Positions 1 through 64,000 of a stretch of DNA of 64,000 nt are shown one piece after another. The stretch lies in the NCBI GenBank assembly GCA_009929485.1, contig SAAJ01000014.1, forward strand, positions 1-64,000, in the 5' to 3' direction. The translations under genes were made by a program, and so were the position numbers. Each line of letters starts with the position of its first letter. Within the stretch, counting starts at the first letter, position 1. The notes under the pieces were generated by a model, which worked only from the letters and a program-made list of their open reading frames with translations, made no database searches and was not told where the DNA came from. The stretch comes from Negativicutes bacterium (lineage in GTDB: Bacteria > Bacillota > Negativicutes > Anaeromusales > Anaeromusaceae).

Positions 1-90
1 GTAGCACTTACTGATTCGCATTTGTGGGGGTGAAGTCCTTTTTATTGCCTAAAAACCCTTTGATTTTTCTAGGGTTCGAGAATATGAAAA
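1..90. other. Window edge, no gene recognised
   Basis: This stretch lies just past the early stop of cheD. Read on the minus strand, none of its frames continues a CheD-like sequence. A weak ACCCT/AGGGT stem followed by four T residues is present around positions 50-75. A sigma-28 gene often follows cheD in related operons, but nothing here identifies one. The stretch could be the edge of inserted DNA or simple decay. Confidence 0.4.
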
Positions 91-393
91 TCACTCAAAA
101 GCAAACATTTGGGCTCCGCCAGCAATTTTTGCCGTAATGCGGCCTTTTTGAGCGCCCAATTTCAACATGTCATCCAACATCAACGGCAACGCCGTATCGG
201 CAAATTTAGCCGGGTTGTCCGAAGCTCTTGCCTGCTTACTATCCGGCAGCATGATATGAGCCAAGCCTCCAATTTTCGTGGCCGCATCAAAAAAAGCAAT
301 ACCAATGCAGGAGCCCAAACCGTAGGTCACCAAGCTTGCCGGCGCCTTACCGACCTTGTAATCCGCCATACCTACTTTTATCAGCTCTCCCAT
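91..393 (-). CDS. cheD: CheD chemoreceptor glutamine deamidase, C-terminally truncated
   Basis: CheD deamidates glutamines on chemoreceptors and is a partner of CheC. The catalytic cysteine (GLGSCIG, about residue 29) and the following histidine (LAHIMLPDS) are present. So is the GGAQMF block that in full-length CheD (about 155-165 aa) precedes the last third. Here a TGA follows FAFE at residue 100, so about 60 residues are missing and the downstream bases do not resume the family in any frame. The ATG overlaps the cheC stop by one base (TAATG), and AGGGGTG lies upstream. The family call is secure; whether the shortened protein works is doubtful. The truncation could be a real deletion, an insertion just beyond the window edge, or a sequence error. 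Confidence 0.85.
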   Translation of the reverse strand: MGELIKVGMADYKVGKAPASLVTYGLGSCIGIAFFDAATKIGGLAHIMLPDSKQARASDNPAKFADTALPLMLDDMLKLGAQKGRITAKIAGGAQMFAFE

Positions 394-1022
394 TATTCTT
401 TCACCCCTATCGCTGAAAGAATGATGCTAAGAGAGCCTGGATCGGGAATCAGGAAAAAGTGCCCTTTTACACCTTCCACTTCGCTGCTGAATTCTGTTTC
501 GATTACAAGAGCATGGTCGCCCATTTGGCCTAATTGAATTAAAATCACACTTAAGATCGCGCCTGCCATATCCATCGCCAAGGCTGGGATAGAAGGCAAA
601 AGAGTTAAATTGGTAAAGAAAGACAATGCGTTCAGATACGCCCCCGCTAAAATATTGCCTATTTCCATCAAGGCGGACTCATCCATCGCCGACAAGGTTT
701 CCGTATGTCCATATTCCCGGCCCATTAGCATGTCGACCAAGGCAAAGGCGCTCTCCCTTGGCAATAAAAACAGAATACTCCCTGGCGCCGGACCAAAAAC
801 GCGAAGGTAAACCCCTGCCACCATGACATCCGGCCCGCCAACTACATCCGGCACATCCGCCAAGGGCAAAATTGAAACCTGAGGTACAGACATATCAATT
901 TTGCGTTGAATAATCTGTGATAAGGCAGTCGCAGAATTGCCTGCACCAACATTGCCAATTTCACGCAAAGCATCCAATTGCATGCCTGATAGGTTTAAGA
1001 TATCATCTGTCAAGACATTCAC
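393..1022 (-). CDS. cheC: CheC, CheY-P phosphatase
   Basis: CheC dephosphorylates CheY-P and binds CheD to set adaptation in the cytoplasm. The 209-aa product has the two symmetric CheC/FliY-type active-site segments, with E and N in EIGNVGAGNS (about residue 22) and EIGNILAG (about residue 117). Its length is typical of the family. The start has GAGGTGA directly upstream. It lies between cheW and cheD at the distal end of the fla/che operon, the usual Firmicutes order. FliY upstream carries a related domain, so this cell would have two CheY-P phosphatase modules. Confidence 0.93.
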   Translation of the reverse strand: MNVLTDDILNLSGMQLDALREIGNVGAGNSATALSQIIQRKIDMSVPQVSILPLADVPDVVGGPDVMVAGVYLRVFGPAPGSILFLLPRESAFALVDMLMGREYGHTETLSAMDESALMEIGNILAGAYLNALSFFTNLTLLPSIPALAMDMAGAILSVILIQLGQMGDHALVIETEFSSEVEGVKGHFFLIPDPGSLSIILSAIGVKE

Positions 1023-1048
1023 CTCATCGTTTAGACTTTAGAACTTTC

Positions 1049-1513
1049 CTAACCGACTTTTATTTCCGTGCCCAAGCCCAAAGTATTTTCCAAGTTTAAC
1101 AAAATCAGCAACCGATCCTCTTCCTTGCCAACTCCATCCAGAAATTGCGCATCTACGCCGCCCATCATACCATCTGGCCGCTCAATTTGTTCCTTCACCA
1201 ACGCAGTTACTTCCAAGACAGCGTCCACGATCATACCCACTACGATATCATCCAGTTTAACGATAATAATGCGCGTATCATCTGTATATTCCTGTTTGGG
1301 CAAATTGAGACGTTTTGTCAGATCGACTACAGGCATCACACTGCCCCGCAAGTTCATAACCCCTTTGATATAGTCCGGCGTTTGCGGCACACGAGTAATA
1401 TCGGTAATACGTTTGATTTCCTGTACCTGCAGTATGCTAACGGCATAGTTTTCGGCCCCTAGCTTAAAAACAACTAATTGCATTTCCTCACCGGAAAATA
1501 ATGCTTCATTCAT
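1049..1513 (-). CDS. cheW: CheW chemotaxis coupling protein
   Basis: This 154-aa CheW adaptor links chemoreceptors to CheA. The sequence has the SH3-like core (LQVQEIKRITDITRVPQTP, then IKGVMNLRGSVMPVVDL) that defines the family. The start at 1513 is preferred over an earlier in-frame codon because GAGGAGG lies 9-10 bases upstream of it. It begins 14 bases after the cheA stop and is clearly co-transcribed with cheA and cheC. No unusual features were seen. Confidence 0.94.
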   Translation of the reverse strand: MNEALFSGEEMQLVVFKLGAENYAVSILQVQEIKRITDITRVPQTPDYIKGVMNLRGSVMPVVDLTKRLNLPKQEYTDDTRIIIVKLDDIVVGMIVDAVLEVTALVKEQIERPDGMMGGVDAQFLDGVGKEEDRLLILLNLENTLGLGTEIKVG

Positions 1514-1526
1514 GGCCTTCGCCTCC

Positions 1527-3620
1527 TCAAGACTGCAATAAGGACCCAATGTCCAAAATCAAAGCAACCTGACCGTTGCCCAGAATCGTCGCACCGGCAA
1601 TCACCTTAATTCCGGCCAACAATTTACCCAGCGACTTAATTACGATTTCTTGCTGTCCTATCAGATTGTCAACAATGATCCCTGCCTTGAACTCTCCCAT
1701 ATGCACAATAACGACAAACAACTCACCGGAATCCTCGCTCGCGATCCGGGGAATCTGCAAAACATCCCCTAAGCGGATGATTGGAATAATTTGACCGCGC
1801 AATAAAATAACTTCGCGATTTTGGATGGTCTTGATATCGCTTGGCTCCAGATTAATCGTACTATCAATAGAGCCTAAGGGAATCGCATAAATCTCCTTTG
1901 CCACCTCTACAAGCAAGGCTTGAATAATGGCCAGCGTCAAGGGCAAACGAATTTTGAATTTGCTTCCTTCATTGATCTTTGTTTCCACGTCCACCATGCC
2001 GCCGAGAGATTCGATCTTATTTTTAACGGCATCCATACCTACGCCGCGGCCGGAAACGTCGGTAACCACTTCGGCCGTAGAAAATCCCGGCAGGAAGACT
2101 AACCGCACGGCCTCGTTAGCATCCATCTTATCGGCTTCCGCCTGCGTGATTAAGCCTTTTTCCAAAGCCTTTTGCTTGATCACTTCAGCATTGATCCCTT
2201 TGCCGTCATCTTCTACCAAAATCACTACATTGTTGCCTTCATGGCTGGCAATGAGGCGAACTTCCCCTACGGGATTCTTTCCTTTCGCCACACGCTCATC
2301 CGGATGCTCAATCCCATGGTCAATAGAATTACGCAACAAATGGACCAACGGGTCGCCGATTTCATCAATAACCGTGCGGTCCAGTTCGGTCTCTTCCCCT
2401 TGGATAATTAAGTTAATTTCTTTGTTAAGTTCCCTCGATAAATCGCGAACCATACGGGGGAAACGGTTAAACACTTGGCCCACTGGAACCATCCGAACTT
2501 TCATAACGACATTTTGCAAATCCGTCGTAACTCGGTCCATTTGTTCAATGGTTTCCACCAAATCCGTCAGCCGATGCGTAATACCGATCTGCTCCAACCT
2601 GGTTTTATTAATAACCAATTCTCCCACCAGATTCAGCAGAGAATCCAACTTGTCAATATCCACGCGTACAGACTGGCTGCCTCGATTGTTTTTCTTTTCT
2701 CCCTGCGCTGCTGCTTTAGGCGGTTCCGCCGCCTTTTTCGCAGTTGGAGTTACAACAGGAGCTGCGTCAGCGGTGACCGCTGCCGCTACAGTTTCATTTT
2801 CAGAAGCCTTAGGTGCCTTTTCCATCAAGTCAATCGGCAGCACCGTCACTTTTTCCACTTCGGAAATGCTCAATAACGCTTGTTCCACTTTAACTGCTTC
2901 TACATCGCTAAGCAATAACACTTGAAACGAGCGTTCAAAATTTTCTTTTTCCAATTCATCCACAGTAGGAATACTGCGTAAGACATCACCTAGTTCATCA
3001 AGAGCGCTCATAGACATATAAGCTCGTGCCGACTTCAACAGGCAGGTTTCACTAAGCTGAACTTCAATTTGATAGGCCTGCACACCTTGCGAACGGGCTT
3101 CAATAATAACATTTTCTTCTGCTTCATTCAGCGCAAATAAATACTGTTCCTTTTCGTTTTCCGGCGCTGCCTCTGGTGGTGCAGCTTTTTGAACCGGCGC
3201 TGGCGCTTTCGCTGTTTCCGCCTTGGCAGCAGCAGGCGCTTCTCCTTTGGCAATAGAAGAAAGCATCTGCAACAACGGCTGAATATCGATCGTTTCGTTG
3301 CTGCCGGCAGCTACGTTCTCAACAAGCTGCTCCAGCGTATCCACACAGCGGAAGATCGTATCGATCAGTTCGTGCGAAGCCGACAACTGCTCCTTACGCA
3401 TTAAATCAAGCACATTTTCCATTTCATGAGTTAATTCAGCAATGGTCGTAAACCCCATTGTAGCCGACATGCCCTTTAGCGTATGAGCGCTACGAAAAAT
3501 TTCATCTAAAACGGATAAATTCGATGGATCGTTTTCCAAGTCCAGCAGGCATTGATTGAGTGCTTGCAGGTGCTCGCGTGATTCTTCCAGGAACATTCCC
3601 ATGTACTGATTAATATCCAT
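1527..3620 (-). CDS. cheA: CheA chemotaxis histidine kinase
   Basis: CheA autophosphorylates in response to receptor state and passes phosphate to CheY and CheB. The domains, in order, are: Hpt with phospho-acceptor His46 (SAHTLKG); a P2-like response-regulator binding region near residues 150-260; an Ala/Pro linker; the dimerisation helix (LLNLVGELVINKTRLEQ); the HATPase domain with HLLRNSIDHGIE, DDGKGI and GRGVGMD; and a C-terminal CheW-like domain. The length of 697 aa is normal. The ATG at 3620 has GGAGGTG upstream; a GTG 18 bases earlier overlaps that ribosome binding site and is unlikely. It sits between cheB and cheW. Confidence 0.96.
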   Translation of the reverse strand: MDINQYMGMFLEESREHLQALNQCLLDLENDPSNLSVLDEIFRSAHTLKGMSATMGFTTIAELTHEMENVLDLMRKEQLSASHELIDTIFRCVDTLEQLVENVAAGSNETIDIQPLLQMLSSIAKGEAPAAAKAETAKAPAPVQKAAPPEAAPENEKEQYLFALNEAEENVIIEARSQGVQAYQIEVQLSETCLLKSARAYMSMSALDELGDVLRSIPTVDELEKENFERSFQVLLLSDVEAVKVEQALLSISEVEKVTVLPIDLMEKAPKASENETVAAAVTADAAPVVTPTAKKAAEPPKAAAQGEKKNNRGSQSVRVDIDKLDSLLNLVGELVINKTRLEQIGITHRLTDLVETIEQMDRVTTDLQNVVMKVRMVPVGQVFNRFPRMVRDLSRELNKEINLIIQGEETELDRTVIDEIGDPLVHLLRNSIDHGIEHPDERVAKGKNPVGEVRLIASHEGNNVVILVEDDGKGINAEVIKQKALEKGLITQAEADKMDANEAVRLVFLPGFSTAEVVTDVSGRGVGMDAVKNKIESLGGMVDVETKINEGSKFKIRLPLTLAIIQALLVEVAKEIYAIPLGSIDSTINLEPSDIKTIQNREVILLRGQIIPIIRLGDVLQIPRIASEDSGELFVVIVHMGEFKAGIIVDNLIGQQEIVIKSLGKLLAGIKVIAGATILGNGQVALILDIGSLLQS

Positions 3621-3640
3621 CTTCCCCTGCACCTCCACTG

Positions 3641-4684
3641 TTATAAACTAACCGCTTTTATAATTTCAGCAGCAACCGCTTGCAATGGCACCACTCGATC
3701 TACAACGCCAAGCTCAATCGCCGATTTCGGCATGCCAAACACTACCGATGTCGATTGATCTTCTGCAATTGTAAAGCCATGGTTCTCTTTGATTTTTTTC
3801 ATTCCCTGCGCCCCATCATGCCCCATACCGGTTAGCAAAACAGCCACCGTTTGCTTTCCGTACGTCTGCGCCACCGAATCAAACATCGGATCAACGGCGG
3901 GACGATGTCCGCCGATAAGCGGATCCTGAGTTAAACGTAAAATCTTCTGCCCCCCATTTCGTTCCACCCGCATATGGTGATCGCCAGGCGCAATGTACAC
4001 CCACCCGGGGCGAATCGGTTCGTTTGGTTCCGCCTCCTTCACCTGCACGTCAGACAACGAATTTAAGCGCTCCGCCAATGATCGAGTAAACCCCGGGGGC
4101 ATGTGCTGTACGATGAGTACCCCACAGGGAAGATTTTTAGGCAGCCGTGTAATGATTTCCTGCAGAGCCCTAGGGCCGCCTGTTGAAGTTCCAATCGCAA
4201 TAATCTTATCGGTTCCTTGAACGCCGCCTCCAAAGGGAAGCACGCTTCGCGGCGCAATCGGCGCTGCTTGGGGCCGAGCCAAATGCCGCACATTTACACG
4301 TACAGCCTCTCTGGCCTTAGCCAAAATTTCTTGGCGAATATCTTGAATGCTCGAAATAGGACCATTTGTTTTCGCAATAAAATCAACTGCACCCAAATCC
4401 AGTGCGCGCATGGTCGCGTCCGCACCGGCTTTAGTCAAGCTGCTCACCATCATTACCGGAGTCGGCGTTTCTTGCATAATCAGCCGCAAAGCTTCCAGGC
4501 CGTCCATAATGGGCATTTCCACATCCAACGTGACCAAATCCGGCTGCAGCAGCTTCGTCTTTTCCACTGCTTCTTTACCATTTCGCGCCGTGTCCACTAC
4601 AACAAAATCCTTTTCACCAGTAAATAAATCGCTTAACAACTTACGCATAAATGCAGAATCATCCACAATCAATATTCGAATCAT
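3641..4684 (-). CDS. cheB: CheB receptor methylesterase/deamidase
   Basis: CheB removes methyl groups from chemoreceptors. It has an N-terminal receiver domain with Asp54 (TLDVEMPIMDG), a linker, and a C-terminal esterase domain. That domain carries the catalytic triad as Ser in GTSTGGPRAL, His in VQHMPPGFT and Asp in GMGHDGAQGM. The length of 347 aa is typical. It lies between the PilZ gene and cheA. No CheR is present in this window, so the opposing methyltransferase must be encoded elsewhere. Confidence 0.96.
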   Translation of the reverse strand: MIRILIVDDSAFMRKLLSDLFTGEKDFVVVDTARNGKEAVEKTKLLQPDLVTLDVEMPIMDGLEALRLIMQETPTPVMMVSSLTKAGADATMRALDLGAVDFIAKTNGPISSIQDIRQEILAKAREAVRVNVRHLARPQAAPIAPRSVLPFGGGVQGTDKIIAIGTSTGGPRALQEIITRLPKNLPCGVLIVQHMPPGFTRSLAERLNSLSDVQVKEAEPNEPIRPGWVYIAPGDHHMRVERNGGQKILRLTQDPLIGGHRPAVDPMFDSVAQTYGKQTVAVLLTGMGHDGAQGMKKIKENHGFTIAEDQSTSVVFGMPKSAIELGVVDRVVPLQAVAAEIIKAVSL

Positions 4685-4701
4685 TCATTATTCACCACCT
4701 T

Positions 4702-5400
4702 TCATCGGAGTCCTTTTTGCCGATGTTCCAATTGCTTTTTAAAAACAAACCGGACAATTTTTTGCCTGTCTCTCTCTTGAATTGATTCAAAGCGAATCCC
4801 GACCCAGAAAAAAGGCGAATCTTCTGTTGGCTTTTCAGAACGTACAACCGTTCCGAGCGATTCAATTAATTCGTCTCCGTCTTCGCCGGGGACCTGCATG
4901 CTCAACTGCACAATCTGACCGTATTTTAAGGCGTGTTTAGCAATTAAACTCACGCCGCCGCCGCTAATATCTTTCGAGTCCAAAATCAAGCTATGGTCGA
5001 TGAGTTCCTCGCGAGGCGGCTCTCCTTTTTTTTCAGCGTAAGTAAGATGTACGGAAATTCTCGCTGCCACTCTGACAAAAGAACGCTGCTGCACTTTATG
5101 TATATTCTGCGGCAACGATATTTTCCATACAGGCAGCGGGTTCAAGGCTTTTCCTAAAAAAAAGCTGGTAAACACGTATTTCCCGCCTGGGAATAGCAAA
5201 TTCCCGGTAAATTTACTGCCTTCATGCAGCATGACCGGATAGCCTTTGCTCATGGGCATAGCTACACTCAGCTCTGTTTTATGCACCTCTTCAATTCTGC
5301 TCTGATACACCTCTGTAGAGCCATCCAGCAACATAATCTCCAAGCGCTGATTGGGCTGCAACAGTTTCTTCGGTATCTGCTCCTGCTCGTTTTCACTCAT
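4702..5400 (-). CDS. PilZ-domain flagellar brake protein (YcgR/YpfA-like)
   Basis: The 232-aa protein has an N-terminal YcgR-type domain and a C-terminal PilZ domain that binds cyclic di-GMP. The binding motifs are visible as RSFVRV (an RxxxR-type motif) and DISGGG (D/NxSxxG). Proteins of this kind slow or stop the flagellar motor when c-di-GMP is high. The gene sits between flhG and cheB, a common Firmicutes placement. The motifs make c-di-GMP binding likely; the motor effect is inferred from the family and context. Confidence 0.88.
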   Translation of the reverse strand: MSENEQEQIPKKLLQPNQRLEIMLLDGSTEVYQSRIEEVHKTELSVAMPMSKGYPVMLHEGSKFTGNLLFPGGKYVFTSFFLGKALNPLPVWKISLPQNIHKVQQRSFVRVAARISVHLTYAEKKGEPPREELIDHSLILDSKDISGGGVSLIAKHALKYGQIVQLSMQVPGEDGDELIESLGTVVRSEKPTEDSPFFWVGIRFESIQERDRQKIVRFVFKKQLEHRQKGLR

Positions 5401-5404
5401 ATAC

Positions 5405-6292
5405 CTATCTCCACATCATCATATCCAAAAATTTGCGAAAGAATCCTCTCGCTCCTTTCTGGGAAAGCATTACTTTTTCCTGCTGCAATTGAGCTGCAAT
5501 ATGCCGCAGGTTCTGCGTAGCCACTCCATTCGGATACGCAAGGAAAAATGGAACTTGCTGACGCACAGCCTGCAAAACCTGGCGATCATCACAGACAATC
5601 CCCAAATGCTCCAAGCGAATCGTCAAAAAGCGTTCGCAGGCCAACGAAAATTTACGCAATACCGAAAACCCTTCGGCTTCATCAAGAGCCCGATTGATAA
5701 TAACATGAATGCGAGCGCTGCCTTGATGCGCCAAATAGGTTTTTAGCATTCCGTATGCGTCGGTAAGCGCTGTTGGCTCTGGCGTAGTTACCAAGACAAT
5801 TTCATCCGCCGCCAATACAAACTGCAATACAGTCTGACCAATACCGGCTCCTGTATCCAACAAAATATAGTCAGCCCATTCATCCAAAAGCGCAACCTGC
5901 TCCAATAAATATTGGCAACGGCCCGCTTCCAAATTAGCAAGTCGATACAAACCAGAAGCGCCAGGTAAAAATCGAATACCACCCGGACCTTCCAACAAAA
6001 TTTCCTGAATTGGCACATCTGCATCCAACAATTGAACTAAAGTATGCTTCGGAGTTGTTCCTAATAAAACATCTACATTCGCCATCCCCAAATCTGCATC
6101 AATGACAACCACTTTTTGCCCCAATTCACTTAAGGCTAAAGCTAGATTGACTGTCAGATTGGTTTTTCCCACGCCCCCCTTGCCACTGGTAACGGCAATG
6201 ACGCGCGCTTGTCTAGTTTCGCGTTTCCCTGAGACAGCCGTTGGCTGCGTTTGCTGCACGATACGCCGTAAATTGGCTGCTTGATCATACAT
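5405..6292 (-). CDS. flhG: FlhG (YlxH), MinD-like ATPase
   Basis: FlhG is a ParA/MinD-type ATPase that controls flagellar number and position and acts on FlhF. The deviant Walker A is TSGKGGVGKTNL, and the switch aspartates lie in VVIDADLGMANVD and LLDTGAGIG. The reading frame is open further upstream, but the family's usual opening MYDQAANLR starts at 6292. An ATG three codons earlier (6301) is also possible. The start overlaps the 3' end of flhF by 8 bases, indicating translational coupling. About 295 aa. Confidence 0.93.
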   Translation of the reverse strand: MYDQAANLRRIVQQTQPTAVSGKRETRQARVIAVTSGKGGVGKTNLTVNLALALSELGQKVVVIDADLGMANVDVLLGTTPKHTLVQLLDADVPIQEILLEGPGGIRFLPGASGLYRLANLEAGRCQYLLEQVALLDEWADYILLDTGAGIGQTVLQFVLAADEIVLVTTPEPTALTDAYGMLKTYLAHQGSARIHVIINRALDEAEGFSVLRKFSLACERFLTIRLEHLGIVCDDRQVLQAVRQQVPFFLAYPNGVATQNLRHIAAQLQQEKVMLSQKGARGFFRKFLDMMMWR

Positions 6293-7463
6293 GTTCGTCA
6301 TCGCCCCTAAGCAACTCTTTCGCCAGCCAGGCAGGCGATACAATTTGCAAATCATCCGGAACATTCTGTCCATTGGTTACATAAGACAACTTCATGGGAA
6401 ATTGTTGCAGCACATTTAAAATAACACCGCATCGGCTCGCTTCATCCAATTTAGTAAACAACACTTTATCCGGCGAACAAACGGAAAAACGTTTGGCAAT
6501 TTCCAGCGCGTCTCGGTTGCAAGTAGTCAAGCTCAGCACCAAATGTTTTTCCGCCTGCGGCACTTGACTCAGAAGCAATTGCAGTTCTTCCAATTGTTCT
6601 TGATTCTTGGGGCTGCGCCCTGCCGTATCCAGCAATACTAATTGGCTTCCCTTACATTTCGCCAAAGCTTTTGCAAGCTCCTGCGGCGCATAAACAATTT
6701 CTAATTGCAAACCCATTATTTCTGCATACGTCTTCAACTGCTCTACTGCAGATATACGATACGTATCAGCAGTAATTAACGAAACACGCATGCCTTTTTG
6801 CAGCGAAAAATAAGCCGCCAGCTTTGCTATCGTCGTTGTTTTGCCAACACCAGTCGGCCCTAGCAACGCTACGATATGAGGCGCACTGCCGTTTAGGGCA
6901 ACGCCGGAAACCTTGCCTAAGCCCTGCTCCACCAAGCGTTCCAGACGCTCTGTAAAAGCTGGTTCCGTAAGCGTCCCTTTCCATTGATATAAAACGGGAT
7001 CTTGGCGAACTAAACTTTCCGCTACTGGTTGCAAGACATCCGCTTGCAGCAGTTTCTCTACCGCCGCCGAAGCAACGGCATCAGCGCCTTGCTTCGATTC
7101 ATGCAAAGCGCGCTCCAACAAAGAGCGCATCTCCGCCAGTTCTTGCTTCCATTCTGGTTCTGCGGTTTTTACAGGTGTCAGCGGAACACTCACAGGCGCA
7201 ACTGTCTCATGAGTCTGTTGCGGCGGCATCACCGCAGCAACAGTCGGCATTGCTGGAGCAACAACTGTTTTGACAGCAGGCGTCTCTAAAAGAGCATCGT
7301 CAACGGCTGCCATGACTTCTACCCGTTCATTGCCAAAAAGCCCCAACATGCCTCCGGTTTTGAAACGACGGGTATGCAAAATCACTGCTTCCCTGCCCAA
7401 TTCCAATTTCACCTTATTCATTGCTTCTTGTACCGATTGACCGGTAAAAATTCGTACTCTCAA
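6285..7463 (-). CDS. flhF: FlhF, SRP-type GTPase for flagellar placement
   Basis: FlhF is an SRP-family GTPase that recruits early flagellar components to the assembly site. The order is an N-terminal basic region (MRVRIFTGQSVQEAM), a variable linker near residues 80-125, an N domain, and the GTPase core with GPTGVGKTTTIAKL and DTAGRSPKN. The length of 392 aa is normal. It lies two bases after flhA and overlaps flhG, the standard flhA-flhF-flhG arrangement. Confidence 0.95.
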   Translation of the reverse strand: MRVRIFTGQSVQEAMNKVKLELGREAVILHTRRFKTGGMLGLFGNERVEVMAAVDDALLETPAVKTVVAPAMPTVAAVMPPQQTHETVAPVSVPLTPVKTAEPEWKQELAEMRSLLERALHESKQGADAVASAAVEKLLQADVLQPVAESLVRQDPVLYQWKGTLTEPAFTERLERLVEQGLGKVSGVALNGSAPHIVALLGPTGVGKTTTIAKLAAYFSLQKGMRVSLITADTYRISAVEQLKTYAEIMGLQLEIVYAPQELAKALAKCKGSQLVLLDTAGRSPKNQEQLEELQLLLSQVPQAEKHLVLSLTTCNRDALEIAKRFSVCSPDKVLFTKLDEASRCGVILNVLQQFPMKLSYVTNGQNVPDDLQIVSPAWLAKELLRGDDEHV

Positions 7464-7464
7464 T

Positions 7465-9528
7465 TTACACCTTCACCATCCCAAGTGTTTGAATTTGCAC
7501 GTTGGGTTCTAACTCTGCATAGGATAAAATTATAAGATTTTCAGCTACCCGCTCCGTTAGTTTGCGGAAATACAACCGGCAGCCAGGACTGACCAGCACA
7601 ATGGGCTGATAACCGATTTCCGTTAATTTAGGAAGCTCTTTGCTCAAGCAATTAACAAGCGCCTGAAGTTTTTGCGGCTCCAGCGCCACAAAACTTCCTT
7701 GCTCGCTGCGCTGTACACCGGCGAGAATCAGCTGCTCCAGCTCCTGATTCACAGCCAGGCATACCAAGGTGCCATTAGCGGCATATTGCCTGGAAATTTG
7801 CCTAGCAAGGGCTTGTCGGACATACTCAGTAAGAATTTCTGTGTCTTTAGTCATCGCGACATAGTCGCCTAATGTTTCTAAAATAGTAACCAAATCCCGT
7901 ATGGAAATGCGTTCTCGCAAGAGATTGCACAAAACCTTTTGCAATTCTCCCACAGACAGCATGGCAGGAACCAAATCCTCCACCACCGCAGCATGACTTT
8001 GTTTCACCGCATCTACCAATGTCTGTGTCTCCTGACGTCCAAGAATTTCCGACGCATGGCTTTTGATCACTTCCGTCAAATGCGTTGTCAGTACGGAAAT
8101 GGGATCTACCACGGTGTAGCCAGCCAGTTCCGCCTGCTCCCGGTTGCTTTCCTGTATCCAAAGCGCCGGCAGGCCAAAAGCCGGCTCTACGGTTTCCATA
8201 CCTGGAATGGTTTCCATCGCTGTCCCGGAATTCATGGCCAAAAACTGGTCAAGTAATAATTCTCCCCGAGCCACTTCAATTCCTTTTAGCTTAATCACAT
8301 AGATATTAGGTTTTAGCTGAATATTATCACGAATTCGTATGGTTGGCACAATTAAGCCCATTTCCAAAGCGCATTGACGGCGAATCATCACAATCCGGTC
8401 TAATAAATCGCCGCCTTGACTGGCATCAACCATAGGAATCAAACTATAACCAATTTCCAATTCCATCGGATCTACCTGCAAAAGAGCAACAATATTTTCG
8501 GGTTTTTTGACTTCTTCTTTTTCCTGCTCCTCCTGCTGGCTGATTTCCGATACTGCAGCCGATTGGCTGGATCGCCGCAAGATATAACCTACGCCAAAAG
8601 TAGCCAGAGACAACCCAATAAAAGGCAGCGTTGGCAGGCCTGGGACTAAGGCCAGCAGCAAGAGCACCGCAGATACAATGAAAAACACCCGCTGGTTGGT
8701 AAATAATTGGCTGACAAAATCTTGACCCAAATTGGAGTCCGACGCCGCTCTAGTTACCACAATACCGGTTGCCGTAGAAATTAACAAGGCAGGAATCTGG
8801 TTTACAAGGCCTTCACCGACAGTCAATAAGGTGTATTGCTGCAACGCTTGTGTAATTTCCAAGTTACGCTGCACCATGCCAATGACAAAACCGCCGACAA
8901 TATTAATGATAATGATAACAATAGCCGCGATAGCATCGCCTTTTACAAACTTACTGGCGCCGTCCATAGCGCCATAAAAATCAGCTTCTCGCTGTATTTT
9001 TTTACGGCGATCCCTAGCTTCTTGCTCATTAATGGTTCCAGAATTCAAATCAGCGTCAATGCTCATTTGCTTACCAGGCATCGCGTCCAAAGTAAACCGC
9101 GCCGCTACTTCCGCTACACGCTCAGCGCCTTTGGTAATAACGATAAACTGAATGATAATCAAGATAACAAATACAATAAAACCGACCACGGCATTACCGC
9201 CGACAACAAAGTTTCCGAAGGCCATAATCACTTCTCCGGCATAGCCTTCCAGCAAAATCAATCTTGTCGCCGATACGTTCAATGCCAGACGGAATAAGGT
9301 AGCTAATAGCAATAACGAAGGAAACACGGAAAAGTCCAAGGGCTCTTCATTATAAATAGCCACCATAACAATGACTAGGGCCAATGAAATATTCAAAGCC
9401 AAGAGCATATCCAGCAAAAAAGTAGGCAAGGGTATAATCATCATAACGACGATCGTCACAACTGCTACTGCTATGATAATATCGCTATATCGTAAAATTC
9501 GATGTAAAATAGTTCCTTGATTCGGCAC
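7465..9528 (-). CDS. flhA: FlhA, flagellar type III export gate protein
   Basis: FlhA is the large inner-membrane subunit of the flagellar export gate; its cytoplasmic ring receives substrates. The 687-aa product has about eight membrane segments in the first 310 residues, the conserved cytoplasmic FHIPEP-family loop (DADLNSGTINEQEARDRR), then a linker rich in Glu and Gln and a C-terminal cytoplasmic domain. It follows flhB by 41 bases and precedes flhF. Nothing abnormal was seen. Confidence 0.96.
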   Translation of the reverse strand: MPNQGTILHRILRYSDIIIAVAVVTIVVMMIIPLPTFLLDMLLALNISLALVIVMVAIYNEEPLDFSVFPSLLLLATLFRLALNVSATRLILLEGYAGEVIMAFGNFVVGGNAVVGFIVFVILIIIQFIVITKGAERVAEVAARFTLDAMPGKQMSIDADLNSGTINEQEARDRRKKIQREADFYGAMDGASKFVKGDAIAAIVIIIINIVGGFVIGMVQRNLEITQALQQYTLLTVGEGLVNQIPALLISTATGIVVTRAASDSNLGQDFVSQLFTNQRVFFIVSAVLLLLALVPGLPTLPFIGLSLATFGVGYILRRSSQSAAVSEISQQEEQEKEEVKKPENIVALLQVDPMELEIGYSLIPMVDASQGGDLLDRIVMIRRQCALEMGLIVPTIRIRDNIQLKPNIYVIKLKGIEVARGELLLDQFLAMNSGTAMETIPGMETVEPAFGLPALWIQESNREQAELAGYTVVDPISVLTTHLTEVIKSHASEILGRQETQTLVDAVKQSHAAVVEDLVPAMLSVGELQKVLCNLLRERISIRDLVTILETLGDYVAMTKDTEILTEYVRQALARQISRQYAANGTLVCLAVNQELEQLILAGVQRSEQGSFVALEPQKLQALVNCLSKELPKLTEIGYQPIVLVSPGCRLYFRKLTERVAENLIILSYAELEPNVQIQTLGMVKV

Positions 9529-9569
9529 AATATCCCCTCTTCTTATCTATTAAAATACGGAGGCGCTCT

Positions 9570-10652
9570 TTACGACAAACGCCGTTTCAGACGGTATACG
9601 TACGCCAAAACTTCAGCTACTGATTTATATAGTTCCGCAGGCACCGCATCTCCCACTTCGGTAGAAGCGTACAACGCTCTTGCCAACGGTTTGTTTTCTA
9701 CAACAACTACCTTATGTTCTTTGGCAATTTCCTTGATGCGCAGCGCGACAAAATCTTGGCCTTTCGCCACGATTTGCGGTGCCGCCATCACTTTATTGTC
9801 GTATTTCAAAGCCACTGCAAAATGAGTAGGATTGGTTATAACCACATCAGCTTTGGGCACTTCCTGCATCATCCGCTGCATAGCCATAGCCCGCTGCCGT
9901 TCCTTGATTTTCCCCTTAATTTGCGGGTCCCCTTCACTTTGCTTAAATTCCTGTTTTACATCATGTTTACTCATTTTCAAATTTTGACGATATTCCCAAT
10001 TTTGATACAGAAAATCTAATGCTGCCAAAACCAGCATAACTGCACAAATTTCAAAAACCATACCTAAAATCATCGAAGAGGTAGCCTTTAAAGACGCCCA
10101 TAACTCCGCATTAATCAGCATGGCGTTGTTCAGCAAATTCTGCTTAATAACGCGATAAATAAAAAAGCCTACTACACATACCTTAAACAAGGACTTTGCC
10201 AATTCTACCAAAGAACGCTTAGAAATCAACCGGCCCATGCCGGAAATAGGATCCAATTTTTCCAAGCTGGGCATTAACGGTTCCAAACTGAAAATAAAAC
10301 CGACTTGTAATAAATTCATAATCACCGCTGAAAAGGCTAAAGTTGCCATAATCGGAAAAGCAGTTTTCAACATGACAAAAATCGCTTCTATAAATAAAAG
10401 CTGTAAATCAACAAAGGTCAAATCATTAGTAGAAAAGCTGCTGTAAACATGGCGCATAAACAGTCCTAGTTCTTCAAAAATAAAACTGCCCAGCACTTGC
10501 AGCACAAAAAAAGCCAAAATAATACTGACGGTTGCATTAATTTCCGTGCTTTTGGCAACTTGGCCTTTTTCGCGCGCTTCCTGCAGCCGCTTGGGCGTAG
10601 CGTCTTCTGTTTTTTCCTCATTAAATCGTTGTAAATCAAACGACCAAGAAAT
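9570..10652 (-). CDS. flhB: FlhB export switch protein, apparently starting at ATT
   Basis: FlhB sets the export specificity switch. The 360-aa product has the N-terminal FDLQRFNEEKTEDATPKR signature, four membrane segments, and the autocleavage site NPTHFAVALKY in the cytoplasmic domain. The family usually opens with M-x-W-x-F-D-L-Q. The corresponding codon here (10650-10652) is ATT, and there is no ATG, GTG or TTG in frame between the fliR stop and this point. The nearest ATG in frame lies inside fliR. AGGGA sits 4-5 bases upstream of the ATT. It may be a rare AUU start as in infC, a mutated ATG, a sequence error, or an N-terminally extended protein. The family call is certain; the start is not. 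Confidence 0.9.
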   Translation of the reverse strand: MSWSFDLQRFNEEKTEDATPKRLQEAREKGQVAKSTEINATVSIILAFFVLQVLGSFIFEELGLFMRHVYSSFSTNDLTFVDLQLLFIEAIFVMLKTAFPIMATLAFSAVIMNLLQVGFIFSLEPLMPSLEKLDPISGMGRLISKRSLVELAKSLFKVCVVGFFIYRVIKQNLLNNAMLINAELWASLKATSSMILGMVFEICAVMLVLAALDFLYQNWEYRQNLKMSKHDVKQEFKQSEGDPQIKGKIKERQRAMAMQRMMQEVPKADVVITNPTHFAVALKYDNKVMAAPQIVAKGQDFVALRIKEIAKEHKVVVVENKPLARALYASTEVGDAVPAELYKSVAEVLAYVYRLKRRLS

Positions 10653-10671
10653 TCGTCCCTGCCGCTCAACT

Positions 10672-11454
10672 TCAGCGCAGCAGGAGCAATATCTTGTACA
10701 TTTCCTGATACATGCCATTAAACGCCACTTCCAAAAATAAAATATAAAAAGGAATGACAAGAGTTAAGACAAACAAACCTACAAAAATTTTTACGGGAAT
10801 ACCTACAACAAAAATATTCATCTGCGGCATAGTCCGCGCCAAAATGCCCAAAGCAATATCAGAAAGCAGCAAGGCACTCAGCACGGGAATGGAAATTTTC
10901 ATTGCGATTACAAATAGACCGCCTACCATATCTGCAAACACTTCTGCACTTTGCGGTGAAAAATCCACTTCCCCGACAGGTATCAATTGATAGCTGTTGA
11001 TTAAACCAGAAAATAAAAAATGATGACTGTTCGTTGTTAAAAACACCAGCATAGCCAGTATATATTTAAAATTCCCTAAAAGGGGTACTTGCTGCCCGGA
11101 TTGGGGATCAAATACGCTGACGATGCCAAAGCCAATTTGCATATCCAAGAGCTGCCCCGCCATTTGCACGGCGGTAAAAAACAAATAAGCCGTAAAGCCC
11201 ATGACCAGCCCCACAAGCAGTTCCTTAAGAACCATAAAGGCAAAAGGAAATAACGTATCAGGAATTGCCAATTCAGGCCGAAAAATCAGGGGGAAAAGCA
11301 GCAAGGCGCACATAAAGGCCAAAGACATGCGAATACGTCCCGAAACATTACGACTGCCAAAAAAAGGGGCTGTTATAAAAAGTCCCGACATGCGCACTAA
11401 CATCAATAAAAAAAAGCCCACATGTCCTTGGAAAACTGCAAAAAGTTCATTCAT
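10672..11454 (-). CDS. fliR: FliR export gate protein
   Basis: FliR is a polytopic membrane subunit of the FliP5Q4R1 export gate. The 260-aa sequence has about six hydrophobic segments and the conserved block DMQIGFGIVSVFDPQ. It sits in the canonical fliP-fliQ-fliR-flhB order and ends 19 bases before the flhB start codon. It is a separate gene here, not fused to flhB as in some clostridia. Confidence 0.95.
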   Translation of the reverse strand: MNELFAVFQGHVGFFLLMLVRMSGLFITAPFFGSRNVSGRIRMSLAFMCALLLFPLIFRPELAIPDTLFPFAFMVLKELLVGLVMGFTAYLFFTAVQMAGQLLDMQIGFGIVSVFDPQSGQQVPLLGNFKYILAMLVFLTTNSHHFLFSGLINSYQLIPVGEVDFSPQSAEVFADMVGGLFVIAMKISIPVLSALLLSDIALGILARTMPQMNIFVVGIPVKIFVGLFVLTLVIPFYILFLEVAFNGMYQEMYKILLLLR

Positions 11455-11464
11455 ACAACGGCCC

Positions 11465-11734
11465 TCAATGCGACAGTTTGGGCAGTATCAAAAGCAATTG
11501 CTGCATATAGTCCATCAAAAGACGCAGCATCCACGGCCCAAAGATCAAAATTGCCACAAATACGGCAATAATTTTAGGAATAAACGCCAATGTCTGCTCC
11601 TGGATTTGCGTAGTAGCCTGAAACACACTAACCAGTAAGCCTACCAGAAGCCCTAAGCCCAACATAGGAGCCGATACCAGCATTACCATCAGCAGGGCGT
11701 CGCGGCCCAATTCGACAGCATAATCTGCCGACAT
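11465..11734 (-). CDS. fliQ: FliQ export gate protein
   Basis: FliQ is a small two-helix membrane subunit of the flagellar export gate. The 89-aa product has two long hydrophobic segments, around residues 15-40 and 50-75. The family signature includes LLVGLLVSVFQATTQIQEQT. Its length and position between fliP and fliR are exactly as expected. Confidence 0.95.
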   Translation of the reverse strand: MSADYAVELGRDALLMVMLVSAPMLGLGLLVGLLVSVFQATTQIQEQTLAFIPKIIAVFVAILIFGPWMLRLLMDYMQQLLLILPKLSH

Positions 11735-11750
11735 AACTCATCGCCCCGTT

Positions 11751-12521
11751 TCAATTAAAACTCATAATTAATGATCGTACAACCAAATGCCAGCCATCAA
11801 CCAAGACAAATAAGAGAATCTTAAAGGGCAGTGAAATCATGACTGGCGGCACCATCATCATCCCCATTGACATCAAGGTGCTTGCCACCACCATGTCAAT
11901 GACGATAAACGGAATGTATAAAAGGAACCCAATTTGAAAAGCAGTTTTTAACTCGCTAATCATGAACGCTGGGATCAAGACCGATGTAGACACATCTTCC
12001 GGTCCATTAGGGCGCGGCGCCTCTGAAAGATTAACAAATAATGCCAAGTCGTTTTTACGAGTCTGCTTAAACATAAATTCCCGCATCGGCTCCATCGCTG
12101 CTTTGACGGCATCCTCTTGCCCCATTCCACCTGCTAAAAAAGGCTGCAGCGCGTTTTGATTCACTGCATCCAAGTAGGGGGACATCGTGAAAAACGTAAG
12201 AAACAGCGCCAATGCGACAAGCACCTGGTTGGGAGGCATTTGTTGAGTCGCTAGGGCGCTGCGCAAAAAAGAAAGCACGACGATAATCCGTGTAAAGGAT
12301 GTCATCATAATCAAAATAGACGGAGCTAATGACAGCACAGTCAGGGTCAGTAAAATTTGTAGGCTTAGAGCCACTTCTTGAGGATTGGTCGCTTCATTAA
12401 CGCCTATCGAAACATTCGGCGCCGGCACCAGCGGCGCCGCTTCCACGTCGGCACAAATTAATCCTATTATGCAAAACAGAACCATCCCGAAAAGCAGCAA
12501 GCCATGTTTCTTATAGTTCAC
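11751..12521 (-). CDS. fliP: FliP export gate protein
   Basis: FliP forms the pentameric core of the export gate. The 256-aa product begins with a cleavable signal peptide (hydrophobic stretch about residues 9-24, AEAAP-type exit). It then has the hallmark LAPSILIMMTSFTRIIVVLS and a C-terminal hydrophobic hairpin. It lies between fliO and fliQ. Confidence 0.95.
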   Translation of the reverse strand: MNYKKHGLLLFGMVLFCIIGLICADVEAAPLVPAPNVSIGVNEATNPQEVALSLQILLTLTVLSLAPSILIMMTSFTRIIVVLSFLRSALATQQMPPNQVLVALALFLTFFTMSPYLDAVNQNALQPFLAGGMGQEDAVKAAMEPMREFMFKQTRKNDLALFVNLSEAPRPNGPEDVSTSVLIPAFMISELKTAFQIGFLLYIPFIVIDMVVASTLMSMGMMMVPPVMISLPFKILLFVLVDGWHLVVRSLIMSFN

Positions 12522-12540
12522 TCCGCTACCTCTTTCTTAC

Positions 12541-13086
12541 TTATTTTCGGGATTGATCAAACACACGCGGGAATTTGTTTTTCAGTGCATCTAAACGCTG
12601 CAACGAATTCGTCAGCATGTTGTTTAAAGGAATCTCACTAAATAATTCATCTTGTAACAACGCATCCTGCTGGGAACGAATACGGTCTATTTCTTGAGAA
12701 TCGGTAATCTCCAGTAATAATTGGATTTGTTGGGAAGTAATCCCCAAAACCAAAATCCGCCCGCCTACTTCCACTACCTGGATTGCGCCTTGCTGTCCCA
12801 GCGGAATTACTTGCAATATCTGTTGCTTTCTGCCTCCATTCGCTCCCAAGTGCCCTAAGCGTCGTCCTAAAAAACGAGACGCCATATAAGCCAAAAGGAG
12901 CACTACCGCAAAGGTAAACAATAAAGAGAACACATAGGCAAAAGAAGAAAACCAAGAAATACCGCCGCTATTAGAAACTGGTTCTTGGTATTTTAAATAC
13001 TCGTTTCCTGATTCTACAGCTAAAGCGGCCGTCTGCCAGACAGCCGCCGCCACTCCTACCGTTAATGCCGTCAGAAACCGTCCCAT
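12541..13086 (-). CDS. fliO: FliO/FliZ export gate assembly protein
   Basis: FliO helps FliP assemble into the export gate. The chosen ATG at 13086 gives 181 aa, with a signal-like N terminus (MGRFLTALTVGVAAAVW), one transmembrane helix near residues 45-70 and a basic cytoplasmic domain. The longer open frame overlaps all of the cheY 3' end and is not credible as an N terminus. The sequence is poorly conserved, as usual for FliO, so the call rests on hydropathy and position between cheY and fliP. Confidence 0.85.
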   Translation of the reverse strand: MGRFLTALTVGVAAAVWQTAALAVESGNEYLKYQEPVSNSGGISWFSSFAYVFSLLFTFAVVLLLAYMASRFLGRRLGHLGANGGRKQQILQVIPLGQQGAIQVVEVGGRILVLGITSQQIQLLLEITDSQEIDRIRSQQDALLQDELFSEIPLNNMLTNSLQRLDALKNKFPRVFDQSRK

Positions 13087-13090
13087 AATC

Positions 13091-13453
13091 TTATCCAATG
13101 ACTTTGCGAACCGCTTCCAAAACACGATCCGGCTGGAACGGCTTAACAATGAAGTCCCGGGCGCCGCATTGAATGGCTTCAATAACCATAGCCTGCTGAC
13201 CCATGGCGCTACACATGATCACCTTAGCATTTGCATCAATTTTTTTAATTTCCTTTACCGCCGTAATTCCATCCATTTCCGGCATAGTAATATCCATTGT
13301 AGTCAAGTCCGGTTTCAGTTCCTGAAATTTTTCTACTGCTTTTTGTCCGTTTTCCGCTTCACCGACTACCTCATACCCATTTTTAGAAAGAATATCCTTG
13401 ATCATCATCCGCATGAACGCAGCGTCATCCACAATCAATACCCGTATTGCCAT
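13091..13453 (-). CDS. cheY: CheY chemotaxis response regulator
   Basis: CheY is a single-domain receiver that carries the signal from CheA to the flagellar switch. It shows the acidic pair (IVDDAAFM), phospho-acceptor Asp54 (TMDITMPEMDG), the Ser of MCSAMGQ, and Lys in IVKPF. The length is 120 aa from the ATG at 13453, which has AAGGAGAG eight bases upstream. The ATG two codons earlier is too close to that site. It lies between fliY and fliO, as in Bacillus. Confidence 0.95.
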   Translation of the reverse strand: MAIRVLIVDDAAFMRMMIKDILSKNGYEVVGEAENGQKAVEKFQELKPDLTTMDITMPEMDGITAVKEIKKIDANAKVIMCSAMGQQAMVIEAIQCGARDFIVKPFQPDRVLEAVRKVIG

Positions 13454-13485
13454 TGCCATCTCTCCTTATATCATTCTAGATTTTA

Positions 13486-14640
13486 TTATTGCAAGCTACT
13501 GGCCCGTTCTATCGGGCTGACAATATCTGTTATGCGAACTCCAAAGTTTTCATCAATAACCACGACTTCCCCTTTGGCTAGCAATTTACCGTTTACTAAA
13601 ACATCCACAGGTTCGCCAGCCAACTTATCCAGTTCCAAAACCGAGCCAGGACTCAACTCTAAAATTTCGCGAATCAATTTTTTAGTTCGTCCTAACTCCA
13701 CCGTCACCTGCAACGGTACGTCCAAAATCAAACCAATATTCCCATCTACGCCCGCCATTGCGCCTGGCACAAGCGGTGAAAATTGTACTGCCTGCACTGG
13801 AACTTGAGGCTGTTGATAGCTAGGCTGCGGCGGTGCGTAATAGCCCTGCTGCGGAGGCATTGCCGCAGCAGGAGCTGGAGCGGCTGCGGCGGCCATAGGA
13901 GGAGCCGTCTGCGGCGCTGTTGGCGCAGCAGCTGGCTGCGCAGGAGCTGCCGGTACTGCCGCCTGTTGAGTTGCCATATCGCCCATAAGATTTTTGACCA
14001 GCGTCTTAGCTACCTCTACCGGCAAAATCTGCATAATTTCGCTGTCAATTAAGTCTTCCACTTCCATACGGAAAGCCACCCTCACCACGTTTTCCGTCGC
14101 AGTAAGCGCCGACGTCAACGGCTCATGCGTGGCAAAATGGATCAAGTTCGCTTTTGGCGGTGAAATATCAATTTTTTGTTTAAACATAGTCGACATCGAA
14201 GTAGCTACCGAACCCATCATTTGGTTCATAGCTTCTCCTACAGCGCTCATATATAATTCATTTAATTCCGTAGGAGGATTGGTGCCGTCATTGCCCATCA
14301 TCAGATCCGCAATAATCAGGGCATCTGATTCTTTAATCGCCAACAAATTAGTCCCATGAACACCATGGGTATAGCCAACCTCCACTACAAGGAACGGCAA
14401 CGGACAAGCATTCTGAATTTCCTTCAGAGACGAAACTCCCACCTTAGGAGTCGTAATAGAAACGCGCTTGCCTAATAAAATCGACAAGGTTGTTGCCGCG
14501 CTACCCATAGAGATGTTGCCAATCTCGCCCAGAGCGTCATGCTCTACATCAGAAAGAATCTCTCCACTTGCTGCTTCCGGCGCGGCTTCGCCTTTGAGCA
14601 AGGCATCAAGTTCCTCTTGGCTGAGAAAGCTCTCACTCAT
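13486..14640 (-). CDS. fliY: FliY, flagellar switch protein with CheY-P phosphatase domain
   Basis: FliY replaces FliN in the C-ring of many Firmicutes and dephosphorylates CheY-P. The 384-aa protein has an N-terminal FliM-like CheY-binding peptide (LSQEELDALLKG) and a CheC-like domain with EIGNISMG and the second E/N motif (AVGEAMNQMMG). A linker of about 60 residues rich in Ala, Pro and Gln follows, then a C-terminal FliN/SpoA domain (LDVPLQVTVELGRTK). The start at 14640 overlaps the fliM stop by eight bases, with AAGGAGAT upstream. Confidence 0.95.
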   Translation of the reverse strand: MSESFLSQEELDALLKGEAAPEAASGEILSDVEHDALGEIGNISMGSAATTLSILLGKRVSITTPKVGVSSLKEIQNACPLPFLVVEVGYTHGVHGTNLLAIKESDALIIADLMMGNDGTNPPTELNELYMSAVGEAMNQMMGSVATSMSTMFKQKIDISPPKANLIHFATHEPLTSALTATENVVRVAFRMEVEDLIDSEIMQILPVEVAKTLVKNLMGDMATQQAAVPAAPAQPAAAPTAPQTAPPMAAAAAPAPAAAMPPQQGYYAPPQPSYQQPQVPVQAVQFSPLVPGAMAGVDGNIGLILDVPLQVTVELGRTKKLIREILELSPGSVLELDKLAGEPVDVLVNGKLLAKGEVVVIDENFGVRITDIVSPIERASSLQ

Positions 14641-15637
14641 TTTCCGTATCTCCTTCATTTAGTATTTTCGTAATCTGTACAGCCATTTTTCGATTAACCA
14701 GACCCGGCTTGCATAAAAATTTTTCCCGGTGCCCAATGGTAATTTTCAACTCATGGTCAACCTGGCTATCCAGTCGTAACACATCTCCGTGAGACAATCC
14801 AAGCAGATCGTACACATTAATTTGCGTACGCCCCATTTCGACAACAAGAGGAATACGCGCCCTTTCCAGCTTTTGCTGTATGGCGCTCACATGCTCCGGC
14901 AGCGACTGCTTGCTCATGGACGAAGCTACCCAGAAAGTAGTGGTTAGCTTTGACATAATGGGTTCCAGTACTAAATAAGGAATACAGATATTGACTAAGC
15001 CTTCGGCCTGTCCGATTTTGCATTGCAAAGTAATAAGCACTACCATGTCATTAGGGGGTACAATCTGAGTAAACTGAGGATTAGTCTCAATCATTTCCAG
15101 CTTAGGATCTACTACTAATACCTGTTTCCAGGCATCCTGCAGAGAATCCAGGGCTTTACTCATAACCCGGCGAACAATCGATTCTTCAATATCTGTCAAT
15201 GCTCGAGGTTTAGACAAAGGCAGGCCTACCCCCCCGAACAACCGGTCAATTACGGCAAACACTATATTGGGGTTCATTTCCAAGATGACATTCCCTTTTA
15301 AGGGACGCATTTGAAAAATACCAATAACACTGGGGTTAGGCAAAGAGCGAACAAATTCTTCATAAGTCATTTGGTCGACTGAAGCTACGTTAATATGCAC
15401 CAATGCCCGCAAATTGGCAGATAAGTAAGTGTTGAAAAACCTAGCGAAGTTTTCATGCAACATGTACAGCGTACGAATTTGATCTTTAGAAAACTTGTCA
15501 GGCCGCTTGAAATCATAGACCTTGATTTTGCGTTGTTCCTGTTCGCCTTTCATGTCTTCCGCAGATACTTCTCCTGCAGAAAGCGCATTTAGCAACTCAT
15601 CAATTTCGGACTGGGATAATACATCAGGCCCGGCCAA
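14633..15637 (-). CDS. fliM: FliM flagellar switch protein
   Basis: FliM binds CheY-P and sits between FliG and FliY in the C-ring. The N-terminal CheY-binding peptide (LSQSEIDELLNAL), the middle CheC-like domain (FQMRPLKGNVILEMNP, GGVGLPLSKPRALTDIE) and the C-terminal SpoA domain (IPLVVEMGRTQI) are all present. The length of 334 aa is normal. It is translationally coupled to fliY. Confidence 0.96.
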   Translation of the reverse strand: MAGPDVLSQSEIDELLNALSAGEVSAEDMKGEQEQRKIKVYDFKRPDKFSKDQIRTLYMLHENFARFFNTYLSANLRALVHINVASVDQMTYEEFVRSLPNPSVIGIFQMRPLKGNVILEMNPNIVFAVIDRLFGGVGLPLSKPRALTDIEESIVRRVMSKALDSLQDAWKQVLVVDPKLEMIETNPQFTQIVPPNDMVVLITLQCKIGQAEGLVNICIPYLVLEPIMSKLTTTFWVASSMSKQSLPEHVSAIQQKLERARIPLVVEMGRTQINVYDLLGLSHGDVLRLDSQVDHELKITIGHREKFLCKPGLVNRKMAVQITKILNEGDTENE

Positions 15638-15672
15638 CGCGCTCCCTCCCTTTGTTGCATCTTACCACGTTA

Positions 15673-16149
15673 TTATTGCAAAATAAAGTTTGTGATATAT
15701 ACTTCATAAACCCGCTCTTCTCCCAACGACTTATTCACTTCACGTTTAATAAGCTCTTTGAGGTTTTCTTGTTTCGAGGGATCAAAGTCTTCTACTTTTT
15801 GTGACCGCAGCACATATAACACCGTATCCTGCACCTTCACCTCTTGAGGAGACAAAGCGTTTTTATCTTTTTTCTCTTCCTTTTGGGGCTTCATTTCCAA
15901 AACAAGACCTATTTTCAAATAACGTCCGCTGCTAGGTCCCCCTATGTTAACAACCAGTTGACCGTCTTTAGGGTCTCCCAGCTTTACAAAGGTTCCCGGC
16001 TCGCGCTGCTCGATTTTGGTTCCTGACTTATCAGCAACAATTTTAGAAGCAATAAAGTATGAGATTCCTCCGGCCAGCGCCAATCCCACTACAATCATGA
16101 CCACAATCAACATCATCGGTATCTTTTTCTTCTTTTCTTCATCAGCCAT
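15673..16149 (-). CDS. fliL: FliL flagellar basal body-associated protein
   Basis: FliL is a single-pass membrane protein that associates with the stator ring. The 158-aa product has a lysine-rich N terminus, one transmembrane helix (IPMMLIVVMIVVGLAL...) and a periplasmic/extracellular domain ending in VYITNFILQ, as the family does. The ATG at 16149 has AAGGAGGTG five bases upstream; the earlier in-frame ATG lacks one. Confidence 0.92.
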   Translation of the reverse strand: MADEEKKKKIPMMLIVVMIVVGLALAGGISYFIASKIVADKSGTKIEQREPGTFVKLGDPKDGQLVVNIGGPSSGRYLKIGLVLEMKPQKEEKKDKNALSPQEVKVQDTVLYVLRSQKVEDFDPSKQENLKELIKREVNKSLGEERVYEVYITNFILQ

Positions 16150-16241
16150 TGCTACACCTCCTTCAAACTTCGGCATATCTTATAAAATATTTAATATTAT
16201 TTACATATGTACAGCGGTTAATCCCCGCTTATTTTCAATTG

Positions 16242-16436
16242 TTAACGAAAATTATTAAATATGGCCCGACGATATTGCATTACTTTGCGCACTAGTTCTT
16301 CCATAGATTCTTCCACAAGTAATTTTTTCCCATTTGTCAAAGTTACCACTGTATCTGGTGTTTCCTCAATCATTTCAATTAGTTCCGCATTTAAAACAAA
16401 TTCATCTTTTGCTTTCAAACGAGTCACCTTGATCAT
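16242..16436 (-). CDS. flbD: FlbD/SwrD flagellar protein
   Basis: This 64-aa FlbD-family protein (YlzI/SwrD of Bacillus, where it boosts stator torque) has the typical opening MIKVTRLKAKDEFVLNAELI and the ETPDTVVTLTNGKK block. The ATG at 16436 has AAGGGGAG upstream. In related operons it follows flgE directly; here flgE is absent and a hairpin and about 170 bases of non-coding sequence precede it. Confidence 0.9.
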   Translation of the reverse strand: MIKVTRLKAKDEFVLNAELIEMIEETPDTVVTLTNGKKLLVEESMEELVRKVMQYRRAIFNNFR

Positions 16437-16610
16437 TGCATTTCTCCCCTTACATTGGACTGCAGGGAGGAAATTCCTCCCTGCAGCTAATTTTACCATC
16501 ACCGTTCCAAATTAGCCAGTTTTTACAAAAGACATCCGAATTTTATACAACCGCTTCCATCATTCCGCGGTTGAAGAGCTTCCGATGCGGTCCAGCTCCT
16601 GACCAGTGTT
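16437..16610 (-). other. Non-coding gap where flgE would be expected
   Basis: This is the space between the TIGR02530 gene and flbD. No frame shows FlgD or FlgE sequence. It contains a perfect hairpin (16460-16486) and AT-rich sequence with a TAAAAT -10-like element just upstream of it. It may be a deletion scar or an added regulatory spacer. Confidence 0.5.
16460..16486. repeat. Perfect 11-5-11 inverted repeat upstream of flbD
   Basis: Arms CTGCAGGGAGG and CCTCCCTGCAG flank a five-base AT loop. No T-run follows on the minus strand, so it is not a classical terminator. One arm carries GGAGG, which the other arm would mask. It lies 23 bases before the flbD start, so it could act as an mRNA processing or stability element. 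Confidence 0.75.
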
Positions 16611-17006
16611 TCAAGCAATTACGGCACTGTCTATATTCGTAAACACATGGCTTTTAACACCGTCGCCTTCCATGGCTGTGATCACAGTTTTATTACGCAC
16701 GCTGACGACAAAAGCAAGGGAATCTACAAGTACCAAAGCTTCCCGTCCGCCTTTCTGCGCCGCATCTTGCACGGCACTTTGCAGACGCTGCGTTTGTGAC
16801 GAACTTAATTCAATGCCCCGTTGCGCCAAGCGTTGTTGCGCATGCTGTGAAAAATGCAATTCCTGCATTTGCCCCTGCAGTACCGCCTCAAAGGAATCGG
16901 CAGCTCCTGTTGCCTTCTTTGTTGCCGCTCCTGCAGACTCATTAAAAGATCTAAGAGGTGACGGCGTGACAAGTTGCTGTGAAAAAACAACTTTAGGTGG
17001 CTGCAT
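16611..17006 (-). CDS. TIGR02530-type flagellar operon protein
   Basis: This 131-aa protein has the conserved core of the flagellar operon family usually found between flgD and flgE in clostridial-type operons: FSQHAQQRLAQRGIEL, then GGREALVLVDSLAFVVSV and VITAMEGDG near the C terminus. The exact function is unknown to me; a role in hook assembly is suggested only by location. Here both usual neighbours, flgD and flgE, are missing, so it stands between fliK and flbD. Confidence 0.82.
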   Translation of the reverse strand: MQPPKVVFSQQLVTPSPLRSFNESAGAATKKATGAADSFEAVLQGQMQELHFSQHAQQRLAQRGIELSSSQTQRLQSAVQDAAQKGGREALVLVDSLAFVVSVRNKTVITAMEGDGVKSHVFTNIDSAVIA

Positions 17007-17043
17007 GCAAACCGTCCTCCTTCACGCCAAAAGCTTTTGCTTT

Positions 17044-18642
17044 TTAAATCCGATAATCAACAGCTGCATCGCCTGTATCCAGGGACAATTCCACCGGCTC
17101 GAGCTTTTCTTCCGCTGCTATGCCGGTATTTTTGCTCTGCTGCGACTTTCCTTGTTGGCCTTGCTGCTGTTGCGGCAAAGCATCTCCTAGTCCGGCATAC
17201 ACGGCGGCTCCTTGTACCCGAACTCCCTGCTGTTGCATTTCCTGCCGGAATTGCTGCAGGTTCGCTTCCAATACGGCTCTCACCTCCGCATTCGAGCTGT
17301 GGAATGTGGCGTTTACGGTCCCTGCCGCATCTACAGCCACCTTCAGCACCAATTCTCCCAAATGTTCCGGTCTCAAACGTATCACCATCTCTGTGCTATC
17401 AGGCAGTCGAATCATACGCGCTTGGGCCACCATTTGGTCAAAAACGCCATGAGGATCAGCTGGCGCTGTTGACGCTGCATTAGTTGCAACAGTTGCTTCT
17501 GCTTGCATATTTGACGCAGTGTTCTGTAAAAGCGCCGCCTGTATCGGTTGGAAATCCGTTTCCGCCTGAGCACCCGCCTTTACAGGCATTGTTTTTTGCG
17601 CTGTGCCTTCACTAAAAGCCTGTCCGGCAAAGGATGCCGCCGAATCTGCATTTTCCGAAGCGGCACGACGCACGCCATAATTGGTTGCTGCTGCAGATTC
17701 CACATTTTGCGCTTGGGTGTCGCTAGTTTTCCCCGTTGCCATCTGAGGTTCGCCGCTAACGCTGCGGCCTTGCGGCTGATACAACGTAGGCGCTGCAGCA
17801 ATAGCTGCCTCAGAGTCCGCCGCCGACTGTGCTGTTGTTTGCGGCAAATCTGCAGCGCTGGCATTTTGTTTTGGTTGTGCAGTATCAATAATCACCGCAG
17901 GTTTTACTACATCATTAACTGCCGCCGCTTGTTGCGGCTGCACATCCGCAGCTTCCTCGGTTGCTGTTGGTTGCGTTTGAACAACAGCAGGAGGAGTTTG
18001 TACTGGCGCTTGCTGCTGCAACGTCGCTGCCGACATACTAACTGCTGTTTCTCTTAGTGCAGACGTATTGGCGACACTGGTTTGCATCACTTCAGCTAAT
18101 GCTTCTCTCAAATGCAAAGGCGGTGTTTCTACGATTGCCGTTTTCTGGAGCATTCCTTGCAGCTGCTGTAAGAAGTTCTGCTTGCTTGCATCATCTCCTA
18201 CCCACTGTTGAAGCCAGCCAGTCAATTCGGATGTTTGATTTTGCTCTTTTACTGCCGCAAAAACTTCACTCAGCCAAGCCTTTTGTGTCCCGGCGTCCAC
18301 GCCGTTTTGCAGCGCGGTTGCGCCTTCATTGATAGTTTGCATTAGCACTACCGCTCCCGGCACCAGAGATGCCAATAAAGCAGCTTCAGCTGCATCCAAA
18401 CTTTTTGCTTCTGTGGCAACCGTTTCGCTCCCTGCTTGTTGTACGTTTTCTGCCGCCACTGAGCTTCCTAAACAAGCAGAAAACGAATCAGCTCCCGTTG
18501 CAGAACTCGCTTTATCGGTGCGATTAGTTCCTGGCAGTCCTTTGGCCTTAGCATTAGGGGCTGCTTGCCCCTGCGCCGCATTAACCGCGCCCCCATTCGA
18601 AACGCCGCCCGGTAAGGAATTGATAAGCGTATTTATACCCAT
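17044..18642 (-). CDS. fliK: FliK flagellar hook-length control protein
   Basis: FliK is exported and measures hook length before switching substrate specificity. The 532-aa protein is low-complexity, rich in Ala and Gln, for about 400 residues. It then has the C-terminal Flg_hook domain with MVIRLRPEHLGELVLKVAV and the LRQFRQEMQQQGV-like helix near residues 415-490. Hook genes flgD and flgE, whose products FliK acts on, are not adjacent as they normally are. It lies between the ylxF/motE-like gene and the TIGR02530 gene. Confidence 0.9.
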   Translation of the reverse strand: MGINTLINSLPGGVSNGGAVNAAQGQAAPNAKAKGLPGTNRTDKASSATGADSFSACLGSSVAAENVQQAGSETVATEAKSLDAAEAALLASLVPGAVVLMQTINEGATALQNGVDAGTQKAWLSEVFAAVKEQNQTSELTGWLQQWVGDDASKQNFLQQLQGMLQKTAIVETPPLHLREALAEVMQTSVANTSALRETAVSMSAATLQQQAPVQTPPAVVQTQPTATEEAADVQPQQAAAVNDVVKPAVIIDTAQPKQNASAADLPQTTAQSAADSEAAIAAAPTLYQPQGRSVSGEPQMATGKTSDTQAQNVESAAATNYGVRRAASENADSAASFAGQAFSEGTAQKTMPVKAGAQAETDFQPIQAALLQNTASNMQAEATVATNAASTAPADPHGVFDQMVAQARMIRLPDSTEMVIRLRPEHLGELVLKVAVDAAGTVNATFHSSNAEVRAVLEANLQQFRQEMQQQGVRVQGAAVYAGLGDALPQQQQGQQGKSQQSKNTGIAAEEKLEPVELSLDTGDAAVDYRI

Positions 18643-18720
18643 ATTTTCACCTCCTTTCTAAAATAAATTCACTAAAAACAATTTTCGCTTTTTCATGCTT
18701 TTTCGCACCCCTTGCTGCAA

Positions 18721-19361
18721 CTATTCCAGTTTAGCCGGCCGCATCATGCTTTGCGTCAACCGCGCAGCGCGACTGGAATCAAAGAGAGGTAAGATTTTAG
18801 ATACTTGTTCTTCTTCCATTTTTCCCATAATAGCCAAAACTTCTGCGTCATCCAGGCGGTTCAAAATGCCGACAGCTTCATCTGGCTTCATACCGCCATA
18901 CAAGCGAGCCAAACGACCAATGCGTTTATTCTCTTCTTGCTGCTGTTTTTTGAGCATTTTTCTTTTTCCGCTTCTGTCAGCGGCACCGTCTTGGGCGGAG
19001 GCGCCACTGCCGCAGGGGCAGGATCCGCAGGCGGTTGCACAACCGGCAAAGCAGGTGCGGTTGCACTTTCAGGCAGTTCGACCGGTTCAAAGTTGGTTGC
19101 CGGCTGCTCAAAATACCGTCCGATGCCAGGTACATTGGCCAAACCGTATTGTTTCCCCAAATCTTCCAAGTCAATCAGCTTGAAGTATACCCCTACTCCA
19201 AATCCTAAAAGGATAAGCAAAATGACTAAAAGCAGCGCGACCCCAAGCTTCAACAGGAAAATGATGCGCGACTTTTTCTCTACCGGTGCTTCCACAGTTG
19301 CGTTCTTTGCATCCTGAGGCTTATTCTTATTTTGTCTTACATCTGTTTTACCTGCTGCCAT
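18721..19361 (-). pseudogene. ylxF: YlxF/MotE-like flagellar protein, split by a -1 frameshift
   Basis: The first frame (from 19361) encodes a lysine-rich start, one transmembrane helix (about residues 33-58) and a Pro/Ala linker ending PLTEAEKEK. The expected C-terminal MgtE-N-like domain (RLARLYGGMKPDEAVGILNR, MGKMEEEQVSKIL) lies in the -1 frame from 18957 to 18721. The switch point is GAAAAAGAAAAATG. One more A, or a -1 slip on the A-run, restores a continuous protein of about 213 aa. Alternatives are a sequencing error, a real mutation, programmed slippage, or re-initiation at the ATG (18957) exactly at the junction. YlxF in Bacillus and MotE in other bacteria support stator function. It lies between slt and fliK, the normal place. 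Confidence 0.8.
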
Positions 19362-19388
19362 ACTACGAAACCATCCTTATCCACCTAA

Positions 19389-19979
19389 TTATATTTCGTT
19401 CTCATTCTCCATGAACTTTAATACTCTTTTCACATATTCCTGCGTTTCGCCATAAGGCGGAATGCCACCGTATGCCTCCACCGCTCCAGGCCCGGCATTA
19501 TATGCCGCAACAGCTTTGGCAGGATCGCCTTGAAAATGCTGCAGCATTTGCCTCAAGTACGCTACGCCGCCTTCAATGTTTTCCTTGGTATCCTGAGGAT
19601 TAACGCCCAAGGCCCTCGCCGTATCCGGCATCAGCTGCATGACTCCTTGTGCGCCAACTTCAGAAACAACTTGAGAGTCAAAATTAGACTCCGCTTTAGC
19701 CACAGCCATCGCTAGTTTCGGATCTACCCCTTGCCTTTTCGCACTGGAACTAACCATTTGGCGTATAGAATCTCCCTGTTGAGGGAAAGCAGTTCCTGCT
19801 GCGCTCGCAAGTGTAGAAGCGGACTTGCCCCGTACTTGCTGCTGCAATTCATCCGCAAAAGAAGCAGGTTGTCCTGACAAAGAAGCGCTTTTGGCTGTAA
19901 GCATGTTTCCCATGCGACCGAATTTTGCTTCAATGGCGGCGATCCGGCCTGTAACTTCTTGAATACTTTGAATCACCAT
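19389..19979 (-). CDS. SLT-family lytic transglycosylase
   Basis: This 196-aa protein has a C-terminal soluble lytic transglycosylase domain: AVAKAESNFDSQVVSEVGAQG (catalytic Glu in AKAES), GVMQLMPDTA and AVAAYNAGPGAV. The N-terminal 80 residues are coiled-coil and low complexity. No clear signal peptide is seen; it may be exported through the flagellar apparatus. It sits between fliJ and the ylxF/motE-like gene, suggesting it opens peptidoglycan for the rod or hook. Confidence 0.9.
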   Translation of the reverse strand: MVIQSIQEVTGRIAAIEAKFGRMGNMLTAKSASLSGQPASFADELQQQVRGKSASTLASAAGTAFPQQGDSIRQMVSSSAKRQGVDPKLAMAVAKAESNFDSQVVSEVGAQGVMQLMPDTARALGVNPQDTKENIEGGVAYLRQMLQHFQGDPAKAVAAYNAGPGAVEAYGGIPPYGETQEYVKRVLKFMENENEI

Positions 19980-19982
19980 TCC

Positions 19983-20438
19983 TTATCGATCTCCTTCTTC
20001 CCGCAAATACAACTGCATACCTATTTCATCTAAGGTCTTTTGTTCTTCCAGTAACGATTCATACAAATATTGCTGATACTGCGTTTCTTTTAGCGATTCC
20101 ACCGCTTTCAACTGTTTAACCGCTTCCTCCAGCTTCGCTAGACAGTCTTGACGCGCCAATTCCCGCGCTTCCTTTTCGGCAATAAGCTCTCTTTCGCGGT
20201 TATACGTGCTTATTTGATACGCATCGTATAAAGGAAGCATGGCCGCAGTCAACTGTCCTTTGCTTTGCTGCGCCGTAAACCAGGCTATCGCCTCGGTTCG
20301 CTCTTGTCAAAGCTTCTGAAGAGAGTCTATCGTCTCTTGCACCCGACGTGAGGCTTCCGCTAAGTCTAATTTAGCTGCATCACATTTTCGGCGGCGCACC
20401 CCCAAAAGCACTTCGAGACGGAAACGAAAGCGTTTCAT
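19983..20438 (-). pseudogene. fliJ: FliJ export chaperone with in-frame TGA at codon 44
   Basis: Translation from the ATG at 20438 (AGGAGCCTGGATC upstream) gives MKRFRFRLEVLLGVRRRK, a FliJ N terminus. A TGA at 20307-20309 (codon 44, context CTT TGA CAA) interrupts it, and the same frame then continues to 19983 with FliJ-like coiled coil. Without the stop the product would be 151 aa, the normal FliJ length (about 145-150). A single C-to-T change from CGA (Arg) explains it. Re-initiation downstream (TTG at 20252) would lack the N-terminal helix. FliJ couples FliI to FlhA. It could be a true nonsense mutation, TGA readthrough or a sequence error. Confidence 0.88.
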
Positions 20439-20459
20439 GATCCAGGCTCCTTCTTAGCT

Positions 20460-21791
20460 TCAACAACCTTCAACAAGTTGCGCCAGTTGCGCCAGTTGCA
20501 TCACCGCATCAGATAAAGTGGTTTGCTCATAGACATCCTGCTGCAGAAACTTGCGAATAGCGCCTATGCGCTCAATCGCTTGATCAATCTCCGGATTGCT
20601 TCCCATAACATAAGCGCCTATATTAATAAGATCCGCTGCATCGCGATGGGTTGCCATCAAGGAACGTAGGCGCTGCGCCGCCATGCGCTGTTCTTTGGTG
20701 ACAACCTCGGTCATAACCCGGCTTACGCTATTTAGAATATCAATGGCCGGGTAGTGATTTTGTGCTGCAATACTGCGTGAAAGCACGATATGTCCGTCAA
20801 GAATGCTGCGCACGGCATCAGCAATGGGTTCATTCATGTCATCGCCGTCAACCAAAACCGTATAAATTCCGGTAATGGAACCGTTGGCCCCCGTCCCGGA
20901 TCGTTCTAGCAGCTTAGGAAGCATCGCGAAAACAGACGGAGTATAGCCTCTGGTCGCCGGCGGTTCTCCAACAGTAAGGCCAACCTCACGCTGCGCCATG
21001 GCAAAACGCGTCACCGAATCCATCATGAACATGACATCCCGACCTTGATCGCGGAAATATTCCGCAATAGCCGTCGCCGTCAAAGCTCCCTTAATTCGCA
21101 CCAACGCCGGCTGGTCCGAAGTAGCCACTACTACTACCGAACGTTTCAGGCCTTCTTCGCCCAAATCGCGTTCGATGAACTCACGCACCTCGCGGCCGCG
21201 TTCGCCGATTAAGGCAATGACGCTAATATCCGCCTCGGTATTTCTAGCCATCATACCTAGGAGCGTACTCTTGCCAACGCCGCTGCCCGCCATAATGCCA
21301 ACACGCTGTCCCTTGCCTAAAGTAAGCAGCGCATCAATTGCTCGAACCCCTACAGAAAGAGGTTCTTCAATCCGCCTTCGCGTAAGCGGCGGCGGCGGCA
21401 ACGCATTTAACGGATATTCACGGCTGGAAACAAGAGGCCCCTTGCCATCCATCGGACGCCCCATGCCATCAAGAATGCGTCCCAGCAGACCTTGCCCTAC
21501 GGTGACCTTCAAGGTCCCTTGGGCGGAGATCACCTCACACCCCGGTCCAATCCCTTCCATTTCTGCAATCGGCATTAACAGTACTCGGTTCTGGCGAAAC
21601 CCAACTACTTCCGCAGGAATAGCCTGACTGCCTCCGCGACTGCTTACATAACACAAATCGCCTAAATTAACATTAGGTCCTTGCGATTCAATAACCAAAC
21701 CCACAATCTGCGTGACCCGTCCGCTTCGCCGCATGCTTTCGCACTGCCTGATAGCTTGAGAATAAACATCGCCTGAAAATGCGTCTTTCAT
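20460..21791 (-). CDS. fliI: FliI flagellar export ATPase
   Basis: FliI is the F1-beta-like ATPase of the flagellar exporter. The 443-aa product has Walker A GIMAGSGVGKSTLLG, Walker B VMFMMDSVTRFAMAQRE and the family signature PPATRGYTPSVFA. The ATG at 21791 overlaps the stop of the FliG-FliH frame; a GTG one codon earlier is also possible. It is coupled to the upstream fused gene and followed by the interrupted fliJ. Confidence 0.96.
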   Translation of the reverse strand: MKDAFSGDVYSQAIRQCESMRRSGRVTQIVGLVIESQGPNVNLGDLCYVSSRGGSQAIPAEVVGFRQNRVLLMPIAEMEGIGPGCEVISAQGTLKVTVGQGLLGRILDGMGRPMDGKGPLVSSREYPLNALPPPPLTRRRIEEPLSVGVRAIDALLTLGKGQRVGIMAGSGVGKSTLLGMMARNTEADISVIALIGERGREVREFIERDLGEEGLKRSVVVVATSDQPALVRIKGALTATAIAEYFRDQGRDVMFMMDSVTRFAMAQREVGLTVGEPPATRGYTPSVFAMLPKLLERSGTGANGSITGIYTVLVDGDDMNEPIADAVRSILDGHIVLSRSIAAQNHYPAIDILNSVSRVMTEVVTKEQRMAAQRLRSLMATHRDAADLINIGAYVMGSNPEIDQAIERIGAIRKFLQQDVYEQTTLSDAVMQLAQLAQLVEGC

Positions 21792-23395
21792 CACGGCGTC
21801 ACTTCTTTCAACGCCCGTTGCAGCATTTCCATTTGCGTTTCCATTCTTGCGTCCACCGTCCCCGCCGTCGTCTCCACAATACAGCCGCCTGGGGAAACCG
21901 TATGATCCGCAGTAATGCGCAAGCCTTCTTCCCGACCAATCAAGAGCTGCAAATCGCGCCGCGCCATCAAAACGGTTTCATAATCATCGGGATGCACCCG
22001 AATTTGAATGGAATCTTGATCTTTCACTTTACTGATTGCCGCCGTCACAATCGGCAACACAACCAGCGGATTTTCCTCTACCTCGCGGGCCAACACTTTA
22101 CGCACACATTCCAACACAAGCTCCAACACTTGTCGTTCTGCATCAACAAGAAACTCTACCTGCTGCTGTTCCGCTGCGCGAATTAAGCGATTAGCGTTCT
22201 GCACCGCCTGCTCCACAGCCAGCTTCATTTCCTTCTCCGCAGCCTGTCGTCCCTGAGCTAATCCTTCTTCAAAACCTTCGCGATGGCCCAGCTCTTTAGC
22301 CTGTCCATGTAAGGAATCCGCCTCGCCTTTAATGCGAGCCGCTTCTATTTGCGCCGTTCGCACGAGCGCTTCCGCTTGGCGCTGCGCTTCCATGACCTCG
22401 TCTCCTTTGCCGCGAGATACTATGATTTCTCCCGATTCCTCAAGGCGTCGGATAACATTTACAATTTTTTGCTGTGATTCTTCTACATCGCGAATACGTA
22501 CAGGTCCCATATATTCAATTTCCTCACGCAACATTTCAGAAGCCCGTTTCGACATATTCTTGTAGATTTTTTCACCCACTTCGCCTGACGAAGCCTTAAG
22601 AGCCAAGGCCAGGTCCTTCTGGTCAATTTCACGCAAGACCATTTGCAATGACCGATCATCCAGCATAACAATATCTTCAAAGACAAACATCTTACGTTTA
22701 ATCTCTTCTGCCAATTCCGGATTTTGAACTTCTAGATTTTCAATAATCGTACGTTCGGTCGTACGGTCAACGCGGTTCAACATTTCCACAATCGCATCAA
22801 CGCCGCCGGCAGTAGTAAAGTCCTGAGTTGCCAAGGAAGAAAGCTTACGTTCCAAAACGCGTTCCACATCCTTCAACACGTCTGGCGACGTACGGTCCAT
22901 CAACGCAATTCTTTTAGAAACCTCCACCTGCCGATCCGCCGGTAAATTGGAAATAATAGCAGCGGACTGTTCCGGCGTCAGATACGCCATTATCAAGGCA
23001 ATCGTCTGGGGATGTTCGTTTTGAATAAAGTTTAAAAGCTGTGACGGATCCGTCTTTCGCGCAAAATCAAAAGGACGAATTTGCAGACTTGAGGTCAGCC
23101 GATTGATAATAGAAACGGCTTTTTCCGGCCCAAGGGCTTTTTCCAGGACTTCCCTTGCATAATCAAGACCTCCGGCGGAAATATATTCCTTCGCCACCAA
23201 CAGCGAATGAAATTCATCCAACACTTTTTCCTTTTGTTCCTGTGTCACTTTGCGTTGGCTGGCAATTTCCAACGTCAGTTTTTCAATTTCGTCTTCCCTT
23301 AAATGCCGAAAAACCTGGGAAGACACTTCTGGACCCAAAGAAATTAACAGAATGGCCGCTTTTTGCTTCGGCGTTAACTCGTTTTGACCATACAT
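21791..23395 (-). CDS. fliG: FliG-FliH fusion: motor switch plus export ATPase regulator
   Basis: One uninterrupted 534-codon frame. Residues 1-334 are a complete FliG: the N and middle domains (EHPQTIALIMAYL at about 127), and the C-terminal torque helix with MFVFEDIVMLDDRSLQ and EEIEYMGPVRIRDVEESQ. Residues 340-534 are a FliH core: coiled coil (GHREGFEEGLAQGRQA) and the C-terminal FliI-binding domain ending with VSPGGCIVETTAGTVDARME. FliG normally ends near GDEV followed by a stop, and FliH is normally separate; here no stop lies between. The FliH N-terminal extension that contacts the C-ring is missing, so the fusion would tether FliH-FliI directly to FliG. Start ATG at 23395, with GGGAGGGAG upstream. 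An internal start could also yield free FliH. Confidence 0.92.
   Translation of the reverse strand: MYGQNELTPKQKAAILLISLGPEVSSQVFRHLREDEIEKLTLEIASQRKVTQEQKEKVLDEFHSLLVAKEYISAGGLDYAREVLEKALGPEKAVSIINRLTSSLQIRPFDFARKTDPSQLLNFIQNEHPQTIALIMAYLTPEQSAAIISNLPADRQVEVSKRIALMDRTSPDVLKDVERVLERKLSSLATQDFTTAGGVDAIVEMLNRVDRTTERTIIENLEVQNPELAEEIKRKMFVFEDIVMLDDRSLQMVLREIDQKDLALALKASSGEVGEKIYKNMSKRASEMLREEIEYMGPVRIRDVEESQQKIVNVIRRLEESGEIIVSRGKGDEVMEAQRQAEALVRTAQIEAARIKGEADSLHGQAKELGHREGFEEGLAQGRQAAEKEMKLAVEQAVQNANRLIRAAEQQQVEFLVDAERQVLELVLECVRKVLAREVEENPLVVLPIVTAAISKVKDQDSIQIRVHPDDYETVLMARRDLQLLIGREEGLRITADHTVSPGGCIVETTAGTVDARMETQMEMLQRALKEVTP
22391..22408 (-). promoter_or_regulatory. Internal Shine-Dalgarno and ATG at the FliG/FliH junction
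   Basis: Inside the fused frame, AAAGGAG lies eight bases upstream of the ATG for residue 335 (22391-22393). Initiation here would give a free FliH core of 200 aa in addition to the fusion. The Shine-Dalgarno sequence overlaps the codons for the conserved FliG end (GKGDEV), so it may be partly coincidental. Confidence 0.55.
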
Positions 23396-23419
23396 ATATT
23401 ACTCCCTCCCGGCGACCTT

Positions 23420-24964
23420 TTACTCGTCTGTCAACCATGCTTTGAGCATTTGTGCGATATCTTCCGGGCGCGATTTTGCCATCTGTTCGATCGCCTGACG
23501 CTGCTCTTGACGCCGCCGTTCTTCTGGCGACAATTCCGCCTCGGCCCCCACCATATCAGCGGCTTCATCCATTGCCAGCATCTGTTGCATTTCTTCCATT
23601 TCACGTTCACGCTGTTTTCGTTTCAAATATAAACGAATGATTGCAAACAAAGTTCCTGCCAACAGCAGCACCAGCCCTATCTTCATCCACATGGCCTGCG
23701 CCTGCTGCCGTTTGAAATCTTCTTCTTCCTGTTTCTGCTTGTCCGCCAGTTCCGTGCTAAAGGGCAGACGTTCCACAGACAAGACATCGCCACGGTTCTG
23801 GTTAATCCCCACTGCCGAAGAAACGGTTCTTGATAAACTATCTTGCTGCAGCGGCGTAACCGATTCGTCTACAAGGACCGCTACTGCCAAGCGCCGGATT
23901 GACCCCGGAGCTGCTACCACTTTTTCCTTGGTTTCATTGATCTCATAATTCCGCACAGCCTCTTTCTTTTCGTAGTTAGACTGTGAATTGGGATTTGTTG
24001 TTACATAACCGGGAATATTGCTGGGAGTTCCGGCCGGTCCGCCGGGCGTAGTAGAGGTGCCTTTGTAATTTTCGCTTACATCCTGTGAACTTCGCACAAT
24101 CCCTTTGTCGTCTACAACAGGCTCAAAGGTCTGCTTATCCACTGTCCGTTGATCAAAAGTCAATTCCAGGTTTACACGCGCAGCCGCCTTGCCTGGCCCA
24201 AGAACTTGATCCAAAAGACTTTGCAGGTTTTTTTGCATTTCTTCCTGCATTTTTTTAGTCAGTTCCACTTGAGTTAGAGAACCAGCGCCGATCCCCCCTG
24301 GCTGTTCCGGCGGTTCATTCAGCACGCGAGCCATAGAATCCACAACGGTTACATTCTCGGGTTTTAAGCCTTGAATGCTATGGGCCACCAAATTGACAAT
24401 GCCTTTAATTTGCTCTTTGGACAGCTCCGTTTGGGGCTTGAGCTTCAACATAATAGAGGCCGTAGCCGGCTTTTCATTCTTCTTATATAAGCTGTCTTCC
24501 GGCATCACAATATGGACTCGAGCCTTTTCGACTTCCGCCATTTGCTCAATAGTCCGTGTTAACTCGCCTTGTAAGGCCTGTAATAAATTCACCTTATTTT
24601 GAAATTCCGTTGTGCCAAATTTGCTTTGGTCGAAAATTTCAAAACCCTTATTCCCTCGTGGCAGTCCTTGGCTCGCCAAATCCAAGCGAACACGATATAC
24701 GTCTTTAGAAGAAACCAAAATAACAGTACCGTCGCCGCCTACTTCATGAGGAATTTTCAATTCTTTTAATTTTTCTCGGATGGCGCCTGCATCTTTAGCT
24801 TCCAAGCCAGTATAAAGAGGCACTAAGTCAGGTCGGCTTCCCACCCAATAACTGACTCCAAGTACGGCAACAAGAGTCAAAATGCCTACACCTATAAGAA
24901 TCAGCCGTTGTCTCCGCTCCATGTTTTGCCAAAACCGCAGCACCTGTTCCTTCCAGTCTGCCAT
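23420..24964 (-). CDS. fliF: FliF MS-ring protein
   Basis: FliF forms the membrane MS ring. The 514-aa protein has a first transmembrane helix near residues 22-42 (RQRLILIGVGILTLVAVLG) and periplasmic YscJ-type domains (PLYTGLEAKDAGAIREKLK, MPEDSLYKKNEKPATASIML). A second transmembrane helix follows near residue 430, then a C-terminal FliG-binding tail (EERRRQEQRQAIEQMAKSRP). The ATG at 24964 fits the GAGAGGA upstream better than the one three codons earlier. Its tail should bind the FliG half of the adjacent fusion. Confidence 0.95.
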   Translation of the reverse strand: MADWKEQVLRFWQNMERRQRLILIGVGILTLVAVLGVSYWVGSRPDLVPLYTGLEAKDAGAIREKLKELKIPHEVGGDGTVILVSSKDVYRVRLDLASQGLPRGNKGFEIFDQSKFGTTEFQNKVNLLQALQGELTRTIEQMAEVEKARVHIVMPEDSLYKKNEKPATASIMLKLKPQTELSKEQIKGIVNLVAHSIQGLKPENVTVVDSMARVLNEPPEQPGGIGAGSLTQVELTKKMQEEMQKNLQSLLDQVLGPGKAAARVNLELTFDQRTVDKQTFEPVVDDKGIVRSSQDVSENYKGTSTTPGGPAGTPSNIPGYVTTNPNSQSNYEKKEAVRNYEINETKEKVVAAPGSIRRLAVAVLVDESVTPLQQDSLSRTVSSAVGINQNRGDVLSVERLPFSTELADKQKQEEEDFKRQQAQAMWMKIGLVLLLAGTLFAIIRLYLKRKQREREMEEMQQMLAMDEAADMVGAEAELSPEERRRQEQRQAIEQMAKSRPEDIAQMLKAWLTDE

Positions 24965-25020
24965 GAATTCCATCCTCTCATAATCTCCACATTGGAACGT
25001 TTTTCATGCTGCTGCGACTA

Positions 25021-25323
25021 TTATACCGTCATGCGCATGACTTCCTGATACGCGTCAAGAGCCTTATTCCGAATCTGCATAGTCAACTGCAAGGCTACAC
25101 TGGCTTTTTCGGCGGCAATTGTAACTTCAGAAAGATCCTGAATCTCCCCGGCAGCCATCTTTACCGACAAATTCTGCGAATTAAGCTGCAACTTATTTAC
25201 TTCTCCCAGCGCATTGGTGAAAAATTGTTGAAAGGACTCCCCTTCTCCGGCAACGGCCTGCGGTTTCGCCGCTTCCGTCAAAGCCAGCGGCGCTTTTAAC
25301 AGCGAAATTGGTTCAATTCTCAT
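25021..25323 (-). CDS. fliE: FliE basal body junction protein
   Basis: FliE joins the MS ring to the rod. The product from the ATG at 25323 is 100 aa and matches the family: FTNALGEVNKLQ, then VTIAAEKASVALQLTMQIRN and AYQEVMRMTV at the C terminus. The upstream extension of the frame is not conserved. AGGTGCG lies before the chosen start. It follows flgC and precedes fliF, the standard order. Confidence 0.93.
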   Translation of the reverse strand: MRIEPISLLKAPLALTEAAKPQAVAGEGESFQQFFTNALGEVNKLQLNSQNLSVKMAAGEIQDLSEVTIAAEKASVALQLTMQIRNKALDAYQEVMRMTV

Positions 25324-25419
25324 CTTCGCACCTCTTTTCCTAATAAACAAAATTTCAATGCAGTACCCCTTCATTGAAATTGTTATCTCCACAACCTAGT
25401 TTTTATGTATGAAAATTGC

Positions 25420-25857
25420 TTATTTACCGATTTCCAAAGCCTTAGCCATCATGTTTTTTGCTGTATTAATGGAAGTCACATTGGCTTCGTAAGCTCGGCT
25501 GGCCGTAATCATATCCACCATTTCCGCTACAACATTCACATTAGGCAAACGAACGTAGCCGTTTGCGTCCGCATCCGGATGCTGCGGTTCGTAGACAGTT
25601 CGAAACGGGCTGACGTCTTCTGTAATGCCTACGGCGCGCACCCCTTCTGCATTGCTTCCCATTTCCTTTTGTAAAACCCTGCCAAAGGACTGTTCGCCCT
25701 CCCTAGGTGCAAAAACGACTACTTGACGGCGATAAGGACCGCCTGCAACCGTACGGGTGGAATTGACATTAGCCAAGTTGTTAGAGATTACATCCATCCG
25801 CAGCCGTTCTGCCGTAAGACCGGACCCCGCCGCATCAATTGCTGAAAACAAACTCAT
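25420..25857 (-). CDS. flgC: FlgC proximal rod protein
   Basis: This 145-aa rod protein carries the N-terminal rod/hook signature SGLTAERLRMDVISNNLANV and the C-terminal helix (VAEMVDMITASRAYEANVT). It starts three bases after the flgB stop. Length and order are typical. Confidence 0.95.
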   Translation of the reverse strand: MSLFSAIDAAGSGLTAERLRMDVISNNLANVNSTRTVAGGPYRRQVVVFAPREGEQSFGRVLQKEMGSNAEGVRAVGITEDVSPFRTVYEPQHPDADANGYVRLPNVNVVAEMVDMITASRAYEANVTSINTAKNMMAKALEIGK

Positions 25858-25860
25858 AAC

Positions 25861-26274
25861 TTAGCTTGCTCCTCCCTTAATTGCATTTTTAAGTGAAGTG
25901 AAATAGCGCCCGATATCCTGGGCTACCGCTTGGTAGTAAATACTGTTTTTAGCCATACCGGCCATTTCTGCATCAATATCTACATTATTGCCATCTAAAC
26001 GAATGGATGTATCCTTTTGGACTTGCACTTGGGCTTTAGGGACGGCGCCAGTCACCTGCGGGTAATGCTTTTCGTTGGTGCGCGCCATTTGCAAACGTTT
26101 GCCGTCGCCAAGCTGATCTCGCAACAAGGACTCAAAAACCACATCGCTTTTTTTAAAACCCGGCGTATTTACATTAGCCACATTGTTGCTGATCACGCGT
26201 TGCCGCGTGCTGGCCGCTTGCAAGGCCCCTTCCATAACCGCCACCCGTCGGGGCGAAATAATAGCCTCCAACAC
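25861..26274 (-). CDS. flgB: FlgB proximal rod protein
   Basis: This 137-aa rod protein has the FlgB N-terminal block (RQRVISNNVANVNTPGFKKS) and the C-terminal helix (YYQAVAQDIGRYFTSLKNAI). The start is a GTG at 26274 with GGAGG eight to ten bases upstream. It is the first gene of the fla/che operon here and follows codY at 281 bases, as in Bacillus. Confidence 0.94.
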   Translation of the reverse strand: MLEAIISPRRVAVMEGALQAASTRQRVISNNVANVNTPGFKKSDVVFESLLRDQLGDGKRLQMARTNEKHYPQVTGAVPKAQVQVQKDTSIRLDGNNVDIDAEMAGMAKNSIYYQAVAQDIGRYFTSLKNAIKGGAS

Positions 26275-26349
26275 GTAGACATCCTCCTCGCCGAACTACC
26301 GCTCTGCGGTTTTCAAATTTTTAATCCCTACTACTTGGTCAATTGCAGA

Positions 26350-26376
26350 ATAATACCTATTTCCAGTTCGACACAA
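26350..26376 (-). promoter_or_regulatory. Probable fla/che operon promoter
   Basis: On the minus strand a TATTAT -10 (26350-26355) is preceded by TTGTGT (26371-26376, 15-base spacer) or TTTGTG (16-base spacer). The spacing is slightly short, so it may be weak or need an activator. It lies about 75 bases upstream of the flgB GTG, and a terminator separates it from codY. Confidence 0.45.
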
Positions 26377-26424
26377 ATTCGAAAAACCCTTGCTATTACT
26401 ACAAATCCGGACAAATTTTTCCTT
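26359..26424 (-). repeat. Two imperfect tandem motifs upstream of flgB
   Basis: On the minus strand two blocks of about 32 bases both start AAGG, continue with five A or T residues, contain ATTTGT and end in AATA (26393-26424 and 26359-26391). The second overlaps the promoter -35. They could be a tandem regulator site. The match is imperfect and no factor is assigned. Confidence 0.4.
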
Positions 26425-26484
26425 TTTTGCACCATAAGTCCTAGCCCCGCCTTGGAGAAACCAGGCCACATGTATCGATTTCAC

Positions 26485-26517
26485 AATAAAAGCCTCCCTC
26501 GCAAGAGAGGGAGGCTC
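26485..26517 (-). terminator. Rho-independent terminator after codY
   Basis: On the minus strand GCCTCCCTC and GAGGGAGGC pair around a six-base loop and are followed by TTTTATT. It ends the codY transcript before the flagellar operon promoter. Confidence 0.9.
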
Positions 26518-26555
26518 TAGCGGCGCAGGTGCTCTCTACGCCGCCGTAAGTCATT

Positions 26556-27332
26556 TTACTTTTTCAGTTTCTTCAATTCTTCAATCAAAAGATCATTCAA
26601 CACTTTGATATACGTGCCCTTCATGCCCAGCGACTTAGACTCAATGACGCCAGCACTTTCAAATTTGCGTAAAGCATTTACAATAACCGAGCGGGTAATA
26701 CCGACACGGTCAGCAATCTTGCTGGCAACCAGCAAGCCTTCATTTCCTTCAAGCTCGTTAAGGATATGCATGACAGCTTCCAACTCCGAATAGGAAAGAG
26801 TTCCCAGCGCCACCTGCACTGTCGCTTTCTTGCGAGCTTCATCTTCAATTTTTTCGCTACGATCCCGCAGCATTTCCATTCCGACAACCGTCGAGCCGTA
26901 TTCACCAAGCACTAAATCGTCGTCTTCGAAGGTCACTTCAAATTTAGCGACAATCAAGGTGCCGATCCGTTCGCCTACGCCATAAATAGGGATGACCGTG
27001 GTATATTTTCCGGAAAACATACATTCTGTTGCTTGATTAAAGGAACACAAGCCTTTTTCCAAGCTCAAATTCGGCGAAGTTTCATTCACCCGCAGCAACC
27101 ATTCCACATACGCTTCTGGAAACTGCCGTTGTGAAAGAACCTTGTCCCTCATCACTTCACATTCAAAATCATCCATCAGTGCATAGCCCAACACGCCTCC
27201 TTCGCGGCTGACAATATACACATTTGCTTTTAATACTGAGGTTAGAACCTGAGACATATCAAAGTAATCCACTTTTTCCGATTTTTGCAGTAGTTTGTTA
27301 ATTTTACGAGTCCGTTCCAGCAAGGATCCCAT
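26556..27332 (-). CDS. codY: CodY global transcriptional regulator
   Basis: CodY senses branched-chain amino acids and GTP and represses nutrient-scavenging genes. The 258-aa product has the N-terminal GAF domain and a C-terminal winged helix (ASKIADRVGITRSVIVNALRK, then GVIESKSLGMKGTYI). Length is normal. It has its own promoter and a near-consensus CodY box in its leader, suggesting autoregulation. It lies directly before the flagellar operon. The xerC and hslVU genes that separate trmFO from codY in Bacillus are absent. Confidence 0.97.
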   Translation of the reverse strand: MGSLLERTRKINKLLQKSEKVDYFDMSQVLTSVLKANVYIVSREGGVLGYALMDDFECEVMRDKVLSQRQFPEAYVEWLLRVNETSPNLSLEKGLCSFNQATECMFSGKYTTVIPIYGVGERIGTLIVAKFEVTFEDDDLVLGEYGSTVVGMEMLRDRSEKIEDEARKKATVQVALGTLSYSELEAVMHILNELEGNEGLLVASKIADRVGITRSVIVNALRKFESAGVIESKSLGMKGTYIKVLNDLLIEELKKLKK

Positions 27333-27447
27333 GAGTCAATCCCTTCCCTTCCATTTATACATAATACATTTTTACCGTTTTCGCTTTTCCATTTACTTTT
27401 ATTCTTCACGAAAGTGCTTCTTTCCTTCGCCCAAAATACCTCTAAGA

Positions 27448-27462
27448 AAAATTCAGTAAATT
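27448..27462. promoter_or_regulatory. Putative CodY box in the codY leader
   Basis: On the minus strand AATTTACTGAATTTT matches 12 of 15 positions of the CodY consensus AATTTTCWGAAAATT. It lies about 90 bases downstream of the codY transcription start and 115 bases before the ATG, a roadblock-type position. Autorepression is inference. Confidence 0.5.
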
Positions 27463-27560
27463 TACGAAAGCGCTATCGCAACACAACTGACACTGCAGCA
27501 AACTGTTCTTTGCGGCAGCCTGCCAATATGGTCTATGTTACAGATATCTAACGTTAATTC

Positions 27561-27589
27561 ATACTAGCACAGCTAGACGTTTCACGCAA
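27561..27589 (-). promoter_or_regulatory. codY promoter
   Basis: On the minus strand TTGCGT (27584-27589) and TAGTAT (27561-27566) are separated by 17 bases. The -35 overlaps the last codons of trmFO, so codY has a promoter independent of the dprA operon, with a leader of about 220 bases. Confidence 0.65.
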
Positions 27590-28904
27590 GAATATTGTCA
27601 TATTTTTCTTTTAATTTTTTAATGCAAATTAAGGCGCGTTGCGCAATTTGCTGGTTCTTGATTTTTTTATCCCGGATTCTTTCTTCTAACGGCGGTAATA
27701 AACCGAAGTTGATATTCATCGGCTGAAAATGCTTGCTTTCCGCATGAGTAATATAATGGCACAAAGCGCCATGCGCTGATTCCCGCGGAAATTGGAGCGG
27801 TTCCTTTCCTTTAGCCAGCCGCGCTGCATTAAGTCCTGCCACAAGTCCCGCAGCCGCTGACTCCACATACCCTTCTACGCCGGTCAACTGACCGGCAAAC
27901 AGCCAATTAAGCCGTTCTTTAGCTTGCAGCGTCGGCAAGAGAACCTTCGGCGAATTAATAAACGTGTTGCGATGCATAACGCCAAAGCGTACAAATTGAG
28001 CTTGCTCTAAACCTGGAATCATCCGAAAGACCCGTTCTTGTTCCGGCCAGCGCAAGTGCGTTTGAAAACCGACCAGATTGTAAAGAGTGCCTGCAGTATT
28101 GTCCTGTCGCAACTGCACTACCGCATAAGGAATACGCCCCGTATCAGGCCGTGGCAGCCCAACCGGTTTGAGCGGTCCGAAGCGCAGCGTATCTATGCCT
28201 CTGGCCGCCATCGCCTCTACAGGCATACAGCCTTCAAAAAAGACAGTTTTTTCAAATTCACGCACAGGAGCGGTTTCCGCCTGGGTCAGCTCCTGCCAAA
28301 ACGCCTCGTACTCCTCTTTTTCCATAGGGCAGTTCAAATAGTCCGCATCGCCTTTATCATAGCGTGACGCCCGATAAATTTTTTCCATATCTAGAGAATC
28401 TGCGTGCACAATCGGCGCGGCGGCGTCGTAAAAATACAGCGACTCGCTGCCGGCAAAGCGCTGAATTTCTTCGGACAAAGCCGGAGCCGTCAATGGCCCT
28501 GAAGCAATTACCGCCACCTCTGCCTCGACTGGCAAAGTCTTAACTTCTTCTTCAACCACAGTAATTAAAGGATGCTGTCGAATGGCTTCGGTAATGCCGC
28601 GGCTGAAACCCTCTCGATCTACAGCCAGCGCCCCTCCTGCAGGCAAACGCCAAGCATCGGCCTGCTGCAAAATCAAGGAGTTCAGTTGACGCATTTCCTC
28701 TTTTAGCAGTCCCACAGCGTTTTCCACAGCCGCCGCCCGTAAAGAATTGCTACAAACAAGTTCCGCAAACCAAGGCGTGCTGTGGGCCGGACTGGGCACG
28801 GACGGTCTCATTTCATACAGCCGCACGCGAACGCCTGCCTGCGCAATTTGCCAGGCCGCCTCGCTTCCAGCCAGACCTGCGCCAATTACTACAACTTCTT
28901 TCAT
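27582..28904 (-). CDS. trmFO: TrmFO, folate-dependent tRNA U54 methyltransferase
   Basis: TrmFO makes ribothymidine at position 54 of tRNA using methylene-THF and FAD. The 440-aa product starts [17 protein letters not shown], a GxGxxG FAD motif. It has family motifs [16 protein letters not shown] and [17 protein letters not shown]. The ATG at 28904 overlaps the topA stop (ATGA). Third gene of dprA-topA-trmFO. Confidence 0.96.
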
Positions 28905-31024
28905 TCCTGCTTCTCCTTTGAGACATTCTCTTTTCCCGCCGTCTTCTCCGCTGCACGACTGCTGCAATTTTCATCACCGCAGCGAACACTGCTCCGCCCG
29001 TTGCGAAAAGCATGACGGACCATAAAATGGCCGCAAACCTGACAAGTCTCCGCCAACGGAGCGTCCCAGCTGACAAAATCGCACTCAGGGTACCGTTGGC
29101 AGCCGTAAAATACTTTACCGCGCTTCGTACGGCGTTCGATAATTTTCCCCTGACACTTAGGACAGGCAATTCCCGTGTCCTTAATGATCGGTTTAGCATT
29201 GCGACATTCCGGGAAACCGGGACAGGCAAGAAATTTCCCATAACGCCCCTGTTTCACCACCATGTTTCGACCGCAACGTTCGCAAATTTCGTCCGACACC
29301 TCTACAGGCAGTTCTACTTGACCAATCTCTTCTTCGGCTTTCGCCAAGTGAACCGCAAAGGTGTCGTAGAAATCACGCAATACCGCCACGCGTGTTTCCC
29401 GCCCCTCCGCAATGGAGTCTAGCTGGCCTTCCAGGGATGCCGTAAATGTTGCGTCAACGATATCTTTAAAGTATTCCTTCAGTAAATCAAGCACTAAATT
29501 TCCCAGTTCCGTAGGATAAAACTTCTTTTCCGCTTTGGCCACATAGCCTCGTTGCAGAATGGTATCAATAATTGGCGCATACGTACTTGGCCGTCCAATG
29601 CCTTTTTCTTCCAAGGTTTTAACCAACGTAGCTTCCGTGTACCTCGGCGGCGGCTCTGTAAAATGCTGTTTAGGCTGCATTTTATGAAGCTTCACTTCTT
29701 GTCCCGGCTCCAACGCAGGAAGACGTACATCTTTTTCTTCTTTACCTTCGTCCATGCCCTCCGTATAAAGAATCATAAAGCCGGCAAATTTCAGAATAGA
29801 GCCGTTGGCGCGCAAACGATACGCCCCGGCTGTCAGATCTACGCTAACCGTTTCATAGAGAGCGGCGTTCATCTGGCTGGCGACAAAGCGCTCCCAAATC
29901 AGCTTGTATAAACGCCACTGTTCCTTGCTAAGATACGATTCCACCTCTAACGGAGTCAGCTCCACATGGGTAGGACGAATGGCTTCATGCGCATCTTGCG
30001 CCATTTTTTTCGTACTGTAAACAGGAGCTTTGGGCGGCAAGTACGCTTCACCATAACGAGAAGCGATTACCGCTCTAGCCTCCTCTTGGGCTGATTCGGC
30101 AATACGCGTCGAATCCGTACGCATATACGTAATTAGGCCCACAGGACCTTTGCCGCCTACAGGCAGGCCTTCATACAACTGCTGAGCCACAGACATGGTT
30201 TTGCGCGTCGTAAAGCCCAGCTTACGAGCCGCCTCCTGCTGCAAACTGCTGGTGGTAAAGGGAGCTGCCGGATTGCGTCGGCGCTCCTTTTCCTTTTTGG
30301 CAGCCACAATAAAAACAGCCTCTTCCAGCTCTTGGGTCGCCGCCATCGTCTCTGCTTCATTCGTAAGGGCTAGCTTTTTCCCCTCTTTGGCAACTACCTG
30401 CGCCTCAAACAAAGCGCATCTGGGCTTGTCACGAAGTTTGGCCGCCAATGTCCAATACTCTTCAGAAACAAACTTTTCAATCTCCCGCTCTCGTTCGCAA
30501 ATCAAGTTTACCGCCACAGACTGAACCCGTCCGGCGCTCAATCCTTTGCGAACCTTGCGCCATAGCAAGGGACTCAGCTTATACCCCACCATGCGATCTA
30601 AGAGCCGTCTGGTTTGCTGCGCGTCAACCCGCGGCAAAAAGATGGAGCGAGGATTCTTCAGCGCCTGCTGAATCGCAGGTTTCGTGATTTCGTTGAATTC
30701 AATCCGGCAAGGAGAGTCTACAGGCACCTTTAGCAACTGCGCCAGATGCCAGGCAATAGCCTCCCCTTCCCGATCCATATCAGAGGCGAGATAAATAGCG
30801 TCCGCTTGCTTGGCGGCATTTTTCAATTCTTTGATAATATCGCCCTTGCCTCGTATATTGATATATCTTGGCTCAAAATCTTGTTCCACGTCAATGCCAA
30901 ATTGGCTTTTGGGCAAATCCCGCAAATGTCCCATAGAAGCCTTTACTGTATATTTTTTGCCCAAAAACTTTTCAATTGTTTTCGCTTTGGCTGGCGATTC
31001 CACTACCACCAATGTTTTTTTCAC
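28901..31024 (-). CDS. topA: DNA topoisomerase I (TopA)
   Basis: This type IA topoisomerase relaxes negative supercoils. The 707-aa protein begins with a Toprim domain ([30 protein letters not shown]). It has the catalytic Tyr in [13 protein letters not shown] and ends with three C4 zinc modules near residues 580-690 ([24 protein letters not shown]). A GTG at 31024 with GGAGG seven bases upstream fits better than the TTG one codon earlier. It overlaps the dprA stop. Confidence 0.96.
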
Positions 31025-32124
31025 CAAATTACCTCCTTGGCAGTTCGACCATATCGATGGCCTTCTTTACGAACCAGTCCTTTTAGTTCCAGACAAAGCA
31101 ATGTATATTGCAACTGCGTCCACTCCAACTCGCCTGTTGCAGCTAATTCATCAATATGCCGCAGATTGCCGGAGGAAAGCAAATTCCAAACCTTTTTTTC
31201 CTCTTCAGTATCCAAAAGAGTTCCCTCTAAGACAGCTTTGGCGCCTGCGTCGTCCCAACCGCAAGCCTGCAGCACATCGACGCCGTTTTCTACTAACGCT
31301 GCGCCCTGCCGCAACAAATGATGCGGCCCCTTGCTACCAGGCGAAAAAATACTCCCCGGCACAGCCAGAACCTCCCGGCCCTCTTCCAGCGCCATATCCG
31401 CAGTAATTAAAGCCCCGCTCTTTTCATTGGCTTCCACGACAATGGTCGCTTGTGCCAAGCCAGCAATAATACGGTTGCGCGCCGGAAAAAATTTGGGCCT
31501 AGGCTGCGTTCCTGGAGCGTACTCGCTCATAACACAACCGCCTGTCGCGGCAATTTCCTTCAGAAGTTCCCTGTTTTCCGGCGGATACGCTACATCAATA
31601 CCACAGCCCAAGACTGCAATTGTTACGCCTTTTTGCTGCAAACAGCCCCGATGCGCCGCCGAGTCAATCCCCCGGGCCGCGCCGCTGACAACCGCAACGC
31701 CTGCCGCCGCTAAGTCCTCACCCAGCCGTTCCGCCACATTTTTTCCATAAGGCGATGCTTTGCGGCTTCCAACTACCGCCACAAGCCGTTCCGGCAACTG
31801 CGCCAGACTTCCCTTTATAAAAAGAATCCGAGGCGGATGATGAATTTGCCTCAATAGTGCAGGATACTCTGGTGAAGACAACGCCAAGCAGGAAATCCCC
31901 TGTTGTTTCCAACCCTGAAAGACGATTTCTGCATCTATCTTTTCGCGAAAACGGCAAAATGCTTCCGCTTCCTCCGCCGCTAAGAAGCCAGACAAAAGCA
32001 AATCGCGCCTGCTTGCTTTCCATGCTTGCCGAGCGCGACCTTTCTGGGCCATCAATTTAACAACTACACAGTCCCGCCATGACGGCGCCGTTTGTAAAAG
32101 AGCGAGATACCAAGCATCTTCCAC
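31021..32124 (-). CDS. dprA: DprA (Smf), RecA loader for incoming DNA
   Basis: DprA binds single-stranded DNA during natural transformation and loads RecA. The 367-aa protein has a SAM-like N-terminal region, the Rossmann fold (VAVVGSRKASPYGKNVAERL, SGAARGIDSAAHRG, LGCGIDVAYPPENR) and a C-terminal winged helix. The start is GTG with GGAGGGG upstream. It is first in the dprA-topA-trmFO operon with its own strong promoter. dprA is widespread, so it does not prove competence. Confidence 0.95.
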   Translation of the reverse strand: MEDAWYLALLQTAPSWRDCVVVKLMAQKGRARQAWKASRRDLLLSGFLAAEEAEAFCRFREKIDAEIVFQGWKQQGISCLALSSPEYPALLRQIHHPPRILFIKGSLAQLPERLVAVVGSRKASPYGKNVAERLGEDLAAAGVAVVSGAARGIDSAAHRGCLQQKGVTIAVLGCGIDVAYPPENRELLKEIAATGGCVMSEYAPGTQPRPKFFPARNRIIAGLAQATIVVEANEKSGALITADMALEEGREVLAVPGSIFSPGSKGPHHLLRQGAALVENGVDVLQACGWDDAGAKAVLEGTLLDTEEEKKVWNLLSSGNLRHIDELAATGELEWTQLQYTLLCLELKGLVRKEGHRYGRTAKEVIW

Positions 32125-32170
32125 CTAAATCCCCTCCTTTGCGGCCAAAGGGGTCGCTCAATTGACCTTT

Positions 32171-32200
32171 ATTATAAGCCGCATTTCCCCGCACGGTCAA
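32171..32200 (-). promoter_or_regulatory. Strong sigma-A promoter of dprA-topA-trmFO
   Basis: On the minus strand TTGACC (32195-32200) and TATAAT (32171-32176) are 18 bases apart. Transcription would start about 40 bases before the dprA GTG. Confidence 0.8.
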
Positions 32201-32206
32201 GGGAAT

Positions 32207-32242
32207 GAAAAAAAGAAACCACTCAAAAGAAATGGTTTCTTC
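32207..32242 (-). terminator. Terminator after folK
   Basis: On the minus strand GAAACCATTT and its complement around GAGTGGTTTC form a stem followed by seven T residues. It closes the folP-folB-folK operon before the dprA promoter. Confidence 0.85.
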
Positions 32243-32291
32243 CTAAAATACAAATGAAAATTGTCATCTAGCGCCTGCCTGACAGCCACTT

Positions 32292-32798
32292 TTATTTCCT
32301 TCTTGCCTGGGGCAAGGGAAAGGGAGCATACCAGCGCACGCCTTGTACATCCGCCTGTAAGTCCGCCAAGCGCTCCGGCACCGCCTCAAGATCTTCCGGC
32401 AGGCGTTCCTTTAAAAGTTCCCATAGCGGCACCAGCACAAAAGCCCGTTGAAACAGGCCTGGATGCGGCAAGGTCAATTGCTCGCTATGACACTGTATGC
32501 CAGAAATATACAAAATATCCAAGTCTAGCGTCCGCGGCCCCCACCGCACTGACCGCTTGCGGCCAAGAGCTGTTTCTACCGCCAAACAAACCGCCAAAAG
32601 TTCTTCTGGGACTGCAGTTGTTTCCACCAGTAACACGGCATTTAAAAACGGAGGTTGCTCATGAAAGCCAAAGGGTTCTGTCTCATATACTGCGGAGGCT
32701 TCAAGAATTTTTACTCCTTTTTCGGCCAGAAGCGCTGCCGCCTGCGCAAACAAAGCCAACCGGTCCCCCTGATTGGAACCGATGGACAACAAAATCAA
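32292..32798 (-). CDS. folK: HPPK, dihydropteridine pyrophosphokinase (FolK)
   Basis: FolK transfers pyrophosphate from ATP to 6-hydroxymethyl-dihydropterin in folate synthesis. The 168-aa product opens LLSIGSNQGDR and carries the catalytic block RWGPRTLDLDILY and LPHPGLFQRAFVL. The start is a TTG at 32798 with AGGCGGTGAG upstream. It directly follows folB; folP-folB-folK is a normal Firmicutes unit. Confidence 0.94.
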   Translation of the reverse strand: MILLSIGSNQGDRLALFAQAAALLAEKGVKILEASAVYETEPFGFHEQPPFLNAVLLVETTAVPEELLAVCLAVETALGRKRSVRWGPRTLDLDILYISGIQCHSEQLTLPHPGLFQRAFVLVPLWELLKERLPEDLEAVPERLADLQADVQGVRWYAPFPLPQARRK

Positions 32799-32802
32799 GA
32801 AC

Positions 32803-33162
32803 TCACCGCCTTCTTGATACTTCTACTTCTACATAGTCAATTTGTCCCGGCAACGGTACTGCGGGCTTACGAATCGCCACAGTTACTTCATTAATAGTGA
32901 TCCACTCGCTCAACAGCAGTTCCGCTAGATGGGATCCCAACGCCTCTAACAGTAAAAAGCGCTTCTGTTCCACTTCACGGCGCACCAACGCATATACCGA
33001 GGTATAATCTACGGTAGCTCCCACTTCATCAGATTTTTCCGCTGCCGGAGCATCCACGTTCATGGTGACATCCAAATAAAATCGCTGCCCTTGCTCTCTT
33101 TCATATTCAAATACCCCATGGAAACCATACACCATCATGTTTTTCAAAGTAATTTTTGTCAT
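32803..33162 (-). CDS. folB: Dihydroneopterin aldolase (FolB)
   Basis: FolB cleaves dihydroneopterin to 6-hydroxymethyl-dihydropterin. The 119-aa product has ITLKNMMVYGFHGVFEYERE with the conserved Tyr and Glu, and LLEALGSHLAELLL. The ATG at 33162 lies eight bases after AAGGG and is preferred over a GTG three codons upstream. It starts just after the folP stop. Confidence 0.94.
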   Translation of the reverse strand: MTKITLKNMMVYGFHGVFEYEREQGQRFYLDVTMNVDAPAAEKSDEVGATVDYTSVYALVRREVEQKRFLLLEALGSHLAELLLSEWITINEVTVAIRKPAVPLPGQIDYVEVEVSRRR

Positions 33163-33167
33163 AGATT

Positions 33168-34376
33168 TCACCCTTTCTTCTGCATGGCATTAATCATTTT
33201 TGCAATTCTCGCCATGGCCTTCACATCATGGACGCGAACAATTTGAGCGCCTTGCGCAATCCCCCAAGCCACCGTCGCCGCCGTCCCTTCGACCCGTTCA
33301 TCTGTTGCCAGTCCGCCCAGCACTTCGCCGATAAAACGTTTGCGCGACGTACCAAGAAGAACCGGACAACCCATTGCTTGCAATTCGCCAAGGCGAGACA
33401 TTACCTCCAAATTTTGCGCACAAGTTTTGGCAAAGCCAATTCCCGGATCAATCCAAACATTTTCCTCTCTAACGCCGGCTGCTGTTGCCAGATCCAAACT
33501 GCGCCGTAAAAAGCCGCAAATACTGCCCATTATATCTCCAGTATAGACTGCTTCTTGTTGATTGTGCATAACCACAACAGGAACATTATGGCGAGCTGCT
33601 ACGGCAGCCATCCCAGCATCTCTTTGCAAGCCCCAGACATCATTTATAATATGCGCCCCTGCTTGCAACGCCGCTTCCGCGACCTCCGCCTTGTACGTAT
33701 CAATGGATATCGGCACTGAAAGCTGCTTAACCAGCGGCTCTAATACCGGCAACATGCGACTTAGCTCTATTTCGGCGGATATCTCCTGATTTCCTCCATA
33801 CGGCCTAGTTGATTCCGCCCCCAGGTCAATAATATCCGCGCCCTCTTCCACTAACCGTTGCGCCTGCTCTATCGCCGCTTCCGCTGAAAAATATCGACCT
33901 CCATCAGAAAAGGAATCTGGCGTTACATTCAAAATTCCCATTACAAGGGTCCTATTTTCTGTCAAGACCAAGCGTTTCCCGTCTTGCCACGCATACTCAC
34001 GCTGACAGGTTGGCTGCAAATGCGCTTTTAGCGCCTGTTCCATGGCCGCCGCCACACGAGGCAAGCCCCACGGCTGCTGTTTCAGCTGCGCCAGAGCCAG
34101 ACGATACTGCTTGACCGTAGCAAACACCAACACATCGGTACACTCCTCCGATAAGTCAGCAGTTCCTCTGGAAACAGCCACATCGCCGCCTTTCGCCAAA
34201 AAAGTCTGTTTTAATAAATTAGCAGCTTTCGTCGATAAGCCCTCCAGTTTCAACACTGGTAAAAGCATCTTCTCCGTCATCAAAGCGACGCCGACCGGAT
34301 CACAGCCAATCTGTTCTAATTGGCGTTTTGCTTCCGCCAAGGACACAAGGGACAAAGAGCGCAAATTATATGCCAT
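33168..34376 (-). CDS. folP: Dihydropteroate synthase (FolP) with N-terminal extension
   Basis: FolP joins pABA to the pterin diphosphate. Residues from about 140 on are a full DHPS TIM barrel: GILNVTPDSFSDGG, DLGAESTRP, ISIDTYKAEV, and the C-terminal KRFIGEVL and RVHDV motifs. The first 125 residues form an additional domain that includes LKLEGLSTKAANLLKQT. DHPS enzymes of related anaerobes have such an extension; its role is unknown to me. The spacing from GGAGG to ATG (12 bases) is long. Confidence 0.93.
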   Translation of the reverse strand: MAYNLRSLSLVSLAEAKRQLEQIGCDPVGVALMTEKMLLPVLKLEGLSTKAANLLKQTFLAKGGDVAVSRGTADLSEECTDVLVFATVKQYRLALAQLKQQPWGLPRVAAAMEQALKAHLQPTCQREYAWQDGKRLVLTENRTLVMGILNVTPDSFSDGGRYFSAEAAIEQAQRLVEEGADIIDLGAESTRPYGGNQEISAEIELSRMLPVLEPLVKQLSVPISIDTYKAEVAEAALQAGAHIINDVWGLQRDAGMAAVAARHNVPVVVMHNQQEAVYTGDIMGSICGFLRRSLDLATAAGVREENVWIDPGIGFAKTCAQNLEVMSRLGELQAMGCPVLLGTSRKRFIGEVLGGLATDERVEGTAATVAWGIAQGAQIVRVHDVKAMARIAKMINAMQKKG

Positions 34377-34464
34377 AATAGAATAGTTCCTCCTTTAAAG
34401 AACTTCTGTTAACACGATTGCAACTAAATCATAGCTTGTAGCAGTTTCCTCTCTGAATAGAGGA

Positions 34465-34494
34465 TTGCCAAAACATTTATGTTTATTGTATCAT
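34465..34494 (+). promoter_or_regulatory. pncB promoter with palindrome in the spacer
   Basis: TTGCCA (34465-34470) and TATCAT (34489-34494) are 18 bases apart. The spacer begins with AAACATTTATGTTT (34471-34484), a 6-2-6 palindrome suited to a repressor. The decamer TTTATTGTAT occurs twice 14 bases apart (34482 and 34496). A niacin-responsive regulator is a guess. Confidence 0.6.
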
Positions 34495-34600
34495 ATTTAT
34501 TGTATGTTAAGGAGCAGGCAGCCAGATTGATTCTGGCAGACGCAATCGCGGCCGACGTTCCCCGGTAAAATTTGTAAAGGGTAGGCTAGGAGGCTTAGGA

Positions 34601-35656
34601 ATGACACAACGCCGATCTCCCGAATGCTTTGACATTCCGGTAGAAAAGATCCGCAACGGTTACTTCAGTGATACATATTTCATTAAAACTAGTGACATTC
34701 TGCGAAAAGACGGGTATCATCCCCGCGTTATGATGCAAATCTTCCAACGTAAAAATGCAATTTTATGCGGCATTGATGAAGCGTTAGCTATCATTCAACG
34801 CTGTGCTTACCATCCGGAATCCTTGGTACTGCATGCCCTGCATGACGGTGACGAGTTGTCTCCTTGGGAAACCGTACTGACAATCGAAGGAGATTTGGCC
34901 GACTTTTCACATCTAGAAACCGTTTATCTTGGCGTGTTGGCACGCCAGAGTAAAATTGCCACGCATGTTCATGAAGTAGTCCGAGTCGCCAACAATAAGC
35001 CGGTTCTCTTTTTCCCATCTCGTTTCGATCATTACAGCGTGCAGGAAGTAGACGGTTACGCCGCTTATATCGGCGGCGCCCAAGGCGTCTCCACCATTGC
35101 TAACGCGCAATACGGTTATGACGACGCCATTGGCACCATTCCCCACGCCTTAATTGCCACGTACGGCGGCGACACCTTGCGCGCAACAAATGCCTTCCAC
35201 AAATATATTGATCCGCAAGTCAATCGCGTGGCTCTTGTTGATTTCGACAACAACTGCGTGGAAACCAGCCTAACCATAGCTCGCGCCTTGGGTGACTCCC
35301 TATGGGGCGTACGCTTGGATACATCAGACGCTCTTGTGGATGCCTCTGTAATCCCCTATATGAGTACCTTCAAGCCCACCGGTGTTTGCCCTCAATTAGT
35401 GCGCAACGTACGCCGCGCCTTAGATGACGAAGGATTCTCCCATGTAAAGATAGTCGTTTCCGGCGGTTTCAATGCCGAACGAATCCAACAGTTCGAACGT
35501 GAAAAAACTCCTGTCGATGTCTATGCAGTAGGCAGCAGCCTTTTTGAAAAGGAAAATATTAATTTTACCGCCGATATTGTCATGGTCAACAACGAAGAAT
35601 GCGCCAAATTTGGCCGGCAATTGCGGCCAAATCCAAAATTAGAGCTTATAAAATAA
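34601..35656 (+). CDS. pncB: Nicotinate phosphoribosyltransferase
   Basis: This enzyme makes nicotinate mononucleotide from nicotinate and PRPP in NAD salvage. The 351-aa protein opens with IPVEKIRNGYFSDTYF. It has FFPSRFDHYSVQEVDGYAAY, and near the end KIVVSGGFNAERI and VGSSLFEKENINFTADIV, as in the short NAPRTase group. It is the only clear protein-coding gene on the plus strand. A leader of about 90 bases with a small CCAGA/TCTGG hairpin precedes it, and AGGAGGCTTAGGA lies before the ATG. Confidence 0.92.
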   Translation: MTQRRSPECFDIPVEKIRNGYFSDTYFIKTSDILRKDGYHPRVMMQIFQRKNAILCGIDEALAIIQRCAYHPESLVLHALHDGDELSPWETVLTIEGDLADFSHLETVYLGVLARQSKIATHVHEVVRVANNKPVLFFPSRFDHYSVQEVDGYAAYIGGAQGVSTIANAQYGYDDAIGTIPHALIATYGGDTLRATNAFHKYIDPQVNRVALVDFDNNCVETSLTIARALGDSLWGVRLDTSDALVDASVIPYMSTFKPTGVCPQLVRNVRRALDDEGFSHVKIVVSGGFNAERIQQFEREKTPVDVYAVGSSLFEKENINFTADIVMVNNEECAKFGRQLRPNPKLELIK

Positions 35657-35692
35657 GAAAGGCCCCGCTTCTAGCGGGGCCTTTCTTATTTT
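35655..35692. terminator. Bidirectional terminator between pncB and the receptor gene
   Basis: AAGAAAGGCCCCGC and GCGGGGCCTTTCTT pair around a four-base loop, with A-rich sequence on the left and T-rich on the right. It works for pncB (plus) and the convergent gene (minus). Confidence 0.92.
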
Positions 35693-35705
35693 ACGGCACG
35701 CGCCG

Positions 35706-36545
35706 CTATTTTTCCGCGCAATTCAAACTTCCAGCCAGCTCGTTCAAACGCACCGACAGCTCTATGAGACGCCTGCCATGATCGGTAACGCCGGAAAGCT
35801 CCTGCGCCTGCTGCTCCGCCAGCGACTCAATTCGTACAATTTCATTGCTGATCTTGCCGATACTGCTGCCAATTTCTTTTAAAATGGTCTCAATTTGTCC
35901 TGCCGAGCCAGCGCTATCCACCGCTAATTTGCGCACTTCTTCCGCCACCACGCCAAAGCCTCGTCCCAATTCGCCAACTCGCGCCGCTTCAATGGCGGCA
36001 TTCAAACCCAGCAAATTAGTTTGGCTGGCGACGTTCTTGATAAAGTTTAATACTTGATCCGTCCCTTTAACATGTTTTTGCGCTTCCCCTGACAACTGCT
36101 TTAAAAGGCCCCCGACGCCAGCCAGCGATTGGGCGTCTTCATGCACCTTGTCGATAACCTCTTTCATCATAGCAGCCGCTTCTTGCAGCTCCGCCGCTGA
36201 GTCCAACAAGATGGACGCCGTCTCCAAAGATTCATGAATAGCCACGGCTCCTACAATCACGTCACCAGCATAAATCGGCATACTGACGGCAACATAGGGT
36301 ATGCCGTAAATAACTTTGTCCACATGTACGCAAACCCGACGCTTGAGCTGCATCGCCTGCTGCACGGCCGAGCCAGATTTTACCGGTTCTCCCAAGCACA
36401 CCTGCTTACGCAGTTCTTCGATGGAATTAACGGCAATCCAACGCTCCCGATCACAAACAACCATGCCCATTTTATGATTGACAAGCTGTGGTATGTACTC
36501 AGCTACCGCGCAAAAGGAGTTCAATATTTCTGCAGCCTGATGCAT
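35706..36545 (-). CDS. Soluble methyl-accepting chemotaxis-type signalling protein
   Basis: This 279-aa protein has no transmembrane segment. Residues 1-115 form a sensory domain ([21 protein letters not shown]). The rest is a short MCP signalling hairpin whose tip reads [25 protein letters not shown]-type sequence. It should bind CheA/CheW in the cytoplasm. The ligand is unknown. It is monocistronic, with its own promoter and terminator. Confidence 0.9.
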
Positions 36546-36580
36546 AGCAATCCCTCCACAAAATAATATCGTCTCCTTAA

Positions 36581-36610
36581 ATCATAGACCCTAAAAATAA
36601 ACATAGTCAA
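36581..36610 (-). promoter_or_regulatory. Promoter of the soluble receptor gene
   Basis: On the minus strand TTGACT (36605-36610) and TATGAT (36581-36586) lie 18 bases apart, about 35 bases before the start codon. Confidence 0.75.
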
Positions 36611-36653
36611 CCGAAATTACCTAATTTATTGATATCATACCTACTATGACGTT

Positions 36654-37460
36654 CTATTCCTTGCAAAATACTTTAGCTGCCAAACCGGCAGCCAAATACA
36701 ACAAAATGCAGCAAAGAACAATGGTTCCTCCGGGAGCCATATCCAGATAAAAGGATACGCTCAGTCCCCAAAGCACTGCCAGAAGAGCAAACAATTCCGC
36801 CAAAGCCAGCGTCACGCGAAAGCCTTTGCGGAACTGCAAGGCTGCAGCCACCGGTACAATCATCAACGCGCTGACCAACAAAATACCGACAATGCGCATG
36901 CCTAAAACGACAACCACTGCCATTAAAATACTAAACAGACAGTTCAACCTCTTCACCGGCATGCCGGATACATAAGCCATTTCCTCATCAAAGGCCATGC
37001 ACAGCAGTTTGGGCGCCATACGCAATAACAAAAAGCCTACGACAAGGCCACAGCCAACCATACTCCAAACATCTTCCGGCGTCACTGTCAGAATGCTGCC
37101 AAAAAGAACGCTTAAAAGCGAGTTCCCCCCCATACGGTTCATGGTACTGAACAGCACCGCCAAAGCCATACCGGCGTAAAATACAATGGCTAAGCCCATA
37201 TCGCTGTGCGCTCGATGGCGCTGCCTAACCCATTCAATGCCCAATGAGCCAAGAACCGTCACAGCCAAAGCGCCGACTACCGGATATACCCCCAACAGCG
37301 AGGCTCCAGTAACGCCGGCAAAAGCCAAATGTCCTAAGCCGTCCCCAATCAGCGATTGTCTGCGAACCACCACAAAAAAGCCAATCAACGGACACAGCAA
37401 GGCAATCACAAGGCCTGCCGCCAAAGCGCGCTGCATAAAATCATAACTAAATGCTTCCAC
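36654..37460 (-). CDS. znuB: ZnuB zinc ABC transporter permease
   Basis: This ABC-3 family permease has about eight membrane segments in 268 aa, with RRQSLIGDGLGHLAFAGV and MDWRN-free family core VKRLNCLFSILMAVVVVLGM. The start chosen is a GTG at 37460, because GGAGGAG lies seven bases upstream. An ATG at 37475 would sit on that ribosome binding site. It is last in the znuA-zur-znuC-znuB operon. Confidence 0.93.
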   Translation of the reverse strand: MEAFSYDFMQRALAAGLVIALLCPLIGFFVVVRRQSLIGDGLGHLAFAGVTGASLLGVYPVVGALAVTVLGSLGIEWVRQRHRAHSDMGLAIVFYAGMALAVLFSTMNRMGGNSLLSVLFGSILTVTPEDVWSMVGCGLVVGFLLLRMAPKLLCMAFDEEMAYVSGMPVKRLNCLFSILMAVVVVLGMRIVGILLVSALMIVPVAAALQFRKGFRVTLALAELFALLAVLWGLSVSFYLDMAPGGTIVLCCILLYLAAGLAAKVFCKE

Positions 37461-37474
37461 AAAATCTCCTCCCA

Positions 37475-38158
37475 TCAACCTGTATAATACCAAAGATGGC
37501 GCTCTTGAATGTGCGTGGAAGCAAATTCCTCGTTCGTGCCATAAAAGCACAGCCCCTTATTGATACAAGCTACTCTGCTGGTCCAGCGGGCCGCATTATC
37601 AACATCATGAGAAACCATCACAACCGTCATGGCTTCTTGGCGGCAAAGCTTTTGCAACAATTTGTAAATTTGCGTACTTGCCTCGTAATCAACACCGCTT
37701 GTAGGTTCATCCAATAACAGCACTTTCGGCGCTGTTAAAAGTGCTCGAGCAATCAGCACTCGCTGCAGCTGTCCTCCGGACAAGGCCTCCAGACGCTTCC
37801 CTTCAATCCCCTCCAAGCCTACAATCTGCAAGACTTCTTTGGCCGTCCGCCGCCGCTGCGGCAACAACTGCAAAAGCTCTTTCACCGTCATCGGAAAACC
37901 GGAAACATTTTGGCTGTACTGTTGAGGCACATAGGCTAAGGTACCGGTTTTCAAAAAATCACGCGGCACTTTGCCGTCAATATAAATGCCGCCTGCGCTA
38001 GGCTGACCCAAGCCAGCTAACAGGCGAATTAAAGTCGTCTTGCCGCCTCCATTGGGGCCTACTAAAGCTACAAATTCACCACTGTCCACTGCAAGAGACA
38101 CATCGTTCAATACCGCATCGGCTTCATAGGAAAAAGAAATATGTTCAATTCGAATCAT
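37475..38158 (-). CDS. znuC: ZnuC zinc ABC transporter ATPase
   Basis: ZnuC powers zinc import. The 227-aa ATPase has Walker A GPNGGGKTTLIRLL, signature LSGGQLQRVLIARAL, Walker B VLLLDEPTSGVD and the switch His in VMVSHD. It overlaps the zur gene by four bases (ATGA-type) and precedes znuB. Confidence 0.95.
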   Translation of the reverse strand: MIRIEHISFSYEADAVLNDVSLAVDSGEFVALVGPNGGGKTTLIRLLAGLGQPSAGGIYIDGKVPRDFLKTGTLAYVPQQYSQNVSGFPMTVKELLQLLPQRRRTAKEVLQIVGLEGIEGKRLEALSGGQLQRVLIARALLTAPKVLLLDEPTSGVDYEASTQIYKLLQKLCRQEAMTVVMVSHDVDNAARWTSRVACINKGLCFYGTNEEFASTHIQERHLWYYTG

Positions 38159-38607
38159 ACGGGATCCTCCTGCCCGGCTTTTTTACGAGTACAATTTGTG
38201 CAGCGTCCATACAGGTCCAACGAATGCCGCAACAGCTGATATCCTTTGCTTTGCGCTTCTTTTTCCAACCGCGCATCCACAGGACAAATATCCAGACATA
38301 CCGCCTGACCGCAGTCTACACAGCGGATATGATGATGGTGACCGTCATGGCTCCATTCGTAGGATGTCGCATCCTTCCCCAACGCGCCAATGGGCAATAA
38401 AATCCCCTGTTCCACCAGCAGCGTAAGATTGCGATATACCGTATCGAGGCTTATGTCATCTTCTTTGAGACGCACCTGCTGCCAAATGTCCACCGCCCGC
38501 ATTGGTTGTTCCGCTGCAGCAACCACTTGCAGCACCGCTTTACGTTGCTCCGTAATCCGACAGCCCTGGCGACGTAGCGTCGCCAACGCTTCTTCCAATT
38601 TCTCCAT
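38155..38607 (-). CDS. zur: Fur-family regulator, probably Zur
   Basis: This 150-aa Fur-family repressor has a winged helix (ITEQRKAVLQVV, SLDTVYRNL), the metal site HDGHHHHIRCVDCG and a second CxxC (CTNC). Its position inside the zinc uptake operon points to zinc (Zur) and not iron. It would repress its own operon through the palindrome upstream of znuA. Confidence 0.9.
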   Translation of the reverse strand: MEKLEEALATLRRQGCRITEQRKAVLQVVAAAEQPMRAVDIWQQVRLKEDDISLDTVYRNLTLLVEQGILLPIGALGKDATSYEWSHDGHHHHIRCVDCGQAVCLDICPVDARLEKEAQSKGYQLLRHSLDLYGRCTNCTRKKAGQEDPV

Positions 38608-38640
38608 TATCCAGCAACTCCTTTCGAAAAGCCAAACCCG

Positions 38641-39588
38641 CTATTGGGCCAACGCCTTCTTAAGCTGTTGCAAGTTTTCCCGCATAAGCGTCAAATAGGA
38701 AGATTTTCCTGCCTTGTATTCTTCGACAGTCAGTCCTTCCAGCGGATTAAGCACCAGCGTCGACGCGCCGGCTTCGCGGCTTAAAACTTCCGCCAATTTA
38801 GGACTCACCAAGGTTTCAAAGAAAATATACTTCACTTGATGCGTTTTGCAAAAACGGATAATTTCAGCCATTTTGTCAGCTGTCGGCTCGGCGTCAGGAG
38901 ACAGTCCCATGACCGGCACTTGCTGCAACTGGTAGCGCTTAGCCAAATAAGAAAAAGCTGCATGGCTTGTAATCAGCTCTTTTTTAGCAGTCTGCCGCAA
39001 CGCAGCGGTATATTCGTCATGCAGCTGCTGCAGCTCTTTTAGGTACGCCGCCGCATTGGCTTCATACTCACCGGCATGGGCCGGATCCACTTCTACCAAC
39101 GCCGCCAAAATAGTTTTCACTTCTTGCTGCGCCAGCACCGGGTCCAGCCAAACATGGGGGTCTTTTGCGCCATGTGCTTCGCCGCCATGAGAATGTCCAG
39201 CTTCTTCTCCTGACTCGCTTTCCGCCGCATCCAGCAGAGCAATTCCTTTGCTTGCTTCCACCGCCTTAGCCGAGCCTAACAGTTCTGGTTTCACAACAGC
39301 CCCAACCCAGTGCTCCAAGCCGGCGCCATGGTAAACCAATAGTGCGCTGCCTTTGATTTTAGCCAGATCTTTTGCCGTCGGTTCCCAGTCATGAGGCTCT
39401 GTTCCCGGAGGAACCAAAAGGGAAACCTCCACTCTATTCTTCCCCACAGCTTTGACGAATTCTTGCACTGGATATACCGATGCCACTACTTGTAGTTTTT
39501 TCTCTTGCGGTTTTGCATTCATACCGCAACCAGCAATAGCGCTTACCAAAAATACCAGCATGATGATAAATACACTTCGACGAGACAC
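38641..39588 (-). CDS. znuA: ZnuA zinc-binding lipoprotein
   Basis: This is the substrate-binding protein of the zinc importer. It has a lipobox (SAIAGC), a metal-binding His after the first strand (PHDWEPT), a His-rich loop (HSHGGEAHGAKDPHVWLD) that collects zinc, and later His and Glu ligands (ITSHAAF, FFETLVSP). A GTG at 39588, six bases after GAGGTG, is more plausible than the ATG three codons earlier. First gene of the operon. Confidence 0.94.
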   Translation of the reverse strand: MSRRSVFIIMLVFLVSAIAGCGMNAKPQEKKLQVVASVYPVQEFVKAVGKNRVEVSLLVPPGTEPHDWEPTAKDLAKIKGSALLVYHGAGLEHWVGAVVKPELLGSAKAVEASKGIALLDAAESESGEEAGHSHGGEAHGAKDPHVWLDPVLAQQEVKTILAALVEVDPAHAGEYEANAAAYLKELQQLHDEYTAALRQTAKKELITSHAAFSYLAKRYQLQQVPVMGLSPDAEPTADKMAEIIRFCKTHQVKYIFFETLVSPKLAEVLSREAGASTLVLNPLEGLTVEEYKAGKSSYLTLMRENLQQLKKALAQ

Positions 39589-39597
39589 AGCATCCAC

Positions 39598-39625
39598 CTC
39601 TTAATAGTAATATTCCTATTAAGAG
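39598..39625. promoter_or_regulatory. Putative Zur operator (10-8-10 palindrome)
   Basis: CTCTTAATAG and CTATTAAGAG are perfect inverted repeats eight bases apart. The site overlaps the znuA -10 element by two bases, and the operon encodes its own Fur-family repressor. Zur binding is inferred. Confidence 0.7.
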
Positions 39626-39652
39626 AATAGCATATCTCCCTAAGTCTTGCAA
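39624..39652 (-). promoter_or_regulatory. Promoter of the znu operon
   Basis: On the minus strand TTGCAA (39647-39652) and TATTCT (39624-39629) are separated by 17 bases. The palindrome begins within the -10. Confidence 0.75.
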
Positions 39653-39673
39653 GAATCTTTCTCATTTAGATTT

Positions 39674-39719
39674 TAAAAAAACAGGTAGTTACCCTTAAGG
39701 ATAACCACCTGTTTTTTTA
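39674..39719. terminator. Terminator after the NlpC/P60 gene
   Basis: AACAGGTGGTTATCC and GGGTAACTACCTGTT pair, with seven T residues on the minus-strand side and A-rich sequence on the other. It lies just after the NlpC/P60 stop codon and before the znu promoter. Confidence 0.9.
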
Positions 39720-39722
39720 AAA

Positions 39723-40391
39723 TCACATTACCCGTTTAGCGCCTAAATAACGCGCTCCCCAATACCCTTCATACAAGCTGTCTACGCGAACGCCGCGGCT
39801 GGATGTCGCGCTAATAAAGCGATCATCGCCTATGTAGATGCCCACATGAGATACACCGGAAGTATAGGTTGTGAAAAAGACAAGATCACCGGGTTGCGGA
39901 TTCGAAACCGAATATCCTGCATCATATTGTTCATCTGCCATGCGCGGCAAGAAAATGCCGGCATTTGCAAAAACGTAACGCGTAAAGCCCGAGCAGTCAA
40001 ATCCATAGGGAGTGGTTCCGCCGAAAACGTAAGGAACTCCACGGAATGACATAGCGCTTTGAATAATCCGCCTTGTCATGCTCGTTCCCATGTCACTACG
40101 ACTTACGGGAATGTCTCTGCCCATTAACGCCCGATAGGTACCGGAACCGACGATTCCATCGGCTTCCAGGCCATTAGCCTTTTGAAAGGCCATGACAGCG
40201 GCTCTTGTTGCCGAGCCAAAGTCACCATCAGCTGAACTGTTTCCAAAACCAAGTTCCTGCAAACGTTGCTGAATGGCTGTCACATCATCGCCAATATCTC
40301 CTTCGCGAATGGAAGAAGCATCTGCCACCCCAGGTGCGCTGAGCAAAAAGCAAACCATACCTAAAACAAAAAATCTTTTCAATTGCCCCAT
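39723..40391 (-). CDS. NlpC/P60 cell-wall hydrolase with peptidoglycan-binding domain
   Basis: This 222-aa secreted endopeptidase has a signal peptide (residues 1-25), a PG_binding_1 domain (DDVTAIQQRLQELGFG, GSATRAAVMAFQKANGLEADG) and an NlpC/P60 domain. The catalytic Cys lies in GFDCSGFTRY and the His in SHVGIYIG. Such enzymes cut the stem peptide near D-Glu. A c-di-AMP riboswitch in the leader ties its expression to turgor and wall homeostasis. Confidence 0.94.
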   Translation of the reverse strand: MGQLKRFFVLGMVCFLLSAPGVADASSIREGDIGDDVTAIQQRLQELGFGNSSADGDFGSATRAAVMAFQKANGLEADGIVGSGTYRALMGRDIPVSRSDMGTSMTRRIIQSAMSFRGVPYVFGGTTPYGFDCSGFTRYVFANAGIFLPRMADEQYDAGYSVSNPQPGDLVFFTTYTSGVSHVGIYIGDDRFISATSSRGVRVDSLYEGYWGARYLGAKRVM

Positions 40392-40399
40392 TCTGTCAC

Positions 40400-40545
40400 C
40401 TCTCTACAGCCTACGAGGTTAGCTGACGGGTTCGGGTCGAGCAACCCTACGCGAGCGACTTCGCGCTTCACCCCTACTATACTGTGGTTCCCCCGCTCCA
40501 GAGCCGGATTCGGCTTTATTTAGCTCACTTTAAGGACAATTCGCT
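40400..40545 (-). ncRNA. c-di-AMP riboswitch (ydaO/yuaA family)
   Basis: On the minus strand the leader carries the class hallmarks in order: a GCCGAATCCGGC stem, GCGGGGGAACC, GGGGTGAAGC, GACCCGAACCCGTCAGC and TAACCTCGTAGGC. It lies directly upstream of the NlpC/P60 gene, a common target of this riboswitch. c-di-AMP binding normally turns expression off. The exact 5' edge is approximate. Confidence 0.93.
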
Positions 40546-40588
40546 ATTCGATGGAAAAATCCTGCCTAGTATTCTTTTTTAACTTTCT

Positions 40589-41527
40589 TTACTGTTGTTC
40601 TTTGCCGCCCTGTCCTATTTCTTGGCGCAGCCAATAAAGCGGACGTTGCTTTACTTCTTCAAAAATACGTCCCACATATTCGCCGATAATACCTAGCCCC
40701 ATAAGCTGTACGCCGCTCAAAAGAGAAATGCTTGCGGCAATAGTGGCCCAACCAGGTACAGCCTCGTCCGTCAAAAATTTAATATAAACAACATGCAGCG
40801 CCAAAGCAAAGCTAACTACGCCAAAAACCAAGCCGGCATAGAACGCAATACGCAAAGGCAGCTTCGAATAAGCGGTAATGCCATCTAAGGCAAAATGCAG
40901 CATTTTCCCTGGCGAAAACTTAGAAACCCCTGCATAGCGGGGCGGCGCCACAAAATCCAACGTCGTCTGCCGATAGCCAATAGCGCCCATCATGCCGCGA
41001 ATAAACCGAGCCCGTTCCGGAAAGCGCCGAAAAGTTTGCACTACTTTGCGATCCAACAAACGAAAGTCGGAGCCCCCTTCGCGTACGCGCACCTTGGAAA
41101 CCACATTCATCAAACGGTAAAAGCAAGAGGATGTCATTTTCTTGACCCAAGAAACGCCTTCCGTCGTCAGACGAATGGTCTGCACTACCTCGTACCCGTT
41201 CTGCCATTGTTCAATCAGCTGCGGCAGCAATTCCGGAGGATGCTGCAAGTCTCCATCCATCGTAACGACGGCATCTCCCTCTGCATGATCCAAGCCGCAA
41301 CTCAAAGCTATTTGATGTCCAAAATTACGTGCTAAAATCAAACCTCGCACGCGAGAATCTTTCTGCGATAAACGGTCAATAACCATTGGCGTAGCATCTT
41401 TCGAGCCGTCATCAACAAAAATCAACTCAAAAGAATGGGGCAATTTCTCCATAACCGAGCATATCGCCTGATAAAAAGCTTCCATGTTTTCTTCTTCATT
41501 GAAAACAGGAACTACAATGGAAATCAT
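40589..41527 (-). CDS. Family 2 membrane glycosyltransferase (GtrB/DPM1-like)
   Basis: This enzyme probably transfers a sugar from a nucleotide donor to a polyprenyl phosphate. The 312-aa protein begins ISIVVPVFNEEENM, has DDGSKDAT and MDGDLQHPP (DxD-type metal site) and two C-terminal transmembrane helices (residues about 230-295). The ATG at 41527 overlaps the aroH stop (ATGA); the longer open frame runs through aroH and is not real. No partner flippase or acceptor gene is nearby. Confidence 0.9.
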   Translation of the reverse strand: MISIVVPVFNEEENMEAFYQAICSVMEKLPHSFELIFVDDGSKDATPMVIDRLSQKDSRVRGLILARNFGHQIALSCGLDHAEGDAVVTMDGDLQHPPELLPQLIEQWQNGYEVVQTIRLTTEGVSWVKKMTSSCFYRLMNVVSKVRVREGGSDFRLLDRKVVQTFRRFPERARFIRGMMGAIGYRQTTLDFVAPPRYAGVSKFSPGKMLHFALDGITAYSKLPLRIAFYAGLVFGVVSFALALHVVYIKFLTDEAVPGWATIAASISLLSGVQLMGLGIIGEYVGRIFEEVKQRPLYWLRQEIGQGGKEQQ

Positions 41528-41895
41528 TGCTCTTTCGCCTCCGCCTTGCGATCTTGCCGTAAGGCAACGGCTCTGCGCAAATACACATGACGCAGTTCCT
41601 TCATCGCCTTGTCGGTATTCCACAATACCAGCACACGGATGCATTGGGGCACGCCGTCTTCGGCCTCAATTTCTTGAGCTCCAAAAAGCGCCACATCATT
41701 CCAGCCAAAACGCCGCGCCGCAGCCGCCGGAAATGCAGCATTGACCTCTGGGGTAGAACTGAAAATAACAGCGCCCAGCTCTTCTTCTTGCCAGCCATTA
41801 GCCTCTGTTAAAGCGTCCAGCAATTGCAGCACCGCTTCAAAAATTTCTTCTTTAGTATTAGCTTCCACCGTAGTGGCGCCACGCACTCCTCGCAA
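41524..41895 (-). CDS. aroH: Monofunctional chorismate mutase, AroH type
   Basis: AroH converts chorismate to prephenate. The 123-aa product has RGVRGATTVEAN, FSSTPEVNAAFPA and PQCIRVLVLWNT, the AroH-type (Bacillus) fold and not AroQ. The ATG at 41895 has AAGGAGG nine bases upstream. It sits, unexpectedly, at the end of a hydrogenase/haem cluster and is coupled to the glycosyltransferase. Confidence 0.93.
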   Translation of the reverse strand: MRGVRGATTVEANTKEEIFEAVLQLLDALTEANGWQEEELGAVIFSSTPEVNAAFPAAAARRFGWNDVALFGAQEIEAEDGVPQCIRVLVLWNTDKAMKELRHVYLRRAVALRQDRKAEAKEQ

Positions 41896-41935
41896 CATCT
41901 GCCGCGCCTCCTTTGCAAGGCAAGGATCACCGCTG

Positions 41936-42334
41936 TTACGTCGGTGATCCTTGCTCATTCAACCATGTATTAAGCCGCTGGCCATCCTTAGCCACATCCT
42001 CCCGCTGCGCGGCGGCAAGCTCCGGATACCAAGCAATCTCTATTGTCTCCAATACAGGAGTATCTTGTAAATTGCAATATACGCCATGCCAAATACCGCT
42101 AAAAGCCGTTTCTCGCCACTGTGCCGGTTCTAAGGCATCCTCTATTTTAATGGACACCTCCCCCTGCCCCAGAAAGTCCAAGATGGTTTGACGTTCTTCT
42201 GGTGTTAAGGGAAGTTTATCCAAAAACAACGTATGCCCCCGTCCGTGTTCTTCTAAAGCGGCATAGGCTTGGCGCACTTCCTCCAGCACGGCTTTCGCCA
42301 GCGGAGCCAAGGCCGTTTGATCCGTCTCAGCCAT
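41936..42334 (-). CDS. hupH: HupH/HyaF-type hydrogenase expression protein
   Basis: This 132-aa protein corresponds to the C-terminal conserved region of HupH/HyaF (GEVSIKIE, WRETAFSGIWHGVYCN, IEIAWYPEL). These proteins act in maturation of the hydrogenase small subunit's iron-sulfur clusters or its export. It overlaps the 3' end of hyaD, with GGAGGTGG upstream. The longer family members have an extra N-terminal domain that this one lacks. Confidence 0.85.
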   Translation of the reverse strand: MAETDQTALAPLAKAVLEEVRQAYAALEEHGRGHTLFLDKLPLTPEERQTILDFLGQGEVSIKIEDALEPAQWRETAFSGIWHGVYCNLQDTPVLETIEIAWYPELAAAQREDVAKDGQRLNTWLNEQGSPT

Positions 42335-42815
42335 GCAACGCCACCTCCGTTTGCCACTGCTTTACTTGAACACAGGCCGCTTGCACCAAGTTCGGCAGCG
42401 CCGCCGCCACAGGCGCCGATAATTCCATGCCCACAGCCAGCGTTTGCGGCTGCAAGCCGAGAAGAACGACTTCTTCCACTGGCGCCTCCAGCAGTTTCAG
42501 CACCGCCAACACGTCCTTGAGACCCAGATCGTGCACAGACACGGCGCCGCTAAGATGAGCCTCTAACTCAGAGTTCCGTAAACAATACAATGTTCCCGGC
42601 TCCTGGTCGCCTTGGACAGCATCCAGCAACAGCAGGCGCTTCGTTCCTTTTAAAAAGCGCAGCAACTCCATCCCCAGCGTACCGCCATCAAGAAGCTGCA
42701 CGGAATCCGACAGTTCTCCTTGTAACTGGAGTTGTTCCACCGCGCGTACGCCAGCGCCCTCGTCGCCGAGCAAAATGTTGCCAACTCCTAAAACCGTTAT
42801 CTCCGCAACGTTCAT
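42327..42815 (-). CDS. hyaD: [NiFe]-hydrogenase maturation protease (HyaD/HybD)
   Basis: This nickel-dependent endopeptidase removes the C-terminal tail of the hydrogenase large subunit. The 162-aa product has VLGVGNILLGDEGAGVRAVE (Ni ligands Glu and Asp), LLDGGTLG and SVHDLGLKD (His ligand). The ATG at 42815 has GGGGGAT upstream. Its substrate, the large subunit, is not encoded in this window. Confidence 0.93.
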   Translation of the reverse strand: MNVAEITVLGVGNILLGDEGAGVRAVEQLQLQGELSDSVQLLDGGTLGMELLRFLKGTKRLLLLDAVQGDQEPGTLYCLRNSELEAHLSGAVSVHDLGLKDVLAVLKLLEAPVEEVVLLGLQPQTLAVGMELSAPVAAALPNLVQAACVQVKQWQTEVALHG

Positions 42816-42816
42816 C

Positions 42817-43524
42817 TTAGCGGATATCCCCCAAATCATCAGGATCCTCGTGGAAGTACTTAACACCGGAAATCATACTTGAAATTTCGCCGCCGCCTTC
42901 AATAATATCGGCCCGGACCGCCATGTACACATGGACAATGGAAAACAGCATAATCGCCCAAGCGGCATAATGATGCAGCAAGTGCAGCCAATACTCTCCA
43001 CCCAACCAGTATACAAAGGGACCAAATAAGAATGCGCCCCAACCATTGGGGTGAATCATAAAATACATAGCCAGCCCTGTGACAATTTCAATAAAAATCA
43101 TCAAATAGGCAGTCGCATAACCAGCCCTCGCCATGTGGTTGCGCAAGTAAGGCCGGTGATGCGGCGAGAGAAGCAAATAATGCAGCCCTACGTCCAACAT
43201 GCCCAGCCAATACTCCAACTTCCATGGACGCGGAAATAACCGGTCCCCTTTGTTGATGGCGAAACCATAAATACGAAAAACAAAGCTGCCCATAAATAAA
43301 AATGCTGAAGCAAAATGGATGAAGCGAATGGTTTCCATAGAAAACCAGGTCGCTACGGCAAAGGTCGGCTCAAGGCCTTGGGTTCCCACATAACCAGGGT
43401 CGCCAATGTAAAGTCCTGTCACAAAGAGCACCAAAATCGCCAGCACCATAATCCAGTGAAAAAACCGCAAAAAAGGACTGAACAGATAATAAGGCTTCAT
43501 CGTTCCATGCGTCATGGGTGTCAT
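42817..43524 (-). CDS. hyaC: Ni/Fe-hydrogenase b-type cytochrome subunit (HyaC-like)
   Basis: This dihaem cytochrome b anchors periplasmic-facing hydrogenase and passes electrons to quinone. The 235-aa protein has four membrane helices with His ligands in FLRFFHWIMVL, FIHFASAFLF, and HHYAAWAIMLFSIVHVYMAV. The ATG at 43524 has AGGGGGA eight bases upstream. The structural small and large subunits that normally precede it are missing; instead two haem-synthesis genes precede it. Confidence 0.92.
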   Translation of the reverse strand: MTPMTHGTMKPYYLFSPFLRFFHWIMVLAILVLFVTGLYIGDPGYVGTQGLEPTFAVATWFSMETIRFIHFASAFLFMGSFVFRIYGFAINKGDRLFPRPWKLEYWLGMLDVGLHYLLLSPHHRPYLRNHMARAGYATAYLMIFIEIVTGLAMYFMIHPNGWGAFLFGPFVYWLGGEYWLHLLHHYAAWAIMLFSIVHVYMAVRADIIEGGGEISSMISGVKYFHEDPDDLGDIR

Positions 43525-43557
43525 GGCACATCCCCCTCTCATCATCCACTTGCTGTT

Positions 43558-44541
43558 TTATCTCCCGCAGGCGCACCAAGGTTCTTCCGCCAGATAGTCA
43601 CCGTCGGAATAGTAATAGGCTCTAGCACGGCAGCCGCCGCAAATATCGTCATAACCGCAGCGCCCGCAAGCCCCTTTTAGCGGCTGATGGCGCAAATCCT
43701 GGAAGATTTCACTTTTAGCCCACATTTCATCAAACGGCGTCTGACGCACATTGCCCACTTTCATCGGCAAGTACGGACACGGATGAACATCGCCGTTAGG
43801 AATAATGACGCAATAGGCCGTACCAGCCAAGCATCCCTTGGTAAAGCGCATCTTCATGCCCCGTTCTTTCGCAATGCGCATGAACTGAGGAGCGCAAGTC
43901 GGCTTTAGCTCAATCTCCACCTGCTGCTGTTTATCCAAAATGCGTCCCAAAAGCGACTCATATTGTTCCGTATGCAAAGATGTATCTTCAATATCTTTGC
44001 CCCGACCCACAGGCACGAGGAAGAAAATATGATGTCCCGCAGCACCAGCGCTTACTGCAAAATCGGTAAGTTCCGTAATTTCCGGTTCATTCCAATTCAT
44101 AGCGGTAGTATGAATTTGGAACGGCAAGCCTGCCGCGCGGCAGGCGGCCATGCCGTCAACCGCGCCCTGCCAGGCGCCGGGCCATTTGCGGAATTCGTCA
44201 TGCCGTTCAGCGTCAACACTATCCAAGCTAATCCCCGCCCGGGCCAGACCAGCCTCTTTGAGCTTCACCGCCACTTCCGGCGTAATTAAAATACCGTTCG
44301 TCCCCAACACCGGGCGCAGGCCCTGCTCTTTGGCATGACGAATAAGCTCATAAATGTCGGCGCGCATCAAAGGTTCGCCGCCGCTGAGAATCAAAATTTT
44401 AAAGCCAGCCTTGGCAATTTGCTCAATAAGCTTTTTCCCTTCCGCCGTATCCAATTCTTCCGCATGCTTAGAGCCTGCGTCCCGGTAGCAATGGACACAA
44501 CGGATATTGCATTCCTGGGTCGTATTCCAAGAAATGATCAT
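43558..44541 (-). CDS. ahbD: AhbD/NirJ2-type radical SAM haem synthase
   Basis: This 327-aa radical SAM protein has CNIRCVHC (CxxxCxxC), LSGGEPL and a C-terminal SPASM-like cysteine cluster (CGRCGYDDICGGC). It matches the NirJ2/AhbD group, which decarboxylates Fe-coproporphyrin III to haem b in the siroheme pathway. It follows ahbC by four bases and precedes the hydrogenase cytochrome b, which would need the haem. The siroheme decarboxylase genes ahbA and ahbB are not in the window. Confidence 0.85.
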   Translation of the reverse strand: MIISWNTTQECNIRCVHCYRDAGSKHAEELDTAEGKKLIEQIAKAGFKILILSGGEPLMRADIYELIRHAKEQGLRPVLGTNGILITPEVAVKLKEAGLARAGISLDSVDAERHDEFRKWPGAWQGAVDGMAACRAAGLPFQIHTTAMNWNEPEITELTDFAVSAGAAGHHIFFLVPVGRGKDIEDTSLHTEQYESLLGRILDKQQQVEIELKPTCAPQFMRIAKERGMKMRFTKGCLAGTAYCVIIPNGDVHPCPYLPMKVGNVRQTPFDEMWAKSEIFQDLRHQPLKGACGRCGYDDICGGCRARAYYYSDGDYLAEEPWCACGR

Positions 44542-44545
44542 GGGA

Positions 44546-45721
44546 TCACTCCTTCCAGTCCGTCAGATAACAGGCCGGATCCTCCGCCCAAATATTGCCG
44601 CCTGTTACGGCTTCCGCCCGAATGCGGCAGCCGCCGCAAAACATTTTATAACGGCACTCGCCGCAGCGGCCTTCCAAGTGCAGGTGCTTCTCGCGCATAG
44701 AGCACAAGAACTTGTCCTGGCTGTCCCGCCAGATTTCGCTGAATTTCTTCTCCCGTACATTGCCCAGAGACTTATGACCCCAGAATTGACAAGCATGCAC
44801 ATTGCCCTGAGGGTCCACATTGGAAGTTTTCTGTCCAGCTGAACAGCCTCCATGCATTTCCAGCAGTTGCAATACTTCTTCTACTCGCTCCGGCTGGTGC
44901 TTTTCTAAGTACTGCAGTAAATAAATACCGTCGGCATGATTATCGGTCGTCAAAATTTCCACTTCAATACCGCGTTTATGGAAATCCAACGTCCGTTCCA
45001 TCAAGAGTTCAATGGTTTGCCGTTTCTGTTCAGGCGTGGTATCGAGTTCCGCCATTTCCTTGCCTCGGCCTGCATACACCAAGTGGTACATGCAAAAGCG
45101 CGGCACTCCCTCGCGTTCCACAATATCCAGAACATCCGGCAGTGTGTGGAAATTCAAGCGATTCACGGTAAAACGAATACCGGTCTTATTGCCCGCAGCC
45201 AGCGAATTGCGAATGCCCTGAATCGTCTCCTGGAAAGCTCCCTTTTTGCCGCGGAAATTATCATGAACTTCTTCATTGCCATCCACGCTGATGCCTACAT
45301 ATTGAAAACCAGATTCATGGATGCGCCGAGCCATGTCCGGCGTGATCAGTGTGCCATTCGTTGAAATAACAGGACGAATGCCTTTGGAGGCGGCATAGGG
45401 TCCCAATTCAAACAAATCCTGGCGCACCAGCGGTTCGCCGCCGGAGAAAAGCAGCACAGGCACCTTCATGGAAGCCAGATCATCAATAAAGGCTTTGGCT
45501 TCCTCGGTTGAAAATTCGCCAGCATATTCTTTGTCTTCTGCATTAATATAGCAATGCTGACAAGATAAATTGCAACGGTTTGTGCTGTTCCAAACAACAA
45601 TCGGCGTAGCGTCCGAAGAAAACTGCAGCATCTGCGGCGGCAGCTGCTCTGTTTTGCGACCGTATTTAACAATATCCGACACCGTTGCCGTACCACATAG
45701 TAATTTTGTACATCCAATCAT
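44546..45721 (-). CDS. ahbC: AhbC/NirJ1-type radical SAM enzyme
   Basis: This 391-aa protein opens MIGCTKLLCGTATVSDI, characteristic of the NirJ1/AhbC group. It carries CNLSCQHC, FSGGEPLVRQD and a C-terminal cluster (CGECRYKMFCGGC). AhbC removes acetate side chains from 12,18-didecarboxysiroheme to give Fe-coproporphyrin III. The ATG at 45721 has AAGGAGG about 12 bases upstream. A terminator separates it from tatA. Confidence 0.86.
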   Translation of the reverse strand: MIGCTKLLCGTATVSDIVKYGRKTEQLPPQMLQFSSDATPIVVWNSTNRCNLSCQHCYINAEDKEYAGEFSTEEAKAFIDDLASMKVPVLLFSGGEPLVRQDLFELGPYAASKGIRPVISTNGTLITPDMARRIHESGFQYVGISVDGNEEVHDNFRGKKGAFQETIQGIRNSLAAGNKTGIRFTVNRLNFHTLPDVLDIVEREGVPRFCMYHLVYAGRGKEMAELDTTPEQKRQTIELLMERTLDFHKRGIEVEILTTDNHADGIYLLQYLEKHQPERVEEVLQLLEMHGGCSAGQKTSNVDPQGNVHACQFWGHKSLGNVREKKFSEIWRDSQDKFLCSMREKHLHLEGRCGECRYKMFCGGCRIRAEAVTGGNIWAEDPACYLTDWKE

Positions 45722-45754
45722 TCTAAAATGAAACCTCCTTGAACTGCTATACGC

Positions 45755-45795
45755 AAAAAAGGCCAACTCTCAAAGAATCTTTGGAGAGTAGGCCT
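45755..45795 (-). terminator. Terminator between tatA and ahbC
   Basis: On the minus strand GGCCTACTCTCCAAAG pairs with CTTTGAGAGTTGGCC, followed by six T residues. It should reduce transcription into ahbC, so the downstream genes either depend on readthrough or have another promoter. I did not find an obvious one in the short gap. Confidence 0.88.
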
Positions 45796-45807
45796 CTACC
45801 TGCCATT

Positions 45808-46005
45808 TTACAGTTTTTCTTTTTCTATTGGCGTTGTTAGGGAAGCAGTGTGACGCACTTCCTCTTTCACCTGATCCGAGGCGGCTTTAAAATCCCGAAC
45901 GCTTTTCCCCAAGGCTCGAGAAATATCCGGCAGCTTAGCAGGTCCAAAAGTAATCAGTACGATTACCAGCACAACGAAAAGCTCCGGCAACCCGATGTTG
46001 AACAT
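45808..46005 (-). CDS. tatA: TatA twin-arginine translocase subunit
   Basis: TatA multimers form the pore for folded, cofactor-containing proteins. The 65-aa product has an N-terminal helix (IGLPELFVVLVIVLITFGP), the FGP hinge, then an amphipathic helix (AKLPDISRALGKSVRDFK). Hydrogenase small subunits are Tat substrates, which fits the neighbours. tatC is not in the window. Confidence 0.95.
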   Translation of the reverse strand: MFNIGLPELFVVLVIVLITFGPAKLPDISRALGKSVRDFKAASDQVKEEVRHTASLTTPIEKEKL

Positions 46006-46031
46006 TGGCCATACCTCCCCTTCCAGCTTCT

Positions 46032-46060
46032 ATTATCGCAAATTCGCTGTATAGAAACAA
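46032..46060 (-). promoter_or_regulatory. tatA promoter
   Basis: On the minus strand TTGTTT (46055-46060) and GATAAT (46032-46037) are 17 bases apart. The start of transcription would be about 20 bases before the tatA ATG, and GGGGAGG lies before it. Confidence 0.65.
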
Positions 46061-46087
46061 CAAATTTTTTCGTTGAGTATACAACAT

Positions 46088-47614
46088 TCAAGTCGAATCC
46101 GGCGGAAAGCGCAGCGTAAAGGAGGTTCCCGCTCCTACAATACTGGCTGCTTCCACCTCAATTCCATGCAAATTCATAATCTCTTTGGCTACCGCCAGCC
46201 CCAGACCCGTGCCGCCGCCATCGCGGTTGTGCGCCTTGTCAACCTTATAAAAGCGTTCCCAAATATAAGGCAGCGCTTCTGCCGGAATACCATGGCCGGT
46301 ATCGTTGATACGCAAAAAAGCCCGCCCATCTGCGCCGCGGTCAGACTCAATGCGAACGGCCCCCTGCTCTGTATGACGCAAGGCATTATCCAGAAGAATC
46401 AACAATAGCTGCGTCAGCCGATCCCCATCGCCGTACACAAAGAGTTCTTCGGAAAAGTTTGTTTCCAACCGCAACCCTTTTTCTTGGGCCAATTTCTCCA
46501 CCAACTGTACCACGCCAGCTACCAGACTTTGCAGCAAAATACGTTCCTTTTCCATTTCCACGACGCCAGCCCGCAAGCGGCTTATATCAAGCAAGTCGGC
46601 AATCAGCCGCTCTAAACGCAACGCTTCGTCACGAATCAAGGCATGATATTGCTGCCGTTGCTGCTCTGCCGCCGTACCGTCTGCCAGCGCCTCATTGTAG
46701 CCACGGATAATGGTTAATGGCGTGCGCAGCTCATGAGATACATTGGCCACAAAATCCCGCCGCAGCCCTTCTTGCTTCTCCATTTCCAACGCCGATTTCT
46801 CTAGGCTGGCCGCCATGGCATTAAAACTTTGCGCCACATCCGCCAATTCCGCCGGCCCTTCTACAGGTACCCGGCGATGATACTCGCCACCAGCAATATG
46901 CTGCGTCGCTTGGCGCAAGTTTTCCAACGGGCGTGCAATCTGCCGACTTAAGCGCTGGCCGACTAGCAGCGACGCCAGCAGACAAATAACCGCGACAACT
47001 CCCAAATGCCACCGCACCCGCTGCAGCCACTCCTCTACGCCCTGCAGAGGTACATGCAAAACAACAGCGCCGTCTATACTTCCTGCTTCAGCTCCAGGCA
47101 CCGGCACCGCAACCACCAGCATTTGCTCTTGATAGAAGTCATGAAAAAAAGTACGCTTGACAATTTGCCCCTGCAGCACCTCCTGCAACGGCCCCGCCAA
47201 CCGAGCTCCTCCTTGCCGCATCATGCCGCGCCCTGGCCCCTGGCCCTGCATCATACCACGACCATGGGGCATAGCATCGCCATGATTAAAATGCATGCCC
47301 CCTGCCGCCGGAGGCATCATATCGCCAGACAAAGCCAGAATTCCGCCCTGACGATCCACCACCCAAATACGGGCGTCCAAAAACGGATCCAATACCTCTA
47401 CCAGCTGCCGCAGCTCCCGGTAGCCGTCTTCTTGCTGACGCGAAGCCGCCACTAAAAGACTCAGCCCTGTCCCCTTCCGCACTAAATCCGCCGTGCGCTG
47501 TTCCAATACGTACTGACGAATCAGCATATACGAACCGGCAAACGCCAAAAGCAAGGCCAAAATAATAATGCCAATATGGCGGGACCAAATTTGATAACGC
47601 AATGGTCTGGCCAC
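46088..47614 (-). CDS. Membrane sensor histidine kinase with Met/His-rich loop
   Basis: This 508-aa kinase has two transmembrane helices (about 13-32 and 205-225) that frame an extracytoplasmic domain. Residues 99-134 of that domain contain eight Met, three His and many Gly, a composition used for soft-metal binding. HAMP, HisKA (phospho-His in FVANVSHELRTPL near 285) and HATPase domains (LLDNALRHTEQG, DTGHGIP, GGTGLGLAV) follow. Start is GTG with AGGGG upstream. The partner regulator precedes it by two bases. A copper or silver signal is a guess from composition. Confidence 0.9.
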   Translation of the reverse strand: MARPLRYQIWSRHIGIIILALLLAFAGSYMLIRQYVLEQRTADLVRKGTGLSLLVAASRQQEDGYRELRQLVEVLDPFLDARIWVVDRQGGILALSGDMMPPAAGGMHFNHGDAMPHGRGMMQGQGPGRGMMRQGGARLAGPLQEVLQGQIVKRTFFHDFYQEQMLVVAVPVPGAEAGSIDGAVVLHVPLQGVEEWLQRVRWHLGVVAVICLLASLLVGQRLSRQIARPLENLRQATQHIAGGEYHRRVPVEGPAELADVAQSFNAMAASLEKSALEMEKQEGLRRDFVANVSHELRTPLTIIRGYNEALADGTAAEQQRQQYHALIRDEALRLERLIADLLDISRLRAGVVEMEKERILLQSLVAGVVQLVEKLAQEKGLRLETNFSEELFVYGDGDRLTQLLLILLDNALRHTEQGAVRIESDRGADGRAFLRINDTGHGIPAEALPYIWERFYKVDKAHNRDGGGTGLGLAVAKEIMNLHGIEVEAASIVGAGTSFTLRFPPDST

Positions 47615-47616
47615 AA

Positions 47617-48309
47617 TTACACCCCTACTTCAAACTTATAGCCCACACCCCATACCGTGCGAATATCCCAGTCTCCGTTGGTTCGGCCTGCGGTTATTTT
47701 TTGGCGCAGACGCTTGATATGAGTATCAACCGTGCGGGTATCTCCGAAATATTCATAGCCCCAAATGGCTTCCAGCAATTGTTCACGGGAAAAAACGCGT
47801 CCAGGATGCTTAGCCAAATACCACAGCAATTCCATCTCTTTAGCGGTCAATTCCACCTCTACGCCAGCCACACGTACGCTGCGCTCTGCTAAATTGACAT
47901 CCAACTCATCATATTGCAAGGACTCTTCTTCGCGCCAAGTATGCTGAGAACGCCGCAGGACCGCTTTGACCCGGGCCACGACTTCCCGCGGATTGAAAGG
48001 TTTCGTTATATAATCATCGGCTCCTAAATCCAATCCATTGATGCGATCTTCATCCTCTCCTTTAGCCGTCAGCAAAATAACAGGCACTTCAGATACCCGC
48101 CGCACACGGCGGCATACCTCTAGTCCATCCTGTCCCGGCATCATAACATCTAGAAGAAGCAGCTGCGGCTTGTGCTCTTCGTAAAAACGCAGAGCCTCTG
48201 TTCCGTCAGCGGCTTCCACTACGTCAAAGCCTTCTTTTTCAAAATAAAGCGCCAAGAGCTGACGTATCTGCTTATCGTCATCTGCAATTAAAATCTTTGT
48301 TTTTTCCAT
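47617..48309 (-). CDS. OmpR-family response regulator
   Basis: This 230-aa two-component regulator has a receiver domain with IADDDKQIRQL, phospho-Asp54 (LLLDVMMPGQDG), Thr in ILLTAKGE and Lys in YITKPF. A winged-helix output domain follows (LTAKEMELLWYLAKHPG, TRTVDTHIKRLRQKI). The start at 48309 begins the conserved receiver; the longer frame upstream is not conserved. It pairs with the sensor kinase downstream. Targets are unknown; no metal exporter is adjacent. Confidence 0.94.
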   Translation of the reverse strand: MEKTKILIADDDKQIRQLLALYFEKEGFDVVEAADGTEALRFYEEHKPQLLLLDVMMPGQDGLEVCRRVRRVSEVPVILLTAKGEDEDRINGLDLGADDYITKPFNPREVVARVKAVLRRSQHTWREEESLQYDELDVNLAERSVRVAGVEVELTAKEMELLWYLAKHPGRVFSREQLLEAIWGYEYFGDTRTVDTHIKRLRQKITAGRTNGDWDIRTVWGVGYKFEVGV

Positions 48310-48403
48310 CTTCGAACCTCCTGGGGGACTGTTTTTAAAAAGAAAAAACGGCACACAGCGTAACATAGAGAACATAAAAGCTCCAACAGAAGCATATGGA
48401 AGG

Positions 48404-48579
48404 GGCAGCCGCCGTTGTTTTTGCGACTTTTTTGAAGCAAGCCGGTCCGCAGGACGCAAAAATAGAAGGCGACGGAGAAAAGTTCCGTATGTCTGAGCGA
48501 CAGCGAGTTCGCGGAACTGCCGTCGCCGCCAATTTGGCGAGGCTTACGGAAATCTTGTCGCAAAAATTTGGCGGCTGCC
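48404..48579. repeat. 176-bp nested inverted repeat
   Basis: Outer arms GGCAGCCGCC (48404-48413) and GGCGGCTGCC (48570-48579) match. Inside them, TTTTTGCGAC (48418-48427) pairs with GTCGCAAAAA (48557-48566), AAGCC with GGCTT (48541-48545), GGCGACGG (48468-48475) with CCGTCGCC (48520-48527), and AAGTTCCG with CGGAACT (48512-48518). The whole segment would fold into one long interrupted stem on either strand. It could be a MITE-like element, a structured RNA or a dispersed genomic repeat. I see no target-site duplication and no second copy in the window. Confidence 0.8.
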
Positions 48580-48632
48580 ATTAACAGCTGCAACTATGCT
48601 CTTCAAAAACAAACTTTCCTATATAGGAATAA

Positions 48633-48664
48633 AAGGCATTCTACTCAACGCAGAATGCCTTCAC
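48633..48664 (-). terminator. Terminator after trxA
   Basis: On the minus strand AAGGCATTCT and AGAATGCCTT pair around a ten-base loop, followed by TTAT. It ends the trxA transcript. Confidence 0.8.
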
Positions 48665-48688
48665 CAGCTTTCTTCAACTCCATTTACT

Positions 48689-49012
48689 TTACAGCACTGC
48701 ATCCAAGGCCGCTGCTAATTCCTTTTTAGGCCGAAACCCCACCAAACGGGAGACTTCTTTGCCCTCCTTGAAGATAAGCAGCGTAGGAATGCCCATGACC
48801 TTGTACCGCTGCGCCACCGCGGGAAAATCGTCGACGTTCACTTTAATAATAGCCGCTTTATCCGCATATTCAGGCGCCAGCGACTCCAATTCAGGAGCAA
48901 TCATTTTGCAAGGCCCGCACCAAGGAGCCCAAAAATCAACCAAAACCGGCTTGCCCGCTTCAATCACCAGGGTTTGAAATTCTTCTTCTGTTGCAATGGT
49001 ATGCAAAACCAT
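48689..49012 (-). CDS. trxA: Thioredoxin
   Basis: This 107-aa thioredoxin has the active site WAPWCGPCKM, the cis-Pro loop MGIPTLLIF and the C-terminal GFRPKKEL. The ATG at 49012 lies seven bases after GGAGG; the ATG two codons earlier is too close. It is a single gene with its own promoter and terminator. Confidence 0.96.
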   Translation of the reverse strand: MVLHTIATEEEFQTLVIEAGKPVLVDFWAPWCGPCKMIAPELESLAPEYADKAAIIKVNVDDFPAVAQRYKVMGIPTLLIFKEGKEVSRLVGFRPKKELAAALDAVL

Positions 49013-49074
49013 ATCCATGCCTCCCTGTTTTTCCTCTATGAAATCAACGCTTTCACCGAGAATATTCTATTTTT

Positions 49075-49103
49075 ATTGTAAAGTTTTTATTTCTTGAAGT
49101 CAA
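49075..49103 (-). promoter_or_regulatory. trxA promoter
   Basis: On the minus strand TTGACT (49098-49103) and TACAAT (49075-49080) are exactly 17 bases apart. The -35 overlaps the stop of the transporter gene upstream. Confidence 0.85.
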
Positions 49104-49771
49104 CTATTGCTATTGCTTTCTTGCGATGCTCTGCATTGCCAGCGATGCACAAGTCCCATCAAAATAGCGCTCACCACGGCCACTACACCCAAAAACGCAG
49201 GCGCATTCCATGGAGCCGGCAACGATTCATACAGCCCATAGATACCAAAAAGCACAAAGATAACAGCCGCTGTCCATTTGACCGCCTGCTCCGGCAGGCG
49301 CTTAAGCAGCATGCCGCCTACAACAATCGCCATGCCGTCGGCAATCATCATCCCTGTAGTCGTCCCCATCCAAACCGGTATAATTTCTTGATACTGAGCA
49401 GCCAAGGCTACTGTAGCCAGCTGCGTCTTATCTCCCATTTCCGCCAAAAAGAACGCCACCACTACAGTGCAAAACGGCGTATAACAGGTAGCCTTGTCCG
49501 CATCCCCAAGCTCATCCCCGCGAATGGTCCAAATACCGAAAAAGATAAAGGATACTGCGGCGGCAATTTGTACGTACATCATAGGCATCATATACTGCAA
49601 ATAATGCCCAGCCAGCACCGCCAGCAAATGATTGAGCAGCGTCGCCACGAGAATGCCGCTCATCACGGTTTTCCAGGAATACCTGCCTGCTAGGGCCAAG
49701 GCCAAAAGCTGGGTTTTGTCGCCCATTTCCGCCAATACCACAAAAATCATAGCCGCTAAAAAAGCTGTCAT
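49100..49771 (-). CDS. TMEM165/GDT1 (UPF0016) family transporter, probable manganese exporter
   Basis: This 223-aa membrane protein has six or seven hydrophobic segments and two copies of the family motif ExGDKTQ (LAEMGDKTQLLALAL and LAEMGDKTQLATVAL). Family members move manganese or calcium. The leader holds a manganese riboswitch, which supports Mn export. The ATG at 49771 has GGAGGTATAGAG upstream. Confidence 0.92.
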   Translation of the reverse strand: MTAFLAAMIFVVLAEMGDKTQLLALALAGRYSWKTVMSGILVATLLNHLLAVLAGHYLQYMMPMMYVQIAAAVSFIFFGIWTIRGDELGDADKATCYTPFCTVVVAFFLAEMGDKTQLATVALAAQYQEIIPVWMGTTTGMMIADGMAIVVGGMLLKRLPEQAVKWTAAVIFVLFGIYGLYESLPAPWNAPAFLGVVAVVSAILMGLVHRWQCRASQESNSNS

Positions 49772-49895
49772 CTCTATACCTCCAAAATAGTAAGATATGA
49801 ACATTAGGGACGAGATACGTATTTTCAACAAGAGTAAAGGGAGTAAAAGGAGGGTACGACTGAGGGCTGTTGTTGTATTATTTCCCGTGCATATT

Positions 49896-50032
49896 AAAAA
49901 GCGAGACCTTTGGGCAGGATTTCCTGCCCAAAGGTCTCGCTTGTCAACGCATTTTGTTCGTTAACGGCAAAGCCAGATAGTATACACTATCAGACTGTTG
50001 ACTTTGCACCGTGAAGCTACTCCCCTTTGGAT
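49896..50032 (-). ncRNA. yybP-ykoY manganese riboswitch with terminator
   Basis: On the minus strand the aptamer opens CCAAAGGGGAGTAGC and closes CGAGACCTTTGG, the hallmark ends of the family. The closing strand is also the 5' arm of a long terminator hairpin (GAGACCTTTGGGCAGGA and its complement, then TTTTTAA). Mn2+ binding would hold the closing strand in the aptamer and block the terminator. It sits upstream of the TMEM165/GDT1 gene. Confidence 0.93.
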
Positions 50033-50041
50033 TCTTGGTAT

Positions 50042-50070
50042 AGAGTAACGAAAAATTGTTCTTTTGTCAA
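50042..50070 (-). promoter_or_regulatory. Promoter of the riboswitch/transporter unit
   Basis: On the minus strand TTGACA (50065-50070, perfect -35) and TACTCT (50042-50047) are 17 bases apart, just after the 3' end of rnpB. Confidence 0.75.
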
Positions 50071-50075
50071 GAAAG

Positions 50076-50439
50076 TGTGCGGCAAGCAATCAATAAGCCG
50101 GGTTCTGTTCCGCTTGCGCGGTGATGACCATCTATCTGGGCCATCCGTTGCCGAATGGCTCTAGCAACCAACCCGGAAGGCTCAGCGGGCCGCTTCATCC
50201 CTTCCCTATTTGGTCTTGCTCCGAGTGGGGTTTACCTAGCCGGCCAGTCACCTGACCGCTGGTGCGCTCTTACCGCACCGTTCCACCCTTACCGGCATAA
50301 AGCCGGCGGTACACATTTCTGTGGCACTGTCCCTAGAGTTTCCTCCGCTGGACGTTATCCAGCACCCTGCCCTGTGGAGCCCGGACTTTCCTCGACCGTC
50401 CTAAAACGGCCGCGGCCATCTTTCAAGCTCGCCGCAACA
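50076..50439 (-). ncRNA. rnpB: RNase P RNA
   Basis: On the minus strand the sequence has a class A RNase P RNA layout. The 5' part reads GAGGAAAGTCCGGGCTCC, the middle CAGGGTGCTGG, and the 3' part AGAACCCGGCTTAT. The ends TTGCGGCGAGC and GCTTGCCGCA pair as helix P1. It processes tRNA 5' ends. It lies between rmuC and the riboswitch, with its own promoter overlapping the rmuC 3' end. Confidence 0.96.
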
Positions 50440-50445
50440 TGTATG

Positions 50446-50474
50446 AAAATATCACAAATTGTCCGGCTCGTCAA
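50446..50474 (-). promoter_or_regulatory. rnpB promoter
   Basis: On the minus strand TTGACG (50469-50474) and TATTTT (50446-50451) are 17 bases apart. It lies across the last codons of rmuC. Confidence 0.75.
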
Positions 50475-51696
50475 GAACTCCTTCACTGCGCCATTGCTGC
50501 AGCGAAGATAAGCGCTGCTCCATACTCCGAGATGTCTTGGCTGCGCTTTCGATGGAAAAAGAGGCTTCTTGCAGCTTTTTCTGCGTTTTTTCCAACAACA
50601 GACCGAAGCGGGCAAATTCCCCTCGCACCGCCCCCAACAACTCCCATACTTCCGCGCTGCGCTGCTCAATGGCCAGCGTTCGAAAGCCTAGCTGCAAACT
50701 ATTCAAGAGCGCTGCCAGGGTCATCGGGCCCGTCACTACGACCCGATGGCGGTGCAGCAGTTCCTCAGCCAAACCAGGACGCTGCAGAACCTCGGCATAT
50801 AAACCTTCCGTAGGCAAGAACAACAAGGCAAAATCGGTCGTATGCGGCGGAGAAACATATTTTTCTGCGATGCTCTTAGCTTCTAAACGCAGTCGCTGCT
50901 CCAGCTTTTTGGCCGCATTTTCCTGTCCCTCGGCATCGCCGGCTTCTCGCGCCTCTTGAAGACGCAAAAAGTCTTCCTGCGGAAACTTCGCATCCACAGG
51001 CAGCCAAATACATCCCTTTTCTCCTTGTCCAGGCAGGCGCAAGGCAAACTCCACCCGCTCGTTGCGTCCTGGAACTACCGCCACATTCGCGGCATACTGC
51101 TCAGGAGCCAATACATCTGATAAAAGGGCGGCTAATTGGATCTCTCCCCAGGTTCCTCGGGTCTTAACATTTGTCAGCACTTTTTTCAAATCACCCACAC
51201 TGGCGGCAAGGTTTTGCATCTCGCCCAAGCCCTTATGCACCATTTCCAGCCGCTCGCTTACCCATTGGAAGCTTTCTCCCAGCTTTCTTTCCAGCGTCTG
51301 TTGCAGCCGTTCGTCCACCATAGCGCGGATTTCTTCCAGGCGTCGTCCGCTTTCCAGACGCAAAGACTCCATTTGCGCTTCCAAGCTTTGCCGCAGATGC
51401 TCTTGGCGTCGTTCCTGCGCCTGCGTCAGGTTCTGCAAGTGGCTGGACATACTTTCCGTCTGCTGCAGCTGCATACCCATATGCTCCGCCAGACGACGCA
51501 GCACGGAATCATTAAAATCCTGCAGTGTTTCCCGCAGTTCTCGACGGCTTTCCTGCAGTTCCTGGCGCAGCTTTTCTTTGTCTGTTTCCGACTCTTCTTT
51601 GGCATTGCCTAAACGGCTGATTTTTTGGAGAAGCCATAGTATTAATACCAATTGCACAATGGCCGCCGCCAACAAAACTATCGTCGCAGTATCCAT
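50452..51696 (-). CDS. rmuC: RmuC-family DNA recombination-limiting protein
   Basis: This 414-aa protein has an N-terminal transmembrane helix (residues 4-22), a long coiled coil (about 30-170) and the conserved nuclease-like RmuC domain (TRGTWGEIQLAALL, WLPVDAKFPQEDFLRL, FLPTEGLYAEVL). RmuC limits inversion at short repeats in E. coli; the mechanism is not well known. It follows the HD-domain gene in one operon. Confidence 0.94.
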   Translation of the reverse strand: MDTATIVLLAAAIVQLVLILWLLQKISRLGNAKEESETDKEKLRQELQESRRELRETLQDFNDSVLRRLAEHMGMQLQQTESMSSHLQNLTQAQERRQEHLRQSLEAQMESLRLESGRRLEEIRAMVDERLQQTLERKLGESFQWVSERLEMVHKGLGEMQNLAASVGDLKKVLTNVKTRGTWGEIQLAALLSDVLAPEQYAANVAVVPGRNERVEFALRLPGQGEKGCIWLPVDAKFPQEDFLRLQEAREAGDAEGQENAAKKLEQRLRLEAKSIAEKYVSPPHTTDFALLFLPTEGLYAEVLQRPGLAEELLHRHRVVVTGPMTLAALLNSLQLGFRTLAIEQRSAEVWELLGAVRGEFARFGLLLEKTQKKLQEASFSIESAAKTSRSMEQRLSSLQQWRSEGVLDEPDNL

Positions 51697-51739
51697 GACA
51701 CCCTCCTGTAAGGCATTCCAATTACGCTATAGGACTTTA

Positions 51740-52321
51740 TCATTTTCCGGCAAAATAGCAGGTAGCCATATCAGCCATATGTAAAGCCGGAACTAACGCG
51801 TAACGTTTCATGGCGCCGGACAGGCTCTGCCCGCCAGCATAGGAACGCGCCGTATCGTCAAAACCGCCCATATGCCAACGAATAGCGAGCATTTCCTCCT
51901 CCGTCAAAGGAATAAACTTCTGCAGCAGCATAACCGACTTTTCCCCATGACCTAAGGGCAGTTGATCATCGATTTCGTACACTTCGACCTTTTCCCATTG
52001 GCCGGTTGTTTCGTTCTTCCGATTCCGAAAGCCTTTTCGATAAAAATTCGCCTTGCATAAATCATGAAATAAGGCGCAGAGACAGGCAGATTCCTGTTCC
52101 AACTCCTGAGAAAAAGCCTGCCTCAAGGTCATCAGGCTGTCGTATACAGCCAGAGAATGCACCAAAAGGCCTCCTTCCTCCGCTCCGTGAAAGGCAGTGC
52201 TCGCAGGAGCTGTATAAAAATCTGTTTCCGTTTCCAAATAATCCAGTAGTTGAATCAGGCCTGGACGATCAATCGTCTTGGCCAATGAAATAAACCGCTC
52301 TTTTTCTTCCTGTAAGGACAT
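51740..52321 (-). CDS. HD-domain protein
   Basis: This 193-aa protein has an HD-type metal phosphohydrolase arrangement: His in GGLLVHSLAVYDS, HD in CALFHDLCKANFYRK, and later His in LPLGHGEKSVML and IRWHMGGFD. The substrate is unknown; similar proteins occur in many Firmicutes and their phages. It is upstream of rmuC and shares its promoter. Confidence 0.82.
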   Translation of the reverse strand: MSLQEEKERFISLAKTIDRPGLIQLLDYLETETDFYTAPASTAFHGAEEGGLLVHSLAVYDSLMTLRQAFSQELEQESACLCALFHDLCKANFYRKGFRNRKNETTGQWEKVEVYEIDDQLPLGHGEKSVMLLQKFIPLTEEEMLAIRWHMGGFDDTARSYAGGQSLSGAMKRYALVPALHMADMATCYFAGK

Positions 52322-52377
52322 CTGCTTTCCTCCTCTAAAAAACCGTATTTTTCGGTCTTATTGCTTTTATGAAAACA

Positions 52378-52390
52378 GGTATATTATACC
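52378..52390 (-). promoter_or_regulatory. Likely -10 element of the HD-rmuC operon
   Basis: A perfect TATAAT (52383-52388, minus strand) sits in a near-palindrome GGTATAATATACC about 60 bases before the start codon. The -35 is poor (TGGTTA at 17 bases). Confidence 0.45.
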
Positions 52391-52443
52391 GCAAATGCAG
52401 CGACGTAACCAGGACGAGAATAAATCATCACCTTGCTCTGGAA

Positions 52444-52665
52444 TTGTCTACTGATTTATGTTAGTATAAACAGGAGCAACGGAGCATGAGTGCTCTGCCG
52501 TTCTGGTGGGGAAGCGGCAGAGCCGGGGGCGTGCTCCGTTGTGCGTGATTTTTCTCTTGAAACCCCTTTCGCGTCTTTCGTATATTTCGCGGTTCGATCA
52601 TAAATTCTAATATATTTAAAAAGCAAGCTGACCTTGTCGCGCAGACAGGGTCAGCTTTTTTTCGT
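52444..52665 (+). ncRNA. Candidate small RNA locus (family not recognised)
   Basis: On the plus strand, TTGTCT/TATAAA (52444-52449 and 52465-52470, 15-base spacer) is followed by a strong two-part stem. Outer arms GCAACGGAGCA and TGCTCCGTTG enclose GCTCTGCCG and CGGCAGAGC around a loop with TGGTGGGG. About 80 AT-rich bases and a strong terminator follow. The predicted transcript is about 190 nt. No open frame is credible. I considered 6S and SRP RNA, but the conserved helix-8 and bubble features are not evident. Confidence 0.5.
52621..52662. terminator. Bidirectional terminator
   Basis: AAGCTGACC and GGTCAGCTT pair with a further TTGTC/GACA step in between, followed by seven T residues on the plus strand and GCTTTTT on the minus strand. 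It can end the candidate RNA (plus) and the small Cys4 gene (minus). Confidence 0.88.
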
Positions 52666-52747
52666 GCTCTGTGCAAAACCGTTGCCCGTGCTTCTCCTGC
52701 GTACCCTCCCTTGACTCCCGCGACTCTTGTTCAATTTTCTTCTGGCC

Positions 52748-52936
52748 TTAGCGCGGCTCGTCTTTCGGCTCAAAGGACAGGCATTGCCGCTGGGAAACTT
52801 CCCTAGTCACCCTGTTAGGCATATTCTTGCTTTTAAAGCCCATAGCCTTGCAACCATAGGGAAATTCTTTTTCCCAAGTGATATAGAAATACTTGCATTT
52901 ATTGCAGTTGATTTTATTCGTTCCCTGCTCCTGCAT
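52748..52936 (-). CDS. Small conserved Cys4 protein
   Basis: This 62-aa protein has the pattern CNKCKYFYITWEKEFPYGC, then KAMGFKSKNMP and a final QCLSFEP. Four cysteines suggest a zinc or iron-sulfur site. Close relatives occur in many anaerobes and are sometimes annotated, without good reason, as uracil-DNA glycosylase. The function is unknown. AAAGGAGG lies ahead of the ATG, so it is a real gene. Confidence 0.8.
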   Translation of the reverse strand: MQEQGTNKINCNKCKYFYITWEKEFPYGCKAMGFKSKNMPNRVTREVSQRQCLSFEPKDEPR

Positions 52937-52983
52937 GGTTTTCGCCTCCTTTTGGCAAACCTGCTCCTATCAAAACGATGTAT

Positions 52984-53799
52984 CTACAACCACGCCAAAA
53001 AACCTAATCGTCCGCTTTGTCCGTTGTCGCCGCGATGAGAAAAAAACAGATCTTTTTGACAACAAGTGCACACGCCGGAGTCAGCGATCCGTTGCAGCGG
53101 TATGCCGGCTTGAGAAAGAAGCCAGGCGTTAAAGCCTCGCAAATCAAGCCTATGTTCGCCCTTTTCGCTGCGCAGCAGTCCTGCGGGAAGATTAGCCGGC
53201 AGCTTCTGCAGCACATTCTCGCCCACAGGATAACAGCACGGCCCAATAGACGGTCCCAATGCAGCCAAGCATTCTTCCCCTTTTGTGCCAAAGCGCTCCT
53301 TCATAACCTGCAAGGAGGCCGCAGCAATACCGGCTACCGTGCCTTTCCATCCGGCATGAGCCAGCGCCAGCACGCGGTGCACGGGATCAAAAAGCAGTAC
53401 AGGCACGCAATCCGCTACTAAAAGGAGCAGCGGAACACCCTTGGCCGCGGTCACCACTGCATCAGTTCCAACCAACGCACCGTCCCAAGCAAAAGCGCCT
53501 TGGCCGCATTGACCTTCGTCCACTACGGCCACTACATTTCCGTGAACCTGCTGCAGCGCCACTACCTTGGACGCCTCAGCGCCAACGGCTTTGCAAAAGA
53601 GCTTACGGTTGGCAGTAACATCTTCCGCACAATCGCCGACATGATATCCCAAATTCAAAGACAGCCAAGGCGCCTTGCTAACACCGCCAAGACGAGTGGA
53701 CATGGCATGCTGCAAGCCAGCCTCTTGGAGCAAAGAAAAGCGTCCTACTGTCAAAGCTCCTGCCTTTTCCAGATAAAAAGACTCTTTTTCTTTCACCAT
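52984..53799 (-). CDS. pgeF: PgeF/YlmD-family multicopper-type (laccase-domain) protein
   Basis: Family members act as purine nucleoside phosphorylases in vitro, and in E. coli as peptidoglycan editing factor. The 271-aa protein has STRLGGVSKAPWLSLNLG, LQQVHGNVVAVVD, LLVADCVPVLLFDP, ALAHAGWKGTVAGI and GPSIGPCCYPVG, which include the metal-binding His and Cys. The ATG at 53799 lies in the sequence ATGGTGA and overlaps the upstream radical SAM stop. The longer frame is not conserved. Confidence 0.92.
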   Translation of the reverse strand: MVKEKESFYLEKAGALTVGRFSLLQEAGLQHAMSTRLGGVSKAPWLSLNLGYHVGDCAEDVTANRKLFCKAVGAEASKVVALQQVHGNVVAVVDEGQCGQGAFAWDGALVGTDAVVTAAKGVPLLLLVADCVPVLLFDPVHRVLALAHAGWKGTVAGIAAASLQVMKERFGTKGEECLAALGPSIGPCCYPVGENVLQKLPANLPAGLLRSEKGEHRLDLRGFNAWLLSQAGIPLQRIADSGVCTCCQKDLFFSHRGDNGQSGRLGFLAWL

Positions 53800-55550
53800 G
53801 CTTCCCTGCCTTCCCGGCAGATACCGCAACGCCTGCAGCCTGGAAAGCATCCTTTTGTGGGCGCTTCCTTGACGGCGCGCTGCCATTCCTGCCATAAATA
53901 ATCCTTGTTAAAGCCCATATCCAAGTGCGCCCAAGGAAGACGTTCGTCTATGGATCGCTGTCGATATAAATAACTCTCCTCATCCAAGCCGGCGTCTTTT
54001 AAGCAAGCGGTAAAGCGCCGCCAGCCGCCCTTCGCTGCGGCAGCCGCCAAAACCGGCGCCAACCGGCGATCCCCCCGCGCCAACACAGCCTGCACATAGG
54101 CTTCCCGCGGCGGCTCGCTGAGAATTTCTATACGTCGTTGCGATTTAAGCAAGCTTTCCAAGCGGCGCAGCCGCTGCTGAACTACCTTTTTATCCGCCAT
54201 AGGCAGCCACTGAAAGGGAGTAAACGGCTTAGGTATAAAGGGATTGACACTAAGAGTCAGCTTGCCCTTGGAGCCCGCTTCTTCCATACACGCCAGCACC
54301 CGCAAGGCCATCTCGGCAATAGCGTCAATATCTTCATCGACTTCCGTCGGCAAGCCAATCATAATATACAGACGCAGATTGGGAATGCCTGCCTGCGCCG
54401 CCAGGCGCACACCTTCTAAAAGATGCTCTTCTCGAATCCCCTTGTTGATGACGTCTCGCAAGCGCTGACTGCCGGCTTCCGGTGCTAAGGTCAGCGTCCG
54501 GTGTCCGCTGGCGGCCAAACCGGCCACCAATACCGCATCCAATGAATCCGCTCTCAAGGAGGCTACGGAAAAGCGCATCCCCTTGGCTTCAAATTCATGG
54601 CACAAGGCTTGAATCTCCGGATAATCGGAAACAGCCGCCCCCATCAGGCCCACTTTCATACCCTGCTGCTGCGCCCGCAAAAGCGCTTGACGCAGTACAG
54701 ACAGCGACCGCGGCCGAGGCTGGCGAAAACAGTACCCGGCCATGCAGAAACGGCAGTGCCGTCCGCAGCCGCGGGCCACTTCCAATAAAAACAGCTTGCC
54801 GAACTCCGCGTCTTCCGCAAAAACAGCCGTTTCTCCCGGGTAGTCGTCTAAGCGTTCTACTCTGCGCCGCGAAATGGTCTCCGGAACCTTCCCCAGCTTC
54901 CGCCACGCTGTCACTCGTCCGTCCGCCTCGTAATTCGCTTCGTAAAAGGCGGGCACATAAACACCGGGAATGTGCGCCCACGCCAGCAGCACCTCCTGGC
55001 GCGTTTTACCTTTGGTACGACAGTCCTGGTACACGTCCACCAGCTCCTGCAAAACTTCTTCGCCTTCGCCGATAATGGCCGCATCAACAAACGGCGCCAA
55101 CGGTTCCGGATTGAACGTAGCGCAAGGGCCGCCAATCAACACAAAGGGATCCTGCTCGCCCCGTTCCACAGCCAATTGTGGAATTCGCCCCAGTTGCAGC
55201 ATATCCAAAAAATGAAAATAATCCATTTCAAAAGAAAGCGCAAACCCTACCAGCGCGAACGCGCTTAACGGCCGCTGACTCTCCACGGTCATCAGCGGCG
55301 TCTGCGTACGAATATGCTCGTCCCAGGCTTTTTTTTCCGGCAAAAAAGCCCGCTCGCAGCACAGGTCTCCCCGTTCATTGAGCAGGCGATATAAAATATG
55401 CAAGCCTAAATTAGACATGCCCACTTGATAATTATTGGGATAGACCAAGGCAAAACCCCTGCCGCCTGCCTGCGGCGGCGCACAGGTATTTTCCTCCTGC
55501 TCGCGGCGCTGCCGCAAGGCTTCTTTTAAGCTCCAAGACATATGGTTCAC
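53793..55550 (-). CDS. B12-binding-type radical SAM protein (TIGR03960-like)
   Basis: This 585-aa protein has an N-terminal B12-binding-like region (FALVYPNNYQVGMSNLGL, VLIGGPCATFNPEPL, DAAIIGEGEEVLQE) and a radical SAM core with CGRHCRFCMAGYC. A C-terminal cysteine cluster (CFPGCRRCGIC) may hold another cluster. The related TIGR03960 family is often next to a DUF2344 gene, which is not seen here. The substrate is unknown. The start is a GTG with AGGA five bases upstream. Position next to the cobalamin operon may be functional, but it is read into pgeF. Confidence 0.85.
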   Translation of the reverse strand: MNHMSWSLKEALRQRREQEENTCAPPQAGGRGFALVYPNNYQVGMSNLGLHILYRLLNERGDLCCERAFLPEKKAWDEHIRTQTPLMTVESQRPLSAFALVGFALSFEMDYFHFLDMLQLGRIPQLAVERGEQDPFVLIGGPCATFNPEPLAPFVDAAIIGEGEEVLQELVDVYQDCRTKGKTRQEVLLAWAHIPGVYVPAFYEANYEADGRVTAWRKLGKVPETISRRRVERLDDYPGETAVFAEDAEFGKLFLLEVARGCGRHCRFCMAGYCFRQPRPRSLSVLRQALLRAQQQGMKVGLMGAAVSDYPEIQALCHEFEAKGMRFSVASLRADSLDAVLVAGLAASGHRTLTLAPEAGSQRLRDVINKGIREEHLLEGVRLAAQAGIPNLRLYIMIGLPTEVDEDIDAIAEMALRVLACMEEAGSKGKLTLSVNPFIPKPFTPFQWLPMADKKVVQQRLRRLESLLKSQRRIEILSEPPREAYVQAVLARGDRRLAPVLAAAAAKGGWRRFTACLKDAGLDEESYLYRQRSIDERLPWAHLDMGFNKDYLWQEWQRAVKEAPTKGCFPGCRRCGICREGREAW

Positions 55551-55599
55551 TCACTTCCTGTCTCTGTTTCTTCCATCATAGCAGAGATTCCCTGTAATG

Positions 55600-56205
55600 T
55601 CAGCGAAGATGGTGCACATCATTCACAAGAGAAACCAGGACTTTTTGCGGCAGCACTTCCAAAATATTTACCGCCGTATTGCTCTGCCGTATAGCCCAAA
55701 GACGGTTCAAATCCATGCCTAACACATCGCAAAGCACCGTGCGAATCGCAGCGCCATGAGACACAATAACCACGGTCTGTCCTTCATGCCGCTGGGCTAG
55801 CTCGCGCAAAGCCTCCATCATCCGCTGCTGCACCTCAAAAAAGGTCTCGCCGCCGGGAATTTCAATTTCCGCCGGATGCGAAAATAACCGATTTCCCGTA
55901 CCGCCGCCATCTAAATCAAGGGAATCATAGGTCATGCCTTCCCATTCGCCAAAGGAAATTTCCCGCAAATCCCGGCGAGTTAATACATCCAAGCCATGTA
56001 CGGCGGCAATCTGGGCTGCCGTCACAAAAGCCCTGCTCAAATCGCTGCTGTAGACGGCGGCTATCTTTTCATCCGCCAGCCGCCGCGCCACTTTTCCCGC
56101 CTGTTCAATGCCGTTCGCAGTCAAAGAAATGTCTGTTTGCCCTTGATATCGCATCTCTATGTTCCAAGTCGTTTCACCATGACGCACCAAAATTAATTTA
56201 CTCAT
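55600..56205 (-). CDS. cobC: Alpha-ribazole phosphatase / histidine phosphatase (CobC)
   Basis: This 201-aa histidine phosphatase has the catalytic LVRHGETTWN, the second His in VIVSHGAAIRT and Glu in EISFGEWEGM. In this cobalamin cluster it most likely removes the 5'-phosphate of alpha-ribazole phosphate or adenosylcobalamin phosphate. General phosphoglycerate mutase-like activity cannot be ruled out. It is the last of the cob genes. Confidence 0.85.
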   Translation of the reverse strand: MSKLILVRHGETTWNIEMRYQGQTDISLTANGIEQAGKVARRLADEKIAAVYSSDLSRAFVTAAQIAAVHGLDVLTRRDLREISFGEWEGMTYDSLDLDGGGTGNRLFSHPAEIEIPGGETFFEVQQRMMEALRELAQRHEGQTVVIVSHGAAIRTVLCDVLGMDLNRLWAIRQSNTAVNILEVLPQKVLVSLVNDVHHLR

Positions 56206-56242
56206 ACTCCATTTCCTTTCTCGAAAAGCCGCACTTCTTATC

Positions 56243-57340
56243 TTACTTTGTCAATTCAGCCGTCAAGGCCGCCACTAGGCGCTCATTTTCGTCTTGCCTA
56301 CGCACAGCCACTCGGATATGACTGTCGCCAAGGCCTACGTAATTGGCGCAGTCCCGCACCAAAATTCCTTGTCGTTTCAAACGCTCCCGCCATTGGCTGG
56401 AAGTCAGACCTGTTTGTTTCATATCTAAAAGAATATAATTTACCGCCGGTTCATAGGCATGCACTCCCGGCAGCGCCGCTAACGCTGCGTACAACGCCTG
56501 CTTCGCCTGAGCTACATAGGCGCGGCTTTCCTGCTGATAGTCGCTGCAGCGAAGGGCCCACAAGCCTGCCTGCTGCGCCAAAAAGTTCACATTCCACGTG
56601 TCCTTTTTCGCCGTCAATTCTTGGATCAGCACCGCATCGCCTGCCATAAAACCCAAACGCAGTCCCGGGATGGCGTAAAATTTAGTCAAAGAACGCAAAA
56701 CCGCCGCCTGATCTCCCATTCTCGGCAAATCCGGCAAAATGCTGTATTTTTTCTGTTCCGGCAAAAAATCCTGAAAGGATTCATCCACAAGCAAAAAGCA
56801 CTGCTGCCTGGCTGCTTCTGCCGCCAAACGCAGCACCGCTTCGCGCTTGAGCAGCGTCCCTGTGGGATTATTGGGATTACAAAGAAAAAACATATCCGCT
56901 GCCGCCAAGGCGGCTTGCATTTGCTCCCAAGGCAGTGCAAATCCGTCTGCACCAGCCAATGGCAAGTAAGAAACTTCCGCCCCAGCGGCGCGAGCCGCCT
57001 TTTCATATTCGCTAAAGGTTGGCGCCGTCACCAGCACACGCCTTGGTTTGAGCGTATAGCAAAGCAAGTACAGCAGTTCCGCTGCGCCATTCCCTACAAT
57101 CACACTTTCCGAAGCACAGCCATGGCTTGCAGCCAAAGCCTGTCGCAGCTCCGCCGCCTCCGGTTCCGGATAATGCACAACCCCGCCCAAAAGGGAAGCC
57201 AACTGCTCCTTCAAGCCAGGCGGCAAGCCCAAGGGGTTGATATTGGCGCTGAAATCCAGTACCGCTTCCGGCGACAACCCCAATTCACCGGCAGCAGCGT
57301 AAATATTGCCGCCATGCTCAAAAGCAGCGAACCCAGTCAT
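56243..57340 (-). CDS. cobD: L-threonine-O-3-phosphate decarboxylase (CobD)
   Basis: This PLP enzyme makes aminopropanol phosphate for the corrin side arm. The 365-aa protein resembles histidinol-phosphate aminotransferases (FSANINPLGLPPGLKE, NGAAELLYLL, CNPNNPTGTLL) with the PLP Lys in SLTKFYAIPGLRLGF. The ATG at 57340 follows AAGGAGGGGG and overlaps the kinase gene upstream. Context and the adjacent threonine kinase favour CobD over HisC. Confidence 0.9.
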   Translation of the reverse strand: MTGFAAFEHGGNIYAAAGELGLSPEAVLDFSANINPLGLPPGLKEQLASLLGGVVHYPEPEAAELRQALAASHGCASESVIVGNGAAELLYLLCYTLKPRRVLVTAPTFSEYEKAARAAGAEVSYLPLAGADGFALPWEQMQAALAAADMFFLCNPNNPTGTLLKREAVLRLAAEAARQQCFLLVDESFQDFLPEQKKYSILPDLPRMGDQAAVLRSLTKFYAIPGLRLGFMAGDAVLIQELTAKKDTWNVNFLAQQAGLWALRCSDYQQESRAYVAQAKQALYAALAALPGVHAYEPAVNYILLDMKQTGLTSSQWRERLKRQGILVRDCANYVGLGDSHIRVAVRRQDENERLVAALTAELTK

Positions 57341-58283
57341 GCTCTTCCCCCTCCTTGCCACAACGATACCAACTGCCGCCGGACACCAGCGGCCAGCTTC
57401 CCAAAAAAGAAAGCTGCGGCAGTTCCTGTTCTACCCGCTTCTGCAAGGTTTCTATCGTTTCTGAAGCTACATCGCCTTTCCACAAAACCCCCAGTACCGT
57501 ACCGCTATGAGCCACATTGACGCCAATCGCTCCTTGTTGCAAGGCCAGCGACCAGAGCAGCTCCAGCTCTAGCTTGGGCAGCAAAATCTGATTAGCCCGC
57601 GCGCTAAGCATAGCGCCATGGCCCAACCAAAACGCTTCCTGTTCTTTCATACCCCGTTTTATGCATTGCACTGCTTGACGAACCACTCGTTCCTTGGCTC
57701 GGTTAAAGCAGTGCAATTCCTGACGCTCATTAAAACGCTGCGTATCCACCTGGCCGCCTTGGTCCCAGACAGAGACCATGATCGCCGGCGGTTCCCCCAA
57801 GCTGCAAAACGCAGCGCCCGTCACATGGTCGATTTGCGCAACACCAGGACAAAAGACGCCATCCGTAGGCTCCACCCCAGTCGCCAGCGTCAAAATCTCT
57901 TGCGGTGCAAGAACTCTTCCGAAAGCAAGAGCCACTGCTTGACAGGCAGCACCGATATCGGCGCTGCTAGACGACATGCCCTTCCCTACTGGCAATTGCG
58001 AACAAATCTCCAGTTCTCCTGGAAGCTGCTTTTCTCCCAAGAAAAGCAGCGTCTTAGCCACTGCTTGTTGCGTTTTAGGTCCGCCCAAAACAGTCGGCGC
58101 TTTAGTTGGCCGCAAAATAGCCCGGGAATAACTGCCGATCGGACAGGTGATCAGAAAGTAAGCTTCATCCACCAAGCCCTGCGTCAATTCACCGCAAGAC
58201 CCAGGAACACGCACCTCCAAAGTTTGCTCGGCTGCCAACTGTTCGGGTATATTTTTATACTGCGGGGACGTTTTTTCGTCCAT
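57318..58283 (-). CDS. pduX: PduX-like L-threonine kinase (GHMP family)
   Basis: This 321-aa GHMP kinase has VRVPGSCGELTQG at the start and the ATP loop PVGKGMSSSSADIGAA. L-threonine kinase supplies threonine phosphate to CobD, the next gene, which overlaps it. The ATG at 58283 has GGAGG 11 bases upstream. Other GHMP kinases share the fold, but the gene pair supports PduX. Confidence 0.87.
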   Translation of the reverse strand: MDEKTSPQYKNIPEQLAAEQTLEVRVPGSCGELTQGLVDEAYFLITCPIGSYSRAILRPTKAPTVLGGPKTQQAVAKTLLFLGEKQLPGELEICSQLPVGKGMSSSSADIGAACQAVALAFGRVLAPQEILTLATGVEPTDGVFCPGVAQIDHVTGAAFCSLGEPPAIMVSVWDQGGQVDTQRFNERQELHCFNRAKERVVRQAVQCIKRGMKEQEAFWLGHGAMLSARANQILLPKLELELLWSLALQQGAIGVNVAHSGTVLGVLWKGDVASETIETLQKRVEQELPQLSFLGSWPLVSGGSWYRCGKEGEEHDWVRCF

Positions 58284-58307
58284 GCGTCTTGATTCCTCCA
58301 TCCTGTT

Positions 58308-59057
58308 CTAATACAAAAAAGCCAGCAAGACGACAACTTCCGTAATTTCCGTCAGAGCTCCATATACATCGCCTGTAAGTCCGCCCAACTTGCGGCTGAT
58401 CAAAAAGCCGCAGCCAAAAGCGCACACCAGCGCCGCTACCAAAGCGATCAACCCTTGGCCGCCCAAGGGCAGCACAAGCAAAAACGAAAGCACTAGAGCT
58501 ATCCATAAGGCCCCCTCACCGGCATAAGCGGAAAAAGCGCGTCCCATGCCGTTTTCCCGAGCGTAAGGAAAGCAGGTAATTCCTACTACCATCGCTAAAC
58601 GCCCTAATACAGGCATGGCAAAAAGCGCCGCCGGCAAAGTCAGCGACGCCAAATCGGCAATCAGAGACCATTTCAAAGCAAAGAGCATTAAAAAAGTGGT
58701 CACCCCATGGGCGCCCACACGGCTGTCCTTCATGATTTCCAGCATCCGTGGCCGATGACGGCCGGAAAAAAGACCGTCCATGGTATCCATAAAGCCGTCG
58801 CAGTGCAAGCCGCCTGTCAAGAGAATGGGCAACGCCGTAAGAATGGTAACAACTACTGTCGGCGGGTACGTACTAACCCAAGTAGGAAGCCATACATACA
58901 GCACCTGCCAAGCAGCTACAAAGCACAAGCCCAGTACGGCTCCAACCAGCGGGAAATAGCGCACGCTGCGGCCGCATCCCTCTTCATCCCAAAACAACTC
59001 TCCCGACAAACGCAGACGCGTCAAAAACTGCAATCCCAGCAAAAAATCATTGAACAT
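58308..59057 (-). CDS. cobS: Cobalamin synthase (CobS)
   Basis: CobS joins adenosyl-GDP-cobinamide with alpha-ribazole in the membrane. The 249-aa protein has about six membrane helices, the opening FLLGLQFLTRLRL, and the acidic metal motif GGLHCDGFMDTMDGLFSG. It sits between the kinase and cbiB. Confidence 0.94.
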   Translation of the reverse strand: MFNDFLLGLQFLTRLRLSGELFWDEEGCGRSVRYFPLVGAVLGLCFVAAWQVLYVWLPTWVSTYPPTVVVTILTALPILLTGGLHCDGFMDTMDGLFSGRHRPRMLEIMKDSRVGAHGVTTFLMLFALKWSLIADLASLTLPAALFAMPVLGRLAMVVGITCFPYARENGMGRAFSAYAGEGALWIALVLSFLLVLPLGGQGLIALVAALVCAFGCGFLISRKLGGLTGDVYGALTEITEVVVLLAFLY

Positions 59058-59090
59058 AGTTTCCCTCCGGCATCTCCATTCTTCTTTAGA

Positions 59091-60056
59091 CTACCATCCC
59101 AACAGCAGGCTGGCAAGCAAAAGAAACAGAGCCACCGCAACTTGCATTAGGCGGATTGTTTTCGTAATATGCCGCCCTTGCAGCGCTTCTTTGGGTTCGC
59201 CCATTTTCGCTCGCAGCGAAGCCACGCCGCCGTAATAGTTTAGACCGCCCAATTGCACACCCAAAGCGCCAGCCACCGTTGCCTCCGCATAACCGCTGTT
59301 CGGACTGGGATGCGCCGCTGCATCACGCCGCATCATCCGCCAAGCGTTGCGCCAGTCCATACGCAAAACCCAAGCAGCCCCTAAAAGCAGCACCGCTGTT
59401 ATCCTTGCAGGCAGCCAATTGAAAATGTCATCAACCCTGGCAGCCGCCTTGCCGAAATGTTCATAGCGCTCATTATGATAGCCCACCATGGAATCCAACG
59501 TATTGACGGCGCGATACAAAAAGGCCAGCGGCACGCCGCCAAGCAGAAAATAACAAAGCGGCGAAATAATGCCGTCAACTATGTTTTCCGCTACCGTTTC
59601 CACTGTAGCCCGTGTGACTTCCCCTTCATCGAGGTCTGCTGTATCCCGGCCGACAATCCAGCCTACCTTGCGTCGTGCTTCCGCCATATTTCCAGCAGCC
59701 AGAAAATCGCGAATTTCACTGCCGGCGGCTGCCAAGCTGCGCGGCGAAACAGTAAAGCTCAGCAGCAACGCGCCCCCAAGCCATTGCACTGCGTCCCCCC
59801 CGAGGGCCAACAGCTGCATCCAGCACCAGGCGCTGCTATAAGCAGCAGCCAGTACTACCGCCACAAGCACGGCGCCTGACGTCTGCTGCTGCCAAGAGCT
59901 CTGTGTTAGACGCAGCAAGCATGCCTCTCCCCAAGAAATGACCCGGCCAATGAGCACTACCGGATGCCAGCGGCTGTTTGGATCTCCCAATATCTGGTCC
60001 AAAAGCACCGCTCCCAGAAGCATCCATAATTCACCGGGCCATACACTTGGCTGCAT
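59091..60056 (-). CDS. cbiB: Adenosylcobinamide-phosphate synthase (CbiB/CobD family)
   Basis: This membrane protein attaches aminopropanol phosphate to adenosylcobyric acid. The 321-aa product has DQILGDPNSRWHPVVLIG at the start, then VETVAENIVDGIISPL and YRAVNTLDSMVGYHNERY. Its ATG immediately follows the cbiP stop. Note that the proteobacterial name cobD for this enzyme differs from the decarboxylase cobD above. Confidence 0.94.
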   Translation of the reverse strand: MQPSVWPGELWMLLGAVLLDQILGDPNSRWHPVVLIGRVISWGEACLLRLTQSSWQQQTSGAVLVAVVLAAAYSSAWCWMQLLALGGDAVQWLGGALLLSFTVSPRSLAAAGSEIRDFLAAGNMAEARRKVGWIVGRDTADLDEGEVTRATVETVAENIVDGIISPLCYFLLGGVPLAFLYRAVNTLDSMVGYHNERYEHFGKAAARVDDIFNWLPARITAVLLLGAAWVLRMDWRNAWRMMRRDAAAHPSPNSGYAEATVAGALGVQLGGLNYYGGVASLRAKMGEPKEALQGRHITKTIRLMQVAVALFLLLASLLLGW

Positions 60057-61577
60057 CTACTTTCCCTCCACAATGGCATACAGCCGGGTCATATCCAAGT
60101 TTTCCCGCACAACCCCCGCCAGCCGGTTATACGCCGCTTCCTTGCGCGCCTGCGTATCTCCTGAACGATCAAGAGGCGCTAAGCCTTTGCGCTGCCGCAA
60201 CGCGTTGGCAAGAAGTCCCCGATAGGAGTCATTGTCAAAGATACCGTGCAGATAGGTGCCAAGAACCAAACCGGAGGAAGCCACCGCTCCATCCGGGCTG
60301 GCTGCCTTTTGACAGGAACGTTCTTCAATCTGAAATGCAGCTTCTGTCCCTGCAGCAAATTCCGTACGCCCCATATGAATTTCATAGCCCTTCAGCTCCA
60401 GACCGCTGGCTTTGATGCCCAAAAAGCGGTCGGACAAACCACGAGCGCTCACTTGCTGGGTCATTTTTTCCGCCACAAAGGTCGTTGTTGTATCCAAAAG
60501 CCCCAGTCCCGGCGTTTCATCATGGTCGGACTCGGTATGTTCCGGATCAAAAACCGTCTGACCCAGCATCTGATAGCCGCCGCAAATGCCGATGACAGGT
60601 ATGCCTTGGGCATGGAGCTCCTTAATGGCTTTTTCATAACCATGTTCCCGTAGATACAGCAAATCCTCTACTGTATTTTTACTACCTGGCAAAATAATAA
60701 GATCCGGCTTGCCTAATGCTTCGCCTTGGCGCACATAGCGCACAGCCACATCCGGCTCGGCCCCGAGGGCGTCAAAATCCGTAAAATTGCTGATCTTCGG
60801 CGTCCGCAGCACCGCCACGTCAATTTCTTTGGTTTGAACGGTCTGCTTATCTTCCAAGGAAACAGAATCCTCGTCGTCAATGCCCAAATCGACCAGATGC
60901 GGAATAACCCCCAGTACCGGCTTGCCTGTTTTTGTTTCCAAAAATTCAAGAGCAGGCTGCAAAAGACGGATATCACCGCGAAACTTATTGATAATGATGC
61001 CTTTCACCAGTTCCCTTTCGTCCGGTTCCAACAATTCCAGCGTTCCTACCACTGATGCCAGGGCGCCGCCGCGGTCAATATCCGCCACCAGTAGTACCGG
61101 AGCCGGCGCCAGTTTAGCGACGCGCATATTAACGATGTCATTGGCTTTGAGATTGACTTCCGCCGGACTGCCGGCGCCTTCGATAACAATACGGTCAAAT
61201 TTATCATGCAGCTTTTGCAGGCACGCTTTCACCGTATCAAGCGCCTGCAGGCTATAACCCTGATGGTATTCTTTAGCCGTCATGTTACCGATGGGACGTC
61301 CCATCAGCACTACCTGGGAGCGGGAATCTCCTGTAGGCTTTAAGAGCACCGGGTTCATCTCCACCATAGGCTCCAACCCGGCGGCTTCCGCCTGGGCCAC
61401 TTGAGCCCGCCCCATTTCCTCCCCATATTTGGTTACATAGGAATTCAGCGCCATATTCTGCGCTTTAAAAGGAACGACACGCAAGCCGTCCTGCAAAAAA
61501 ATGCGGCAAAGCGCGGTTGTTAAAATGCTCTTGCCTACATGAGAACTGGTTCCTTGGAGCATGATGGTCTTAGCCAT
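60057..61577 (-). CDS. cbiP: Adenosylcobyric acid synthase (CbiP/CobQ)
   Basis: This enzyme amidates four side chains of the corrin ring using glutamine and ATP. It has an N-terminal synthetase domain (MLQGTSSHVGKSILTTAL) and a class I glutaminase domain with the active Cys in GICGGYQMLG and His in GTYLHGIFDN. Length is 506 aa from the ATG at 61577, with GAGGAGG upstream. Confidence 0.95.
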   Translation of the reverse strand: MAKTIMLQGTSSHVGKSILTTALCRIFLQDGLRVVPFKAQNMALNSYVTKYGEEMGRAQVAQAEAAGLEPMVEMNPVLLKPTGDSRSQVVLMGRPIGNMTAKEYHQGYSLQALDTVKACLQKLHDKFDRIVIEGAGSPAEVNLKANDIVNMRVAKLAPAPVLLVADIDRGGALASVVGTLELLEPDERELVKGIIINKFRGDIRLLQPALEFLETKTGKPVLGVIPHLVDLGIDDEDSVSLEDKQTVQTKEIDVAVLRTPKISNFTDFDALGAEPDVAVRYVRQGEALGKPDLIILPGSKNTVEDLLYLREHGYEKAIKELHAQGIPVIGICGGYQMLGQTVFDPEHTESDHDETPGLGLLDTTTTFVAEKMTQQVSARGLSDRFLGIKASGLELKGYEIHMGRTEFAAGTEAAFQIEERSCQKAASPDGAVASSGLVLGTYLHGIFDNDSYRGLLANALRQRKGLAPLDRSGDTQARKEAAYNRLAGVVRENLDMTRLYAIVEGK

Positions 61578-61612
61578 GCCCAACGCCTCCTCTATTTGCA
61601 ATCGTTTCTCTT

Positions 61613-62170
61613 TTATTCCGCTTCCGCCAAACGGCGCACATCCACAGCCAAACCGCTGACAACCAAAAAAACCTGCTGCGCCTGGGCGGCTACCTGCTGA
61701 TTCACCCAGCCCGCATAGTCCCGAAAAGCGCGAGACATAGCATTATCCGGCACAATCCCCAAGCCCACTTCATTGGTAACAAACACCACCGGACAAGAAG
61801 CTTGACGCGCTGCGCGCAACAAAGCTTCCGTCTCTTTGGCGATATACCGCTGCCCAGCCTCAGGGTCTGCGGGAAAATCCTCTTGGCACATACAATTAGT
61901 AACAAACATGGTCAAACAGTCAAACAGAATCGCCTTGGTTTCAGCTGCCGCCTTCGCCAGTACCGCCGCTGCGTGCCGCGGCGCTTCAAAAGTCTGCCAG
62001 CCTGCCGGACGCCGCTGCTGATGTATCTCAATACGCAGGCGCATTTCTTCGTCCCAGGCTTGGGCTGTCGCAATATAGCCCACTTGCTCCGCCATAGCCG
62101 CTACGCGCCGCTCGGCAAAAGCGCTTTTACCACTGCGGGCGCCGCCGGTTACCAAAATAATCTCAGCCAC
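61613..62170 (-). CDS. cobU: Adenosylcobinamide kinase/guanylyltransferase (CobU)
   Basis: This bifunctional enzyme phosphorylates adenosylcobinamide and adds GMP. The 185-aa product begins with the P-loop LVTGGARSGKSAFAE and has the guanylylated His in EIHQQRRP, then VFVTNEVGLGIVP. The GTG at 62170, seven bases after AAGGAGG, is preferred to the upstream ATG. It overlaps the cbiA stop by eight bases. Confidence 0.94.
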   Translation of the reverse strand: MAEIILVTGGARSGKSAFAERRVAAMAEQVGYIATAQAWDEEMRLRIEIHQQRRPAGWQTFEAPRHAAAVLAKAAAETKAILFDCLTMFVTNCMCQEDFPADPEAGQRYIAKETEALLRAARQASCPVVFVTNEVGLGIVPDNAMSRAFRDYAGWVNQQVAAQAQQVFLVVSGLAVDVRRLAEAE

Positions 62171-63560
62171 GGCCCTGCCTCCTTGCCGCATACACTGCGC
62201 AGGCCGTTACCAGCGCTTCCGCAGCCTCTTCATTGCCTGCAAAATGCAGATGCAGATAGGACGCCAGCACGTTTGGCGAAGCATAACCCCCTGGATAGAC
62301 AGCGCCAGTACGCATCTTTTCAAAAGAAAAGGCCCAGGGAAACGGTTCTGCTAACGGCTCCATACTGGAAAAATGGAACTCATGGCCTTGAAAACGAGCA
62401 CCGCTTTTTCCCAGCAGGTTATCCGCCTGCAGCGTCGCCGTCACATAGCCCACAGTCTGCAGCTTTTTTTCCATCCGGCATCGCGCCGGCACTACTTGCG
62501 CCATAGCATAACGCTTCCCGGAAAAATCCTCCAAGCTTTCCGTCAGATACATCAGGCCGCCGCATTCTGCGTAAATGGGCATACCGCTTGCCGCTGCTCG
62601 TCTTACAGCCTCACGCATGGAAGCATTAGCCGCTAATTGCGGCGCAAACATTTCCGGAAAACCGCCGCCGAAAAACAAGCCGTCCACCTCAGGCAAGGAT
62701 GCATCCTCAAGCGGACTAAAGGGAATTAATTCCGCGCCAAAGCGCGTTAAAACGCCCATGCTTTCGGGATAATAAAAAGAAAAAGCTTCATCTCGGGCCA
62801 CGCCCAAGCGCGCCCGTCGTACAGGCAAAACAGGCGTTGCCGCAGGCGAGGGCAAATCTGGCGCAGTTTGAGCCAAGGCGCATAAAGCCTCTAAGTCCAA
62901 AGCCTGACCAACCGACCTCCCCATCGCCGCCACAACCACATCTAATGCCTGTTCCGTTACTGGAGTCAGCCCTAAGTGACGTTCAGGCAGACGCAAGTCT
63001 TCTTGCCGATGCAAACAGCCCAACACCGGAATATTTTGCCGCTCTAACGCTTCACGCACCATACGCTCATGGGACGCCGAACCGACGCGGTTTAAGATCA
63101 CACCGGCAAACCACACCTCCGGGTCGTATTGACGAAACCCCAGAGCAATCGCTGCAGCGCTCTCCCCCATGGATTTGGCGTCCAATACCAATACTACCGG
63201 CGCCTGAAGCAATTTGGCCAGCGACGCCGTACTGCTGATCCCCTGGCGGCCGCCGTCATACAGCCCCATGACGCCTTCAATAATGGAAATATCTGCTTCT
63301 GCCGCCGCCTTAACGAATAAGGGCGGCAATTTTTCCTGGGGCACCAGCCAGCTGTCCAGGTTATGCGCCGCCCGGCCGCTGGCCAGCGCGTGAAACCCGG
63401 GATCAATGTAATCCGGACCGATCTTAAAAGACTGCACCGTCTTGCCTTGGCTGCGCAGCGCCGCCAACAATCCTGTCACAAGGGTTGTTTTGCCTACACC
63501 GCTTTGGGTTCCTGCAATAACCAGCCGTGGACGATGCACAAGCTTTTCCTTTTCTTCCAT
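62163..63560 (-). CDS. cbiA: Cobyrinate a,c-diamide synthase (CbiA)
   Basis: CbiA amidates side chains a and c of cobyrinic acid. The 465-aa protein has LVIAGTQSGVGKTTLVTGLL at the start, IEGVMGLYDGG and a C-terminal glutaminase domain with the Cys in IYAECGGLMYLTE. The ATG at 63560 has GGAGG nine bases upstream; the TTG two codons earlier is less likely. Confidence 0.95.
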   Translation of the reverse strand: MEEKEKLVHRPRLVIAGTQSGVGKTTLVTGLLAALRSQGKTVQSFKIGPDYIDPGFHALASGRAAHNLDSWLVPQEKLPPLFVKAAAEADISIIEGVMGLYDGGRQGISSTASLAKLLQAPVVLVLDAKSMGESAAAIALGFRQYDPEVWFAGVILNRVGSASHERMVREALERQNIPVLGCLHRQEDLRLPERHLGLTPVTEQALDVVVAAMGRSVGQALDLEALCALAQTAPDLPSPAATPVLPVRRARLGVARDEAFSFYYPESMGVLTRFGAELIPFSPLEDASLPEVDGLFFGGGFPEMFAPQLAANASMREAVRRAAASGMPIYAECGGLMYLTESLEDFSGKRYAMAQVVPARCRMEKKLQTVGYVTATLQADNLLGKSGARFQGHEFHFSSMEPLAEPFPWAFSFEKMRTGAVYPGGYASPNVLASYLHLHFAGNEEAAEALVTACAVYAARRQGRG

Positions 63561-63590
63561 CGGCAAAATCCTCCTCCCGCCAGCCCCGTT

Positions 63591-64000
63591 CTATGCCTCG
63601 ATTTGGTACAAAATTGCGTTCAACGCCGAAGCCGCAATCGGACTGCCGCCTTTATTGCCGCGTACGGTAATATAGGGAACCGGCGATACTTCGGCCAAGA
63701 AATCCTTGGACTCGGCAGCGCCCACAAAACCCACTGGCACACCGATAATCAGCGCAGGACGAACGCCTTCCTCCTGCATCAGACGGATCACTTCAAAAAG
63801 AGCGGTCGGTGCATTGCCAATAGCCACAATAGCGCCGTCCAGTTTAGCCCCAAAAGTCCGCATGGCAGCCATGGAACGCGTAATCCCTGCCGTTTTAGCC
63901 TGAGCCGCCACCGTTTCATCAGCGATCAAACATTCCACCTGGCAGCCGAACTGCGCCAGACGTTTTTTGTTAATGCCGGTACGCACCATTTCCACATCAC
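63591..64000 (-). CDS. cbiC: Precorrin-8X/cobalt-precorrin-8 methylmutase (CbiC), 5' end outside window
   Basis: Only the C-terminal 136 residues are visible; the gene continues past base 64000. The visible part reads IAIGNAPTALFEVIRL-like sequence and IIGVPVGFVGAAESKD, diagnostic of CbiC. It moves a methyl group from C11 to C12 to make cobyrinate. It is 30 bases upstream of cbiA in the same operon. Confidence 0.93.
   Translation of the reverse strand, partial: DVEMVRTGINKKRLAQFGCQVECLIADETVAAQAKTAGITRSMAAMRTFGAKLDGAIVAIGNAPTALFEVIRLMQEEGVRPALIIGVPVGFVGAAESKDFLAEVSPVPYITVRGNKGGSPIAASALNAILYQIEA

Follow-up and report, generated by a model that had tools for sequence, protein, structure and literature searches.

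A TGG-to-TGA mutation in fliJ as part of a probable recent and local breakdown of the flagellar export-ATPase genes in a Negativicutes genome

In a stretch of 64,000 nucleotides from a Negativicutes genome (assembly GCA_009929485.1, contig SAAJ01000014.1, positions 1 to 64,000; hereafter the window), the flagellar gene fliJ is interrupted by an in-frame TGA. This stop is probably a genuine, recent and strain-specific TGG-to-TGA mutation. It lies close to other recent lesions, and together they damage the FliH-FliI-FliJ module and a motE-like gene and would leave flagellar export weak. We read it as part of the localised and recent breakdown of one module, and neither as recoding nor as an isolated sequencing error; the finding is an ordinary type of gene loss and involves no new genetic code.

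The window contains a flagellar cluster of the Negativicutes type, in which fliG, fliH and fliI precede fliJ (located directly downstream of fliI), a lytic transglycosylase gene, a motE-like gene and fliK. Note that the gene names within this cluster were assigned from profile matches and, for some of them, from the reading of translations. The closest named relatives according to FliI are Pelosinus, Anaerospora and Sporomusa (75–77% identity), and a genome of the same species (G002) displays about 98.2–98.8% identity to the window; two congeneric genomes (G003 and G001) were also available for comparison. As claimed by the sequence-only reading, codon 44 of fliJ is a TGA, and the start, the length and the coiled coil of the gene are otherwise intact (Table 1). 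Only 43 of the 151 residues lie ahead of the stop, so that truncation removes most of the protein. Once read through, the frame matches the Pfam FliJ profile (PF02050) with 29.3 bits for a cut-off of 28.4, and the TIGR02473 FliJ profile with 48.4 bits, slightly below the cut-off of 50.45. A single fliJ copy, with no intact second one, was found in the window genome (G000, a draft assembly of 134 contigs). Among the 30 members of the class with a fliJ match, a stop within the gene occurs in the window genome only; an internal TAG in one further member (G037) was rejected, as it is the terminal stop of that gene itself.

Position mapping placed TGG (Trp) at codon 44 in G002, G003 and G001, and the plus-strand base 20307 changed from C to T in the window lineage only, as established against G002 with G003 and G001 as outgroups. 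Since TGG is found in all three congeneric genomes, the ancestral codon was TGG and the mutation replaced Trp44 by a stop. The comparison with other strains, which the sequence-only reading had proposed, thus returned a sense codon, but TGG in place of the expected CGA, and it uncovered neighbouring lesions that this reading had missed. In the wider FliJ family, residue 44 is variable (Glu, Gln, Thr, Leu and others). The fliJ TGA can be described as a nonsense allele of the recent pseudogene type, the product of which has presumably lost its function.

Besides this TGA, a position-by-position comparison of the window with G002, in which G003 and G001 gave the direction of change, identified three window-specific changes, all located inside 3.4 kb and missing from the other three genomes. 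The first one is a 156-bp deletion, without any long flanking repeat, that joins fliG in frame to a fliH deprived of its first 52 codons. The FliH open frame consequently reaches 535 aa, compared to 241–379 aa elsewhere among the 69 class members with a FliH match; no FliG-FliH fusion exists among the 68 other class members with FliH, and none was found in the literature with the phrases tried. The second one is a short tandem duplication in fliI, and the third one is a 1-base deletion in the motE-like gene, by which the frame is lost after about 134 codons. Since the fliG-fliH fusion and the fliI duplication keep the frame, both products may still partly work.

Table 1. Positions of fliJ, its in-frame stop and the neighbouring features in the window.
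Feature	Position	Strand	Detail or basis
fliJ frame, 151 codons, broken at codon 44	19983..20438	-	ATG 20438-20436, TAA 19985-19983
TGA in frame, fliJ codon 44 (G002, G003 and G001 have TGG)	20307..20309	-	plus strand reads TCA
In-frame FliG(1-334)-FliH(53-252) fusion, 534 aa	21791..23395	-	comparison with relatives and profiles
Junction of the 156-bp deletion, AT common to both ends	22391..22393	-	alignment to relatives
fliI, frame open, 3-codon duplication near the end	20460..21794	-	comparison with relatives
9-bp tandem duplication at the fliI end, absent from G002, G003 and G001	20476..20484	-	alignment
motE-like gene; a frameshift takes its MgtE_N-like part out of the frame	18721..19361	-	comparison and profile
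Frameshift site, A5 run (A6 in relatives)	18957..18961	-	alignment
Lytic transglycosylase gene, intact, between fliJ and motE	19389..19979	-	profile and comparison with relatives

A sequencing or assembly error, either at fliJ or across the whole block, would be one alternative, and we regard it as unlikely. In its favour, two of the lesions are of a kind typical of errors (a homopolymer for motE, a tandem repeat for fliI), and the assembly is a draft of 134 contigs. However, fliJ was hit by a plain substitution, and no long repeat flanks the 156-bp deletion. In addition, gene integrity was checked over about 390 kb (the window contig and three other contigs, compared to G002 and restricted to genes intact in G003), where only 5 of the 277 conserved genes were flagged and 3 were clearly broken (fliH, fliJ and motE), all in one block of five genes. 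The other two flagged cases correspond to a start difference in a 105-codon frame and to a stop a few codons before the end of a 95-codon frame, and about 270 other conserved genes over this length are free of any comparable lesion. The chance that three broken genes fall within five consecutive genes among the 277 is about 8e-4 (a post hoc calculation), and within the 26-kb flagellar cluster alone, the clustering of lesions in 3.4 kb gives p values of about 0.05 for three lesions and about 0.008 for four. Since the background of 277 genes is clean, independent errors within one 3.4-kb stretch are unlikely.

The lesions also look recent. The flagellar genes accumulated 18 nonsynonymous and 58 synonymous changes on the window branch, compared to 26 and 61 on the G002 branch, and this similar ratio suggests that constraint on these genes held for most of the window branch. 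Only two window-lineage substitutions have accumulated in the disabled segments, both of them synonymous with respect to the old frame; lesions dating back to the split would predict about 11 (Poisson p about 0.0015; this expectation takes its synonymous rate from the flagellar region and assumes that a quarter of the sites are synonymous). So few substitutions since the lesions point to a recent origin, although the numbers are small and a low count could also reflect local homogenisation.

In Salmonella, the soluble export ATPase is a FliH12-FliI6-FliJ1 complex, in which Phe-72 and Leu-76 of FliJ bind FlhA, and Trp-7 and Trp-10 of FliH bind FliN and FlhA (PMC9114704). By analogy, a FliJ cut at 43 residues would lack its second half, including the counterpart of the FlhA-binding region, and a FliH without its N-terminus would lack the part by which the Salmonella protein contacts FliN and FlhA. 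Mutants deleted for fliI, fliHI or fliHIJ are non-flagellated, although the requirement for the complex can be bypassed (PMC4230889). The soluble export-ATPase module (FliH-FliI-FliJ) has thus probably been inactivated recently, each mutational step being perhaps only partly disabling; poor flagellar export would then leave flagella few or absent, and swimming would probably be lost or weakened. The presence of several disabling hits in one module, set against few other substitutions, suggests that flagellar export was selected against; the loss probably followed a relaxation or reversal of the selection on motility, in culture for instance. Against this reading, the other flagellar genes of the window are undamaged, contrary to what long-standing non-motility would predict.

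Alternatively, the TGA might be tolerated, near-cognate tRNA-Trp inserting Trp at low efficiency and enough FliJ being made; we judge this quite improbable. Such an insertion would restore the ancestral residue, the base after UGA is C, and fliJ carries no window-lineage change downstream of the stop. The UGA-C context is leaky in E. coli. For B. subtilis, a reporter read-through of about 6% at TGA is cited in PMC7918605, and basal leakage from UGA to Trp could possibly leave a trace of full-length FliJ. However, TGA is an ordinary terminator in this genome (it ends 26 of the 56 window genes), which also rejects a code with UGA as Trp. The two tRNA-Trp genes both carry a CCA anticodon and do not differ from their G002 counterparts, and release factor 2 holds the ancestral residue at both positions that differ from G002, so that UGA suppression through an altered tRNA-Trp or release factor was likewise rejected. 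Selenocysteine at the TGA found no support, as the single match above the tRNA-Sec cut-off is a tRNA-Ser according to ARAGORN, and programmed read-through was set aside because the stop occurs in the window genome alone and is not kept among relatives. In the features examined (stop usage, the tRNA-Trp genes, tRNA-Sec matches and release factor 2), nothing points to reassignment or to a dedicated suppressor, and the genetic code is the standard one. Moreover, neighbours of the same module carry lesions that read-through cannot mend, and these broken genes of the same pathway favour loss over tolerated read-through. The sequence-only reading had left open a recent change, a read-through or an error: the first is supported by the TGG of the relatives and by the few substitutions since the lesions, the second gains no specific support from a standard code with a normal tRNA-Trp and an ancestral release factor 2, and the third is unlikely given a comparison that is clean outside the flagellar block.

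The FliG-FliH fusion, the fliI duplication and the loss of FliJ could also be co-adapted and form a rewired export module that still works and that FliG tethers to the C-ring; this appears very improbable. This proposal agrees with a fusion that keeps both folds in frame, with the deleted FliH part being the counterpart of the Salmonella FliN-docking segment, and with an in-frame FliI change, three members of one module being altered together; it is opposed by the FliJ and motE changes, which are plain inactivations, and by the uniqueness of such a fusion among the class members with FliH. In addition, FlhB shows no recognisable bypass-type change: its sole window-lineage change (Q19R) lies upstream of the conserved FlhB domain, which starts near residue 33; FlhA carries a D594N change. 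It is just as doubtful that some flagella are still built, with the FliG-FliH chimera anchoring the stator part of the ATPase directly to the C-ring and UGA-to-Trp read-through supplying a little FliJ.

Returning to the recent loss of the module, loss-of-function mutations in flagellar genes occur in strains under weak selection for motility. Our case resembles these in its recent, strain-specific nonsense, frameshift and deletion lesions within an intact surrounding genome; in contrast, the lesions here gather in fliH-fliI-fliJ-motE, one of them being an in-frame FliG-FliH fusion, while the other flagellar genes of the window look untouched. The Salmonella fliH, fliI and fliJ mutants (PMC4230889, PMC9114704) affect the same soluble export-ATPase module, but they were constructed in a motile parent, whereas the lesions described here arose naturally and affect FliH and FliI only in part. 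Similarly, in-frame stops with possible read-through in conserved prokaryotic genes (PMC7918605) share with ours a recent stop in a gene constrained in relatives, and differ in that adjacent genes of the same pathway are broken here too. It should be noticed that, as far as flagellar genes are concerned, this assembly represents its species poorly as a reference. Were the strain motile, its natural in-frame FliG-FliH fusion would offer a direct test of the docking of the export ATPase on the C-ring.

Several observations concern other regions of these genomes. The main flagellin of the congeners was not found in the window genome, where contig C84 breaks off before the expected site (cf. L154 8121-9290); an assembly gap at the C84 start may explain this, and the absence was therefore not counted as evidence of flagellar loss. 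The hook-filament cluster (flgK, flgL, fliD and neighbours; L156, G000:C40 849-11082) shows 71–84% identity to G002, compared to about 98.5% for the rest, likely resulting from allelic replacement of the filament genes. G002 itself has an internal stop near codon 67 of a 1312-aa gene (G000:C16 75720-79658) that is intact in G000 and G003. Short dispersed repeats (about 40–60 bases, 85–97% alike) are present on many G000 contigs and match G002 intergenic DNA around the flagellin region. Within the window, positions 43561-48459 display far more substitutions relative to G002 than elsewhere, mostly synonymous, possibly as a result of recombination.
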